Shown piece after piece: positions 1-42,882 of a DNA stretch of 42,882 nt. Both the position numbers and the translations under genes were made by a program. The notes beneath the pieces were generated by a model. It was not told the DNA's origin and did no database searches. It worked only from the letters and a program-made list of their open reading frames with translations. Origin of the DNA: Balneolia bacterium (GTDB taxonomy: Bacteria; Bacteroidota; Rhodothermia; Balneolales; Cyclonatronaceae); NCBI GenBank assembly GCA_022565795.1, contig JAIUMA010000025.1, forward strand, positions 1 to 42,882, read 5' to 3'. Position 1 is the stretch's first letter. Each line of letters begins with the position of its first letter.

Positions 1-142
1 AAAAAATTTAGCTAAAGCGTACTCCGTTCCGCTAAATAAAAACAAAAGCTCCATAACGCTCAGAGCAATTTTAAATGCTACTCAGCGGAGAGTTTTTATT
101 TTTAACGCTCCACTACGCCGCGCTTCTTAACGCTATTTTTTT
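1..142. repeat. Degenerate inverted-repeat element at the window edge
   Basis: The stretch begins with six A and ends with seven T. Its left arm reads (with gaps) as the complement of its right arm: TAGCTAAAGCG at 9-19 matches the complement of the segment ending near 134, and CGCTAAATAAAAAC at 30-43 matches the complement of GTTTTTATTTTTAACG at 92-107. The centre lies near 68-75, in the A+T-rich AATTTTAAAT. Three copies of TAACGCT (54-60, 103-109, 128-134) recur inside. No reading frame is visible. It may be a small MITE-like or REP-like element, or the tail of something that begins outside the window. Confidence 0.45.
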
Positions 143-384
143 CCATAGGCCGGATTCATTGGGGGCAAATTCCAACTTTTTGTGTTTTTTAGTGCTTTCT
201 TTTTTTAGTGTTTCCCCCCTCATGGTCAGAATAAGAAACTAAGCAGCTAAAATACTCTTTTCGGATAATTCACCATTCACCATTCCCAATTCCCAATTCA
301 CAATTCACAATTCACAATTCACAATTACATCACACTTCCCTACTTTACCCGTACGTATCCATCCAAAAACAAAAACATCATCTT
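143..384. other. Non-coding leader of the Gfo/Idh gene
   Basis: No gene is visible. The stretch contains two copies of TTTTTTAGTG (185-194 and 201-210), short runs of G and C, and the 7-bp tandem repeat annotated separately. A promoter for the downstream oxidoreductase must lie here or upstream, but no convincing consensus was found. Confidence 0.5.
271..326. repeat. 7-bp tandem repeat, eight units
   Basis: Eight consecutive heptamers are visible: CACCATT twice, CCCAATT twice and CACAATT four times. They drift in sequence but stay strictly in 7-bp phase. The array ends about 58 bp before the oxidoreductase start codon. It resembles the short tandemly repeated repetitive (STRR) heptamers known from cyanobacterial intergenic DNA. 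Confidence 0.85.
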
Positions 385-1374
385 ATGAAGACCATCCGCT
401 GGGGAATATTGAGCACGGCTAAAATAGGTATAGAACAGGTCATTCCTGCCATGCAGCAGGCGCGCCACACGCAGGTGTACGCCATCGCTTCACGCGGGGC
501 AGAAAGGGCTGAAAAAGCCGCACGCGATCTGAAGATTCCGAAACACTACGCGTCGTACGAAGCCCTGCTCGAAGATCCTGAGATCGATGCCATTTACAAT
601 CCGCTTCCGAATCATCTGCACGTGGACTGGTCGGTGAAGGCGCTCGAGGCCGGCAAGCACGTGCTGTGCGAGAAACCCATCGGAATGGATACCGAAGACG
701 CGCGTCGCCTGCAAAAAGCGGCCGCCGATCATCCGGATTTAGTGGTGATGGAAGCCTTCATGTATCGTTATCACCCGCAGTGGCCCATTGTGATTGATGC
801 CATCCGAAAAGGAGAGATTGGGCAAATCAAGGATATTCAGGCACATTTCACCTATTATAACGACAATCCGGAGAACATCCGCAATAAGCCCGGCATTGGC
901 GGCGGCGGCTTGCTCGATATCGGCTGCTACTGCGTGTCATCAACACGATGGGCGTTTGGCCGCGAGCCCAAACGCGTGAGCGCAACTCAGGTTATTGATC
1001 CGCGTTTTGGCGTGGATACGCTAACCTCCGGCATTCTGGATTTTGGAGACGGTTTCGGCACCTTCAGCTGCAGCACCCTGGCCGATGCCTGGCAGGGAAT
1101 GGTCATCACCGGAACCAAAGGCCGCATCCGCGTGCCTATCCCCTACAACCCGCAGCCCCATGAACCTGCGCGAATACACGTAATCACCGGTGGAAAAGAA
1201 AAAGTCCACGAAACCGAAATGGTAAACCAGTTCACGCTTCAGGCGGAACATTTTGCCCGGGTAATTGGTGAAGGCGCCCGTCCCCACATCAGCATGGACG
1301 AAACCATCGCCAATATGAAAGTGCTTGATGCTCTGGCGAAAAGCGCAGAAATCCGCGAATGGGTTGATATATGA
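385..1374 (+). CDS. Gfo/Idh/MocA family oxidoreductase
   Basis: This is a predicted cytoplasmic NAD(P)-dependent dehydrogenase of 329 residues, acting on a sugar or polyol-like substrate that the sequence does not identify. The N-terminal Rossmann start (IRWGILSTAKIG, residues 4-15) and the family signature EKPIG near residue 97 are clear. The C-terminal alpha/beta domain carries GGGGLLDIGCYC near residue 172, the usual region of the substrate and catalytic residues in this family. Length is typical. The ATG start is preceded by a heptamer repeat and no obvious Shine-Dalgarno. It stands alone, with an unrelated hydrolase 175 bp downstream, so context does not narrow the substrate. 1,5-anhydrofructose-reductase-like or trans-dihydrodiol-dehydrogenase-like enzymes are plausible relatives. 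Confidence 0.93.
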   Translation: MKTIRWGILSTAKIGIEQVIPAMQQARHTQVYAIASRGAERAEKAARDLKIPKHYASYEALLEDPEIDAIYNPLPNHLHVDWSVKALEAGKHVLCEKPIGMDTEDARRLQKAAADHPDLVVMEAFMYRYHPQWPIVIDAIRKGEIGQIKDIQAHFTYYNDNPENIRNKPGIGGGGLLDIGCYCVSSTRWAFGREPKRVSATQVIDPRFGVDTLTSGILDFGDGFGTFSCSTLADAWQGMVITGTKGRIRVPIPYNPQPHEPARIHVITGGKEKVHETEMVNQFTLQAEHFARVIGEGARPHISMDETIANMKVLDALAKSAEIREWVDI

Positions 1375-1549
1375 GGGAGAGAGGGAGAGACAGAGGGAAA
1401 GGATTTTTGATAGCTGATTCTTGATTGCTCATCTTTGAATTGGTGCCGTCTGTGTGAATTTGTGTCCCTCAAATGTAGAATTAAACCCGGTAGCTTCAAA
1501 CTATCACGGAGCCCCCATTTAAAACTTAAAATTCAAAATTTAAAATTGA
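1375..1549. other. Intergenic spacer with purine run and recurring words
   Basis: A GA-rich run (1373-1402) follows the stop codon. Next come the word TTTTGATAGCTGAT (1405-1418), which recurs after other genes in the window, and an A+T-rich direct repeat (AAAACTTA, AAATTCAA, AATTTAAA; about 1519-1548) that ends at the GTG start of the next gene. No open reading frame or terminator hairpin was seen. Confidence 0.6.
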
Positions 1550-2512
1550 GTGCAAAGCACTAACGACTATAACCCGCCCCTCTTCCTCCGCAACGCCCAC
1601 ATCCAAACCATCTGGCCGTCGCTGTTTCGCAGAGTTGATCAGCCGGCATTCGAACGGGTCCGAATCCTTACACCCGACGACGATTTCCTTGATATCGACC
1701 GGTACGGCAACACCGGCAAACGCGCCGTCATCATCTCGCACGGCCTTGAGGGCAACAGCAGCCGCGCTTACGTTCTCGGAATGACCAGAGCGTTTTTAAG
1801 CGCCTCATACGACGTCTTTGCCTGGAACTTCCGGGGCTGCAGCGGCGAGATGAATCTAAAGCCCCGCTTCTACCACAGCGGCGACACGGGCGATCTGGAA
1901 ACGGTGGCAAAATACGCCATAAACGAGGGCTACAGCGACATCACGCTGATAGGATTCAGCATGGGCGGGAACATGAGCCTGAAATATGCCGGAGAACAGG
2001 GTGATGCGCTCCCGGACGAAATCCGACGCATCTGCTGTTTTTCGGTCCCCTGTGATCTCACCTCTTCAGCGCTGAAGCTGGCCACGGCCGGAGGCGGCAT
2101 CTACATGAAGCGCTTCATGCGCATGCTGAAGGCCAAAATCCGGCAAAAAGCCGCCATCATGCCGGATGCCATCACCCTTGAGGGCCTGGACAACATGACC
2201 ACATTCGAAGAATTCGATAACGCCTACACCGCCCCGCTGCACGGCTTCAAAGACGCCTACGATTACTGGGACCGCGCCAGCTGCAAGCACGTGCTCACAG
2301 AAATCCGCCGGCCTGCCCTGCTGGTAAATGCTTTAAACGATCCGTTTCTGACAGAGGCATGCTACCCTTATGAAGCTGCTTCCGTCAATCCATATTTCAG
2401 ACTGGAAACACCCGAACACGGGGGGCATTCCGGTTTTCCGTTATTCAACGGAAACGGGTTGTACTGGCATGAGATTAGGGCGGTTCGGTTTGCTGAAACG
2501 CAACCCGGCTAA
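1550..2512 (+). CDS. YheT-type alpha/beta hydrolase
   Basis: This 320-residue protein belongs to the YheT/COG0429 group of alpha/beta hydrolases, probably cytoplasmic esterases of uncertain substrate. The family start NAHIQTIWPSLFRR lies at residues 15-28. The oxyanion region SHGLEGNS, the nucleophile elbow GFSMGGN near residue 136 and the catalytic-His motif EHGGHSGF near residue 287 are all present. The GTG at 1550 is chosen because the family N-terminus begins almost directly after it and no in-frame ATG lies nearby. The stop overlaps the stop of the opposing hydrolase gene by four bases, so the two genes converge without any room for a terminator. Confidence 0.92.
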   Translation: MQSTNDYNPPLFLRNAHIQTIWPSLFRRVDQPAFERVRILTPDDDFLDIDRYGNTGKRAVIISHGLEGNSSRAYVLGMTRAFLSASYDVFAWNFRGCSGEMNLKPRFYHSGDTGDLETVAKYAINEGYSDITLIGFSMGGNMSLKYAGEQGDALPDEIRRICCFSVPCDLTSSALKLATAGGGIYMKRFMRMLKAKIRQKAAIMPDAITLEGLDNMTTFEEFDNAYTAPLHGFKDAYDYWDRASCKHVLTEIRRPALLVNALNDPFLTEACYPYEAASVNPYFRLETPEHGGHSGFPLFNGNGLYWHEIRAVRFAETQPG

Positions 2513-3600
2513 TCCGCAGATACCGAAGCCGTACGGGCAGCTTGGTGGTATGCCTCAACTTCCTGCTTCATTTCTATGAGAGCATCATTAAACATTTCCG
2601 GGCTATGAAAAAAAGGCGTGTGTCCCTCCGGAAAGAGAACAAATCTTTTCAGTGGCGCGTCCAGATTGTCGTAGAATTCACGCACTAGTTCGGCCGGTGT
2701 ATTGAAGTCGTTTCTGCCGTTTAGAAACCATGCGGGGATCTCCAGTGAAGGGATACTTTCTGTAAGATTATAACCCGCAATCAGGCCGTCTGCGTGCAGT
2801 GGTTTACCACCCCGGTTCATGCTGTTGAGAAGCTGCCGGTTGTCGCGCAGGCTGTATTCAGGTGCTCTCAGTACAATGCGCGCCATTTCTGTAAAGCTGA
2901 GATCGGCACCGCCTCCGTGCCTTTCTACAATAGCGGCTAAACGGCGATAGTCCTCATGAAGCATAGCGGGGATATCAATTTCCCTGAGGGTCCAGCGTTC
3001 CTCCAGATGAATGCGATTTTCGAGCCACTGCCTCGCAAGTTCGGTAGCACGGGCGTGATCAACAGTCTGTGAAACCCCTATCCAGGCATAAAAAAGCTCG
3101 GGATGCTCAGCCGCCAGCTCAATGCCGATGCGGCTGCCCCAGGAGTGTCCCAGCAGATAGATGCGATCCTGATTAAAGCGCTCACGCAGCCAGTGTACCA
3201 GCTCAAGCGCATCCGCTTTCTGCTGCCCGAAGGTGAGGGTTGACTCATCAAAATCAGACGGATTCGATTTTCCTGCACCCCGCTGATCCCAGTGCACCAC
3301 CACAAAATGCTGTTCAAGATCGCCGTCAAACTTATGGGCGAAAGGCATTTGAGAGGCTCCCGCCCCCCCGTGAAGCCATAGGAGAACCGGATTCTGGTCA
3401 TCATGCCCGCGCATCAGCAGATGCTGCTCCATATCTCCGAGAACCACCGTGGCCAGCTCTGCAACCGGACGGGTGTCTGCTGAATCGATATCATCGGTAT
3501 ATGTACCAAAACTTCCTCTGGTAAAAATCAGCACAAAAAGCGCCAGGGTTATACCAACCGCTAAAACAAAGTAGCCAAAAAACGCAAGTAGTTTTCGCAT
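2509..3600 (-). CDS. Membrane-anchored alpha/beta hydrolase, proline iminopeptidase-like
   Basis: This is a 363-residue protein with an N-terminal hydrophobic segment (LLAFFGYFVLAVGITLALFV, residues 4-23) that should be a membrane anchor or uncleaved signal. The catalytic domain has HGGAG and VHWDQRGAGKS, hallmarks of the S33 prolyl-aminopeptidase group. The nucleophile elbow is GHSWGSR, and the Asp and His regions are NGRNDFNTP and FPEGHTPFF. It probably acts at the periplasmic face on peptides or esters; S33 members vary widely, so the substrate is uncertain. It is transcribed divergently from pepA across a 206-bp gap. Confidence 0.88.
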   Translation of the reverse strand: MRKLLAFFGYFVLAVGITLALFVLIFTRGSFGTYTDDIDSADTRPVAELATVVLGDMEQHLLMRGHDDQNPVLLWLHGGAGASQMPFAHKFDGDLEQHFVVVHWDQRGAGKSNPSDFDESTLTFGQQKADALELVHWLRERFNQDRIYLLGHSWGSRIGIELAAEHPELFYAWIGVSQTVDHARATELARQWLENRIHLEERWTLREIDIPAMLHEDYRRLAAIVERHGGGADLSFTEMARIVLRAPEYSLRDNRQLLNSMNRGGKPLHADGLIAGYNLTESIPSLEIPAWFLNGRNDFNTPAELVREFYDNLDAPLKRFVLFPEGHTPFFHSPEMFNDALIEMKQEVEAYHQAARTASVSAD

Positions 3601-3676
3601 GCTTAAATATCAGAATCTGATTTTTGTGAGAGTTGAAGCCTTAAAAATACTACTCATGGCTCAGAATTATATGTTT

Positions 3677-3686
3677 TTCACGTGAA
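3677..3686. promoter_or_regulatory. 10-bp palindrome in divergent promoter region
   Basis: TTCACGTGAA is a perfect palindrome in the 206-bp gap between the divergent hydrolase gene and pepA. It could be an operator half-pair, but a 10-bp palindrome is expected by chance now and then. No other regulatory sequence was recognised in the gap. Confidence 0.2.
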
Positions 3687-3806
3687 GATACCACCTAAGT
3701 TCAGACCGCAATAATCCATGCGTTTTACATTGATTTTGCTTAAAATAGCGCATCACATCAGCTACAAATTCATACCATACATTTTAAAAGACTAACGGGC
3801 TAAACA

Positions 3807-5291
3807 TTGAAACTATCCGCATCTGCATCACTTTCTGAAGGTAAAACCGACCTCATCATTCCCGTATTTACCGGCTTTAAACCCGATGAGCTCGTTTCGC
3901 ACATTCCGCCCGGAAGCAAGGCTGCCTTTGCAGAAGCAGCATCTGATTTCAAGGCCGACAGCGGGAGCCACATCACCCTTTACGGATCTGATATCCGCAT
4001 TATTCTTCTTGGGCTGGGTAAACCAAACGGAGCCTCATTTCCGGCATATTTCCGCGCGGCACGAAAGTTTTCAGCTAGCTCCGGACATCAGATGAGGGAA
4101 AACATCACCCTGCTTCTGGCTCATTTAAGCAAGCCGGAACGCGCCGGCGAGGCACTTGTGAACGGGCTTATCACAGGAACCTACGAGCTTGGCAGCTGGA
4201 AAGAAAAAGCAGGTGAAAAACCTCATGTGCTCGATTCGGATCTGAGTGCCATCACCCTTCTCACCGATAAAACTGGAGATGATGCGCAGCAGCTTGTCGA
4301 TGCCGCCGTTCGTGGCCAGCTTGTTGCCCTGGCCCAAAAGCAGGCCATGCATTTGGTGAACATGCCTTCCAATATTCAGACGCCTCAGTTTCTGGCTGGT
4401 TTCGCCAACGACTGGGGAACTCAGTACGGGCAAAAAGTCACCATCTTTTCCGGTGAGGAAATTGAAGAAAAAGGACTCCATGCGCTTGCGGCGGTCAACC
4501 GCGGCAGCGAGTATCCGGCAGAGTTTATTGTGATGGAGTACGAGCCTGAAAACGCTACGGAGGACACTAAAACCGTTGGTTTGGTAGGCAAGGGAATTAC
4601 CTTCGATACGGGCGGGCTCTCCATCAAGCCATCCGACGGAATGTACTTCATGAAAAGCGATATGGGCGGTGCAGCCGTTGTGCTGGGCTTCATGGAGGCA
4701 GCCGCATCATTAAAGCTCGACACGCGGTTCGTTGCCGTGATTCCCGTTACGGATAACCTCATCGACTCGCGCTCTTTCAAACCATCGGATATCATCGGTT
4801 CTTACAGCGGTAAAACCATCGAAATTTTCAACACCGATGCTGAAGGTCGTCTCATTCTTGCCGACGGACTTTCGTGGCTGACCGATAATTACAAAGTCGA
4901 TGAGCTGTTCGATTTTGCCACCCTGACCGGAGCTACCGTTCGTGCGCTCGGCTACGCAGCGGCCGGGTTATTTACGCCAAATGACGAGCTTGCGGCTTCT
5001 ATTTCAAAATCTGCTGATTCCTGTGGCGAGCGGGTCTGGCGATTCCCCATCTGGGATGAATACAAAAGCGACCTCCACAGCGATGTTGCCGACGTGCGTC
5101 ATGCCAGCCCGAGTCCGGTTGCCGGCGGTATAACCGCAGCCAAGTTTCTAGAAATGTTCACCCGTGAGCATCCATCCTGGGCTCATTTCGACATTGCGGG
5201 CGTTGCCTTTGGCGAAAGCGAATTCGGCAAGCACAAAAACGGAACCGCCTGGGGAATACGTCTCCTTGTAGACTACTTCAGCAAAAAGTAA
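3807..5291 (+). CDS. pepA: Leucyl aminopeptidase (M17)
   Basis: This 494-residue protein is a cytosolic M17 aminopeptidase that removes N-terminal residues from peptides using two metal ions. The catalytic domain is intact: VGKGITFDTGG (residues 260-270) supplies Lys262 and Asp267, SIKPSDG supplies a catalytic Lys, and the M17 signature NTDAEGRL lies at 342-349 with Asp344, Glu346 and Arg348. The N-terminal macro-like domain (about 1-170) is divergent, as usual. The TTG at 3807 is the first possible start because an in-frame stop lies two codons upstream. The ATP-grasp gene follows 49 bp downstream on the same strand, so co-transcription is possible. Confidence 0.95.
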   Translation: MKLSASASLSEGKTDLIIPVFTGFKPDELVSHIPPGSKAAFAEAASDFKADSGSHITLYGSDIRIILLGLGKPNGASFPAYFRAARKFSASSGHQMRENITLLLAHLSKPERAGEALVNGLITGTYELGSWKEKAGEKPHVLDSDLSAITLLTDKTGDDAQQLVDAAVRGQLVALAQKQAMHLVNMPSNIQTPQFLAGFANDWGTQYGQKVTIFSGEEIEEKGLHALAAVNRGSEYPAEFIVMEYEPENATEDTKTVGLVGKGITFDTGGLSIKPSDGMYFMKSDMGGAAVVLGFMEAAASLKLDTRFVAVIPVTDNLIDSRSFKPSDIIGSYSGKTIEIFNTDAEGRLILADGLSWLTDNYKVDELFDFATLTGATVRALGYAAAGLFTPNDELAASISKSADSCGERVWRFPIWDEYKSDLHSDVADVRHASPSPVAGGITAAKFLEMFTREHPSWAHFDIAGVAFGESEFGKHKNGTAWGIRLLVDYFSKK

Positions 5292-5340
5292 TTAGCAATC
5301 CGCGAAACCATCTTTCATAACTAACCAGACTACTTTTCTT

Positions 5341-6558
5341 ATGGCCGGCAAACCACTTACTTACCTTTGTATTTCTACCTATTTCAAAGGCGGACCCTTT
5401 TTGGAGGCTTGCGCCAAAGAGGGCAACACCGTGTACCTGCTTACTGCAAAAAAGCTCGAGCACAGCCCATGGCCCCGGGAGTCCGTAAAAGAGTTTTTCT
5501 ATCTGGATGACGAAAGCAACTCAGCCGAAAACATAGAAAATATCGTGAAAGGTTTTGCCTGGCTGATGAAAGAGAAGGATGTCGACCGGGTCGTGGCATT
5601 GGATGATTTCGACGTGGAAAAAGCTGCAGCAATCAGGGAAGAGTTCCGCATTCCGGGCATGGGACAAACCACCGCCCGCTATTTCCGTGACAAACTGGCC
5701 ATGCGTCTGAAAGCAAAAGAGGAAGGCATTCCTGTGCCGCCGTTCAGCGATTTATTCAAGGACAAGCACATTAACGCTTTTGCCGACTCCGTGGCACCGC
5801 CCTACGTGGTCAAGCCGCGTTCCGAAGCTTCCGCCATGGGAATCAAAAAGGTTCACAGCAAAGAAGAGCTTTGGGAAGTTGTGCACGGACTGGGAGAAGA
5901 GCGCTACCGATTTCTGGTGGAACAGTTCAAACCGGGTGATGTCTATCATGCTGATTCGCTCACTTTCGACGGAAAGGTGGAGTTCTGCTGCGTGAGCCGC
6001 TACCTGAGCACCCCTTTTGAGGTTGCCCACGGAGCCGGAATTTTCCGGTCAGCCACCTGCGACCCAAAATCGAAGGAGGCCAAAGCGCTTGTAAAGCTCA
6101 ACGCATCGGTAATGAAGGGTTTTGGCATGAAGTACAGCGCGTCCCACACGGAGTTTATCCACTGCCACGAGGATGGCAAGTTCTACTTCCTCGAAACCTC
6201 CAGCCGGGTCGGCGGTGCGCACATTGCTGAAATGGTAGAGTACACCACCGGAGTCAGCCTTTGGGGCGAATGGGCGCGCATTGAACATGCGTCGGCCACC
6301 AAATCATCCTACAAACTGCCCAAACCTAAACAGCTGAACGGAGGCATTCTGGTATCGCTGGCAAGGTATGAGCATCCCGATCAGTCTGCGTTCAATGCAC
6401 CGGAGGTCAAATGGACCATCAGCAAGAAATGGCACGTGGGATGTATTATGGTTTCTGAGGAGCAGGACCGTGTTCTGGAGCTGCTGGATGAGTACGCCGG
6501 TGTCGTCCAGCGGGATTTCCACGCGAGCGCTCCCCTTCCGGATAAGGCCACGGAGTGA
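5341..6558 (+). CDS. ATP-grasp domain protein
   Basis: This is a 405-residue protein with a pre-ATP-grasp Rossmann-like half (residues 1-115) and an ATP-grasp fold (about 116-320). The ATP-binding lysine segment is PYVVKPRSEASAMGIKKV (154-171), followed by FLVEQFKPGDVYHADS. The metal-binding strand reads FLETSSRVGG (283-292), so the usual Glu-x-Asn is Glu-Thr-Ser. Such proteins ligate a carboxylate to an amine or thiol through an acyl-phosphate; the substrates cannot be told from sequence. No carrier protein, peptide-synthesis or purine gene is adjacent. The start is an ATG, 49 bp after pepA. Confidence 0.85.
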   Translation: MAGKPLTYLCISTYFKGGPFLEACAKEGNTVYLLTAKKLEHSPWPRESVKEFFYLDDESNSAENIENIVKGFAWLMKEKDVDRVVALDDFDVEKAAAIREEFRIPGMGQTTARYFRDKLAMRLKAKEEGIPVPPFSDLFKDKHINAFADSVAPPYVVKPRSEASAMGIKKVHSKEELWEVVHGLGEERYRFLVEQFKPGDVYHADSLTFDGKVEFCCVSRYLSTPFEVAHGAGIFRSATCDPKSKEAKALVKLNASVMKGFGMKYSASHTEFIHCHEDGKFYFLETSSRVGGAHIAEMVEYTTGVSLWGEWARIEHASATKSSYKLPKPKQLNGGILVSLARYEHPDQSAFNAPEVKWTISKKWHVGCIMVSEEQDRVLELLDEYAGVVQRDFHASAPLPDKATE

Positions 6559-6562
6559 GGAA

Positions 6563-6681
6563 TTTTGATAGCTGATGTGCGACATGCGATATGCAAAGTC
6601 ACAAACTAAAGCAGAGGGCTTTTAAAATTCTGATTTTTGTTTACCGTCCACTGATTACTGTTCACTGATTACTGATCACTG
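6563..6681 (+). repeat. Intergenic word and heptamer repeat before the kinase gene
   Basis: The gap contains TTTTGATAGCTGAT (6563-6576), identical to the word at 1405-1418. It also contains a tandem heptamer block at 6649-6681: CACTGAT, TACTGTT, CACTGAT, TACTGAT, then CACTG. This equals a 14-bp unit repeated just over twice. The block ends three bases before the kinase ATG. No hairpin terminator was seen after the ATP-grasp gene. Confidence 0.75.
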
Positions 6682-6684
6682 CTT

Positions 6685-9480
6685 ATGGATCCTACATCCT
6701 GGAAACACGCGTTTGAGCTTTTCGATACCTACGGCGACCTGCCTATAGATGACTTCATGACTCGAATCGAGAAGCTCCCGCTTGATCAAGAAGTCAAGAA
6801 TATACTCCTTAAGCTAAAAACCTCGGAAAAAGCATCATCCGACTATTTTGATAACCTCGGTGAAAAACTCACCAGTATGGTGAAGCCCGAGACGCCTAAA
6901 AAACTGGGCGACTGGAACGTGCTTGAACACATTGAAACTGGAGGTATGAGCTCCGTCTATCTGGTTGAGCGAAATGATGAAAGCTTTTCCATGAAGGCCG
7001 CAGCAAAGCTGATCCACTTCGGTGGCTACAATCCGCGCATTCTGAAGCGCTTCAAGCGCGAAGTTGAGTTTCTGACGCTGCTTGATCATCCCAACATCAC
7101 CCGCATCATCGACTGGGGCGTGGCCGGCGAGGGTGTTCCCTGGTACATCATGGAGTACGTTGAAGGAGTACCCATCACCTGCTACTGTCAGGAAAATGAG
7201 CTGAATCTGAATCAGCGTCTGGAGCTGTTCACCAAGGTATGTGATGCCGTGCAGCACGCGCATAAAAACCTGGTAATCCACCGCGATCTGAAACCAACAA
7301 ATATCTTTGTGGATAAAAGCGGCGAGGTGAAGCTTCTCGATTTTGGCATTGCAAAAGCCATCTCACCGGGACCGTCCGACGCGCAGGACCACATGCTCAC
7401 CATGGACAATCAGGCGCTCATGACGCCCGTCTATGCTTCACCGGAGCAGCTGGGCAGCGAGCCTCTCAGCACCGCTTCCGACGTCTATTCGCTCGGTATC
7501 ATTCTTCATGAGCTTGTAACGGGCCAGCGGCCGTACAGTTTTAATGAAGTGAATCCTGTGAAAATGCTCGCCCAGATGAAGGAGCAGCCGCTGGAAAGGC
7601 CCTCTGCTGTTTTCGGCAGCACGAAGGAGAAGCCCAGGGGAATCAGGAAAAACAGGCTCAATCCGGAACTGGATGACATTCTTTTAACCGCTCTCCGGTT
7701 TGAACCAGAGCGTCGCTACGGCTCGGCCGAGCAGTTGGCACGGGATATCCGAAACCTGATGAGCAACAAACCTATAATGGCCCGTCCTGATTCAAAAGGC
7801 TATCGCTTCAAAAAGTTTGTTCAGCGTCATAAAGCTGGTGTTGCGGCTTCAGCCTTTTCATTGCTGGTGCTTGTAGCGGCCGCGGGTATTGTATTCTGGC
7901 AGGCCGAACAGACCAAAACGCAGGCCGAGCGCGCCGTAGCTATGAAGGATTTTTTGGTAACTATGGTTTCAGCCTCCAATCCTTTTATAGGTCCGGGCGA
8001 AACGCCAACGGTTCGGGATATGCTGGAATATGGTTCGCGGAACGTAGAAGAGGAACTAAGTGAGCAGCCGCTGCTGGCTGCCGAAATGCTGGGCGTAATC
8101 GGGACCAGTTTCCACGGGCTTGGTGAAGCCGGTAAAGCCAGGGAATACCTCGAAAGATCTATGCAGCTGGCTTCTAAAAACGGCGGGTTGGACCCGATAA
8201 CCGAAGCCCAAAACCGGGCTACCCATGCCCATACTATGATTGGAACAGGTGAAACCGAAGCAGCTCGTGAGCTGGCCAGAGCTGCGCTTAGGGACGTTGA
8301 GAACGTTAGCGGCTCGGAGCAGGTTCGGGGTACCCTGCTCAACATCATTGCTGGTACCTATTTCATAACGGCTGAATATGATACTGCTCTGGAATACGCG
8401 CTTGAGGCTATGGATCTCACCTGCAGCGCCTATGGAGAAACGCATAGCAGCTGTATTCAGACGAACATCGAGCTTCAGTATTTTTATGAGCGCGTAGGGG
8501 AAAACGAAAAAGCACTTGATGCTTCCGGGCGCGCCTGGGAACTGGCCATGGAGCGCTATGCAGACAACCCGCATCCTCAATTGGTGATGGCCGCTGGTGC
8601 TTACGGCAGCGCCCTCTCCCTGTTTGCCCGCAACGATGAGGCCATCCCGCTGCTGGAGCAAAACGTGCAGCACTCCCTCGATATTTACGGTGAAGATAAT
8701 TTCCGGTATGCCCGTGGAATGGACTGGCTCACGCTGGCGTATCAGGCGGCGGGACGCACCCATGATGTACTTACAACTATACAAAAGCTGATCCCGATCG
8801 GAGAAGCCGCTGTCCCACGGAATCCGCTCACTCCCGTATGGATGCATCGCGAGGTTCACTCGGCTGTTCATCTTCGTAAACCCGGTGTCGCACGACAGGC
8901 CCTTAGCGAACGCGGTGACCGGCTCCCTGAGCGCTACCCGGCTCACATCAGCCACGCCTACAGTATTTTTGAGCTGCTGATTCGCCATCAGGAGGGCGAG
9001 TCGGCTGCGGTGCTTCAGCAGGAAGCGCTTGAGCTGGTGATGCAGCTGGAAGAAGAAGGGTCGGGTCAGCTGAATGAAGCCCGCCTGGCCGCACTCTTGC
9101 TCAGCGTAGAAGCCGGCGACAGCGAAACCTCTGCCCGATTACTTGAAGACGCATCCGGAGCCAGAATCCAGAATGCAACGAGCGACGTAACTCCGGCTCG
9201 CTATTACATGCTGGAAGCGCGCTATCATTTCCTGAATGATGATGCTGAAAGCGCAGCCGAATCCCTTCGGAACGCAGAGGAAATTCTTAGTACCGCCCGT
9301 CATAACGACGGCCCATTCCTTGCCGAACACCGGGCACTCGAAGCAGAGCTGCTGTGTCGTACGGGAGAGACCGACAAAGGCAGAATGATGCTCGATTCAT
9401 CGCTAAGCTACTGGCAGGAAACCGCCCAAAGCGAGCTCGGAGAACAAACCATGCGGAACATGGCGGGAAGCTGCGAATGA
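6685..9480 (+). CDS. Transmembrane Ser/Thr protein kinase with TPR domain
   Basis: This is a 931-residue Hanks-type kinase. The kinase domain spans about residues 75-370: glycine loop ETGGMSSVYLVE, the lysine in AAAKLI, HRDLKPTN with His199-Arg200-Asp201, DFG at 219-221, and TPVYASPEQL in the activation segment. It is therefore an active RD-type kinase by sequence. One membrane segment lies at about 383-405 (AGVAASAFSLLVLVAAAG). The remaining 500 residues are helical and TPR-like (for example AREYLERSMQLA), presumably extracytoplasmic and sensing or scaffolding. The substrate is unknown. An N-terminal helical stretch of about 70 residues precedes the kinase. The layout matches a common kinase-TPR family in Bacteroidota and Planctomycetota. 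The RayT gene follows after 12 bp. Confidence 0.92.
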   Translation: MDPTSWKHAFELFDTYGDLPIDDFMTRIEKLPLDQEVKNILLKLKTSEKASSDYFDNLGEKLTSMVKPETPKKLGDWNVLEHIETGGMSSVYLVERNDESFSMKAAAKLIHFGGYNPRILKRFKREVEFLTLLDHPNITRIIDWGVAGEGVPWYIMEYVEGVPITCYCQENELNLNQRLELFTKVCDAVQHAHKNLVIHRDLKPTNIFVDKSGEVKLLDFGIAKAISPGPSDAQDHMLTMDNQALMTPVYASPEQLGSEPLSTASDVYSLGIILHELVTGQRPYSFNEVNPVKMLAQMKEQPLERPSAVFGSTKEKPRGIRKNRLNPELDDILLTALRFEPERRYGSAEQLARDIRNLMSNKPIMARPDSKGYRFKKFVQRHKAGVAASAFSLLVLVAAAGIVFWQAEQTKTQAERAVAMKDFLVTMVSASNPFIGPGETPTVRDMLEYGSRNVEEELSEQPLLAAEMLGVIGTSFHGLGEAGKAREYLERSMQLASKNGGLDPITEAQNRATHAHTMIGTGETEAARELARAALRDVENVSGSEQVRGTLLNIIAGTYFITAEYDTALEYALEAMDLTCSAYGETHSSCIQTNIELQYFYERVGENEKALDASGRAWELAMERYADNPHPQLVMAAGAYGSALSLFARNDEAIPLLEQNVQHSLDIYGEDNFRYARGMDWLTLAYQAAGRTHDVLTTIQKLIPIGEAAVPRNPLTPVWMHREVHSAVHLRKPGVARQALSERGDRLPERYPAHISHAYSIFELLIRHQEGESAAVLQQEALELVMQLEEEGSGQLNEARLAALLLSVEAGDSETSARLLEDASGARIQNATSDVTPARYYMLEARYHFLNDDAESAAESLRNAEEILSTARHNDGPFLAEHRALEAELLCRTGETDKGRMMLDSSLSYWQETAQSELGEQTMRNMAGSCE

Positions 9481-9492
9481 TGAGCGTCACCC

Positions 9493-10275
9493 TTGAAAAA
9501 ATTCCAAAACAAATACCGGATCGAATCAACCCGCCTGCGTAACTGGGACTACGGATGGGAGGCTTTGTATTACATCACCATTTGCACCAAAAACCGGGTA
9601 TGCTGGTTTGGTGATGTGATAAACAGTGAAATGCATTTGTCCGAAATTGGGCAAATCACGGAAAACGAATGGATAAAAACATTCGAAATCCGACCCGACA
9701 TGAATTTGACCATGGGCGAATTTGTGGTGATGCCCAACCATATCCACGCCATCATCGGAATCGGCAAAAACCGGTATAATGATCGTGATGGTGGTAACGC
9801 CGACGGTGGTGGTAACGCCGACCGTAGAGACGCGATGCATCGCGTCTCTACATCGGTGCCGGAATCACCACGGTCGGCGGATTCGCACCCGGATTCGGTG
9901 TCGGAATCACCACCATCGGCGGATTCGACCCCGTCATCGGTGTCGAAATCACCACGGACGCCGGATTCGACATCGCCGCCATCACCCGAAAACCACAAAA
10001 CCAAAAATCAATTCGGGCCGCAATCCAAAAATCAATTCGGGCCGCAATCCAAAAATTTGGCATCCATTGTCCGGGGATTTAAATCCGCCGTAACCATGCG
10101 GGCCCGATTGATACATCCCGAATTCGAATGGCACGTCCGTTTCCACGACCACATCATCCGGAATGACAAGGCGCTTCGTAATATTTCAAGGTACATCATC
10201 AACAACCCGAGGGATTGGAAGGGCGATACGTTTAACCCAGACAGACGCAGACCACGGAAACCGAAAGGGAAATGA
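9493..10275 (+). CDS. REP-associated tyrosine transposase (RayT/TnpA_REP-like)
   Basis: This 260-residue protein belongs to the single-strand Y1/HUH transposase group related to IS200/IS605 TnpA. Family landmarks are present: STRLRNWDYGWEALYYITICT (split about residues 12-32), the HUH motif VVMPNHIHAIIGI, the block NLASIVRGFKSAVT, HDHIIRN, and the C-terminal NISRYIINNP, whose Tyr is the likely nucleophile. Between the HUH motif and NLASIVRG lies an insert of roughly 80 residues, much of it Ser/Pro/Asp-rich, containing an in-frame palindrome and two tandem repeats. The TTG start is supported by family N-terminus alignment (MKKFQNKYRI). No flanking IS ends were found, so it is probably a resident single-copy gene. 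Activity is uncertain given the insert. Confidence 0.88.
   Translation: MKKFQNKYRIESTRLRNWDYGWEALYYITICTKNRVCWFGDVINSEMHLSEIGQITENEWIKTFEIRPDMNLTMGEFVVMPNHIHAIIGIGKNRYNDRDGGNADGGGNADRRDAMHRVSTSVPESPRSADSHPDSVSESPPSADSTPSSVSKSPRTPDSTSPPSPENHKTKNQFGPQSKNQFGPQSKNLASIVRGFKSAVTMRARLIHPEFEWHVRFHDHIIRNDKALRNISRYIINNPRDWKGDTFNPDRRRPRKPKGK
9824..9851. repeat. Perfect 28-bp palindrome inside the RayT gene
   Basis: The 28 bases form a perfect palindrome with half-site GTAGAGACGCGATG. It is read in frame as part of the transposase, encoding RRDAMHRVST across the site. Palindromic REP-like units are the usual targets and partners of RayT enzymes. This half-site resembles a dispersed palindrome I recall from Bacteroidota and cyanobacterial genomes. 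It occurs once in this window. Confidence 0.9.
9853..9978 (+). repeat. Three 42-bp in-frame tandem repeats (14 residues each)
   Basis: Three head-to-tail units start at 9853, 9895 and 9937. They encode SVPESPRSADSHPD, SVSESPPSADSTPS and SVSKSPRTPDSTSP. The units begin just after the palindrome and keep the transposase frame. No spacers separate them, so this is not a CRISPR array. Confidence 0.9.
10001..10056 (+). repeat. 24-bp in-frame tandem duplication
   Basis: Two identical 24-bp units (10001-10024 and 10025-10048) and the first eight bases of a third follow the 42-bp repeats. Each unit encodes the octapeptide KNQFGPQS. One copy of this segment is normal in the family, so this looks like a recent slippage or unequal-exchange duplication. 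Confidence 0.88.
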
Positions 10276-10331
10276 CCGGGTATAACCCTACTCCTTTTGT
10301 GGCTCAATTATTTTTTTAATCTACTCACCCC

Positions 10332-11381
10332 ATGCCCTTTCCCAAACATCTTCTCTCATTGTTCCCCATCCTGCTGTTCTTCATTTCATGCGCCAATGAT
10401 GATTCTGAGCCGAATGCAGTTATGGAAATTCCATTCGAGTCCGCTTTTGAGCTGAAAGAAACCATGCTTCTGCCGGAAGTCATATTTGGCACAATATCCT
10501 ATCTTGAAAGAGCATCCAACGGGGACCTTCTCATTGCCGATCAGTCCAGCAACCGAACCTGGCTTTACCTTAATGAAAGTGAAAGCTGGAAGGAACTTGT
10601 CTTGGAGGATTGTCATCCCGGCATTGAAACATTGATTATTGGAGCTGCTTTTTCGGATGACCACATTTTTCTGATTAACTCCCCTTCCCTGTCCGGTCAC
10701 AGCTTTATGCGCGACGGCAGCTGCGGCACTCGTTTAGCCGAATCATTTACCGTACCTGATTACATTACCGGACTGAATGATGGCTTTCTGGGCTATGTAA
10801 CCCGTCCGGGCGAAGACATTCCGCTTATAGTGCGATTCGATTCAAATGGAAATGCGCTGTGGGAAACCTCTTTTGATGAACATCCAAACCCGGTGTATTC
10901 AAACAGAGTAATGGGTGGCGGCATGGCCGTCGGTGAGGACGGACGGGCATTTATCACCAGCTCATCCGCGCCTGAGCTGCACGTTCTGGATACCGAAAGC
11001 GGAGCGTTCATTCAGCACATCAGTCCGCTGTTTGATGATGTCTTTGATGGCATCAACCCGGGATTCGACGAGCGCGCCTTCCCGGAAAGCTGGCATATGT
11101 GGTTATCCCGTACTGGTTCTCATATGCTTGTCGCCGGTTTAGGTTTATTAGATAACGACTATGTGCTGTTTTCAGCCCCAACGTTTGTGCCACAGGAAGA
11201 TGACGAAGATTTTTACCTCATCTACCGGCTATCAGATGGTGCTCAATACTACGTCCGTATTCCCGAAGAAAACGGATGGACAAACCTTATCAGTGGGGGC
11301 TACCTGCATGAAATCCATTTTGTTGAAGAACAAATCGAGCTCCGCATCTACGGTGTAAACGAAAACGGTTTCCCTCAATAA
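10332..11381 (+). CDS. Putative lipoprotein, beta-propeller-like
   Basis: This 349-residue protein is not assigned to a named family. The N-terminus has a lipoprotein signal peptide (HLLSLFPILLFFISC, Cys20), followed by an acidic linker with Asp at +2 and +3 positions. The rest shows repeated beta-strand patterns of the type SNGDLLIADQSSNRTWLY and EDGRAFITSSSAPELHVLD, like the 6-bladed propeller lipoproteins of Bacteroidota. It is likely held at the outer or inner membrane on the periplasmic side. The stop codon overlaps the A-run that forms the T-tract of the ackA terminator on the other strand. The gene lies 56 bp after RayT, with no hairpin between them. Confidence 0.75.
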   Translation: MPFPKHLLSLFPILLFFISCANDDSEPNAVMEIPFESAFELKETMLLPEVIFGTISYLERASNGDLLIADQSSNRTWLYLNESESWKELVLEDCHPGIETLIIGAAFSDDHIFLINSPSLSGHSFMRDGSCGTRLAESFTVPDYITGLNDGFLGYVTRPGEDIPLIVRFDSNGNALWETSFDEHPNPVYSNRVMGGGMAVGEDGRAFITSSSAPELHVLDTESGAFIQHISPLFDDVFDGINPGFDERAFPESWHMWLSRTGSHMLVAGLGLLDNDYVLFSAPTFVPQEDDEDFYLIYRLSDGAQYYVRIPEENGWTNLISGGYLHEIHFVEEQIELRIYGVNENGFPQ

Positions 11382-11419
11382 AAAAAGCCCCGACCAGGCT
11401 TTTGCCTAATCCGGGGCTT
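11381..11419 (-). terminator. Rho-independent terminator of ackA
   Basis: On the - strand an AAGCCCCG/CGGGGCTT stem (11412-11419 with 11385-11392) encloses a nested AGGC-TTTT-GCCT hairpin and is followed by a run of T (complement of A 11380-11386). The orientation of the T run makes it a terminator for ackA, about 70 bp after its stop. The + strand side has no T run. Confidence 0.85.
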
Positions 11420-11435
11420 GTCACACCACAAAAAA

Positions 11436-11475
11436 ACTTTGCGAAAATCCGCGCTATAATCTGCGAAAATCTGCG
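11436..11475. repeat. Degenerate direct repeat downstream of ackA
   Basis: GCGAAAATCCGCG (11441-11453) and CTGCGAAAATCTGCG (11461-11475) are near-identical words separated by CTATAAT. They lie between the ackA stop and its terminator, so they should be in its 3' untranslated RNA. Similar 'gcgaaaatctgcg' words are widespread in intergenic DNA of this group, as far as I recall. Confidence 0.5.
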
Positions 11476-11491
11476 TCCTTAGAGAGTCCTT

Positions 11492-12715
11492 CTAAATCCA
11501 GGGCGACTGTGCCGAAGCCTGAGCTATCTTAGCCGCATCTATGGCTATTACAAGCTCTTCGTTGGTTGGCACCACGTAGATTTCAACCTTGGAATCATCA
11601 GCGCTTATACGGGTCATTTCACCGGGCTGAACCGCGTTGTTACGGTCCTCGTCCAGCTTCACGCCCAGAAACTCCATTTGTTCAACCGATTTCTGCCGAA
11701 TGAGCGCTGAATTTTCGCCAATACCGGCGGTAAAAAGAATGGCATCACAGCCGTTCATCGCGGCCATATAGGAGCCGATATACTGCTTGATTTTGTAGGT
11801 GAAGACATCGATAGCCTGCTGACATCTCCTGTCTCCTTTCTCGGCTTCCGCTATCAGATCACGCATATCGGCTGCATACCCGCTAAGGCCAATCAGTCCG
11901 CTGTGACGATTCAGCAGCGCGTGCAGGTCGCTTAGAGGGAGCTCTTCCTTCTCCACGAGATAAAATAAAATTGAAGGATCCAAATCACCGCTTCGGGTGC
12001 CCATCACCAGTCCGGAAAGCGGTGTGAATCCCATCGAGGTGTCCACCGATTTACCGCCCTCAATGGCAGCGATGGACGCTCCGTTGCCTAAGTGACAGGT
12101 TATTACTTTCGTATCCTTAGAATCCTTTAAAATCAGCTTATAGTACTGCCGGCTCACATAGTAGTGTGATGTGCCGTGGAATCCGTACTTACGAATCTTA
12201 TAGCGACGATACAGTCGGTTGGGAATTCCGTACAAATAGGCTTTTGCAGGCAAAGAGTGATGGAACGCCGTATCGAATACGGCCACATGAGGCACATCCG
12301 GCAGGGCTTCCATAGCGGCTTCAATACCCCTCAGGTTAGGCGGATTATGCAGTGGCGCCAAATCGATAGCCTGCTCGATGGCTTCCTTCACGTCGTCATC
12401 AATCAAAACCGAGTCCTTGAACATATCGCTTCCGTGTACCACGCGGTGTCCCACGGCTTTAATATCTGAGGCTGATTTTACGATTTGTGAATCAGGGCTA
12501 AGTAAAAATCCGAGGATTTCCTTCAGGGCCTCTGTATGGTTCTGTATCGTTTTCGTTTCCTTTACTCTCTTCTGTCCGGCTGGCTCATGCTTTACAATAG
12601 CCGTTACCGCACCGATACGCTCAACCAGTCCCCGGCAGAGTCCCGACTGATCTTCGGTGTTTATCAGATCATATTTTACGGATGAGCTGCCGCAGTTAAT
12701 TACAAGTACAAGCAT
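11492..12715 (-). CDS. ackA: Acetate kinase
   Basis: The protein has 407 residues and converts acetate and ATP to acetyl-phosphate and ADP, reversibly, in the cytoplasm. Diagnostic segments are all present: VINCGSSSVKY at the N-terminus, GHRVVHGSDMF, FDTAFHHSLP, GFHGTSHYY, TCHLGNGASI, MGFTPLSGLVMGTRSGDLDP, and FTAGIGENS near residue 325. Length is typical. No phosphotransacetylase gene (pta) is adjacent within the window, which is the usual partner. The gene is monocistronic: its own terminator lies about 70 bp downstream and a divergent + strand gene lies upstream. Confidence 0.97.
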   Translation of the reverse strand: MLVLVINCGSSSVKYDLINTEDQSGLCRGLVERIGAVTAIVKHEPAGQKRVKETKTIQNHTEALKEILGFLLSPDSQIVKSASDIKAVGHRVVHGSDMFKDSVLIDDDVKEAIEQAIDLAPLHNPPNLRGIEAAMEALPDVPHVAVFDTAFHHSLPAKAYLYGIPNRLYRRYKIRKYGFHGTSHYYVSRQYYKLILKDSKDTKVITCHLGNGASIAAIEGGKSVDTSMGFTPLSGLVMGTRSGDLDPSILFYLVEKEELPLSDLHALLNRHSGLIGLSGYAADMRDLIAEAEKGDRRCQQAIDVFTYKIKQYIGSYMAAMNGCDAILFTAGIGENSALIRQKSVEQMEFLGVKLDEDRNNAVQPGEMTRISADDSKVEIYVVPTNEELVIAIDAAKIAQASAQSPWI

Positions 12716-12751
12716 TTTTCTCTATCTCTTAAAGGTTTATCTGTTTCATAG

Positions 12752-12763
12752 CTTTGTACAAAG
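12752..12763. promoter_or_regulatory. 12-bp palindrome upstream of ackA
   Basis: CTTTGTACAAAG is a perfect palindrome centred 42 bp upstream of the ackA start codon. The position fits an operator or promoter-overlapping site. It does not match a regulator site that I know. Confidence 0.3.
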
Positions 12764-12986
12764 GTAAGGAAAGTTTGTGAAGATTATTTCAAGTCTGGAT
12801 AAAAATCTAATAGCTTTATTCGATTTAGTGATTAGCACTTAATACCTCACCAATTTAACCCGTACTGCATACAGCAGTGATATATCTGAAAGGCAGCCGG
12901 AGCCGAAATCACAACTTCATATATCTTCATGATTTTTAACGGGAAATAAGAGTTTTTTTTCCGCATTAAGAGTCGTCAATTGCCTC

Positions 12987-13002
12987 GTGCTGTTGACAGC
13001 AC
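12987..13002. promoter_or_regulatory. Inverted repeat before the Kelch-like gene
   Basis: GTGCTGT and ACAGCAC are separated by TG, giving a 7-bp arm inverted repeat that ends 10 bp before the GTG and 31 bp before the ATG candidate starts. It could be an operator or a small hairpin in the 5' leader. Confidence 0.3.
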
Positions 13003-13032
13003 CTTTAACACGTGACCAAACACAGCTCTCCT

Positions 13033-15564
13033 ATGAAAATCTTATCTGTACTCTTTACTTTGGCCTTGTATTCTGTTCTGAGTCTTAGCTTCCCGCTTAG
13101 TGCGAATGCCCAGCAAGACGATCTATCCGACGAAAACTGGAACTGGGCCAACTCCTCTCCGGGAATTGAGGGCCCAAACCCAACCAGAACTATTCAGGAT
13201 GTTGTAATTGACGGAGAAACTATTTATGCCGTAGGTCGTCTCAATCTGGCAGGCGGGCTGGAAGCCTTCAGCTTTGCCATTTATGATGGTGTAACCGATC
13301 AGTGGGATACAACGCCCGACGGGCCCGGACAGGGCTTTGCCCGAACAATCGACCGGTTTGAAAACCGGCTTTATCTGGGTGGCGATTTTTCACAGGTGGC
13401 CAGTGAATCCGCAGATTACATGGTAATATGGAACATGGATACCAGGGAATGGGAGCCTTTCAATCATGGAATTAACAACCAGGTAAGGCAAGTGTACATA
13501 GCCGGTAATAACATGTTTATTGCCGGTGATTTCTCTTCCGTTGATGGCCTTGAGGCCAACAGCATTGCCCGCTATAGTTTCAGCAGCGGCGAATGGGATA
13601 ACATGGGTGGTGGCGTTCCACAGGCCGGCGACCGAATTCAACGGCTGGCCTCTGAAGGCGATCTTCTCTACGTGCTTGGAAATTTTCCGTCAATTAGCGG
13701 ACTTGAGTCCTCTTCTGTTGCTGTATACAACATGGAAACAGAGGAATGGAGCACCCCGGGTAATCAGGCTGCCGGAACATACTACGATATAGTTTTCGAG
13801 GAAGAATCTATTTGGTTTGCAGGATCATTCAGTGCAGCACCAGACGGGTCTCAAATCAACAACCTTATCAGATACGACAGGGTTTCCGAAAGCTTTTCGT
13901 CTTCAGGTGCAGTCGTCGAAATCGGGAGTTCATTACGATCGCTACATCTCTCGGGCGACTATCTGTACGCCGGAGGCCACAACTGGGACAGCGTTACCGA
14001 TGATGATAACATTCGCTCCTTTTCCCGATTTAATTTGGTAACCGAAGAATGGGAACCTATTGAAAGTGCAGACATTGCTATTTCCGGCACGTACTACGGA
14101 ATTACGGCATACAGGGATGAAATTCTTGCTTATGGCTCTATGCCCCGCATACGAGGAATAAACAGCGGACGAATTTTCACTTATAATCCGGAAAATGATG
14201 GTATAAGGAGTCTCGGAAATGGAATCACCCATGAAGGACGCGTCAATGCTTTGTACCGGGCTGGAGACAATATTATTCTGGGTGGTTTTTTCATAAACTC
14301 CGGAAATCTGCGCGCCGACCGCGTGGCTTCCTTTAATCCCGGAAGCCGGAGCTGGAATCAGGTGAATCCGTTCCCGTCTGCCGTCACCTTCAACGGGGAA
14401 GTACACTCTTTAAAAAAGCATGATGGATATCTTTACGTTGGCGGAAACTTCGGAACATCAACCGCGACAAATCTGAATCGCTTAGCCAGATATAACCTAA
14501 GCACAGGCGAATGGGAAGCTTTAATTCCCGAGGGTCAGACGATGGGTGGCTCCATTTATGCGTTTGCTGTGCACGAGGATAATCTCATTTTTGCCGGCGG
14601 TTTCACCTCGGCAGGTGGAGTCTCAGGGAGCAGAATTATGCGCTATCACCTACCTACCGGCAGCTTCCACCCTCTTGGAGACGGCACAAACGGCATAATT
14701 TATGATATAGTAATCCATGATAACTACCTCTATGCCGCCGGAGCATTTTCTCAGGCAGGCGGAATTAACACCGGACGTGTAGCCCGGTATCATCTCGCTG
14801 AAGAAGTATGGGAGTCGGTAGATAACGTCCACCCCAACAACGACGTATTTTCGCTAATGGTTCACGATAATTACCTCTACATCGGCGGAGAATTTACCAA
14901 CCTGGTTGAATCCTCTGCACGCTACGTTGCTAAACGAAATCTTGTTAGCAGCAGCGAGTGGGAGCGGGCAGGCAATACGCTCAACTCCGGCTCCGGCTTT
15001 GGTGTACGTACAATCGCGATGCTGGAAGGCACACTCTACATTGGCGGCGTTTTCGACAGCTATCAGGGCGTTGAGCTGAACAATGTAGCCCGACTTTCCG
15101 AAGATGGAGAAAGCTGGCTTCCACTCGGCTCCGGCGTGAACGGGCGTGTTGAGGACTTCCTCGTATGGGAAACCGATCTTTGGATAAGCGGAAGATTTAC
15201 ACGGGCCGGCAACAAGCCGGCAGCAGGATTTACCGTATGGAGTCTGGATCCGGATTTTACGCCTCCGGTTAATATAGCTCTTGACCCGCGCAATCTCCCT
15301 GAATCAGCCAGACTTGATCAAAACTACCCGAATCCGTTCAATCCGAGCACCACCATTCGCTATACCCTGCCCGAAACGGGACACGTGCAGCTGGAAGTTT
15401 ATAACATCGCGGGTCAGCGGGTGGCAACGCTGGTGAATAGCAGTCAGGCTCAGGGAGTTCATACGGTCGTGTTCGACGGCTCAAGACTCTCAAGCGGATT
15501 GTACCTGTACCGGATAACGGTAAACGGTACATCGCTTACCCGAAAGATGATGCTCGTCAAATAA
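13033..15564 (+). CDS. Secreted Kelch-like double propeller with Por-type sorting domain
   Basis: The protein has 843 residues from the ATG at 13033, chosen because it directly begins a signal peptide (MKILSVLFTLALYSVLSLSF, cleavage near SANAQQ). A GTG at 13012 would add seven residues. Fourteen repeats of about 50-55 residues follow, each with a hydrophobic strand and a Gly-Gly/Gly-x-Phe turn (for example LYVGGNF, LIFAGGF, LYAAGAF, LYIGGEF) and often a closing YN-x-x-T-x-x-W strand. Fourteen would make two seven-bladed propellers. The C-terminus (about 765-843) starts NYPNPFNPSTTIRY and has GLYLYRITVNG, the FlgD-like Por/type IX sorting domain. It is therefore expected at the cell surface or in the medium. 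The ligand is unknown. Confidence 0.88.
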   Translation: MKILSVLFTLALYSVLSLSFPLSANAQQDDLSDENWNWANSSPGIEGPNPTRTIQDVVIDGETIYAVGRLNLAGGLEAFSFAIYDGVTDQWDTTPDGPGQGFARTIDRFENRLYLGGDFSQVASESADYMVIWNMDTREWEPFNHGINNQVRQVYIAGNNMFIAGDFSSVDGLEANSIARYSFSSGEWDNMGGGVPQAGDRIQRLASEGDLLYVLGNFPSISGLESSSVAVYNMETEEWSTPGNQAAGTYYDIVFEEESIWFAGSFSAAPDGSQINNLIRYDRVSESFSSSGAVVEIGSSLRSLHLSGDYLYAGGHNWDSVTDDDNIRSFSRFNLVTEEWEPIESADIAISGTYYGITAYRDEILAYGSMPRIRGINSGRIFTYNPENDGIRSLGNGITHEGRVNALYRAGDNIILGGFFINSGNLRADRVASFNPGSRSWNQVNPFPSAVTFNGEVHSLKKHDGYLYVGGNFGTSTATNLNRLARYNLSTGEWEALIPEGQTMGGSIYAFAVHEDNLIFAGGFTSAGGVSGSRIMRYHLPTGSFHPLGDGTNGIIYDIVIHDNYLYAAGAFSQAGGINTGRVARYHLAEEVWESVDNVHPNNDVFSLMVHDNYLYIGGEFTNLVESSARYVAKRNLVSSSEWERAGNTLNSGSGFGVRTIAMLEGTLYIGGVFDSYQGVELNNVARLSEDGESWLPLGSGVNGRVEDFLVWETDLWISGRFTRAGNKPAAGFTVWSLDPDFTPPVNIALDPRNLPESARLDQNYPNPFNPSTTIRYTLPETGHVQLEVYNIAGQRVATLVNSSQAQGVHTVVFDGSRLSSGLYLYRITVNGTSLTRKMMLVK

Positions 15565-15607
15565 TCTTTCAAAAAATGTTTCATACATTCGCATCCTGAA
15601 AACACAA

Positions 15608-15643
15608 AAGCCCGTTCCGGATTTCTCCGAAACGGGCTTTTTT
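15608..15643. terminator. Bidirectional terminator between the Kelch-like gene and dnaK
   Basis: AAGCCCGTT pairs with AACGGGCTT (15608-15616 with 15631-15639), with a further CGGA/TCCG inner stem around a short loop. The + strand side continues into seven T. The other side has AAAA, giving a weaker T run on the - strand. It lies 43 bp after the + strand stop and 34 bp after the dnaK stop, so it can end both transcripts. Confidence 0.85.
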
Positions 15644-15676
15644 ATATGAATCGACTCAGGAAGTCAGAAAGGCTTA

Positions 15677-17602
15677 TCACTCTTTCTTTTTATCATCTTC
15701 ATCAACAACTTCGTAGTCGGCATCGACTGCGTCGTCGTCAGAACCTTCAGCTGAGCCTTCTGCCTGTGCTCCTTCCGGGGCACCTTCAGCGCCTGGCTGT
15801 GCACCAGCGGCCTGCATTTCCTGCGTGGCATCGGCCCAGGTTTTGTTCAGGTTTTCCACAAGCCCGTCGATAGCATCAACGTTCTCAGCCTTGTGGGCTT
15901 CTTTCAGCTCATCGAGAGCAGCCTGGATTTTAGACTTGGTACCGTCTGAAAGCTTATCACCATACTCACCAAGATTCTTCTCGCTGGAGAAGATCATGGA
16001 ATCAGCCTGGTTTAGCTTATCGATACGATCCCGTACTTTTTGATCCTCATCGGCATGCTCTTCAGCAGCTTTACGCATGTTTTCGATCTCCTGCTCAGAA
16101 AGACCTGAGCTTGATTCGATGCGAATGTTTTGCTCTTTACCGGTCGCCTTGTCTTTAGCGCTTACGTTCAGAACACCGTTTGCGTCGATATCAAAAGAAA
16201 CTTCGATTTGCGGCATGCCGCGTGGTGCCGGCGGAATTCCGTCGAGGTGGAATTTACCGAGGGTACGGTTGTCGGCAGCGCGGGTACGTTCACCCTGCAG
16301 AATATGAATTTCGACAGAGGTCTGATTATCCGCAGCGGTTGAAAACGACTCTTTTTTGCTTGTCGGGATCGTGGTGTTGGCGTCAATCAGCTTGGTCATT
16401 ACGCCGCCCAGGGTTTCGATACCCAGAGAAAGCGGCGTTACGTCGAGCAGAATTACGTCTTTTACATCACCTGCAAGTACACCACCCTGAATCGCAGCGC
16501 CTACGGCAACTACTTCATCCGGGTTTACGCCCTTGCTTGGCTCTTTGCCGAAGAATTCTTTAACCGCTTCCTGAATTTTTGGAATACGTGTTGAACCACC
16601 AACAAGAATAATCTGATCGATCTCAGATTTGGAAACCTTGGCATCTTTAATGGCCTTCTGACATGGCTCAAGCGTACGCTTTACAAGATCATCAACCAGC
16701 TGCTCAAACTTGGAGCGGGAGATATCTACGTTAAGGTGCTTAGGACCAGACTGATCGGCAGTGATAAACGGAAGGTTCACGTTAGTTTTCGCTGAGCTGG
16801 AAAGCTCAATCTTGGCTTTTTCAGCGGCATCTTTCAGACGCTGCATCGCCATTGCATCTTTGCTAAGGTCAATTCCATCGGAGTTCTTGAACTCAGAAAC
16901 GAGGAATTTGATGATACGAGAGTCGAAGTCATCACCACCAAGATGGGTATCACCATTGGTTGACTTCACTTCGAAAACACCATCGCCGAGCTCAAGTACA
17001 GAGATATCAAATGTACCGCCACCAAGGTCATACACAGCGATGGTCTGGTTCTTGTCTTTTTTGTCAAGACCGTAAGCCAGAGCGGCTGCGGTTGGCTCGT
17101 TGATAATACGTTTTACTTCAAGACCCGCAATAGCGCCTGCTTCCTGAGTAGCTTTACGCTGGGAATCGTTGAAGTAGGCCGGTACGGTAATGACGGCTTC
17201 AGTTACTTTTTCACCCAGGTACTCTTCTGCGGTCTGCTTCATTTTCTGAAGAACCATGGCAGAAATTTCCTGAGGGGCATACTTACGGTCATCAATATTA
17301 ACACGGGCAGTCCCGTCATCACCTTTAACAACCTCGTAGGCGTTATCGGAGATTTCGTTGGCAACTTCGTCGTACTTACGGCCCATGAAGCGCTTGATTG
17401 ACGCAATAGTTTTTGTCGGATTGGTAATCGCCTGACGCTTGGCTGGTGCACCCACAAGACGCTCACCGTCTTTGGTGAACGCTACAACCGATGGGGTTGT
17501 ACGCCCGCCTTCTGCATTAGGGATAACGACCGGGTCGTTACCTTCCATCACAGAAACGCAGGAGTTGGTGGTACCAAGGTCAATTCCTATAATTTTTCCC
17601 AT
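15677..17602 (-). CDS. dnaK: Molecular chaperone DnaK (Hsp70)
   Basis: The 641-residue protein is a complete Hsp70. The ATPase domain begins [16 protein letters not shown] and contains [20 protein letters not shown] (split in family phosphate motifs) and [11 protein letters not shown]. The substrate-binding domain has [20 protein letters not shown], the usual linker and beta-sandwich region, and a helical lid follows. The tail is a Gln/Gly/Ala-rich linker ending in [15 protein letters not shown], close to the canonical EEVD-like bacterial tail. It folds and protects proteins in the cytosol with DnaJ and GrpE, neither of which is in the window. It lies 41 bp downstream of a small heat-shock gene, so both probably share the sigma-54-like promoter, though dnaK may also have its own. 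Confidence 0.98.
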
Positions 17603-17643
17603 TTTCTTATTTACTTTGGTTTTACTGTTCTTATTCTGATCTG

Positions 17644-18072
17644 TTATTCAATGATAATCGTCTCGGATTCTTCTGCATCACCCTTCAGCGGCACGGTTAT
17701 TTCGAGCACGCCCTGTTTCATCGATGCCTTTATATCTGCCGAATTGACATTTTCAGGCAGGGTAAACGAGCGGTTGAACGAACCGGTGCTTCGCTCTTTC
17801 TTCAAAAATTCTGTTCCGTCTGCATAAGATGTACTTCGTTTTCCCGAAACACTCAAAACCTGATCCCGATGTGAAATCACAACGTCGGATTTTTCCATAC
17901 CCGGAAGATCGATAATCAGAATGATGGCATCATCCTTTTTAACGACATCCAGAGAAGGCATGAATCCGCCGGATTTTCCGGTTTTGGAAACCACACGATC
18001 CATAAACCCGGAGAAATCTTCCCCAAGCTCGTTGAGTCGCTGTTCTATTTCGCTGAAGTTAAAATGAGACAT
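17644..18072 (-). CDS. Small heat-shock protein (Hsp20 family)
   Basis: The protein has 142 residues from the ATG at 18072. That start is preferred over the one at 18114 because AAGGA lies 6 bases upstream and the longer form would place coding sequence over the promoter. The alpha-crystallin domain (about 35-140) has the usual beta strands: [14 protein letters not shown], the [10 protein letters not shown] segment, [20 protein letters not shown], and [10 protein letters not shown]. It should hold unfolding proteins for DnaK. dnaK begins 41 bp downstream, so the pair forms a compact heat-shock operon. No CIRCE (HrcA) element was found upstream. Confidence 0.93.
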
Positions 18073-18083
18073 ATTGAATCCTT

Positions 18084-18103
18084 TTTGCCTAGTCAAAGGC
18101 AAA
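18084..18103. promoter_or_regulatory. Inverted repeat over the hsp20 transcription start
   Basis: TTTGCCT and AGGCAAA are separated by six bases. The repeat spans about -17 to +4 relative to the start predicted from the sigma-54-like element. It could be an operator that blocks promoter use, or chance overlap. Confidence 0.4.
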
Positions 18104-18113
18104 CATAGTGCCA
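18098..18113 (-). promoter_or_regulatory. Sigma-54-like (-24/-12) promoter of hsp20-dnaK
   Basis: On the - strand the sequence reads TGGCAC-TATGT-TTGCC. It matches the TGGCAC-N5-TTGCW consensus at every conserved base except the last. The GG and GC dinucleotides have the exact required spacing. Transcription would begin near 18087, giving a 15-base leader that holds the AAGGA ribosome site. Sigma-54 control of small heat-shock genes has been reported (E. coli ibpB). Confidence 0.6.
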
Positions 18114-18390
18114 AAAAAATATGCCTTTAAACCTCCTGCCGTATTGACAACCGTGGGAACAGTGTGTCAGGTCAGGGCTACAGGTTTTGGAGTGGTTCAG
18201 AGCTAAATGACAGCCGTCAAGGGCAATGTTGTCGCTTCGCGTTTGGGGTTAGGGGTTGGCAGCCATTCCCGATTTAGTATAAACCCCGGAAACGAGATAC
18301 ATTCAAAAATCAAATCTTTTCAGTCAGATATCAAAAATATCCCGTCCTTAGTCCATCTCACTTCATAAATCGCAACTCAAAAATCAGATA

Positions 18391-19698
18391 TCAAACTTCC
18401 GCCAGCGTTTTGAGGTGTGAGAAGAAGTCAGGATAAGAAATCTCGGTGCACTCGGCTCCGTTTATGGTTGAGGCTTCTTTTGCCATCATGGCCATTACTG
18501 CTGAGGCCATCGCAATGCGGTGATCGTGGTGAGATTCGTATGCAGCTGACTTCGGCACAAAACCGGGGTCTCCTTTCACCTCGAAACCATCTTCGAATTC
18601 GGTTACATTAGCACCGGCTTTGGTTAGCATCTCAACAACCGCGCTGATTCGGTCGGTTTCCTTGGCGCGCAGCTCTGCTGCGTTTCGCACTTTCGAGATT
18701 CCGCTGGCAAAACACATTGCAACGGCAAGCACCGGAATTTCATCGATGGCGTTCGGCACTTCTGCGGGCAGCAGCTCCGTAGCTTTGAGTCCGCTTGTTT
18801 TTATGATGATGTCTGCCGTTGGCTCACCCGCCTGCTGCGATCCGTCATCGATGGTGTTGGCAATTCTGATGTCTGCGCCCATGCGTTTCAATATGCCCAT
18901 AACGGCATTTCGGGTCGGGTTGATGCCTACCTGAATAAGCTCAATGCGGGAATCAGGAACAAGCGATCCGGCTACCATCCAGAAGGCCGCTCCGGAAATA
19001 TCACCGGGTATTCTCATATTTAACGGGCGCAGCTCAACGCCTTTGCTGCTCTTAATAACGCGCGTCCCGTCCGCGTTAAAGTCAATTTCCAGACCCAGCA
19101 TACGCTCGGTATGATCACGGCTGGGAAGTGATTCAATCACCCTGGTCTCTCCGCTCGCAAAAAGGCCGGCCAGAAGTACGCATGATTTCACCTGTGCGCT
19201 TGCCATCGGAAGTTTGTAGGTGATAGCATCCAGCCCGGCGTTTGACTTAAACCTTAGTGGCGCCTTCTCGTCTCCGGTGCTATCACAAATTGCACCCATG
19301 TCGCGTAACGGATTGAGAACCCGGCCCATCGGCCTGGATGAAAGCGATGCGTCTCCGGTGAGAGTAACCTCAAGACCGCTGCCGGATACAATGCCGCTCA
19401 GAAGACGCATTGTGGTTCCTGAATTACCGCAGTCCAGCTCAGGCTTAACCGGCCGGAGTCCCTTCCTTCCCCGCCCGTGTATCACCACCGTGCTTCCTTT
19501 AATGGTGATGTCAACGCCAAGACCTTTAAGACACTCCAGTGTACTTCTCGGGTCAGCTGCATTGGAAAAGTTGGTGATGGTTGAGTCGCCCTTGGCAATT
19601 GCCGCAAATAAAGCAGCACGGTGGGCAATGGATTTATCGGCCGGGATATCGGAAATAATCCCTTTGAGAGCACGAACCGGCTCTATGGTTTTAATCAT
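18391..19698 (-). CDS. aroA: 3-phosphoshikimate 1-carboxyvinyltransferase (EPSP synthase)
   Basis: The 435-residue protein joins shikimate-3-phosphate and phosphoenolpyruvate in aromatic amino acid synthesis. Family residues are visible: ADKSIAHRA near residue 20 (catalytic Lys/Ser), LDCGNSGTTMRLLSG (PEP/S3P site), SAQVKSCVLLAG, GDISGAAFW, the catalytic Asp in NAIDEIPVLAV, the Glu-Arg of ELRAKETDRI, and DHRIAMA. The sequence resembles the short, Gly-rich (class I/II-like) bacterial type; glyphosate sensitivity cannot be read from it with certainty. It is transcribed after the TPR gene, with a 39-bp gap. No other shikimate gene is near. Confidence 0.96.
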   Translation of the reverse strand: MIKTIEPVRALKGIISDIPADKSIAHRAALFAAIAKGDSTITNFSNAADPRSTLECLKGLGVDITIKGSTVVIHGRGRKGLRPVKPELDCGNSGTTMRLLSGIVSGSGLEVTLTGDASLSSRPMGRVLNPLRDMGAICDSTGDEKAPLRFKSNAGLDAITYKLPMASAQVKSCVLLAGLFASGETRVIESLPSRDHTERMLGLEIDFNADGTRVIKSSKGVELRPLNMRIPGDISGAAFWMVAGSLVPDSRIELIQVGINPTRNAVMGILKRMGADIRIANTIDDGSQQAGEPTADIIIKTSGLKATELLPAEVPNAIDEIPVLAVAMCFASGISKVRNAAELRAKETDRISAVVEMLTKAGANVTEFEDGFEVKGDPGFVPKSAAYESHHDHRIAMASAVMAMMAKEASTINGAECTEISYPDFFSHLKTLAEV

Positions 19699-19737
19699 GA
19701 AAGTATGAGTAGGTACTGATCTGAAAAGAGTATGGAT

Positions 19738-22734
19738 TTATCTGAGCTTCGACTGAGCCCGCTGAGCGTAGCCGGTTCCCGGGTACTCCTCGCGAATCAT
19801 ACGGCTGATCTGCTCAGCTTCGGTGCGGTTGCCCAGCGCAAGGTTGGAATCAATCGACGCCAGCATGGCTTCAGCAACCCAGTTGGTGTAGGCGCCAAAG
19901 AAAATCCGGACGTTACCCAACTCGCGAATAGCATCGATATGGCTGTTCATACGCTGAAGCGAAAGTCCAAGCCTGTACTGTGCTTCTGCTCCCGTAGCGC
20001 CCGAGCTGTTTTCTGAAACCTGACGAAACAGATCACGAGCCTCAGAGAAATTGCTCCGCTGAAAAGCAACTTTGCCAAGCCCGAGACGAACCTGATCCTG
20101 ATCACCGCCGAGGCTAGAAGCCAGATTAAAATTTCTTTCGGCTTCCGAGACATCACCCTTTCCAAGCGCTGCATTTGCCATACCGATTCTGGCATCGAAA
20201 CGCAGGCGACGGCTGCTTTCGGAAAGCTGTGTGAAGCGTGCCATTGCGTTATCGTACTCACCTGCGCTCAGGTGCATGTTGCCAAGCTCAAGCAGGGCTG
20301 ATTCGCGTCGGTCGCTGTTCGGGAAATCATCAATCACGGTGCGGTAGGCTTCACGGGCCTGTGAGCGATCGCCTGCACGACGATGGGCCTCAGCTATGTT
20401 GAACCAGGCCTCCGGAATCATTCGCTCATTATTGGTTACCCGGATGTACTGCCTGAATGATTGAATTGCGCCTTCATAGTCGGAGGTTTCCAGCAGCGAT
20501 TGTGCCTGACGAAAACGGAGCTGATCTGCAGTTCCGGCCTGCGGATTTGCCGCTATAAAGTCCTCTAGCTTCTGCGTACTTGTATCGCTTTGTCCGGCAG
20601 CTTCCTGCGCAAACTGTATACCGTTAACGGCCTCAATTATCAGATTGCTCTGTGGATAGCGGTCGAGCACGCGCTGGTACGCGCTGATTGCGGCTGAAAA
20701 GTCGCCTGCATTAAAATGTGCGTTCCCGATATTGTACTGCGCACGAGCTGCCCATTGCGAGCGCGGAAAACGCTCGATGGTGCGCTCAAACTCCTGTATA
20801 GCCTGAGAATAGTTGCCCGAAAGAAGATAAATGTATCCGATACTATACTGGGCCTGTTCACGGAAACTGCTCTGTGGGAAATCGTTAATCAGCTGGCGGA
20901 ATGTGCGTACGGATTCAAAAGTCTGGTCACTGCGGTAGAAGCTGTTTGCAATCTGGAAGGTTGCATAGTCTGCGCTGCGTTCAAACGCCTGGGCTGTTTC
21001 ATAAAAAGTGATGGCTTCATCATAGTTGCGAAGGGCAAAGTTCGCGTCAGCTATCCGAAGTTTAGCGTCGATATCGTAGGGAAAGATGGCGACTTCCGGC
21101 TCCTCGAAGTTGTCCAGGAACTGACGAAACGGCGGGATGGCGCGCTCAAATTCTCCCATCATAAAGTAACTCCAGCCGAGCGAATAGCGGGCCGCAGATG
21201 TAAACTCACCGCCGCGAAACTCCGCCAGATAGCGCTGAAAACGGGCGCTAGCCGGCCCAAATTCACGCATATTAAAATAGCTGTCGGCACTCCAGAACAA
21301 CGCTTCCCCGCCGATATCTGAAGTTGGACTCTGAACGTAAATACTTTCGAAAATTGGTTGTGCCTCATCATAGGCCCGGTTGCGATAAAGTACCCATGCC
21401 CGCTGAAAACGAGCTTTCAGCTGGACTTCCGGTGTGACCTGTCCGGAGGCTTCGGCCCGCTGAAAAGATTCTATAGCACGGGTGTACTCGGCATTGGCGA
21501 AGTAGGCTTCGCCCAGGAGGGTGTAGATATCTCCCGGATTCTCGAGTGGCTCAAGATTACGAACAACATACAAAAGTGTTTCTATGGCCGACACGTGATC
21601 GCCAATTTCAAAAAGGGTGATTGCCCACTCGTAATAAGCCTGCTCCACCCATGGACCTGAAGTAAAGGTACGTGAAAACTGCTCGAACGTGTTCAGCGCC
21701 AAATCGTAACGTCCGGCAAGTTTTTGGTTTACCGCTTTGTAGTACAATGCTCGTCTCGAAACGTCATCATCAGAGGTAACGGCACGGCCGAAGGAGTCGG
21801 CGGCCCAGTGATATACGCCCTGCTTGTGAAAAACCCAGCCGAGACCATAGTGAGCCAGACGCTCTTCTTGGGTGCCTTCAACCAAACGAATGTAGCGGCG
21901 ATACCAGTTTGCGGCATCATCAAGCTCGTTGAGGTAGTTGTAGCTTTCAGCAACAATCAAGGTAGCCTTGGCCTGCTGCTCATCATTAAGCCCTGACATG
22001 GCGCGTCTTAGGGATTCGATAGCCTCCGGAAATCGTCCTTGACGATAATAAGCTTCACCCAGTGCAGTGCCAACCCGTCCCGTAACTTCAGCAACCGGAT
22101 AGTTCGCGCGGAGACGTTCGAACTTTTCGGACGCTTCGTCATATTCATTGTTCATCAAGTGAAGACGGCCCTGTGTGTAGAGCGCTTTAGGCGCAAAGCG
22201 TGATGTCGCATGCTCGTCCGGTATTCTGCTGAAAAAATGGTGAGCCTGCTCGTAATTACGCTTACTCACATAGGTTTCAGCTGTCCAGAAAAGAACTTGT
22301 GGCGCCAAATCGGCGGGCAGTTGAAGACTCAGGGCTTTCTCATACAGGGCAACCGCCTGCTCGAGGTCTCCTTCATAGCTGTAGCGGTGGGCAAGGTCCA
22401 CATAAAGCTGAGCGGCCTCGCGGCTTTCCGGGTATTCGGCAATGAACGTATCGAAATGCAGAATGGTGCGGTCGGGCTCGGCAGCCGCTCTGGAAAGCGC
22501 AATGTAGTACATCGACTTACGACGCTGGCGTTCATTCCCCTCGTTCTCCTTGAAAGCTTCAAGCACGCGGATGGCCTCATCGAACTGACCGTTCTCGTAC
22601 AGGGTGATGCCCGTAAAAAGCAAATCTGCTTCAGGAGTCTGATCGTGCTGAGCATGTGTTTCAGCTGAAAACGCAATCAAAGTAAAAATAACCAGAAGAG
22701 GAGTGAAAATTCTGAAAAAAGAGACCAACGCCAT
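19738..22734 (-). CDS. Large periplasmic TPR-repeat protein
   Basis: This is a 998-residue protein with an N-terminal signal peptide (FFRIFTPLLVIFTLIAFSA, cleavage near THAQHD). The remainder is a near-continuous array of tetratricopeptide helices, with units such as YDEAIRVLEAFKEN-, AIESLRRAMSGL and YSQAIQEFERTIERFPRSQW. The general form suggests a periplasmic or outer-membrane scaffold of the BamD/CpoB/gliding-protein kind. No lipobox is visible, so it should be soluble or weakly attached. The partner is unknown. The length is well above usual CpoB/YbgF proteins. The nearest genes are aroA (downstream) and a CBS-domain protein (upstream, 210 bp away), and neither suggests a job. Confidence 0.85.
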   Translation of the reverse strand: MALVSFFRIFTPLLVIFTLIAFSAETHAQHDQTPEADLLFTGITLYENGQFDEAIRVLEAFKENEGNERQRRKSMYYIALSRAAAEPDRTILHFDTFIAEYPESREAAQLYVDLAHRYSYEGDLEQAVALYEKALSLQLPADLAPQVLFWTAETYVSKRNYEQAHHFFSRIPDEHATSRFAPKALYTQGRLHLMNNEYDEASEKFERLRANYPVAEVTGRVGTALGEAYYRQGRFPEAIESLRRAMSGLNDEQQAKATLIVAESYNYLNELDDAANWYRRYIRLVEGTQEERLAHYGLGWVFHKQGVYHWAADSFGRAVTSDDDVSRRALYYKAVNQKLAGRYDLALNTFEQFSRTFTSGPWVEQAYYEWAITLFEIGDHVSAIETLLYVVRNLEPLENPGDIYTLLGEAYFANAEYTRAIESFQRAEASGQVTPEVQLKARFQRAWVLYRNRAYDEAQPIFESIYVQSPTSDIGGEALFWSADSYFNMREFGPASARFQRYLAEFRGGEFTSAARYSLGWSYFMMGEFERAIPPFRQFLDNFEEPEVAIFPYDIDAKLRIADANFALRNYDEAITFYETAQAFERSADYATFQIANSFYRSDQTFESVRTFRQLINDFPQSSFREQAQYSIGYIYLLSGNYSQAIQEFERTIERFPRSQWAARAQYNIGNAHFNAGDFSAAISAYQRVLDRYPQSNLIIEAVNGIQFAQEAAGQSDTSTQKLEDFIAANPQAGTADQLRFRQAQSLLETSDYEGAIQSFRQYIRVTNNERMIPEAWFNIAEAHRRAGDRSQAREAYRTVIDDFPNSDRRESALLELGNMHLSAGEYDNAMARFTQLSESSRRLRFDARIGMANAALGKGDVSEAERNFNLASSLGGDQDQVRLGLGKVAFQRSNFSEARDLFRQVSENSSGATGAEAQYRLGLSLQRMNSHIDAIRELGNVRIFFGAYTNWVAEAMLASIDSNLALGNRTEAEQISRMIREEYPGTGYAQRAQSKLR

Positions 22735-22944
22735 TTAAGTTAGGAATGAAGGGTACGCTGTTCGGAAAACAGTACAATATAAAAGAACTTTGGGAGAAGA
22801 TGCAGTGCTATCATTGCAATGACAACGCTGTATGTAACGTATTTCTCAGCCCGTTTCACATACACATTACACGCAGAATTGAACGCTTAACCACAGCGTT
22901 ATTAAGGCGGCGTCTTTGGGGAATTTAAGACAGGACTTACCGCA
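22735..22944. other. Intergenic region upstream of the TPR gene
   Basis: This 210-bp gap holds a perfect 12-bp palindrome, TCATTGCAATGA (22811-22822), and a hairpin AACGCT-TAACCAC-AGCGTT (22882-22900) close to the CBS-gene stop. The hairpin has no T run on either strand, so it is not a clear terminator. A promoter for the TPR gene is likely here. Confidence 0.4.
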
Positions 22945-23613
22945 CTAAATATTCAGGAAGCGCATGAACTCATCAGCGCGCTCGTGCAGCTCTTCGTCGT
23001 TTTCTCCGGTCTCGGTTTTAGAAGTAATCACATAGCCATATCGGTTGAGTGCACGAAGCAGATTACCCGTATCAGTTGTGTTTATCTTCATCGAAATCCT
23101 GAAACGCTGTTCGGCTTGTTTTGGAGCTTCCACACCGAGGCTCAGAATTTTCACGCTTTCCAGCTCTGTAATGCGTACCAGATCAATCAAGCTGTAGTCG
23201 TTGGGGCTGACTTCAATCATAATTACGGCGCCTTCTTTGTCTGAGTTAAACAGCGTGGAAAGCGCGCGCTCTGCATCTTCTCGAAACACAAGGCCTGTGT
23301 ACATATCGGCATCATCCAGTACTACCGCAAAGTCTTTATTGCGGGTGCTCATTTCATGTAGGGCGTCCGAGATATGCAGGCGTGACTTGAGGGCAAAAGG
23401 CTTGCGTCTCACCTTAGACAGAAGCGTTTGAGAGCGGTCTTTTTCAGCCTCGAGATCCGATTTGTGGGCTGTACCAAGAAGATGGCCGGTTGTGAAATCG
23501 ATGAGCGCTACCGTATCTACGTTTTGCTCCTGCATGGCATCCAGACCATCCTCGATGGTATTGGTTGCACGCAATGGCGCATAGGCTGGATTTATGATTT
23601 CATGCAGAAACAT
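22945..23613 (-). CDS. CBS-domain protein with C-terminal ACT-like region
   Basis: This 222-residue cytoplasmic protein has a pair of CBS repeats in its first 130 residues (NTIEDGLDAMQEQNVDTVALID, split into a repeat-like segment, and HISDALHEMSTRNKDFAVVLD). A ferredoxin-like ACT-type region follows (about 140-215). CBS pairs bind adenine nucleotides, and ACT domains bind small molecules, so it is likely a ligand-sensing regulator. It has no enzyme or channel domain. It lies 63 bp downstream of hflX and may be co-transcribed with it. The function remains open. Confidence 0.82.
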   Translation of the reverse strand: MFLHEIINPAYAPLRATNTIEDGLDAMQEQNVDTVALIDFTTGHLLGTAHKSDLEAEKDRSQTLLSKVRRKPFALKSRLHISDALHEMSTRNKDFAVVLDDADMYTGLVFREDAERALSTLFNSDKEGAVIMIEVSPNDYSLIDLVRITELESVKILSLGVEAPKQAEQRFRISMKINTTDTGNLLRALNRYGYVITSKTETGENDEELHERADEFMRFLNI

Positions 23614-23676
23614 AACTTTTCAGATTAGGCTAAGGTTGAGTTACGTTGATAACGCCGTCGGGCATCAAAACATTTC

Positions 23677-24975
23677 TCAGGCGAGTTCATCGACCAAATC
23701 CTCGGGTTCAAGCATGTCCTCAAGTCGGGCCAGCTTGTCTTTTCGGATGAGGAAACTGATATCAATGTACTCATCAAAATACTTTTTATGAAATACTTCT
23801 GCAGTCTCGAAAATATAGGTGATGGCCTTGAAGTTCTGCAGACTGATTTTCATGTCCGTTTTCACATAATCGGCCATGGCATAGGTCTCAATCTTGTTTT
23901 CAAGCTTCTGCAGGCCAATACCTCTCCACGCTGATATGAAAACAGCGTCCTCAAATTCGCGTTTTAGTCCGGCGAGGACCTCCGGATCAGAAACGGCGTC
24001 GATTTTATTAAATGCCAGAATAGTGGGTTTGTCGTCGCTTTGGATACCCTTGAGGGTGTCATCAACAACTTTTTTATACTCGAGCACCGATTCCGAAGAA
24101 GCATCCATCACGTGGATGAGCATATCGGATTCGCGTATTTCATCCAGCGTGGATTTAAAGCTATCTACAAGGTGGTGAGGCAGCTTTCTGATGAATCCAA
24201 CCGTATCCGAAAGAAGTACCGTTGTACTGTTGGTGTCAAAACGGCGAACCGTTGAGTCCAGGGTAGCAAAAAGCTTGTTTTCTGCAAGCACATCGGTTTC
24301 GGTTAGTGCATTCAAAAGCGAGGACTTTCCAACGTTTGTGTAGCCCACAAGAGCAATACGAAGCGTGCCTTCACGTCCTTTTCGCTGGGTTTTACGCTGC
24401 TTGTCGAGCTTCTCTAGTTTAGTTTTCAGAACGGAAATCCGCTTACCGATAAGGCGGCGATCCGTCTCAATCTGCGTTTCACCGGGCCCCTTTGTACCGA
24501 TACCACCTTTCTGGCGCGAAAGGTGAGTCCAGTAGCGGGTCAGACGGGGAAGCAAATACTGAAGCTGAGCCAGCTCAACCTGTGTTTTAGCAGCTGCTGT
24601 TTTTGCTCTCGACGCAAAAATGTCGAGAATCAAGCCGCTTCGGTCGAGAATCTTGATTTTCGTTTCACGCTCAATATTACGGGCCTGAGTGGGCGACAGA
24701 TCATCATCGAAGATAATCATATCGGCCTCCATCTGTTTTGCTGAAGCGGCGATTTCGGAGAGTTTACCCTTTCCGATATACGTTGTGGGATCAGGCTTGT
24801 CGCGATTCTGGAGGACCTTGTCGATTACATTTCCTCCAGCGGTATTCACGAGCATTTCGAGCTCGTCTATATATTCAGTCGCTTTTGAAAGCGGGGTATC
24901 TACGCCGTAAAGGCCAACAAGCACCGTTTTTTCCGGCTCCGATGATTTTTTCTGCTGTGTTTCTGTAAAGCTCAA
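23677..24975 (-). CDS. hflX: GTPase HflX
   Basis: The 432-residue protein is a ribosome-associated GTPase that can rescue or split stalled ribosomes under stress. The N-terminal HflX domain (about 17-200) has KGKLSEIA and the characteristic DDDLSPTQARN and DRSGLILDIF segments. The GTPase domain shows G1 GYTNVGKSS (211-219), G3 DTVGF (257-261) and G4 NKID (322-325). The start is TTG (MSFTETQQ), and no Shine-Dalgarno is apparent. It sits in a - strand series after the small membrane protein at 25037 (61-bp gap), with the CBS protein downstream. Confidence 0.95.
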   Translation of the reverse strand: MSFTETQQKKSSEPEKTVLVGLYGVDTPLSKATEYIDELEMLVNTAGGNVIDKVLQNRDKPDPTTYIGKGKLSEIAASAKQMEADMIIFDDDLSPTQARNIERETKIKILDRSGLILDIFASRAKTAAAKTQVELAQLQYLLPRLTRYWTHLSRQKGGIGTKGPGETQIETDRRLIGKRISVLKTKLEKLDKQRKTQRKGREGTLRIALVGYTNVGKSSLLNALTETDVLAENKLFATLDSTVRRFDTNSTTVLLSDTVGFIRKLPHHLVDSFKSTLDEIRESDMLIHVMDASSESVLEYKKVVDDTLKGIQSDDKPTILAFNKIDAVSDPEVLAGLKREFEDAVFISAWRGIGLQKLENKIETYAMADYVKTDMKISLQNFKAITYIFETAEVFHKKYFDEYIDISFLIRKDKLARLEDMLEPEDLVDELA

Positions 24976-25036
24976 ATAAATAGAAAGGTATGATGTGGGT
25001 GCAGTCGATTTCGAGCACCGCCCGTGCAGGGTTGGC

Positions 25037-25654
25037 TCATTCTGCGTTGTCTATATCGATATTGATGGCACCAAAGGAGTGCACATCCGAAAATGTATGC
25101 TGAAATCTCCGGCCAAGCTTGTGGTTCAAGACTTTTCTGAAACCTTCAACTTTCTGCGCCGGCACTTCGATTTCCAGCCTGTGATAATTTAAGGTACCGT
25201 TTTCTCCGGTTTTTTTCTTGTAAATGAAAGCGTAGCTGTTTCCCTGATTACCGGGCTGTTCTACAAAATCGTCGATGTTTCTCCACGCCACGGTCTGCGA
25301 AGGATCATTGATATTTTTCATGATGCCGTGGTCGGTGATGTACCGCTTGGACATAAAGTAGCTCGATATGACCCAGTTGAGGGATAAAAACATATAAGCA
25401 CCTGTAACCGGGTAATAGTTGCTCATTCCAAAGTACCAGGCCATGCCGCCAAGAATTACGGATAACCCTAAAAACATGGTGGCAAACAGCGGGAATCCGC
25501 CAAATCTGCCTGTACGCCATGCCAAAAGCACGTTACGCAAACGAAAGGCATTCGATATGGTAACGGCAGCCAACACAAACGAAGCGACGCTAAAAAACAC
25601 AAGAACCGCCAGAAGCAGGTAGTACAGTTCGAATGTGTATGATGCCAACGACAT
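25037..25654 (-). CDS. Uncharacterised membrane protein
   Basis: This 205-residue protein is not recognised as a named family. It has three to four hydrophobic segments in the first 105 residues (YYLLLAVLVFFSVASFVLAA near 11-30, then two in 55-105). A soluble C-terminal half of about 100 residues follows, including RNIDDFVEQPGNQG and an acidic-ended LHRLEIEVPAQ-type segment. The start overlaps the stop of the BatA-like gene as TAATG, which implies translational coupling. It therefore probably functions with that protein or in the same membrane process. No signal peptide cleavage site is apparent. Confidence 0.7.
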   Translation of the reverse strand: MSLASYTFELYYLLLAVLVFFSVASFVLAAVTISNAFRLRNVLLAWRTGRFGGFPLFATMFLGLSVILGGMAWYFGMSNYYPVTGAYMFLSLNWVISSYFMSKRYITDHGIMKNINDPSQTVAWRNIDDFVEQPGNQGNSYAFIYKKKTGENGTLNYHRLEIEVPAQKVEGFRKVLNHKLGRRFQHTFSDVHSFGAINIDIDNAE

Positions 25655-27777
25655 TAGCTTAGGTCTCCGTCAAGCTTTCTGGTTACGATACTTTCTGATA
25701 GTAACAAAATAATTCCAATTATAACAAACCAATTCCATATTTCACGCCCCGCTCCGGCAGCGCCGAGCTGTACCGCAATATTGGCCTGTTGTTCCTGTTC
25801 CAGCTTTACAAAACTGCTTACGGTAAAATGCGAATCAAACAGAGCGCGCAGTTCCTCTTCTGCTAACGTACGAAGGTTCGACTCTGTTATGTGCTGATTT
25901 ACAGCAATATAAAGCGTATCGGTTTCTGACTCAATCTGCGCGATGCCAGGCTCCCATTCTTCGGTTGTGCTAAGAATACGCTGCCCGCGGCTTACCGGGG
26001 AAACATCCGGCACCGTTTCAATTTCATTCAAACGAATCAGCGGCTGATTAAACCTGCCGGTTGAATACCATTCGAAGTTCGAGCCGAGAACAAATTCATT
26101 CAGCCCGCCAGACTCCCCCGCTGCAGCATACAGACCGAGCCGGTAGAATAACGGAGCAAAAAGCGGATTTACGGTGAAGCCTGACCATCCCGGACTAGTA
26201 TGAATGGCCGATACAAAAATTCTTCCTTCGCCAAGATTGTGCTGAACCAGAAGCGGATCATCCAGATTGGTTCGAAGAATCTGTTGCGATGCACTTCCAC
26301 CAGCCGTGGAATAGCGCCAGTAGTGGAAAATCGGAGGCATTTCCAGCCTGACGTCCTCATCCTCATCGGCCTCAAAAATATCATCTAAAACAGGATGCCC
26401 CCGAATGATGCGCCCCACCTGAGCCACGGCTTGAAAACGACCAGGATCGCCTATTAAACCGGTAAAGCGCCCGGCATTGGCACGCTCCAGAAAACGGTTG
26501 AAACGATCCGGAGTGCCGCCTTCACCGGGAAAAATAACCAGTCCGCCGCCCTGCTGCACGAATGAAAGCAGCTCGGTCCATGCGTATTCCGGTATGTCTC
26601 TCACCCCCTCAAGGATGATGGCATCCGGGGCCTGCTCCTCAATCGACGGCGAGAACCCGTCCCAGTTAGTACGGCGCAAATCCACGCTTCCGGTTGATCG
26701 TCGCGCAGCCTCAAATACCGGCTCGATCCACGATGTCCTGCCGTTGTCTGCTGTTTCCGGCGTGATGAGCAGAATATTCCGGGCTTCCGGAAGTTCGAAC
26801 GCAAAATAGCGCTGATTATCGAACGAGATGGCATCACCCTCTAAAACAGCCCTGCCCGTAAGCGCTCCGGCCCGCGGGGGGATGATCTCAAAAGAGTAAA
26901 CCGAAGTCTGCCCCGGCTCAAGATTCACCTGGTACTGTCCTGCAATTTCATCACCGGTTTCTACAGACAGAAAGTAGTTAAATACCTCCCTGTCGCCCAT
27001 GTTTTGGATTTCCACATCAATCGAGACGGGTCGGCCGCCGGCCACAATCTGGTTTGAACTCCGGATATTGGTAATAGCTACATTCGACGCAGGATCCTCT
27101 CCGGTTTGAACGAGAGTAAGCGGCATTAGCTCAAGATTAAATGACGCGTTGGCCGTAAACTCATCCATCCTGCTCTCAAGCTCTTCGCTGCCCCGACCAA
27201 CCACATAGAGACTTCGGTTTTCCCTGTCGGTGGCGCCGGCACGGCTGATGAGCTGGGTTAAGCGGGAGTCTGTGAAGTTACCCGCATTAACGGGCTCCAG
27301 ATCGTTAAGCATCTGCTGCGCCTGGGCTGCACCCATTTCTTCCTGCTGCAACAACGCTCCGTGCGTGTTATAAATAAGAAAGCGGTCGTCGGAAGAGGCC
27401 GCGCTGATGAGCTCATGAACGGCTTCGACAGCGGTATCCATCAGCGGTCCGCGCTCGTCTATTTGTGACATAGCAGGGCCGTTTTCGAGAAGTATCATGT
27501 ACAAGACCGAGCCGGAGCCAAAATTCAGCCCCGAACCTGGTGAGAGCATCGGCCGGGCGAGTGCCAGAGCAAGTAATATGATGGCCAGCACACGAATAGC
27601 CAAAAGGATGCGTTTCTTAAGCTTGAGTCTTTTCATGGAGCTCTTTTGGAGCTGTTTGAAAAAAACAAGCGTGGAAAAGGCCTGTTTCTTCGGCTTTCTG
27701 AAATTGATCAGATGAAGGATTATTGGGATTACGATTGCCAGTATCCCAAGCAGAAAAAACGGGGTGAGAAAACTCAT
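25654..27777 (-). CDS. BatA-like vWA-domain membrane protein (MIDAS lost)
   Basis: This 707-residue protein has the BatA N-terminal domain: two membrane helices (TPFFLLGILAIVIPIILHLI, about 5-24, and 57-77) around a KKQAFSTLVFF segment. A von Willebrand A-like region follows from about residue 90. Its metal-binding site is degenerate: the expected DxSxS is E-N-G-P-A at 98-102. A glutamine-amidotransferase-like region (PDAIILEGVRDIP, FVQQGGGLVIFPGEGG) follows. One membrane helix near the C-terminus (WNWFVIIGIILLLSESI) closes it. Such proteins sit in Bacteroidota aerotolerance-type (Bat) or similar loci, but the role here is unknown. No MoxR ATPase is in the window. The next gene begins within its stop codon. 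Confidence 0.85.
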   Translation of the reverse strand: MSFLTPFFLLGILAIVIPIILHLINFRKPKKQAFSTLVFFKQLQKSSMKRLKLKKRILLAIRVLAIILLALALARPMLSPGSGLNFGSGSVLYMILLENGPAMSQIDERGPLMDTAVEAVHELISAASSDDRFLIYNTHGALLQQEEMGAAQAQQMLNDLEPVNAGNFTDSRLTQLISRAGATDRENRSLYVVGRGSEELESRMDEFTANASFNLELMPLTLVQTGEDPASNVAITNIRSSNQIVAGGRPVSIDVEIQNMGDREVFNYFLSVETGDEIAGQYQVNLEPGQTSVYSFEIIPPRAGALTGRAVLEGDAISFDNQRYFAFELPEARNILLITPETADNGRTSWIEPVFEAARRSTGSVDLRRTNWDGFSPSIEEQAPDAIILEGVRDIPEYAWTELLSFVQQGGGLVIFPGEGGTPDRFNRFLERANAGRFTGLIGDPGRFQAVAQVGRIIRGHPVLDDIFEADEDEDVRLEMPPIFHYWRYSTAGGSASQQILRTNLDDPLLVQHNLGEGRIFVSAIHTSPGWSGFTVNPLFAPLFYRLGLYAAAGESGGLNEFVLGSNFEWYSTGRFNQPLIRLNEIETVPDVSPVSRGQRILSTTEEWEPGIAQIESETDTLYIAVNQHITESNLRTLAEEELRALFDSHFTVSSFVKLEQEQQANIAVQLGAAGAGREIWNWFVIIGIILLLSESIVTRKLDGDLS

Positions 27778-27901
27778 TCAGAAAATGTTAATTTAGAAAC
27801 TTGTGCGCGAGCGTGTAATGACGCTAAGATATTTACCATTTGATGATTATAAAAGCCATAGGCTGGCGCCATCACAAAATACAATGTATATAAACCAAAA
27901 G

Positions 27902-30586
27902 ATGACATCAGAAACCAGGATTAACCTACTACCGGCCGTTTTCATTCTGCTACCTATCCTCTTATTTGCTTGTAACAGAACGCCCTCAAATCCCTGGACT
28001 GAAGCTATTCCGTCATCGGCAACCGTACTTTACACGTTTGAAGAAGGCACTACGCTTTCCACGGCGCTAAACTCGGGCTCACTGAATTTTCTCAACGAAA
28101 TTAGTGAAGCCGACTTGCAGCTGGTAACCGAAGTTGAAAACGCAACTACCGCCGAGCTATTGCTGACCGCCCTGTTTATTGAGCCCACGGGAGCTAACCA
28201 GTGGTCGCCGGTATGGATTGGCAGCTACCGCCAGTACAGCGCTTCGGATATTGCCGAGCGGTTCAAAAGAGCTTTTACCCAGAACTCCTACCAGTTTCAC
28301 GGTCAAACCATCCACCGATTGTTTTTGCAGGACGGAAGCACCTATTTTGCAGCCCAGGTAAACAACTATATTCTGGTTTCCCCGAATAGCGGAGCGCTTG
28401 AGTCGGGCTTAAAGAGCTATCTGGGCAGATCCGACTCCATGCAGCTTCCTTCTGTTTCAGAAATTTCAGGCAACCGCGTTTTTGTGAACTACTCCGGATT
28501 CGGAGACTTTGCCAAGCAGCTCGGAGCACCACGCTTCCGCCCGCTCATTGAAGACGCATTCAAAGGACTGCAGGCTGCTGAGGTTTCAACAAATTCCGAG
28601 TCTGCAGGCAACGGCCGTCTGACCCGCTTCAATAGCACTATTTCTAACGGCTCTGATGTATCAGTACTTGTTCGCGAGCTCAACGGCTCTCCCGCCACGC
28701 TGCGCATGGATCGCTATATTCCATCAGACGCAGCCGTTTTCGGCATGTTTTCAACCGAACGCCTGCGTAGCGCAGCCGATGGTTTTGAGCCACTTACCGG
28801 CTTGGATTCGTTGCTGGTGGATAACGAGAACCGGATTTCCAGGATTTCATCGGCTCTGGGTAATCAAGCGGGATTTGCCGGGTTCTACACGCTTGGATTC
28901 TCCCCGCTGGAGGAGACCGTTTTTGTACGTCAGGTATCTGACCGAAGCGCGATTCGCGAAGAGCTCGACCGCCTTGTTAGCGATGGCGAAGGCCAGCAAA
29001 CCCGTAGCTTTTACAGCTTCAGGAGTCATTTACTGGCACAGATTTTAGGCAGCAGAATATCCCCATATCAGGACTTCATTGTAGGGCTTTCCGGAGATTT
29101 CCTGGTGATTGCACCCAGAAGTGGTCTTGTCCAGCGCGTTATCAATGATGTAGAGCGTCGGCGTGTTCTGTTTTTCGATGATGAGTACGTCTCCTTCCGC
29201 TCGGCTCATCCCGAGCAGCTGAGCTCGTTCTTTTATGTAGATAATCAGTCATTCAGATCATTCATTGAGCCCTACACCGACCCGGCTTCAAATGCAATGA
29301 CTTATACGCAGTTTTTCGATGTCCTGACCTTCTCTTCGCGTTCATCATCCGGCGAAACCGGAATTCAGATGGACCTGCATCAGCTTGAGCGAACATCACG
29401 GCCCTTTGTTGACCGCTGGTACTTTCCGGTATCCGGAGCCGAACTCACTGGCCCTGCTGTCGTTGGCAATCTTTTTCAGGAATCCCGAAATGATGTCGTG
29501 TTTGCCACGGATAACAACCGCGTAATTGCCGTCGCTTCTGACGGAACCGAGATTTTTACGGCTTCAACCGGCGAGGATACTCCAATCGGATCTCCGGTTA
29601 TTTACGACTGGTACGCCAACAATCAGCAAGCGGTGCTCGTAGCAGCAGGAAACAAAATTTACGGCTGGAACAACCGTGGTCAGCTTCTGCCCAATTTCCC
29701 GTTTGAGCTCTCGGAGCAAATCACATCACCCTTGCTCGTAGCTGATATCAGCCGGAGCGGACTTCCCGAGGCCATTGTCGCTACGGCCGACCGAAACCTG
29801 CACGTACTCAGTGGGCGCGGAACAAGCCTCAACGGCTGGCCGCAAACAGCAAACAGCGTGATACGCCATAAGCCGGTAATTGAGACCTTCGACGGCAATC
29901 GCAGCCTCTGGGCATTTGCTGAAAACGCCGTGCTGGGCTGGAATCCGGATGGCACCAACAGAAGCGGTTTCCCTGTTTTCACCGATGCTCCGCTAATGGG
30001 TGAGCCGGTAATAAACAACAACCGCATTTTTGCCGGCGGCGCAGACGGTAATCTCTACGCCATTTCCCGCGAAGGTGTATTCGATGCTGAACTGAACATT
30101 CTTTCATCAGACAGTTTCAACGGAAACGGCAGCATGGTTGTGCAGGCGGTGAATGCTTCAGACAGTCCGCTTTACGCCAGCCAAACCCTTAACATGCGCG
30201 TTCGCATAAGCGAAGAGAATGATAGTGGTGAGACTTCAACCCGCCTCGAGCAGATGAACGTAATTGCAGCATACAGCCAGAACGGCTCTGTATTTCTTTA
30301 CAGCCTGGACGGCAGGCTTCGCTTTACGCGTTCTATGGGACAGCCTGCCAGCGAGCATGCGTCGCTTATTATAACCGATTTAAACCGCGATAATCGTCAG
30401 GAGCTGATTGCGGTTACTCAGGTTGGCCGGATGTATGCATGGACCGTTGAAACGGCTTCATCCTACGATGGTCTCCCGACTACCGCTATCCGCTATCCGG
30501 TGGCCACCCGTCTGGGCTCCGATGGGCTGATTAACATAATTGGCGGCACCCGCGACGGAATCCGAACCTGGGCTGTAAGCAATTAG
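27902..30586 (+). CDS. Lipoprotein with C-terminal FG-GAP/PQQ-like propeller
   Basis: The protein has 894 residues from the ATG at 27902, which directly gives a lipoprotein signal peptide (LLPAVFILLPILLFAC). Upstream in-frame starts at 27803 and 27884 would add 33 or 6 residues. The N-terminal half (about 30-490) is of unknown fold with repeated SSATVLYTFEE-like segments and is not assigned to a family. The C-terminal part (about 500-890) is a propeller of calcium-type FG-GAP/PQQ-like repeats, for example LLVADISRSGLPEAIVATAD and IITDLNRDNRQELIAVT. The likely location is the outer membrane. It is divergent from the BatA-like gene and ends exactly at a bidirectional terminator. Confidence 0.75.
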   Translation: MTSETRINLLPAVFILLPILLFACNRTPSNPWTEAIPSSATVLYTFEEGTTLSTALNSGSLNFLNEISEADLQLVTEVENATTAELLLTALFIEPTGANQWSPVWIGSYRQYSASDIAERFKRAFTQNSYQFHGQTIHRLFLQDGSTYFAAQVNNYILVSPNSGALESGLKSYLGRSDSMQLPSVSEISGNRVFVNYSGFGDFAKQLGAPRFRPLIEDAFKGLQAAEVSTNSESAGNGRLTRFNSTISNGSDVSVLVRELNGSPATLRMDRYIPSDAAVFGMFSTERLRSAADGFEPLTGLDSLLVDNENRISRISSALGNQAGFAGFYTLGFSPLEETVFVRQVSDRSAIREELDRLVSDGEGQQTRSFYSFRSHLLAQILGSRISPYQDFIVGLSGDFLVIAPRSGLVQRVINDVERRRVLFFDDEYVSFRSAHPEQLSSFFYVDNQSFRSFIEPYTDPASNAMTYTQFFDVLTFSSRSSSGETGIQMDLHQLERTSRPFVDRWYFPVSGAELTGPAVVGNLFQESRNDVVFATDNNRVIAVASDGTEIFTASTGEDTPIGSPVIYDWYANNQQAVLVAAGNKIYGWNNRGQLLPNFPFELSEQITSPLLVADISRSGLPEAIVATADRNLHVLSGRGTSLNGWPQTANSVIRHKPVIETFDGNRSLWAFAENAVLGWNPDGTNRSGFPVFTDAPLMGEPVINNNRIFAGGADGNLYAISREGVFDAELNILSSDSFNGNGSMVVQAVNASDSPLYASQTLNMRVRISEENDSGETSTRLEQMNVIAAYSQNGSVFLYSLDGRLRFTRSMGQPASEHASLIITDLNRDNRQELIAVTQVGRMYAWTVETASSYDGLPTTAIRYPVATRLGSDGLINIIGGTRDGIRTWAVSN

Positions 30587-30629
30587 ATCCTATAAAAAAG
30601 GGAGCCAGGAGCTCCCTTTTTTATAGGAT
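30587..30629. terminator. Bidirectional terminator with a 19-bp perfect stem
   Basis: A 19-base arm (30587-30605) pairs exactly with 30611-30629 around the five-base loop CAGGA. Each arm carries an A6/T6 run inside the stem, so each strand ends in T after a GC-rich GGGAGC/GCTCCC core. It begins at the base after the + strand stop codon and ends at the first base of the - strand stop codon, filling the whole gap. Confidence 0.95.
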
Positions 30630-31531
30630 TATTTACCAAGTATATTTTTGAGTGCTGTAGCAGCCTCGGTGTAACCAAATGTGTAACCGAGCGCTTTCAG
30701 CTTCTCCGGTACGGCTCTCTGGCTTGCAGTCAGAGCCGCTGCGGCTTCACCTACCAGCATCTTGAGCGCAAACTCCGGCACCGGAAAGATTGATGGCCTC
30801 CCCATCACTTTCCCGAGCTCAGCGGCAAACTGCTTCATCGTAACAGGGTTCGGAGCAGTTACATTAAACGGGCCTTCCAGCTTCTCTTCGGTAATGGCAA
30901 ACCAAAATGCATTGCAGACATCATCCATGTGAACCCATGGAAAAAACTGCTTTCCATTCCCCAGCGGACCACCAACAAACATAGAGAACGGCGTAATCAT
31001 CTTCTCGAGCGCACCTCCGTCTTTTTCAAGAACAATCCCAATCCGTGGAATGACCAGCCTTACGCCGGTTTTGCGCACTTCTTCGGCTTCCTCTTCCCAC
31101 TGCAGACACACTTTTGCAAGAAAGTCGGCTCCGGCCCCTGCATCCTCATTCAAAAATTCATCACCCCTGCTTCCGTAGTAGCCAACGGCTGAGGCCGAGA
31201 TAAGCACATCGGGCTTCTTTTCAGCTGCTACAATGGCGTTAACTACGGCACGTGTTGTCTTCACCCTGCTTTTGAGAATGCGGGATTTTACCTCCGGTGT
31301 CCAACGCTGATCGAAAAGGTTTTCACCTGCAAGGTTAATAACCACGTTAGAGCTTGCTACTACCGCATCAAGGGCTTCGTATGGTGAAAATGATATTTTT
31401 TCCGGATGATGCTCGTCCGACTTACCTTCCGGACTACGGGTAAAAACTACAACATCATAGCCCTTTTCTGTGAGGAACCGCGACAATGCTGTTCCAACAA
31501 ATCCGGTTCCCCCTGTTATACATGCTCTCAT
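30629..31531 (-). CDS. TIGR01777-family NAD(P)-binding epimerase-like protein
   Basis: This 300-residue protein is an extended short-chain dehydrogenase of the TIGR01777/YfcH group. The Rossmann start is ITGGTGFVGTALSRFL (residues 5-20). The NLAGENLFDQRW segment (around residue 70), SASAVGYYGSRGDE near 112, and a C-terminal DUF1731-like segment (VPEKLKALGYTFGYT) are characteristic. Substrate and reaction are not established for the family. It is the last gene of the - strand run that starts at 39186, 43 bp after cdsA, and ends at a shared terminator. Confidence 0.92.
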   Translation of the reverse strand: MRACITGGTGFVGTALSRFLTEKGYDVVVFTRSPEGKSDEHHPEKISFSPYEALDAVVASSNVVINLAGENLFDQRWTPEVKSRILKSRVKTTRAVVNAIVAAEKKPDVLISASAVGYYGSRGDEFLNEDAGAGADFLAKVCLQWEEEAEEVRKTGVRLVIPRIGIVLEKDGGALEKMITPFSMFVGGPLGNGKQFFPWVHMDDVCNAFWFAITEEKLEGPFNVTAPNPVTMKQFAAELGKVMGRPSIFPVPEFALKMLVGEAAAALTASQRAVPEKLKALGYTFGYTEAATALKNILGK

Positions 31532-31574
31532 CGTTTTAAGGTATTGAGTGAGTAAGCGATCAGATCAACTGAGT

Positions 31575-32393
31575 TCAAATCTGGCCTGAAATGCGGAGCA
31601 CATCCACATATAAAAATACGGCCGGCGCTGCCAGTAACAACGCATCAAAGCGGTCAAAGAATCCGCCGTGTCCGGGCAGAATGTTGGATGAGTCTTTGGT
31701 ATCGTACATGCGCTTCAGCTTGCTGGCCGCAAGATCACCAATCGGACCAAATATTGAAACCAGCACAACCGCGGGCAGCATCAGCGCCAGTGATACCGGA
31801 AAAACGGGTGCGGCCAGCCATACGATAAGGAGGCCAACAAATGCGCCCAGCACACCGCCGCCGAATCCTTCCCATGTTTTTTTCGGGCTGATTTTCGGAG
31901 CTAAAAGATTTTTTCCAAAGTTTTTCCCGATGAAGTAAGCAAAGACATCATTTCCCCAAACCATCATTACTACCGCTACGGTAAGCACAAAACCGGCAAG
32001 TCCATCATCAAAAAAACCATCCCTAAGCAGTATGATGGTAAGAATTCCTATGGGTGCATAGAGCCCGCAGAAAATGGTTGTAACCAGCGAATTATAGGAG
32101 CGGTCGGCTCCACGTACAATTTCGGTAAGGATGAGCATCAGGAACAGGCCCAGACCAATCAGATAGTTGTAGGGGATGTGCGGGAGCAGCATCACCCAGA
32201 CGCCGATTCCATACATAAAAAGACGGCTCGGCCGGGATTCACCCTGATCGAACATGCCGGCCATTTCCCACTGAATAATAAGGGCAACGGCGGTCATCAT
32301 AATTTTAAATGACCATCCGCCCAGCCAGACAACCCCCAGAAAAAGCGGTGCAGCAACCAGCGCAAGAAGTACGCGCTTCTTTAATTCAGACAC
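31575..32393 (-). CDS. cdsA: Phosphatidate cytidylyltransferase (CDP-DAG synthase)
   Basis: The 272-residue integral membrane protein makes CDP-diacylglycerol from phosphatidate and CTP, the branch point of phospholipid synthesis. The C-terminal signature is clear: GPIGDLAASKLKRMYDTKDS and then ILPGHGGFFDRFDALL. About seven hydrophobic segments precede and follow it. The start is GTG (MSELKKRVLL). It follows the DUF2007 gene by 49 bp and is followed by the TIGR01777 gene, consistent with a lipid and envelope operon. Confidence 0.95.
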   Translation of the reverse strand: MSELKKRVLLALVAAPLFLGVVWLGGWSFKIMMTAVALIIQWEMAGMFDQGESRPSRLFMYGIGVWVMLLPHIPYNYLIGLGLFLMLILTEIVRGADRSYNSLVTTIFCGLYAPIGILTIILLRDGFFDDGLAGFVLTVAVVMMVWGNDVFAYFIGKNFGKNLLAPKISPKKTWEGFGGGVLGAFVGLLIVWLAAPVFPVSLALMLPAVVLVSIFGPIGDLAASKLKRMYDTKDSSNILPGHGGFFDRFDALLLAAPAVFLYVDVLRISGQI

Positions 32394-32442
32394 GGTTTAA
32401 ATTTAAGATAGATGTTTACAGAACACAGCAACGGCAGCTCAA

Positions 32443-32721
32443 TTAATCGCCTTCCGGCATATCGTCGAGGAGCTCGCCGTCTTCAAACTCTCGTATCGCC
32501 TCTTTGGCGCGATCGAGTTTATCGTTGGGAACATAAACATAAATAAGCGAGAGCTGCGAGTGATTGACTGAATAAGCAGAATCTTTTTTGGACAGAATCT
32601 CCGCCTGAATCCCGCGGTCGTGGAGATAGTTTTTCATCATTTCAGCTTCGAAAGACTGATTGGTTTCGAAAACCAGCGTCCAGTCTTTTATTTCTGTTGC
32701 TTTAGGATTATTTCCAAACAT
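32443..32721 (-). CDS. DUF2007-type small protein
   Basis: This 92-residue soluble protein has the DUF2007 pattern: WTLVFETNQSFEAEMMKNYL, a LHDRGIQAEIL-type helix and strand, and VYVPNDKLDRAKEAIREFED near the C-terminus. The family is called a putative signal-transducing or ligand-binding domain, and the function is unknown. It lies between the CPBP protease and cdsA with short gaps (17 bp and 49 bp) and should be in the same transcript. Confidence 0.85.
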   Translation of the reverse strand: MFGNNPKATEIKDWTLVFETNQSFEAEMMKNYLHDRGIQAEILSKKDSAYSVNHSQLSLIYVYVPNDKLDRAKEAIREFEDGELLDDMPEGD

Positions 32722-32738
32722 ATCTAACGTCTCCTGTG

Positions 32739-33653
32739 CTAAGCGGTAGGGTGAACGACTCTTTTGAATAAGTAAATTAAATAAACGGTAAGAATCAAAC
32801 TACTGGCAACAAGCCATAGCTCGGGCATTTCAGCAGATTCCGACATTTCGGCCAGCTCCGGGCGAAAATGCACTGCCGTTACCGTTCCGGAATTATGCAG
32901 AAAATGCACCATTACAGCAGGGTAAACCGATCCTGACCAGACTGTTAGAAAACCAAGCAGAATACCAATGGCCGAAAGCGGAATGACCTGCGGCAGATTG
33001 AGATGGAAAAGTCCGAACACTACGCCTGTTACAACGAGCGCGGCGCCAATGCCGAGCGCGTTTTCAAACAATCTGTGAAGGAATGAGCGAAACATTATTT
33101 CCTCACATACAGCAGGAACAACGCCAATATTAAGCACTAAAAACCAAAGCGCGAGCCCGCTCGTGAGAATAGTTGCCGTAAGCTGAGCGCTGGACTGAGC
33201 CAAATCCAGCGCGAACTCAGGCATGGGTAGCTGCTGATTGAACCATCCCAGAAACCACACGAGCGGCTGTGCCACAAAAATAAGCGCAAATGAGAGCCCG
33301 AATACTATGGCCGGCTTCTCGGGCATTTTAAACCGCATAAATGCACGGTATTTCCCTTTTACAGCGGCCAGCTTGGCAAGCAGCATAGTTGCAACGGCCA
33401 GACCCAGAATCTGACCCACAGAGTTCCCTGTGAGCATCAGCGAGGGATTGGAAAGCATATTCTGCTCTGTAACGCCCCCAACGCCTTCCGTAAGAATAAT
33501 AGAGCCTATCATGAAGGTGGCACCGATCGCCTGAAAGAGGACCATCCCGCCCACAATCCACATCACGGCAACCAGCCAGTCGGGAAATCCTTTTCGCTCA
33601 AACCAGGAGCGCTGTTTAGGCTCTGTTCCGGCTTCAGAAATGTCGTACTGCAT
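32739..33653 (-). CDS. CPBP-family intramembrane metalloprotease
   Basis: The protein has 304 residues from the ATG at 33653, one base after the upstream stop (TGATATG). A TTG at 33665 would overlap the upstream gene and add four residues. It is an eight-or-so-helix membrane protein of the CAAX prenyl endopeptidase/bacteriocin-processing (Abi, CPBP) family. The catalytic motifs are seen: EEIMFRSFLHRL (Glu-Glu and Arg), FHLNLPQ (His) and MVHFLHNS (His and Asn). It may process lipidated or secreted peptides or act in stress, but the substrate is unknown. No bacteriocin gene is adjacent. Confidence 0.9.
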   Translation of the reverse strand: MQYDISEAGTEPKQRSWFERKGFPDWLVAVMWIVGGMVLFQAIGATFMIGSIILTEGVGGVTEQNMLSNPSLMLTGNSVGQILGLAVATMLLAKLAAVKGKYRAFMRFKMPEKPAIVFGLSFALIFVAQPLVWFLGWFNQQLPMPEFALDLAQSSAQLTATILTSGLALWFLVLNIGVVPAVCEEIMFRSFLHRLFENALGIGAALVVTGVVFGLFHLNLPQVIPLSAIGILLGFLTVWSGSVYPAVMVHFLHNSGTVTAVHFRPELAEMSESAEMPELWLVASSLILTVYLIYLFKRVVHPTA

Positions 33654-33654
33654 A

Positions 33655-34191
33655 TCAGATTTCAATGGTATCGGCCCCTTTTCCTTTGAAGACCGCGCTG
33701 CCGACCATACCTGTGATGAGGTTGAGTGTACCGATCACTATCATACTTAATATCAATCCCCCAACAGAGAATCCGCTGTCGGCTCCGGCTGCCTGCTCCT
33801 GAATATCCTGCAAAGCGCTGTCATCGCCGTATTGTTCAACAAACTCAATTAGAGCATTCAGGAAAAGCTCATTCGCATTTACTGAAAATAAAGTCCAGAT
33901 GACATCCATAAAATTGAATACGACCCCGAAAACAAGTCCAGAAACGAAGCCAATAAGCGCGCCACGGCCAACCTCGATGGTTTGACCAAATTTCTTTACG
34001 TGCGACCATGTGGTAACCAGGCCCGGAGCGAGGGTCAGTCCGCAGCAGCCCAGACAAGCGACAAGAACAATAGCAATACTTTCAGATACCAACAGCAGTG
34101 ATGCATAAAAAAACAGGGACGCTAATACAGCAAGCCCGGCGCCGGTGATGGCTGCATGTTCAAAAAACGGGTTGTTTTCTCTGGGTTCCAT
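33655..34191 (-). CDS. DUF4199-like membrane protein
   Basis: The protein has 178 residues and about four membrane segments: 14-42, a GALIGFVSGLVFGVVFNF region, and a C-terminal pair around GLILSMIVIGTLNLITGMVG. A hydrophilic, acidic loop (EQYGDDSALQDIQEQAAG) lies between. The shape resembles the DUF4199 family, but assignment is by appearance only. It overlaps or abuts the CPBP gene and lies 6 bp from the DUF2085 gene, so these three are tightly clustered. Confidence 0.65.
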   Translation of the reverse strand: MEPRENNPFFEHAAITGAGLAVLASLFFYASLLLVSESIAIVLVACLGCCGLTLAPGLVTTWSHVKKFGQTIEVGRGALIGFVSGLVFGVVFNFMDVIWTLFSVNANELFLNALIEFVEQYGDDSALQDIQEQAAGADSGFSVGGLILSMIVIGTLNLITGMVGSAVFKGKGADTIEI

Positions 34192-34197
34192 AATTTC

Positions 34198-34647
34198 TTA
34201 GTTAGTGTGATGATTTCCAGCCGTGAAGATAATCAATATCAGACTTAAGCCTGCGATATACCCGGTAAAAAATCGGCTCAGATCCGTGTTTATCCAGATG
34301 CCAACCAGATTTGCTCCCACATCGATGATGTTCACCAAAATGGTCGCAAGCAAAATTATAAGTGATGTACGCAGTTTAATGGTGACGTGTTTCCTGAAAA
34401 ATAAGCCCACTGCCGCCATCACAAAAAATCCGGTGTAAATCCCAAAGCAGCGGGTGCAGACAGCCATGCTGGTGCCATCACCGGAAAAACTTCTGAATGA
34501 AAACTGATGACAAAGATCGCTAAAAGCCTGATGCGTTATATCGTGTAGAAAAGGTGCATCAATAAAGACGAACCCTGATGACAAAAGAACTACCAGCCCG
34601 CTAAGCAGGGCTAACAAATAATAGATGGAGTCCTGTTTGGGTCGCAT
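34198..34647 (-). CDS. DUF2085 membrane protein
   Basis: The protein has 149 residues with four hydrophobic segments. The family signature is visible: DLCHQFSFRSF and then MAVCTRCFGIYTGFF, holding conserved Cys and His residues that may bind a metal. Function is unknown. It follows nadC by 31 bp and precedes the DUF4199-like gene by 6 bp. The final hydrophobic helix ends AGNHHTN. Confidence 0.85.
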   Translation of the reverse strand: MRPKQDSIYYLLALLSGLVVLLSSGFVFIDAPFLHDITHQAFSDLCHQFSFRSFSGDGTSMAVCTRCFGIYTGFFVMAAVGLFFRKHVTIKLRTSLIILLATILVNIIDVGANLVGIWINTDLSRFFTGYIAGLSLILIIFTAGNHHTN

Positions 34648-34678
34648 AGGATCGGAAAATTAGGAAAAGCGTTTGATA

Positions 34679-35518
34679 CTACTCGAAAAGCAGTGAGATA
34701 TCAAGCGCGTGAACTGAATGCGTAATTCCGCCAACAGAAATGAAGTCAACACCCGTAGCAGCGACTTCCGGAAGTCGTTCGAGCGTCATGTTACCGGAAG
34801 CCTCGGTCTGTGCACGACCATCGATGAGTGCTACAGCTTCGGAAAGCTCCTCCAGGCTCATATTATCAAGCAGCATGATGTCTGCCTTGCCTGACTCAAG
34901 TGCTTCCTTTATATCGGAAACAGATTCCAGTTCGATTTCAATTTTGGCATCGATTCCATTTGCAGCACGATGCGCATCACACTGCTCCAGCGCCTGGCGG
35001 ATTCCACCAGCTACCGCAATGTGATTCTCTTTGATGAGATACATGTCGTCGAGGCAGAACCGATGGTTTGTGCCACCGCCCAGACGAACAGCCCATTTGT
35101 CAAGATAGCGCTGCCCCGGCATGGTTTTACGGGTGTCGAGCAGCCTGGTTTTGGTACCTGCAAGCGCATCGCAATAGCGCTTGGTTTTTGTGGCAATGCC
35201 GCTCATACGCTGCATAAAATTGAGACAGGTGCGCTCTGCGGTAAGAATGGATCCAGCGTTGCCGCTCACAACGGCTATGGTATCACCCCGGTGAACAGGA
35301 GAACCGTCGTGAACATATATCTTAGAATCGAGGGCTTCATCGGTGCGTTTCAGGATAAACTGCATGAGCTCTAAACCGGCAATAATTCCAGCTTCTTTGG
35401 CAATAAACGAAGCTTCCGCTTTTTCATCACCTTTAAAAACGGCCTCAGTAGTGATGTCTCCCCTGCCGATATCCTCACGAAGGGCAAGGTCTACAATCTG
35501 TTCAACCAGTTTATCCAT
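34679..35518 (-). CDS. nadC: Nicotinate-nucleotide pyrophosphorylase (carboxylating)
   Basis: The 279-residue protein is quinolinate phosphoribosyltransferase, making nicotinate mononucleotide from quinolinate and PRPP in NAD synthesis. Diagnostic segments are EDIGRGDITTEAVF, ERTCLNFMQRMSGIATKT, LDTRKTMPGQRYLDKWAV, GGGTNHRFCLDD, and near the end the IELESVSDIKEAL and ATGVDFISVGGITHSV (phosphate) regions. Length is typical. The ATG overlaps the thioesterase stop by 8 bases (ATGGATAA), implying coupling. No nadA or nadB is in the window. Confidence 0.96.
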   Translation of the reverse strand: MDKLVEQIVDLALREDIGRGDITTEAVFKGDEKAEASFIAKEAGIIAGLELMQFILKRTDEALDSKIYVHDGSPVHRGDTIAVVSGNAGSILTAERTCLNFMQRMSGIATKTKRYCDALAGTKTRLLDTRKTMPGQRYLDKWAVRLGGGTNHRFCLDDMYLIKENHIAVAGGIRQALEQCDAHRAANGIDAKIEIELESVSDIKEALESGKADIMLLDNMSLEELSEAVALIDGRAQTEASGNMTLERLPEVAATGVDFISVGGITHSVHALDISLLFE

Positions 35519-35966
35519 TCGACTCCATAAATGATTTCATACCTTCAACAAAAAAGTCCGGGGGCGGGCACGGTCTCCGCGTTTTGAAATCTACGAAGCA
35601 AAGAACTACCAAACCCGTAATTTTCACTTTACCGTCGGTTCCAACTACGTCGTAGTGGGTGTACAATCTGGTGGCAGGCTCGTCAAATATTTTTACCCGG
35701 ATGGAGAGCAGCTCATCGTAAAAAGCGGGGCGCTTGTAGTCGAGGCTGACGTGCATAACCGGCAGCATCACACCGGCATCCTCGAGCGCTTTATAGGAAA
35801 CACCCGCCTCACGAATCATTTCGGTGCGGGCCTCTTCAAAGTACTCCAGAAAACGGCCATGGTATACGTAGCCCATCTGATCGGTTTCTGCGTAACGGCT
35901 TCTGAGCTTATGCTCATAGACCAGAAGGGGCTTTTTGTCCCCTTCCGGCTTGACTGAATTTGGCAT
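35511..35966 (-). CDS. YbgC-type acyl-CoA thioesterase
   Basis: The 151-residue hot-dog-fold protein resembles 4-hydroxybenzoyl-CoA/YbgC thioesterases. The active-site stretch RYAETDQMGYVYHGRFLEYF has the catalytic Asp of the ETDxMG motif and the Tyr-His pair, followed by EEARTEMI. It hydrolyses acyl-CoA, chain length unknown. It lies 3 bp after accA and overlaps nadC, so it may have a fatty-acid or envelope-related role. No tol-pal genes are near, which are the common neighbours of ybgC elsewhere. Confidence 0.9.
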   Translation of the reverse strand: MPNSVKPEGDKKPLLVYEHKLRSRYAETDQMGYVYHGRFLEYFEEARTEMIREAGVSYKALEDAGVMLPVMHVSLDYKRPAFYDELLSIRVKIFDEPATRLYTHYDVVGTDGKVKITGLVVLCFVDFKTRRPCPPPDFFVEGMKSFMESNG

Positions 35967-35969
35967 AAC

Positions 35970-36935
35970 TCAGGCCTCTGCCGTCTCCCATACGCCCATT
36001 GCAGCGTACTTGGCAATACGCTGATCAACCAGCTTATCGGCCTTCAACTTTTTGAGACGAGCAAGACTTTCCAGAACCTGCTTTTTCAGTGCTTCTGTAG
36101 CGGCATCATAGTCGCGGTGTGCCCCTCCCAGCGGTTCCTCAATAATACCGTCGATTACCTTCAGCTCCATCAGGTCTTTTGCCGTAAGCTTCAGTGCAGC
36201 TGCCGCCTGCTCTTTGTATTCCCATGTTTTCCAAAGAATAGATGAGCAGGACTCCGGAGAAATAACCGAGTACCAGGTGTTTTCCATCATATACACCTCG
36301 TTACCCATACCGATACCAAGTGCACCGCCGCTGGCGCCTTCACCAATAATTACAGTTACAATTGGCACCTTAAGGATAGCCATTTCGCGCAGGTTTACGG
36401 CTATGGCTTCGGCCTGACCGCGCTCTTCGGCCTCAAGGCCCGGAAACGCGCCGGGGGTGTCCACCAAAGTGATGACCGGAATATCGAACTTCTCGGCCAG
36501 CTTCATGAGACGAAGCGCCTTCCGGTAGCCCTCAGGGTTCGGCATTCCGAAGTTACGGTACTTACGGCTGCTGGTATCACGGCCCTTCTGCTGACCAATG
36601 ACCATCACCGACTGACCATCGATTGTAGCAAAACCACCAACGATAGCTTTGTCGTCGGCTACGTTTCTGTCGCCGTGCAGCTCAGTGAAGTTTTCGCACA
36701 TTTTGTAGATATAATCCAGCGTATACGGACGGTCGGGATGACGTGCAAGCTGTACTTTTTGCCATGCGGTGAGATTTGAGAAAATTGAGCTGCGCAGCTC
36801 GTGAACCCGCTGCTGAAGCCGCTCAATCTCGGGACGAAGAACGTCATTTTCGGGAATCCGGATTGCGTTCAACTCCTCAATTTTTTTCTCAAGCTCTGCA
36901 ATTGGTCTTTCAAAATCGAGATAATTGTTATTCAT
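35970..36935 (-). CDS. accA: Acetyl-CoA carboxylase carboxyltransferase, alpha subunit
   Basis: The 321-residue cytosolic protein transfers carboxyl from biotin carrier to acetyl-CoA, with AccD. The AccA N-terminal helix ([16 protein letters not shown]), the [17 protein letters not shown] segment, [48 protein letters not shown] and [14 protein letters not shown] are all present. Length is typical. accD, accB and accC are not in the window. It is followed by the thioesterase after 3 bp, and preceded by the DPM-like glycosyltransferase by 73 bp. Confidence 0.97.
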
Positions 36936-37008
36936 AATCGTATAAGTAGTTTATCGGAGCCTTTGCTCCTGAGCTATCATTTATATGCTAATTACTGCTG
37001 ATTTTCTG

Positions 37009-37734
37009 CTACAACCGGTTAATAAGACTGCGCAGCTTTAGCGCCCAGACCATCCAGACGGCTTCAAAAATAATGTTACGAGACATTTTCGACTCACCTT
37101 CCTCACGCTCCCTGAATATAATAGAAACTTCGCTCAGATTAAATCCGGCCATCCAGGCGCGAAAATGCATCTCTATTTGAAATGCATATCCATTCGATTT
37201 AATTCGGTGAAGCGGAATCGCCTCGAGCACCTCACGCCGAAAACACTTGAATCCGGCCGTGGTATCTTTTACGGGCAGGCCGGTGATAAAGCGCGCATAC
37301 ATATTAGCCGAATAGGATAGTATCAATCGGCTTAGGGGCCAGTTTACAATGCTGATCCCGTTATGGTAGCGCGAGCCGATTACAAGACTTGCATCATCCT
37401 TTTTAGCGGCTTCAACCAGTCTGGGAATGTCGTTGGGATCGTGTGAAAAATCCGCGTCCATTTCGCAAATATACCTGTAATCTTTCTCCAGAGCATAACG
37501 AAAGCCCTCCACGTACGCAGAACCAAGGCCCGACTTCTCTTTACGTGCCAGGAGATGAATCCGGCCCGGAAAAGCCTCACGCTGCTTGTTGATGATCTCC
37601 TGCGTACCGTCCGGGGAGTTATCATCCACAAACAAAAGGTCCACGTCGGGAACAAGACTCATCATTATCGGAATGAGCCTGCTAACATTTGACGCTTCGT
37701 TATAGGTTGGTATGATTACTAAGGTATCAGACAT
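37009..37734 (-). CDS. Dolichol-phosphate-mannose-synthase-like GT2 glycosyltransferase
   Basis: This 241-residue GT-A enzyme is related to polyprenol-monophosphomannose synthases (DPM1 type). It has [10 protein letters not shown] at residues 8-17, [11 protein letters not shown], the metal-binding segment [11 protein letters not shown], and [19 protein letters not shown] and [19 protein letters not shown] follow. There is no C-terminal membrane helix pair, so it is soluble or peripheral. It likely loads a sugar onto undecaprenyl-phosphate from a nucleotide-sugar for later envelope glycosylation; the sugar is unknown. The sugar-1-phosphate transferase precedes it by 33 bp. Confidence 0.9.
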
Positions 37735-37767
37735 GTATTCAAAGGGTGATGGCGCAGGCGGCTGAAT

Positions 37768-39186
37768 CTACTTTCCTTTGCCTGCAAGCATCGTAAAAAT
37801 GGTATTGATGAGAATTTTGAGGTCCATCTTTAGAGAGATGTTTTCCACGTAAAACAGATCGTATTTCGTCTTTTCAATAACGTCATCGAAGGTTTCATCA
37901 TACTTCCACTTTACCTGTGCCCAGCCGGTAATGCCCGGACGCACCCTGAGTCTGCGGCTGTAAAGCGGGATCTGTTTCTTAAACTGATTCACAAAAAACT
38001 GTCTTTCCGGCCGCGGGCCAACCAAACTCATATCGCCTTTAAGCACGTTGAGCAGCTGCGGCAATTCATCAAGGCGAAGTTTTCGAAGCCAGATACCCAG
38101 AGGTGTAATCCGGGGATCGTCGTCACTGGCCCAGGTCGGTCCCGTTTTTTTCTCTGCGTTCTGGTACATGCTACGGAACTTATACATGGTGAAGGGCTTA
38201 CCGTGAAGCCCCACACGCTCCTGAGCGAAGATTACAGGCCCTTCAGAGGTTAATCGGATAAGCAAAGCCGTAAGCAGTATGACCGGCAATGTGACAATCA
38301 GAATAACGAGCGACAGCAGGATATCCATCATCCGCTTCACCGTTTTCTCCCAGGCTGGCATCGGATCCGGCATCACTACGATAAGCGGTAATCCGAAAAT
38401 CTGATTGGTTTGATTCAGACCGCTGATAATCTGGTAGAAGTCAGGCAGAATCTTGATGGTGACGTTCGGCTTTTCAATCGAATCCAGGATGTTCACCAGC
38501 TTAAAACGATCCTGTGGCTCCATCGCAACGATCACGTCTTCTGCCCCGTAATTGTCGATAATGTCGTTGATTTCATCAATGCTGCCCAAAACCAGCTTGG
38601 GATCAACTTTAGGACTAGCATCTTCTTCTTTAGCGCTCTGATCGATAAAGCCAACCACATCCAGCCCGGATGTTTTATGGCGTTCAATATCTTCATGAAC
38701 CTGCTTTGCCGTTTCCCCCACGCCCACAATGATGGCTTTGTGAAGCCCAACTCCACGCATTACCGTCGCCTTTTGTATAGTACGGACAATTAGCCTGTTG
38801 AAGGCAACAAAGGTGAAGGTAAGCAGCCAGTATATTATGGTAAAGTTCTTGGCATAGCTGATGTTGCTGGAATTCCAGTTGAGGTCATCCGTAAAGAGCA
38901 AAAAGAAGAATATGAGCGTACCAATGATGGTGATTTTCCCCACGCGCAGGATTTCATCGAAGCGGGAAATCATGTAAAGCCGCTTATAGAGACCGAAAAA
39001 GGCAAATATTGCAATCCAGAAGAAGGCAGTTACTATCGCCGGAAGCAGAACGCTGGCGGGTGCAACGAGCTGAGGCGAATCGAACAATTGGAGTTCAAAA
39101 CGGATATGGTAGAAGACGTACCACACGGCCAGCAAGGCGATAAAATCGGCCAGCAGGGTAAATATGATATCTCTTTTACGCTCCAA
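37768..39186 (-). CDS. Polyprenyl-phosphate sugar-1-phosphate transferase (WbaP/WcaJ-like)
   Basis: The 472-residue membrane protein starts polysaccharide assembly by moving a sugar-1-phosphate from a nucleotide-sugar to undecaprenyl-phosphate. Four N-terminal helices (about 8-135) and a CoA-binding-like Rossmann region (about 148-250, AIIVGVGETAKQV) precede a C-terminal catalytic domain. This domain is intact: KRMMDILLSL, FAQERVGLHGKPFTMYKFRS, the catalytic dyad LDELPQLLNVL (Asp373-Glu374), GDMSLVGPRPE, and RVRPGITGWAQV. The next genes encode a DPM-like glycosyltransferase and, on the other side of tgt, a related but degenerate homologue. Confidence 0.93.
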   Translation of the reverse strand: MERKRDIIFTLLADFIALLAVWYVFYHIRFELQLFDSPQLVAPASVLLPAIVTAFFWIAIFAFFGLYKRLYMISRFDEILRVGKITIIGTLIFFFLLFTDDLNWNSSNISYAKNFTIIYWLLTFTFVAFNRLIVRTIQKATVMRGVGLHKAIIVGVGETAKQVHEDIERHKTSGLDVVGFIDQSAKEEDASPKVDPKLVLGSIDEINDIIDNYGAEDVIVAMEPQDRFKLVNILDSIEKPNVTIKILPDFYQIISGLNQTNQIFGLPLIVVMPDPMPAWEKTVKRMMDILLSLVILIVTLPVILLTALLIRLTSEGPVIFAQERVGLHGKPFTMYKFRSMYQNAEKKTGPTWASDDDPRITPLGIWLRKLRLDELPQLLNVLKGDMSLVGPRPERQFFVNQFKKQIPLYSRRLRVRPGITGWAQVKWKYDETFDDVIEKTKYDLFYVENISLKMDLKILINTIFTMLAGKGK

Positions 39187-39394
39187 AGTTCAGTTGGCTG
39201 TTTTAGATTCTCGTTCGCTTAAGCAGGCTTGTTTCAAACATTTTGCTCAAAAATGGCTTATCTTGGCGTCCCTGATAACTCCTCAGTTCGTAACGCAACC
39301 GGAACGGATTGATTCTACAGTTCTCATACCGGGCTTGTTATTTTTTTGAGCTCAAATTTCAACAACCAATTAAAATAAGGAATAAAGCATAAAA
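39187..39394. other. Divergent promoter region between the transferase and tgt
   Basis: This 208-bp gap has no gene. AAGGA (39377-39381) lies 13 bases before the tgt GTG. No hairpin or repeat was recognised. Confidence 0.4.
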
Positions 39395-40522
39395 GTGTTC
39401 CAACTTATTAAAACCGACACAGACACAAAAGCAAGGCTCGGAAAGCTTAAGACCGACCACGGCACTATCGAGACACCTATTTTCATGCCGGTGGGAACCA
39501 TCGCCACGGTGAAGGCTGTGAATCAGTTGGATCTCGTTGAAAAGGTTAAAGCTCAAATCATCTTAGGAAATACCTATCATCTTTATTTGAGGCCCGGAAA
39601 TGAGATTATGTCCGAAGCCGGCGGACTTCATAAGTTTATGAAGTGGGACCTGCCGATTCTCACCGACTCAGGCGGATACCAGGTTTTTTCACTATCGGGA
39701 AACCGAAAGCTTGAAGAGCGCGGTGTAACCTTCAAAAGCCATATTGACGGGTCGAAGCATCAATTCACGCCCGAAAGCGTCGTGCATACCGAGCGCGTAC
39801 TTGGCTCGGATATCATGATGGTGCTCGATGAATGCCCGCCCTATCCTTCAAGCTACGAGTATGCGAAAAACTCTATGGAGCTTACCCACCGCTGGGCAGA
39901 GCGCTGCAAAACAGCGTTCGACAGCTCGGAGGGCCATTACGGACACAAGCAGCATCTTTTTGGAATCTGTCAGGGAGGCACCCATCCCGATCTTCGCAAG
40001 CAGTCGGCTGAAGCGATTGCCGAGCTAGATTTCGACGGAAACGCCATTGGCGGCCTCAGCGTAGGCGAGCCCAACGAGTTGATGTATGAAATGACCGATC
40101 TGGTTACCGACGTGCTTCCTGCCGAAAAAGCCCGCTACCTTATGGGCGTAGGCACTCCGGCGGACCTGCTGCACGGCGTTGCCCGTGGCGTGGACATGTT
40201 CGACTGCGTGATGCCAACCAGAAATGCCAGAAACGGGACGGTCTTTACACGCGAAGGTATTGTCAATATCAGGAATGCGAAGTGGAAAAATCACCAGCAA
40301 CCGCTTGATGAGTCCTTCGGCACGGACTTCACTACCAAATATACCATGTCGTATCTCCATCATCTTTTCCGCTGCAACGAGATACTTGGTATGATGGTAG
40401 CCTCGCTCCAAAACCTCACCTTTTATCTCTGGCTGATGGAAGAAGTTCGGGCGCATATTACCGATGGAACGTTTGGCAGCTGGTATCCTGAGATGGTCAA
40501 TAAAGTATCAAACAGACTTTAG
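39395..40522 (+). CDS. tgt: Queuine/preQ1 tRNA-ribosyltransferase without zinc cysteines
   Basis: This 375-residue enzyme exchanges guanine 34 for preQ1 in GUN-anticodon tRNAs. The catalytic Asp91 (TDSGGYQVFSL) and nucleophile Asp270 (MFDCVMPTRNARNG) are present, as are GICQGGTHPDLRKQSA and IGGLSVGEP. The usual zinc-binding CxCxxC is absent: the segment DESFGTDFTTKYTMSYLHHL (305-324) has Phe308, Thr310 and Thr313 in the Cys positions, with only His323 kept. The start is GTG, the first possible one. It converges with the GT2 fusion gene, 7 bp between stops. Confidence 0.95.
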   Translation: MFQLIKTDTDTKARLGKLKTDHGTIETPIFMPVGTIATVKAVNQLDLVEKVKAQIILGNTYHLYLRPGNEIMSEAGGLHKFMKWDLPILTDSGGYQVFSLSGNRKLEERGVTFKSHIDGSKHQFTPESVVHTERVLGSDIMMVLDECPPYPSSYEYAKNSMELTHRWAERCKTAFDSSEGHYGHKQHLFGICQGGTHPDLRKQSAEAIAELDFDGNAIGGLSVGEPNELMYEMTDLVTDVLPAEKARYLMGVGTPADLLHGVARGVDMFDCVMPTRNARNGTVFTREGIVNIRNAKWKNHQQPLDESFGTDFTTKYTMSYLHHLFRCNEILGMMVASLQNLTFYLWLMEEVRAHITDGTFGSWYPEMVNKVSNRL

Positions 40523-40529
40523 TACAGGC

Positions 40530-42686
40530 TTATTCAGGCCGGTTTGCCTCATTCTGCTGAGCAATATAATCTGTGAAATGACGCACCCGGCCTCTCAGGC
40601 TTCCAAACAGGATTTCAACGTCTTTCCAAATCGTGTAGGACTGCAAATAGTGCATTTCATAGCGCTCTTTCTCTTCATCACGAAACAGACGATGCTCGTT
40701 CAGCTGCCTTAATCCGGTTAGTCCCGGCTTGTAATAGATAAAGCGTCCCTGCCTTTCTTTTATGATGGGCGCCCCTACCAGACTGAATTCCCCGGTAAAA
40801 ATACGATACAGAAAAATATAGGTGTTGATGAACCGGTAGCACTGAAGCGGCTTCAAAAACGAAACGTTTACCGTAGTGGACGAGTCCAGGAAGATATTCA
40901 CGCTCGTTTTACTCGCTTTGTTGATTGAGGCGCTGATGCGCATCACCAAATAAACCGGAAATAATGCTATCAGAAGCACAGCTGATGACCAAAAATCCAG
41001 ATTGCGCTTCAGAAATCTGTTCCATGCGTTAAGTGAGGGGAGCTCCAGATCCACAACTGGTACGTCATCGAAATACTCGACGTTGGATTTACCAATAATA
41101 TAGTCCAGCGATGTGGGCACAACCTTACAAACAACCTGTGTATCCCTAAGCTGGGAAAGTGACTTCAGAACGTCTATGTGACGGATTTGATCAAGTATGA
41201 AGACGACCTGATCGGCCTTATAGCTAGATACAATTTCCGGAAGCTGTGATAGGTGCCCGAGCAGCGGGACATCATCGATGGCTTTATCAGATGATGATTC
41301 AACCTGAGACACAAGTCCCACGATTTCGTAGTTCCACTCGACCTCAGAACGAATTTTACGAATGGCTGACTGCGTTTTTTCGTCAATTCCGGCAATAATC
41401 ACTCTTACCGGGTTTAGCCGATCTCTCCCAGTAGGTGCCTTGGTGAGAAAACGGGCCGAGACATATCGATAAAGCGGAAGGATAATAAGCATCGACATGG
41501 CACTAGCCAAAAGGACGAGTCGGGAAAAGGCAAAGTCGCGGATAAAAAAGGTAACCACAACAACCGTAACGAACGAGAGCACAATCGTTTTAATCAGATT
41601 ACTTACCGAATGGAGATTCTGTCCGTAAAGAGAATAGTACTTAGCGTAAAGGAGGAAAAAGACCGTACAAAGCAGATTGACAACTAAAAACTCGAGCTGA
41701 TACTCCTGAAGAATCTGCAGCGGATGAATTTCGTAGCGATATAAGAAAAAGACGATGGTAACAATATTGAGTGTTACCAAATCGATTACAGGCCTCAGCG
41801 TTTTATTAAAGATGGTTACTACATAGGAACCGATTGACTTCAACACTATACCTGTGAGAATAAACAAACGAAAGAAAAAACTGTAGCCATAGCTGTAATG
41901 CTTCTCAAAAAACTGATACAGCGCTTTATTAAAGGTGATGATATACCGGAGATTCTCCTTTTTGGTGCTTTCACCCTTATAATGGATAATGCTGGTTTCC
42001 GGTACATAATCAATTTTATAGCCGGATTTAAGCGTGCGATAGCTAAGATCAATATCTTCTCCGTACATAAAGAAACGCTCATCGAAACCATCCAGATCTT
42101 TAAGAACATCTGTTCTGTAGAACATAAAAGACCCAGAAAGCACCTCAATTTCAGAGCCGGTGTTTTCATCTTTGTCACCCATGTAATATGATGCGAAACG
42201 TCGGCTGTTCGGGAAGATTCGGGTTAAACCGAGCACCTTATACATCGCCTTCATCGGAGTAGGTATAGACCTCCGGGATTCAGGGGCAAAGGTTCCGTCA
42301 GGGTTCAGAATTTTACAACCGCAGGCCCCAGTTTCGGGTTTGCTTTCCATATGATCGTAAAGCACCTGAAGGGTGTCTTCACTTATAAGTACATCAGGGT
42401 TGACAATAAGCGTATACTTACCTTCACACTGCCGGATAGCCTGATTATTAGCTTTCCCAAAACCGACATTTGTATCGTTTTCTATATAGATGACGTCCGG
42501 GAAACGCTGTTTTAGGAAAGGAATAGAGCCGTCAGCCGAAAAATTATCCACCACAAAGATCTGAAGACGAAACTGCCCCTGTGCCCGGTAGACCGAGTGC
42601 AGCAGATTGGCCAGATACTCTTTTACATTGTAATTGACGATTACAAGCGAGATATCGTAAGAAGAATGTTTTGTAGAGGGTTCCAA
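40530..42686 (-). CDS. GT2 glycosyltransferase fused to a degenerate phosphoglycosyltransferase
   Basis: This 718-residue protein has a GT2 domain at residues 10-250 (VNYNVKEYL, VVDNFSADGS, NPDVLI, and MYGEDIDLSYR, like rhamnosyltransferases). Four or five membrane helices (about 270-410), a Rossmann CoA-binding-like region (about 426-520) and a C-terminal sugar-1-phosphate-transferase-like domain (about 557-700) follow. The last keeps KRNLDFWSS, GEFSLVGAP and KPGLTGL. It lacks the KFRSM-type motif and the LDELPQ dyad, with Asn621-Thr622 in its place. The GT2 domain may be active and the C-terminal domain structural or regulatory. It probably acts at the cytoplasmic membrane in surface polysaccharide synthesis. 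Its gene partners lie beyond tgt. Confidence 0.85.
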   Translation of the reverse strand: MEPSTKHSSYDISLVIVNYNVKEYLANLLHSVYRAQGQFRLQIFVVDNFSADGSIPFLKQRFPDVIYIENDTNVGFGKANNQAIRQCEGKYTLIVNPDVLISEDTLQVLYDHMESKPETGACGCKILNPDGTFAPESRRSIPTPMKAMYKVLGLTRIFPNSRRFASYYMGDKDENTGSEIEVLSGSFMFYRTDVLKDLDGFDERFFMYGEDIDLSYRTLKSGYKIDYVPETSIIHYKGESTKKENLRYIITFNKALYQFFEKHYSYGYSFFFRLFILTGIVLKSIGSYVVTIFNKTLRPVIDLVTLNIVTIVFFLYRYEIHPLQILQEYQLEFLVVNLLCTVFFLLYAKYYSLYGQNLHSVSNLIKTIVLSFVTVVVVTFFIRDFAFSRLVLLASAMSMLIILPLYRYVSARFLTKAPTGRDRLNPVRVIIAGIDEKTQSAIRKIRSEVEWNYEIVGLVSQVESSSDKAIDDVPLLGHLSQLPEIVSSYKADQVVFILDQIRHIDVLKSLSQLRDTQVVCKVVPTSLDYIIGKSNVEYFDDVPVVDLELPSLNAWNRFLKRNLDFWSSAVLLIALFPVYLVMRISASINKASKTSVNIFLDSSTTVNVSFLKPLQCYRFINTYIFLYRIFTGEFSLVGAPIIKERQGRFIYYKPGLTGLRQLNEHRLFRDEEKERYEMHYLQSYTIWKDVEILFGSLRGRVRHFTDYIAQQNEANRPE

Positions 42687-42840
42687 CGCGGTGTATTTTT
42701 CTATAAACTGGAAGTGCTAAAAATACAAAATGAATACTTCAACCCTATCAGGATTTTAAAATAATCAGGGTAGATGTTCCTGCGGAAGACGACAAGCGAT
42801 AAGCCAGTTAATATCTTCAGGAAACCATCACCTTATATAA

Positions 42841-42881
42841 ACACAAAAAGCCCTGATGTTGACTATCAGGGCTTTATGTGT
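42841..42881. terminator. Terminator hairpin at the window edge
   Basis: AAAGCCCTGAT (42847-42857) pairs with ATCAGGGCTTT (42865-42875) around a seven-base loop. The arms extend further to CACA/TGTG with one mismatch. The - strand side has TTTTT after the stem; the + strand side is weaker. It lies 150 bp upstream of the GT2-fusion start, so it belongs to a gene beyond the right edge, probably on the - strand. The gap before it has no other visible feature. Confidence 0.8.
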
Positions 42882-42882
42882 A

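Follow-up and report, generated by a model that had tools for sequence, protein, structure and literature searches.

The window analysed here, a 42,882-nt contig of a Balneolia bacterium, holds a TnpA_REP/RAYT transposase gene whose reading frame runs unbroken through a perfect 28-bp palindrome, GTAGAGACGCGATG followed directly by CATCGCGTCTCTAC, two 14-nt arms without a loop. Its 5′ end is GTAG and its 3′ end CTAC, an arrangement that Quentin et al. 2018 (PMC6006769) call a 'double foot'; in the excerpts used here, they associate the GTAG double-foot type of REP with subclass 2.4 of these enzymes. We propose that the palindrome is probably a REP of that type which was captured into the gene of such an enzyme, was tolerated there and has been kept by hairpin-templated correction.

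An in-frame double-foot REP in a transposase gene

The initial annotation described a perfect 28-bp palindrome in frame in the transposase gene, placed between the HUH motif and the remainder of the enzyme, and both statements are confirmed: MPNHIH precedes it and YIINNP follows it (Table 1). That annotation overlooked a longer, imperfect inverted repeat of 82 nt (about 9798–9879), of which the palindrome forms the apex and which is bordered by 18-, 42- and 24-nt tandem repeats. The later 42-nt units, 81% and 74% identical to the first, belong to an array that encodes 42 linker residues 3′ of the REP. A perfect 28-bp palindrome is expected at a given place with a chance of about 4^-14, and its half-site, allowing up to two mismatches, 0.15 times per window. 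Two of the three reading frames through the palindrome are open, while the third would hit the TAG of GTAG. With its flanks, the REP is predicted to form a strong RNA hairpin (fold z = −7.0).

Table 1 Features of the RAYT gene and its internal REP (positions in the window).
Feature	Positions	Strand	Basis
TnpA_REP/RAYT gene, 260 aa, TTG start	9493–10275	+	profile matches, motifs, fold
HUH motif MPNHIH, residues 80–85	9730–9747	+	alignment
Linker, residues 91–188, largely pLDDT <50	9763–10056	+	AlphaFold2
18-nt tandem repeats, ×2	9789–9824	+	repeat listing
Imperfect inverted flank of REP, left arm	9798–9823	+	inverted-repeat pair, fold
Double-foot REP, perfect 28-bp palindrome, encoding RRDAMHRVST (residues 111–120)	9824–9851	+	sequence
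Imperfect inverted flank of REP, right arm	9852–9879	+	inverted-repeat pair, fold
42-nt tandem repeats, ×3	9853–9978	+	repeat listing
24-nt tandem repeats, ×2 (NQFGPQSK twice)	9998–10045	+	repeat listing
Helix αC, residues 189–207	10057–10113	+	AlphaFold2
Catalytic-tyrosine motif YIINNP (Y234)	10192–10209	+	alignment

The TTG start lines up with the MKKFQNKYRI of homologues. The NCBIfam profile REP_Tyr_transpos (NF047646), which spans 146 positions, matched the long-linker window protein at E = 3.5 × 10^-13 and 49.7 bits, below the curated cut-off of 80, and in Pfam the match to Y1_Tnp stayed sub-threshold. A profile built from 15 relatives matched TnpA_REP (PDB 4er8) at E = 3.4 × 10^-7, and 4er8 was also the best fold match of the AlphaFold2 model. 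In that model the core is mostly above pLDDT 90, and a disordered linker of ~98 residues separates strand β3 (residues 83–90, after the HUH motif) from αC; the REP-coded residues fall inside this linker, outside the catalytic fold. The W motif reads WH (W213-H214), where all 15 aligned proteins have W, followed by Q in 12.

The window gene most likely belongs to TnpA_Y1 subclass 2.4 (RAYT group 4). It shares with that subclass, as described in PMC6006769, the HUH-Y fold, the motifs NH[IFV]H (here within MPNHIH) and YIxNNP (here YIINNP), a length-variable insertion between β3 and αC, seen here in the AlphaFold2 model, and a double-foot GTAG REP within the gene that leaves the frame unbroken. 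Unlike the subclass as described there, the window protein has WH in place of WQ, its H83–Y234 distance is 151 residues against a median of 88, its REP is crowned by the 82-nt imperfect inverted repeat, and no flanking REP was found near the gene, where a search out to about 1.2 kb yielded no further palindrome whose perfect arms reach 9 nt. In the excerpts of that paper, WQ is tabulated as a key motif without being called obligatory, and REPs beside the gene (about 1 kb) are ascribed to a large majority of subclass 2.4 genes, not to all. Quentin et al. 2018 also reported in-frame REPs within tnpA_REP genes of subclass 2.4, at the same place (PMC6006769, same excerpts). For this enzyme subclass, an in-frame REP in the gene is thus already on record; the present analysis adds counts, a positional pattern, a copy in a kinase gene and the inverted flanks.

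Palindromes in related RAYT genes

A match at E 1 × 10^-10 was present in 43 of 97 genomes, the own genome included. GTDB contigs contributed 13 named loci, including ones from Flavobacterium, Bacteroidales, Moraniibacteriota and Neomarinimicrobiota. After removal of duplicates (L093, L130) the set comprised 96 RAYT loci, and discarding 21 in which the HUH or the Y motif was not clear left 75. In 51 of these 75 genes the stretch from HUH to Y contains a palindrome (arm at least 12, at most one mismatch, loop at most 4), versus 38 of 7,500 codon shuffles; the count made on the gene tree used a stricter window and gave 50/75. Homologues lacking the insert, which the initial annotation had named as support for capture, were indeed present: 24 of the 75 lack such a palindrome in the HUH–Y interval, and in 20 of these the whole gene is free of one.

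The usual site lies some 25–90 nt 3′ of the HUH motif and 170–230 nt 5′ of Y, just upstream of the FGPQ..NL..II..FK helix, and this junction is the one most used by relatives. The window REP, 340 nt from Y, is farther away than usual because of its tandem repeats. Seven genes have a palindrome before HUH (L033, L034, L043, L044, L047, L094, L098) and two have one after the helix (L040, L118), so that across the relatives palindromes occupy three places in the protein. The cores vary widely in sequence yet stay palindromic. Cores of the form GT..AC were counted 45, 13 and 1 times in frames 0, 1 and 2, the lone frame-2 core lying downstream of Y, and the frames yield unrelated peptides (RRDAMHRVST versus VETRCIASL-like). 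An identical core occurs in L010, L016 and L040, and by inspection of the gene tree, whose support values come from a quick method only, core type tends to be common to a clade.

Other repeats were seen in and near these genes. The linker of L021 (1813–1910) consists of tandem repeats with seven GTAGGGAC units every 15 nt (NVGTD repeats), which look as if they were multiplied half-REPs, and the RAYT linker near the end of L036 is likewise built of tandem repeats. Upstream of the Flavobacterium-type RAYT genes L043 and L044, several AGACGCGAT..ATCGCGTCT palindromes are arrayed, in addition to copies within the genes.

Copies in the own genome and elsewhere

The initial annotation suggested that the gene may have captured a copy of its own target, in support of which it named many intergenic copies. 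In kind the idea fits, the palindrome being a GTAG double-foot REP of the type associated with the subclass; in number it fails in the own genome, where the many dispersed copies by which REPs are recognised were not found. The 3.59-Mb genome has three copies of this REP kind including the window's (up to 71 in relatives), and the identical core occurs nowhere else in it. The two near-copies, each with two mismatches and both centred on GCAATGCATTGC, comprise one in an intergenic region, after an ORF that we take to be a PhoH-like gene, and one in frame inside another gene, presumably a sensor histidine kinase judging from its motifs.

The kinase copy (L003 1501–1528; G000:C110:4002–4029) reads VETQCIASL and lies between FDAMRA and the DNGPGIP box, in a loop whose length among homologues ranges from 30 to 93 residues. 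The left flank of the copy is conserved in the REP-less homologue L231, and the right flank is similar to the left one read in reverse complement, at an alignment score of 12 reached in 10 of 2,000 letter shuffles; the conservation of the left flank suggests the direction of copying. With the cases in Di Nocera et al. 2013 (PMC3733652), whose excerpted text treats GTAG/CGTC REPs and Rickettsia RPEs read in frame in unrelated genes, our two coding copies share a palindromic repeat translated in frame, probably in a loop, and the kinase copy adds such a case in the own genome; in the window, unlike in those cases, the repeat sits in the transposase's own gene. A literature search with the string GTAGAGAC returned matches that are unrelated, judging by title.

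Two RAYT relatives on contigs C50 and C27 of the own genome (L005, L129) lack such a palindrome within the gene. Just upstream of the C50 relative lies a REP-like palindrome with 8-bp inverted flanks (L167 1501–1530; G000:C50:7328–7357), and near the C27 relative a perfect 44-bp palindrome that is not of the GTAG kind (L006 1098–1141, equal to L008 1439–1482; G000:C27).

Beyond the own genome, two REP patterns found 224 and 84 copies in the 97 genomes, 308 in all. The 83 RAYT spans total 49.6 kb of 332.9 Mb and contain 34 of the 308 copies, against 0.046 expected by length, an excess inflated by shared descent. Among the 43 genomes that contain a RAYT span, 32 have REPs, compared with 6 among the 54 that contain no such span. 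The capture claim fares better in these other genomes, where internal REPs match dispersed ones: the internal core was identical to a sampled dispersed copy of the same genome in 9 of 30 cases, compared with a mean of 2.9 and a maximum of 8 when labels were shuffled 2,000 times. In G008, 11 copies of one pattern fall into two types, two of the copies being slightly changed, and both types are also internal to RAYT genes there.

Inverted flanks at REP copies

The 40-nt flanks of the window REP align as an inverted pair with a score of 13, a value that 2 of 2,000 letter shuffles attained. The nearest relatives, L010 and L011, have the REP at the same place and in the same frame without the window's arms, and because of this the arms probably arose after the REP. 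An 82-nt inverted repeat that the nearest relatives lack fits hairpin-templated copying of the flanks.

Many dispersed copies likewise extend the palindrome with bases specific to each copy. Our sample of 123 was non-random, consisting of the first places per genome plus chosen places; removal of flank-sharing copies left 108, of which 92 lie in genomes with more than one copy. At least four further paired bases were present in 53 of these 92, as against 3.6% when right flanks were swapped within a genome. Copies in G005, G006 and G051 mostly lack inverted flanks, and the RAYT-internal copies as a group show a slight excess of flank similarity (mean 7.1 versus 6.1 swapped).

Orthologous intergenic REPs within genus g8 show paired core and arm changes (L342/L337, L338/L339, L316/L320), and at L316/L320 and L321/L322–L325, also intergenic, the centre is inverted between congeners (CGCC versus GGCG). 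Unpaired changes are present in g8 as well, at L310 and in the GTAG foot of L322–L325, and L318 lacks the REP in a way that resembles deletion between short direct repeats. Seven g17 loci were queried for empty sites and six aligned, with L149 left out. At L152, the right arm is present and the left one missing in two REP-less congeners (L256, L249), which fits copying of one arm. At L213 and L222, the corresponding place in congeners is taken by unrelated hairpins or a different REP; L151 has no clean empty site, and L221 and L223 have no usable ortholog. Of the g8 sets, the sites in G029, G031 and G058 also lack the REP, but these are more distant, and their flanks are too diverged to read.

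These features resemble hairpins attributed to template switching. Excerpts of Monttinen and Loytynoja 2022 (PMC8794818) describe such an origin and upkeep for hairpins in RNA genes, with reverse-complement copying, compensatory multi-base changes and spacer inversion, and PMC8604942, in the part used, treats template switching in a yeast coding case; unlike those RNA genes and yeast proteins, the signature here is at REP copies. In one open-access library, no paper combining REPs with template switching was found by title and abstract opening.

Origin and upkeep of the internal REP

We envisage that REPs were captured several times into RAYT genes and may be tolerated in the linker since a REP can be read through in two of the three frames and this segment is free of folding constraint. 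Preservation and lengthening of the perfect palindrome would then be due mainly to template switching at replication, in which the hairpin serves as template for correcting itself; such self-templating would make the arms change together and copy flanking DNA in reverse. The enzyme may also recognise the internal copy, a putative substrate that a transferred gene would carry along. Several observations stand against this proposal: the own genome has only two near-copies and no identical core; no REP flanks the gene although the subclass is described with them; 24 of 75 relatives have no palindrome between HUH and Y; the protein has WH, and its Pfam and NCBIfam scores are under the curated cut-offs; the G005, G006 and G051 families mostly lack inverted flanks, with only a slight excess at internal copies; and a shared core at a shared place is also explicable by one old insertion followed by divergence. 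A bolder version, possible though doubtful in our judgement, is that REPs of this subclass grow as palindromes by hairpin-primed reverse copying, at insertion or later, and that the internal REP is maintained in this way and not by selection on protein or RNA; the double foot, in which CTAC would be copied from GTAG, could be the first step.

The initial annotation had offered regulation through an mRNA hairpin as an alternative. Selection on a cis element, whereby a hairpin in the gene or mRNA would let the enzyme, RNases or transcription control expression, seems unlikely to us. The strong predicted RNA hairpin, the retention of palindromes of differing sequence in 51/75 genes and a precedent for mRNA structure controlling a REP-targeting transposase (PMC8450116, in the portion used) favour it, but 20 of the 75 genes have no such palindrome anywhere, and similar arms and compensatory changes also occur at intergenic copies, so that nothing about them is specific to this gene. 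We consider it quite improbable that the REP was inserted at the tip of a pre-existing hairpin, for example a terminator, whose old stem would supply the inverted flanks. The unrelated hairpins or other REP in congeners at the two intergenic sites L213 and L222 would suit an old stem, but the REP-less congeners at L152 have a right arm without a left one, L010 and L011 already have the REP yet not the window's arms, and the kinase and RAYT copies lie within coding sequence rather than at terminators. The terminator reading of long arms was accordingly rejected for coding copies and is retained for intergenic ones.

The initial annotation had also raised the case of an ancient part of the protein present at one position in all distant homologues. 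This holds in part, the same place being used in many distant relatives, but we reject an old functional peptide as very improbable: two frames give unrelated peptides, three places in the protein are used, the segment is predicted to be disordered, and relatives without it keep the core. A chance palindrome or a by-product of the tandem repeats that fill the linker is scarcely credible and is rejected too, given the two near-copies elsewhere in the genome, the identical core in three relatives and the codon-shuffle control.

An enzyme gene that carries, in frame, a REP of the type associated with its product raises the question of whether such genes take their substrate along when they move. 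Should the inverted flanks stem from hairpin-templated copying, mutation and not selection would account for the upkeep of REPs, and covariation at REP hairpins would be no proof of RNA function.

Follow-up and report, generated by a model that had tools for sequence, protein, structure and literature searches.

The window analysed here, a stretch of 42,882 nucleotides from a Balneolia bacterium, encodes close to its end a protein in which a GT2 glycosyltransferase is joined to a large phosphoglycosyltransferase (LgPGT) half that has lost its catalytic residues. That this LgPGT half is a pseudoenzyme is well supported by the comparison of homologues, and it very probably has no PGT activity. 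We favour the reading, with a probability of about 50%, that the GT2 sits on a pseudo-LgPGT assembly platform, which would pair with the neighbouring initiating transferase and place the GT2 for addition of the second sugar. The earlier note on this DNA had described the single protein; beyond this, the fusion family is ancient and spans two phyla.

Architecture of the fusion and its eroded active site

The fusion and its neighbours comprise the following features, with positions given for the window.

40530-42686, reverse strand: GT2 - pseudo-LgPGT fusion protein, 718 aa, TTG start (ORF list, Pfam, NCBIfam, AlphaFold2 model)
41901-42665, reverse strand: GT2 (GT-A) catalytic half, residues 8-262 (PF00535 match, intact motifs)
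41427-41900, reverse strand: helices matching the LgPGT four-TM bundle, residues 263-420 (TIGR03025, models, alignment to WbaP 8t53)
41112-41426, reverse strand: Rossmann-like DUF (PF13727), residues 421-525 (Pfam, models)
41043-41099, reverse strand: predicted hairpin, residues 530-548, IIGKSNVEYFDDVPVVDLE (alignment to 8t53, model strands, low dN)
40587-41030, reverse strand: pseudo-PGT domain, residues 553-700, with a re-entrant-type helix, eroded active-site loops and a conserved core (Pfam, alignments, dN, Foldseek)
40821-40826, reverse strand: N621-T622 where active enzymes have the catalytic Asp-Glu dyad (alignments)
40767-40793, reverse strand: GEFSLVGAP motif, residues 632-640, kept, with the Arg of VGPRP gone (alignments)
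40710-40730, reverse strand: KPGLTGL motif, residues 653-659, kept (alignments)
39395-40522, forward strand: tgt (queuine tRNA-ribosyltransferase), which separates fusion and partner in Balneolales alone and is outside the system
37768-39186, reverse strand: partner, a complete LgPGT with KFRSM, RLDELPQ and SLVGPRPE (Pfam, motifs, tree clade)
37009-37734, reverse strand: GT2 of the conserved trio PGT - GT2 - fusion (PF00535)

The N-terminal half is a GT-A domain of the GT2 type (PF00535, residues 13-198, E 8e-23), in which the motifs NPD, FDE.FFMYGEDIDL and HYKGEST are intact. NPD and GEDIDL, the acidic (N)PD and ED motifs of this class, are conserved in the homologues, and the mean column identity of this half among 85 homologues is 0.54. 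Behind it the fusion has the layout of an LgPGT, namely an N-terminal four-TM bundle and a PF13727 DUF (residues 359-524, E 6e-16) ahead of the PGT domain, with a TIGR03025 match spanning residues 301-584. PF02397 is matched only at profile positions 94-173 of 179 (residues 626-696, E 2e-9) and thus not over its full length. The WbaP-type layout with Asn621-Thr622 at the Asp-Glu position, which had been proposed from the letters of the DNA, was borne out by these Pfam matches and by an ungapped alignment of the fusion stretch RFINTYIFLYRIFTGEFSLVGAP with a 23-residue stretch of an active enzyme, anchored at GEFSLVGAP. In alignment to active enzymes the fusion lacks KFRSM, DPRIT and the Arg of VGPRP, and retains GEFSLVGAP and KPGLTGL.

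The loss is common to the family. Neither the Asp-Glu dyad nor KFRSM was found in any of 88 distinct fusion loci from Balneolales, other Bacteroidota and Calditrichota, and among the fusions read from 296 Bacteroidota and 40 Calditrichota genomes there was no homologue of the same architecture that keeps the dyad. At the dyad positions 44 different residue pairs occur in the 88 loci: in Balneolales mostly Asn plus a variable residue, elsewhere free variation. Since these positions vary freely outside Balneolales, no replacement dyad is visible, and the homologue alignment of the dead domain contains no new invariant acidic pair either. In most Bacteroidota homologues outside Balneolales the active-site loop is mostly deleted.

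The fold has been retained in the predicted structure. The AlphaFold2 model of the full-length fusion has a mean pLDDT of 84.5, and its Foldseek search returned GT-A glycosyltransferase structures among the top matches. Because the GT2 half dominates the full-length search, the C-terminal half was modelled separately (mean pLDDT 83.5). Its best match is WbaP 8t53 (E 1.4e-13, TM 0.59 by target length), and PglC 8g1n is matched with TM 0.60-0.63. With dyad loss in every homologue examined and the fold kept in the model, the pseudoenzyme proposed in the earlier note gains clear support. Neither of the two findings named there as refuting it was obtained.

In the structure of WbaP, a hairpin of residues Asn251-Gln268 is exchanged between both chains of the dimer (PMC10942596). 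A profile alignment places GKSNVEYFDDVPVVDLE of the fusion opposite NTDMSFIFSHEVMLLRIQ of WbaP, a stretch of 18 residues of which the first is Asn and the last is Gln. From this alignment and the match in numbering we read NTDMSFIFSHEVMLLRIQ as the probable domain-swap dimerisation hairpin, and the corresponding block of the fusion, which carries two strands in the model (536-539 and 542-546), as a hairpin with the same predicted role. The pLDDT of this block is lower (62-79), and the hairpin is likewise of lower confidence in a model of the WbaP monomer (PMC10942596).

Conservation and spread of the dead half

Throughout Balneolales there are homologues that match the fusion in length and domain order. 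Fusion homologues were found in 89 of 296 sampled Bacteroidota genomes (E<=1e-18), nearly all as frames of more than 640 aa, and in most of 40 Calditrichota genomes; search matches of ~200-220 aa were small PGTs and were not counted as fusions. The 88 distinct loci read in context comprise 26 from Balneolales, 23 from near Bacteroidota, 16 from deep Bacteroidota and 23 from Calditrichota, a recurrence that takes the feature far beyond chance. In a tree of 101 LgPGT regions all 50 fusion LgPGT halves fall into a single clade (SH-aLRT 100), as would be expected had the fusion arisen once, long ago. A homologue on a contig titled Deltaproteobacteria (L041) was rejected as a third lineage: its genome is listed under one phylum with the Calditrichota genomes, and it is near-identical to L042 in the aligned region. 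The contig title is probably wrong.

Between the window fusion and relatives at 67-77% identity dS is mostly saturated. Because this holds even among near relatives, dN by segment is reported instead of dN/dS. In the fusion dN is 0.09-0.27 in the core (residues 619-700), 0.00-0.07 in the hairpin and 0.42-0.66 in the former active-site loop. The mean column identities among 85 fusions follow the same segments, with 0.03 for the loop, 0.21 for the dyad helix, 0.26 for the DUF, 0.37 for the hairpin, 0.49 for SLVGxP and 0.51 for KPGLTGL. In 47 live partners the corresponding values are 0.89 for KFRSM and 0.72 for the dyad helix. Eleven positions are invariant in Balneolales and Calditrichota together (G532, P543, K560, R561, G632, G638, G655, G658, Q661, Y680 and D689). 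Taken together, segment dN and column identities indicate purifying selection on the dead half, in which the catalytic parts are lost and the structural parts kept.

In four Balneolales (G025, G042, G057 and G056) a shortened fusion stands beside an intact PGT and the GT2 is kept. The proteins of the first three have about 400 aa. They retain the GT2, followed by a stretch ending in GKS whose match to the DUF end is weak and only suggestive (conditional E 0.0004-0.006 in the two shown). The G056 protein ends after the GT2 region. A shortened dead half beside a retained GT2 implies that the dead half is accessory or dispensable in those few lineages.

The shortened genes lie at the same syntenic place and have clean ends next to tgt (L248:2474-3685, L249:3062-4258, L250:7332-8543 and L251:7195-12999). 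The ending (V/I)GKS(R/K) of three of them resembles the start of the hairpin. In a closed relative tRNA-Ile and tRNA-Ala (L045:3959-4161) lie upstream of the fusion, which suggests an rRNA operon there; such an operon may explain why many assemblies, that of the window included, break just upstream of the fusion.

The neighbouring LgPGT and the Calditrichota partner

The genome of the window has three PF02397 proteins: the LgPGT at 37768-39186, a small one of 186 aa and the fusion. As had been pointed out from the letters, a complete enzyme lies across tgt, and with KFRSM, RLDELPQ and SLVGPRPE it is indeed a full LgPGT, the only one found in this genome assembly. The GT2 at 37009-37734 we take to resemble a dolichol/polyprenyl-phosphate sugar synthase.

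An LgPGT on the same strand and less than 4 kb from the fusion is present in 24 of 26 Balneolales, 23 of 23 near Bacteroidota, 20 of 23 Calditrichota and 6 of 16 deep Bacteroidota loci. In Balneolales and near Bacteroidota this partner is intact. The three Calditrichota loci that lack a nearby LgPGT are at contig ends. Among the deep Bacteroidota, no LgPGT lies within 4 kb of 10 of the 16 fusions, and the hairpin has diverged in several. One genome (G008, an assembly 87% complete) has the fusion and no other PF02397 protein. On the tree of 101 LgPGT regions, the partners group in a single clade (99) separate from the remaining LgPGTs in the sample, all of them from Calditrichota genomes.

In Bacteroidota outside Balneolales the gene order is LgPGT, in some loci an aminotransferase or Wzi-type gene, the Dpm-like GT2, the fusion, accA, a thioesterase gene, nadC and a flippase-like gene. 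In one Balneolales family a homologue of PorZ (type IX secretion), often with a short GT2, is found directly upstream of the fusion (L053:4553-6991 and its equivalents in family f4). This neighbour hints, as a lead only, at the glycan by which cargo of type IX secretion is anchored.

The Calditrichota partner joins WecA to an LgPGT in one chain of 816-852 aa in the loci read (L042:2586-5129, L043:4408-6942 and L185-L203). Its gene usually abuts or overlaps the GT2-fusion gene, with frequent overlaps of 3-54 bp. The WecA motifs (DD, NLLDGLDGLA, HxHH) are intact in every Calditrichota partner read and the LgPGT dyad is lost, with YK in 19 and NR in 1. Four Bacteroidota loci have a WecA-LgPGT partner of the same design in which Asp-Glu is intact, and both types fall together in one clade (98). 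A 730-aa partner (L215), labelled 'LONG', has no WecA motifs and was left out of the WecA fusions.

Judged by its residues, the Calditrichota WecA-LgPGT is a second conserved pseudo-PGT. Most simply read, catalysis was taken over by WecA, and both subunits retained the LgPGT fold for assembly. A fold that is kept in both subunits where neither LgPGT copy has catalytic residues should have a non-catalytic use, and the Calditrichota case is the strongest argument for such a use.

Proposed role and known systems

Our proposal builds on what could be read from the sequences, namely the architecture, the loss of catalytic residues, the purifying selection on the remainder, the hairpin correspondence and the gene pairing. 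The catalytically dead LgPGT half would keep a working GT2 at the inner membrane, on its cytoplasmic side, and would act as a structural module made of the four-TM bundle, the DUF, the dimerisation hairpin and the membrane-interface core. Through DUF and hairpin the fusion would pair with the adjacent LgPGT in the manner of a WbaP dimer, and the GT2 would add the second sugar to the undecaprenyl-PP-sugar just made by the partner. For the heterodimer of fusion and initiating transferase we see the chances as evenly balanced, and that the GT2 provides the second sugar of a lipid-linked glycan is likewise inferred. More tentatively, the two phyla may share a starter complex in which dead LgPGT modules serve as pure heterodimerisation scaffolds that join an initiating phosphoglycosyltransferase to a second glycosyltransferase, with both LgPGTs dead in Calditrichota and the chemistry moved to the fused WecA; we hold this to be somewhat less probable than the pairing itself.

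Three observations favour the idea of a membrane platform, already raised in the earlier note: the dimerisation hairpin is conserved, so is the neighbour, and in Calditrichota both subunits keep the fold. The idea still goes a step further than these observations, and the allosteric subunit that the note had offered as its other option may apply as well. The shortened dead halves of four Balneolales, the deep fusions with no LgPGT nearby or with a diverged hairpin and the G008 genome speak against our proposal, and the shared neighbourhood could reflect one pathway without contact between the proteins.

Several of these points suit another explanation, in which the dead half does no more than anchor the GT2 to the membrane and let it homodimerise, and the neighbouring PGT acts in that pathway unbound. 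A GT2 whose acceptor is lipid-linked has to be placed at the membrane, the dead half retains TM bundle, DUF and hairpin, and both G008 and 10 of 16 deep fusions do without an LgPGT at hand. However, a plain TM anchor would not require 150 residues of conserved PGT core, and the fusion accompanies one LgPGT clade over two phyla, with a second dead LgPGT kept in the Calditrichota partner. We regard this explanation as rather unlikely, at odds of roughly one to three.

Less probable again is a ligand-sensing or acceptor-presenting subunit, in which the DUF senses uridine nucleotides and a remnant pocket binds Und-P or Und-PP-sugar, thereby regulating the GT2 or the neighbouring PGT. The DUF of WbaP has been implicated in uridine nucleotide binding and UMP inhibits WbaP (PMC10942596), binding of a protein that favours dimerisation can control an LgPGT, as with EpsW-EpsZ (PMC12802240), and SLVGxP and PGLTGL are retained in the fusion. 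The DUF, however, ranks with the more variable parts of the dead half (mean column identity 0.26).

A C-terminal half that is decaying and has no function would account for the missing dyad and active-site loops, the loop deletion in most Bacteroidota outside Balneolales and the shortened half in a few Balneolales. This is very improbable for a half that has been kept in a single clade across two phyla, whose dN is low and which has residues invariant in Balneolales and Calditrichota. Continued phosphosugar transfer via substitute residues, for which the retained fold could be cited, is the least probable of all given 44 residue pairs at the dyad, the loss of KFRSM and of the Arg of VGPRP and no newly conserved acidic residue.

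Studies of lipid-linked glycan assembly usually treat the enzymes of its first two steps one by one, and what the non-catalytic domains of LgPGTs do is only now coming to light. Retained over two phyla beside a live sister, the pseudo-LgPGT is a natural separation-of-function mutant, and whatever is conserved in it has to have a purpose besides catalysis. If the pairing is true, the system would offer a direct test of the hand-over of Und-PP-sugar from the PGT to the second glycosyltransferase inside a complex, and it would reveal the purpose of the TM bundle, DUF and hairpin. The open-access literature searched yielded no description of a pseudo-PGT family.

Among known systems, WbaP of Salmonella enterica (a large monotopic PGT, PDB 8t53) gives the best fold match to the C-terminal half. 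The two can be aligned over the TM bundle, the PF13727 DUF, the hairpin and the PGT core. WbaP differs in being an active homodimer that has the dyad and no GT2, whereas the fusion lacks both dyad and KFRSM and begins with a GT2. The bi-PGTs, monotopic PGTs with a second functional domain (named in PMC10942596), likewise combine a PGT fold and another enzyme domain in one chain. In these the added domain sits on an active PGT catalytic domain; the PGT half of the fusion is of the large form and its catalytic residues are gone, so that the fusion is not a bi-PGT, and the working PGT is a separate neighbour. WecA, a polytopic PGT, is represented by the WecA-type domain (PF00953) with intact motifs in the partner of Calditrichota and some Bacteroidota, but this domain shares a chain with an LgPGT, in which the Asp-Glu dyad has given way to YK or NR in Calditrichota and is retained in the four Bacteroidota loci. 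For EpsZ-EpsW of myxobacteria it has been proposed that an LgPGT is controlled via assembly with a partner protein (PMC12802240); EpsW, however, is a response regulator and neither an LgPGT homologue nor a glycosyltransferase.
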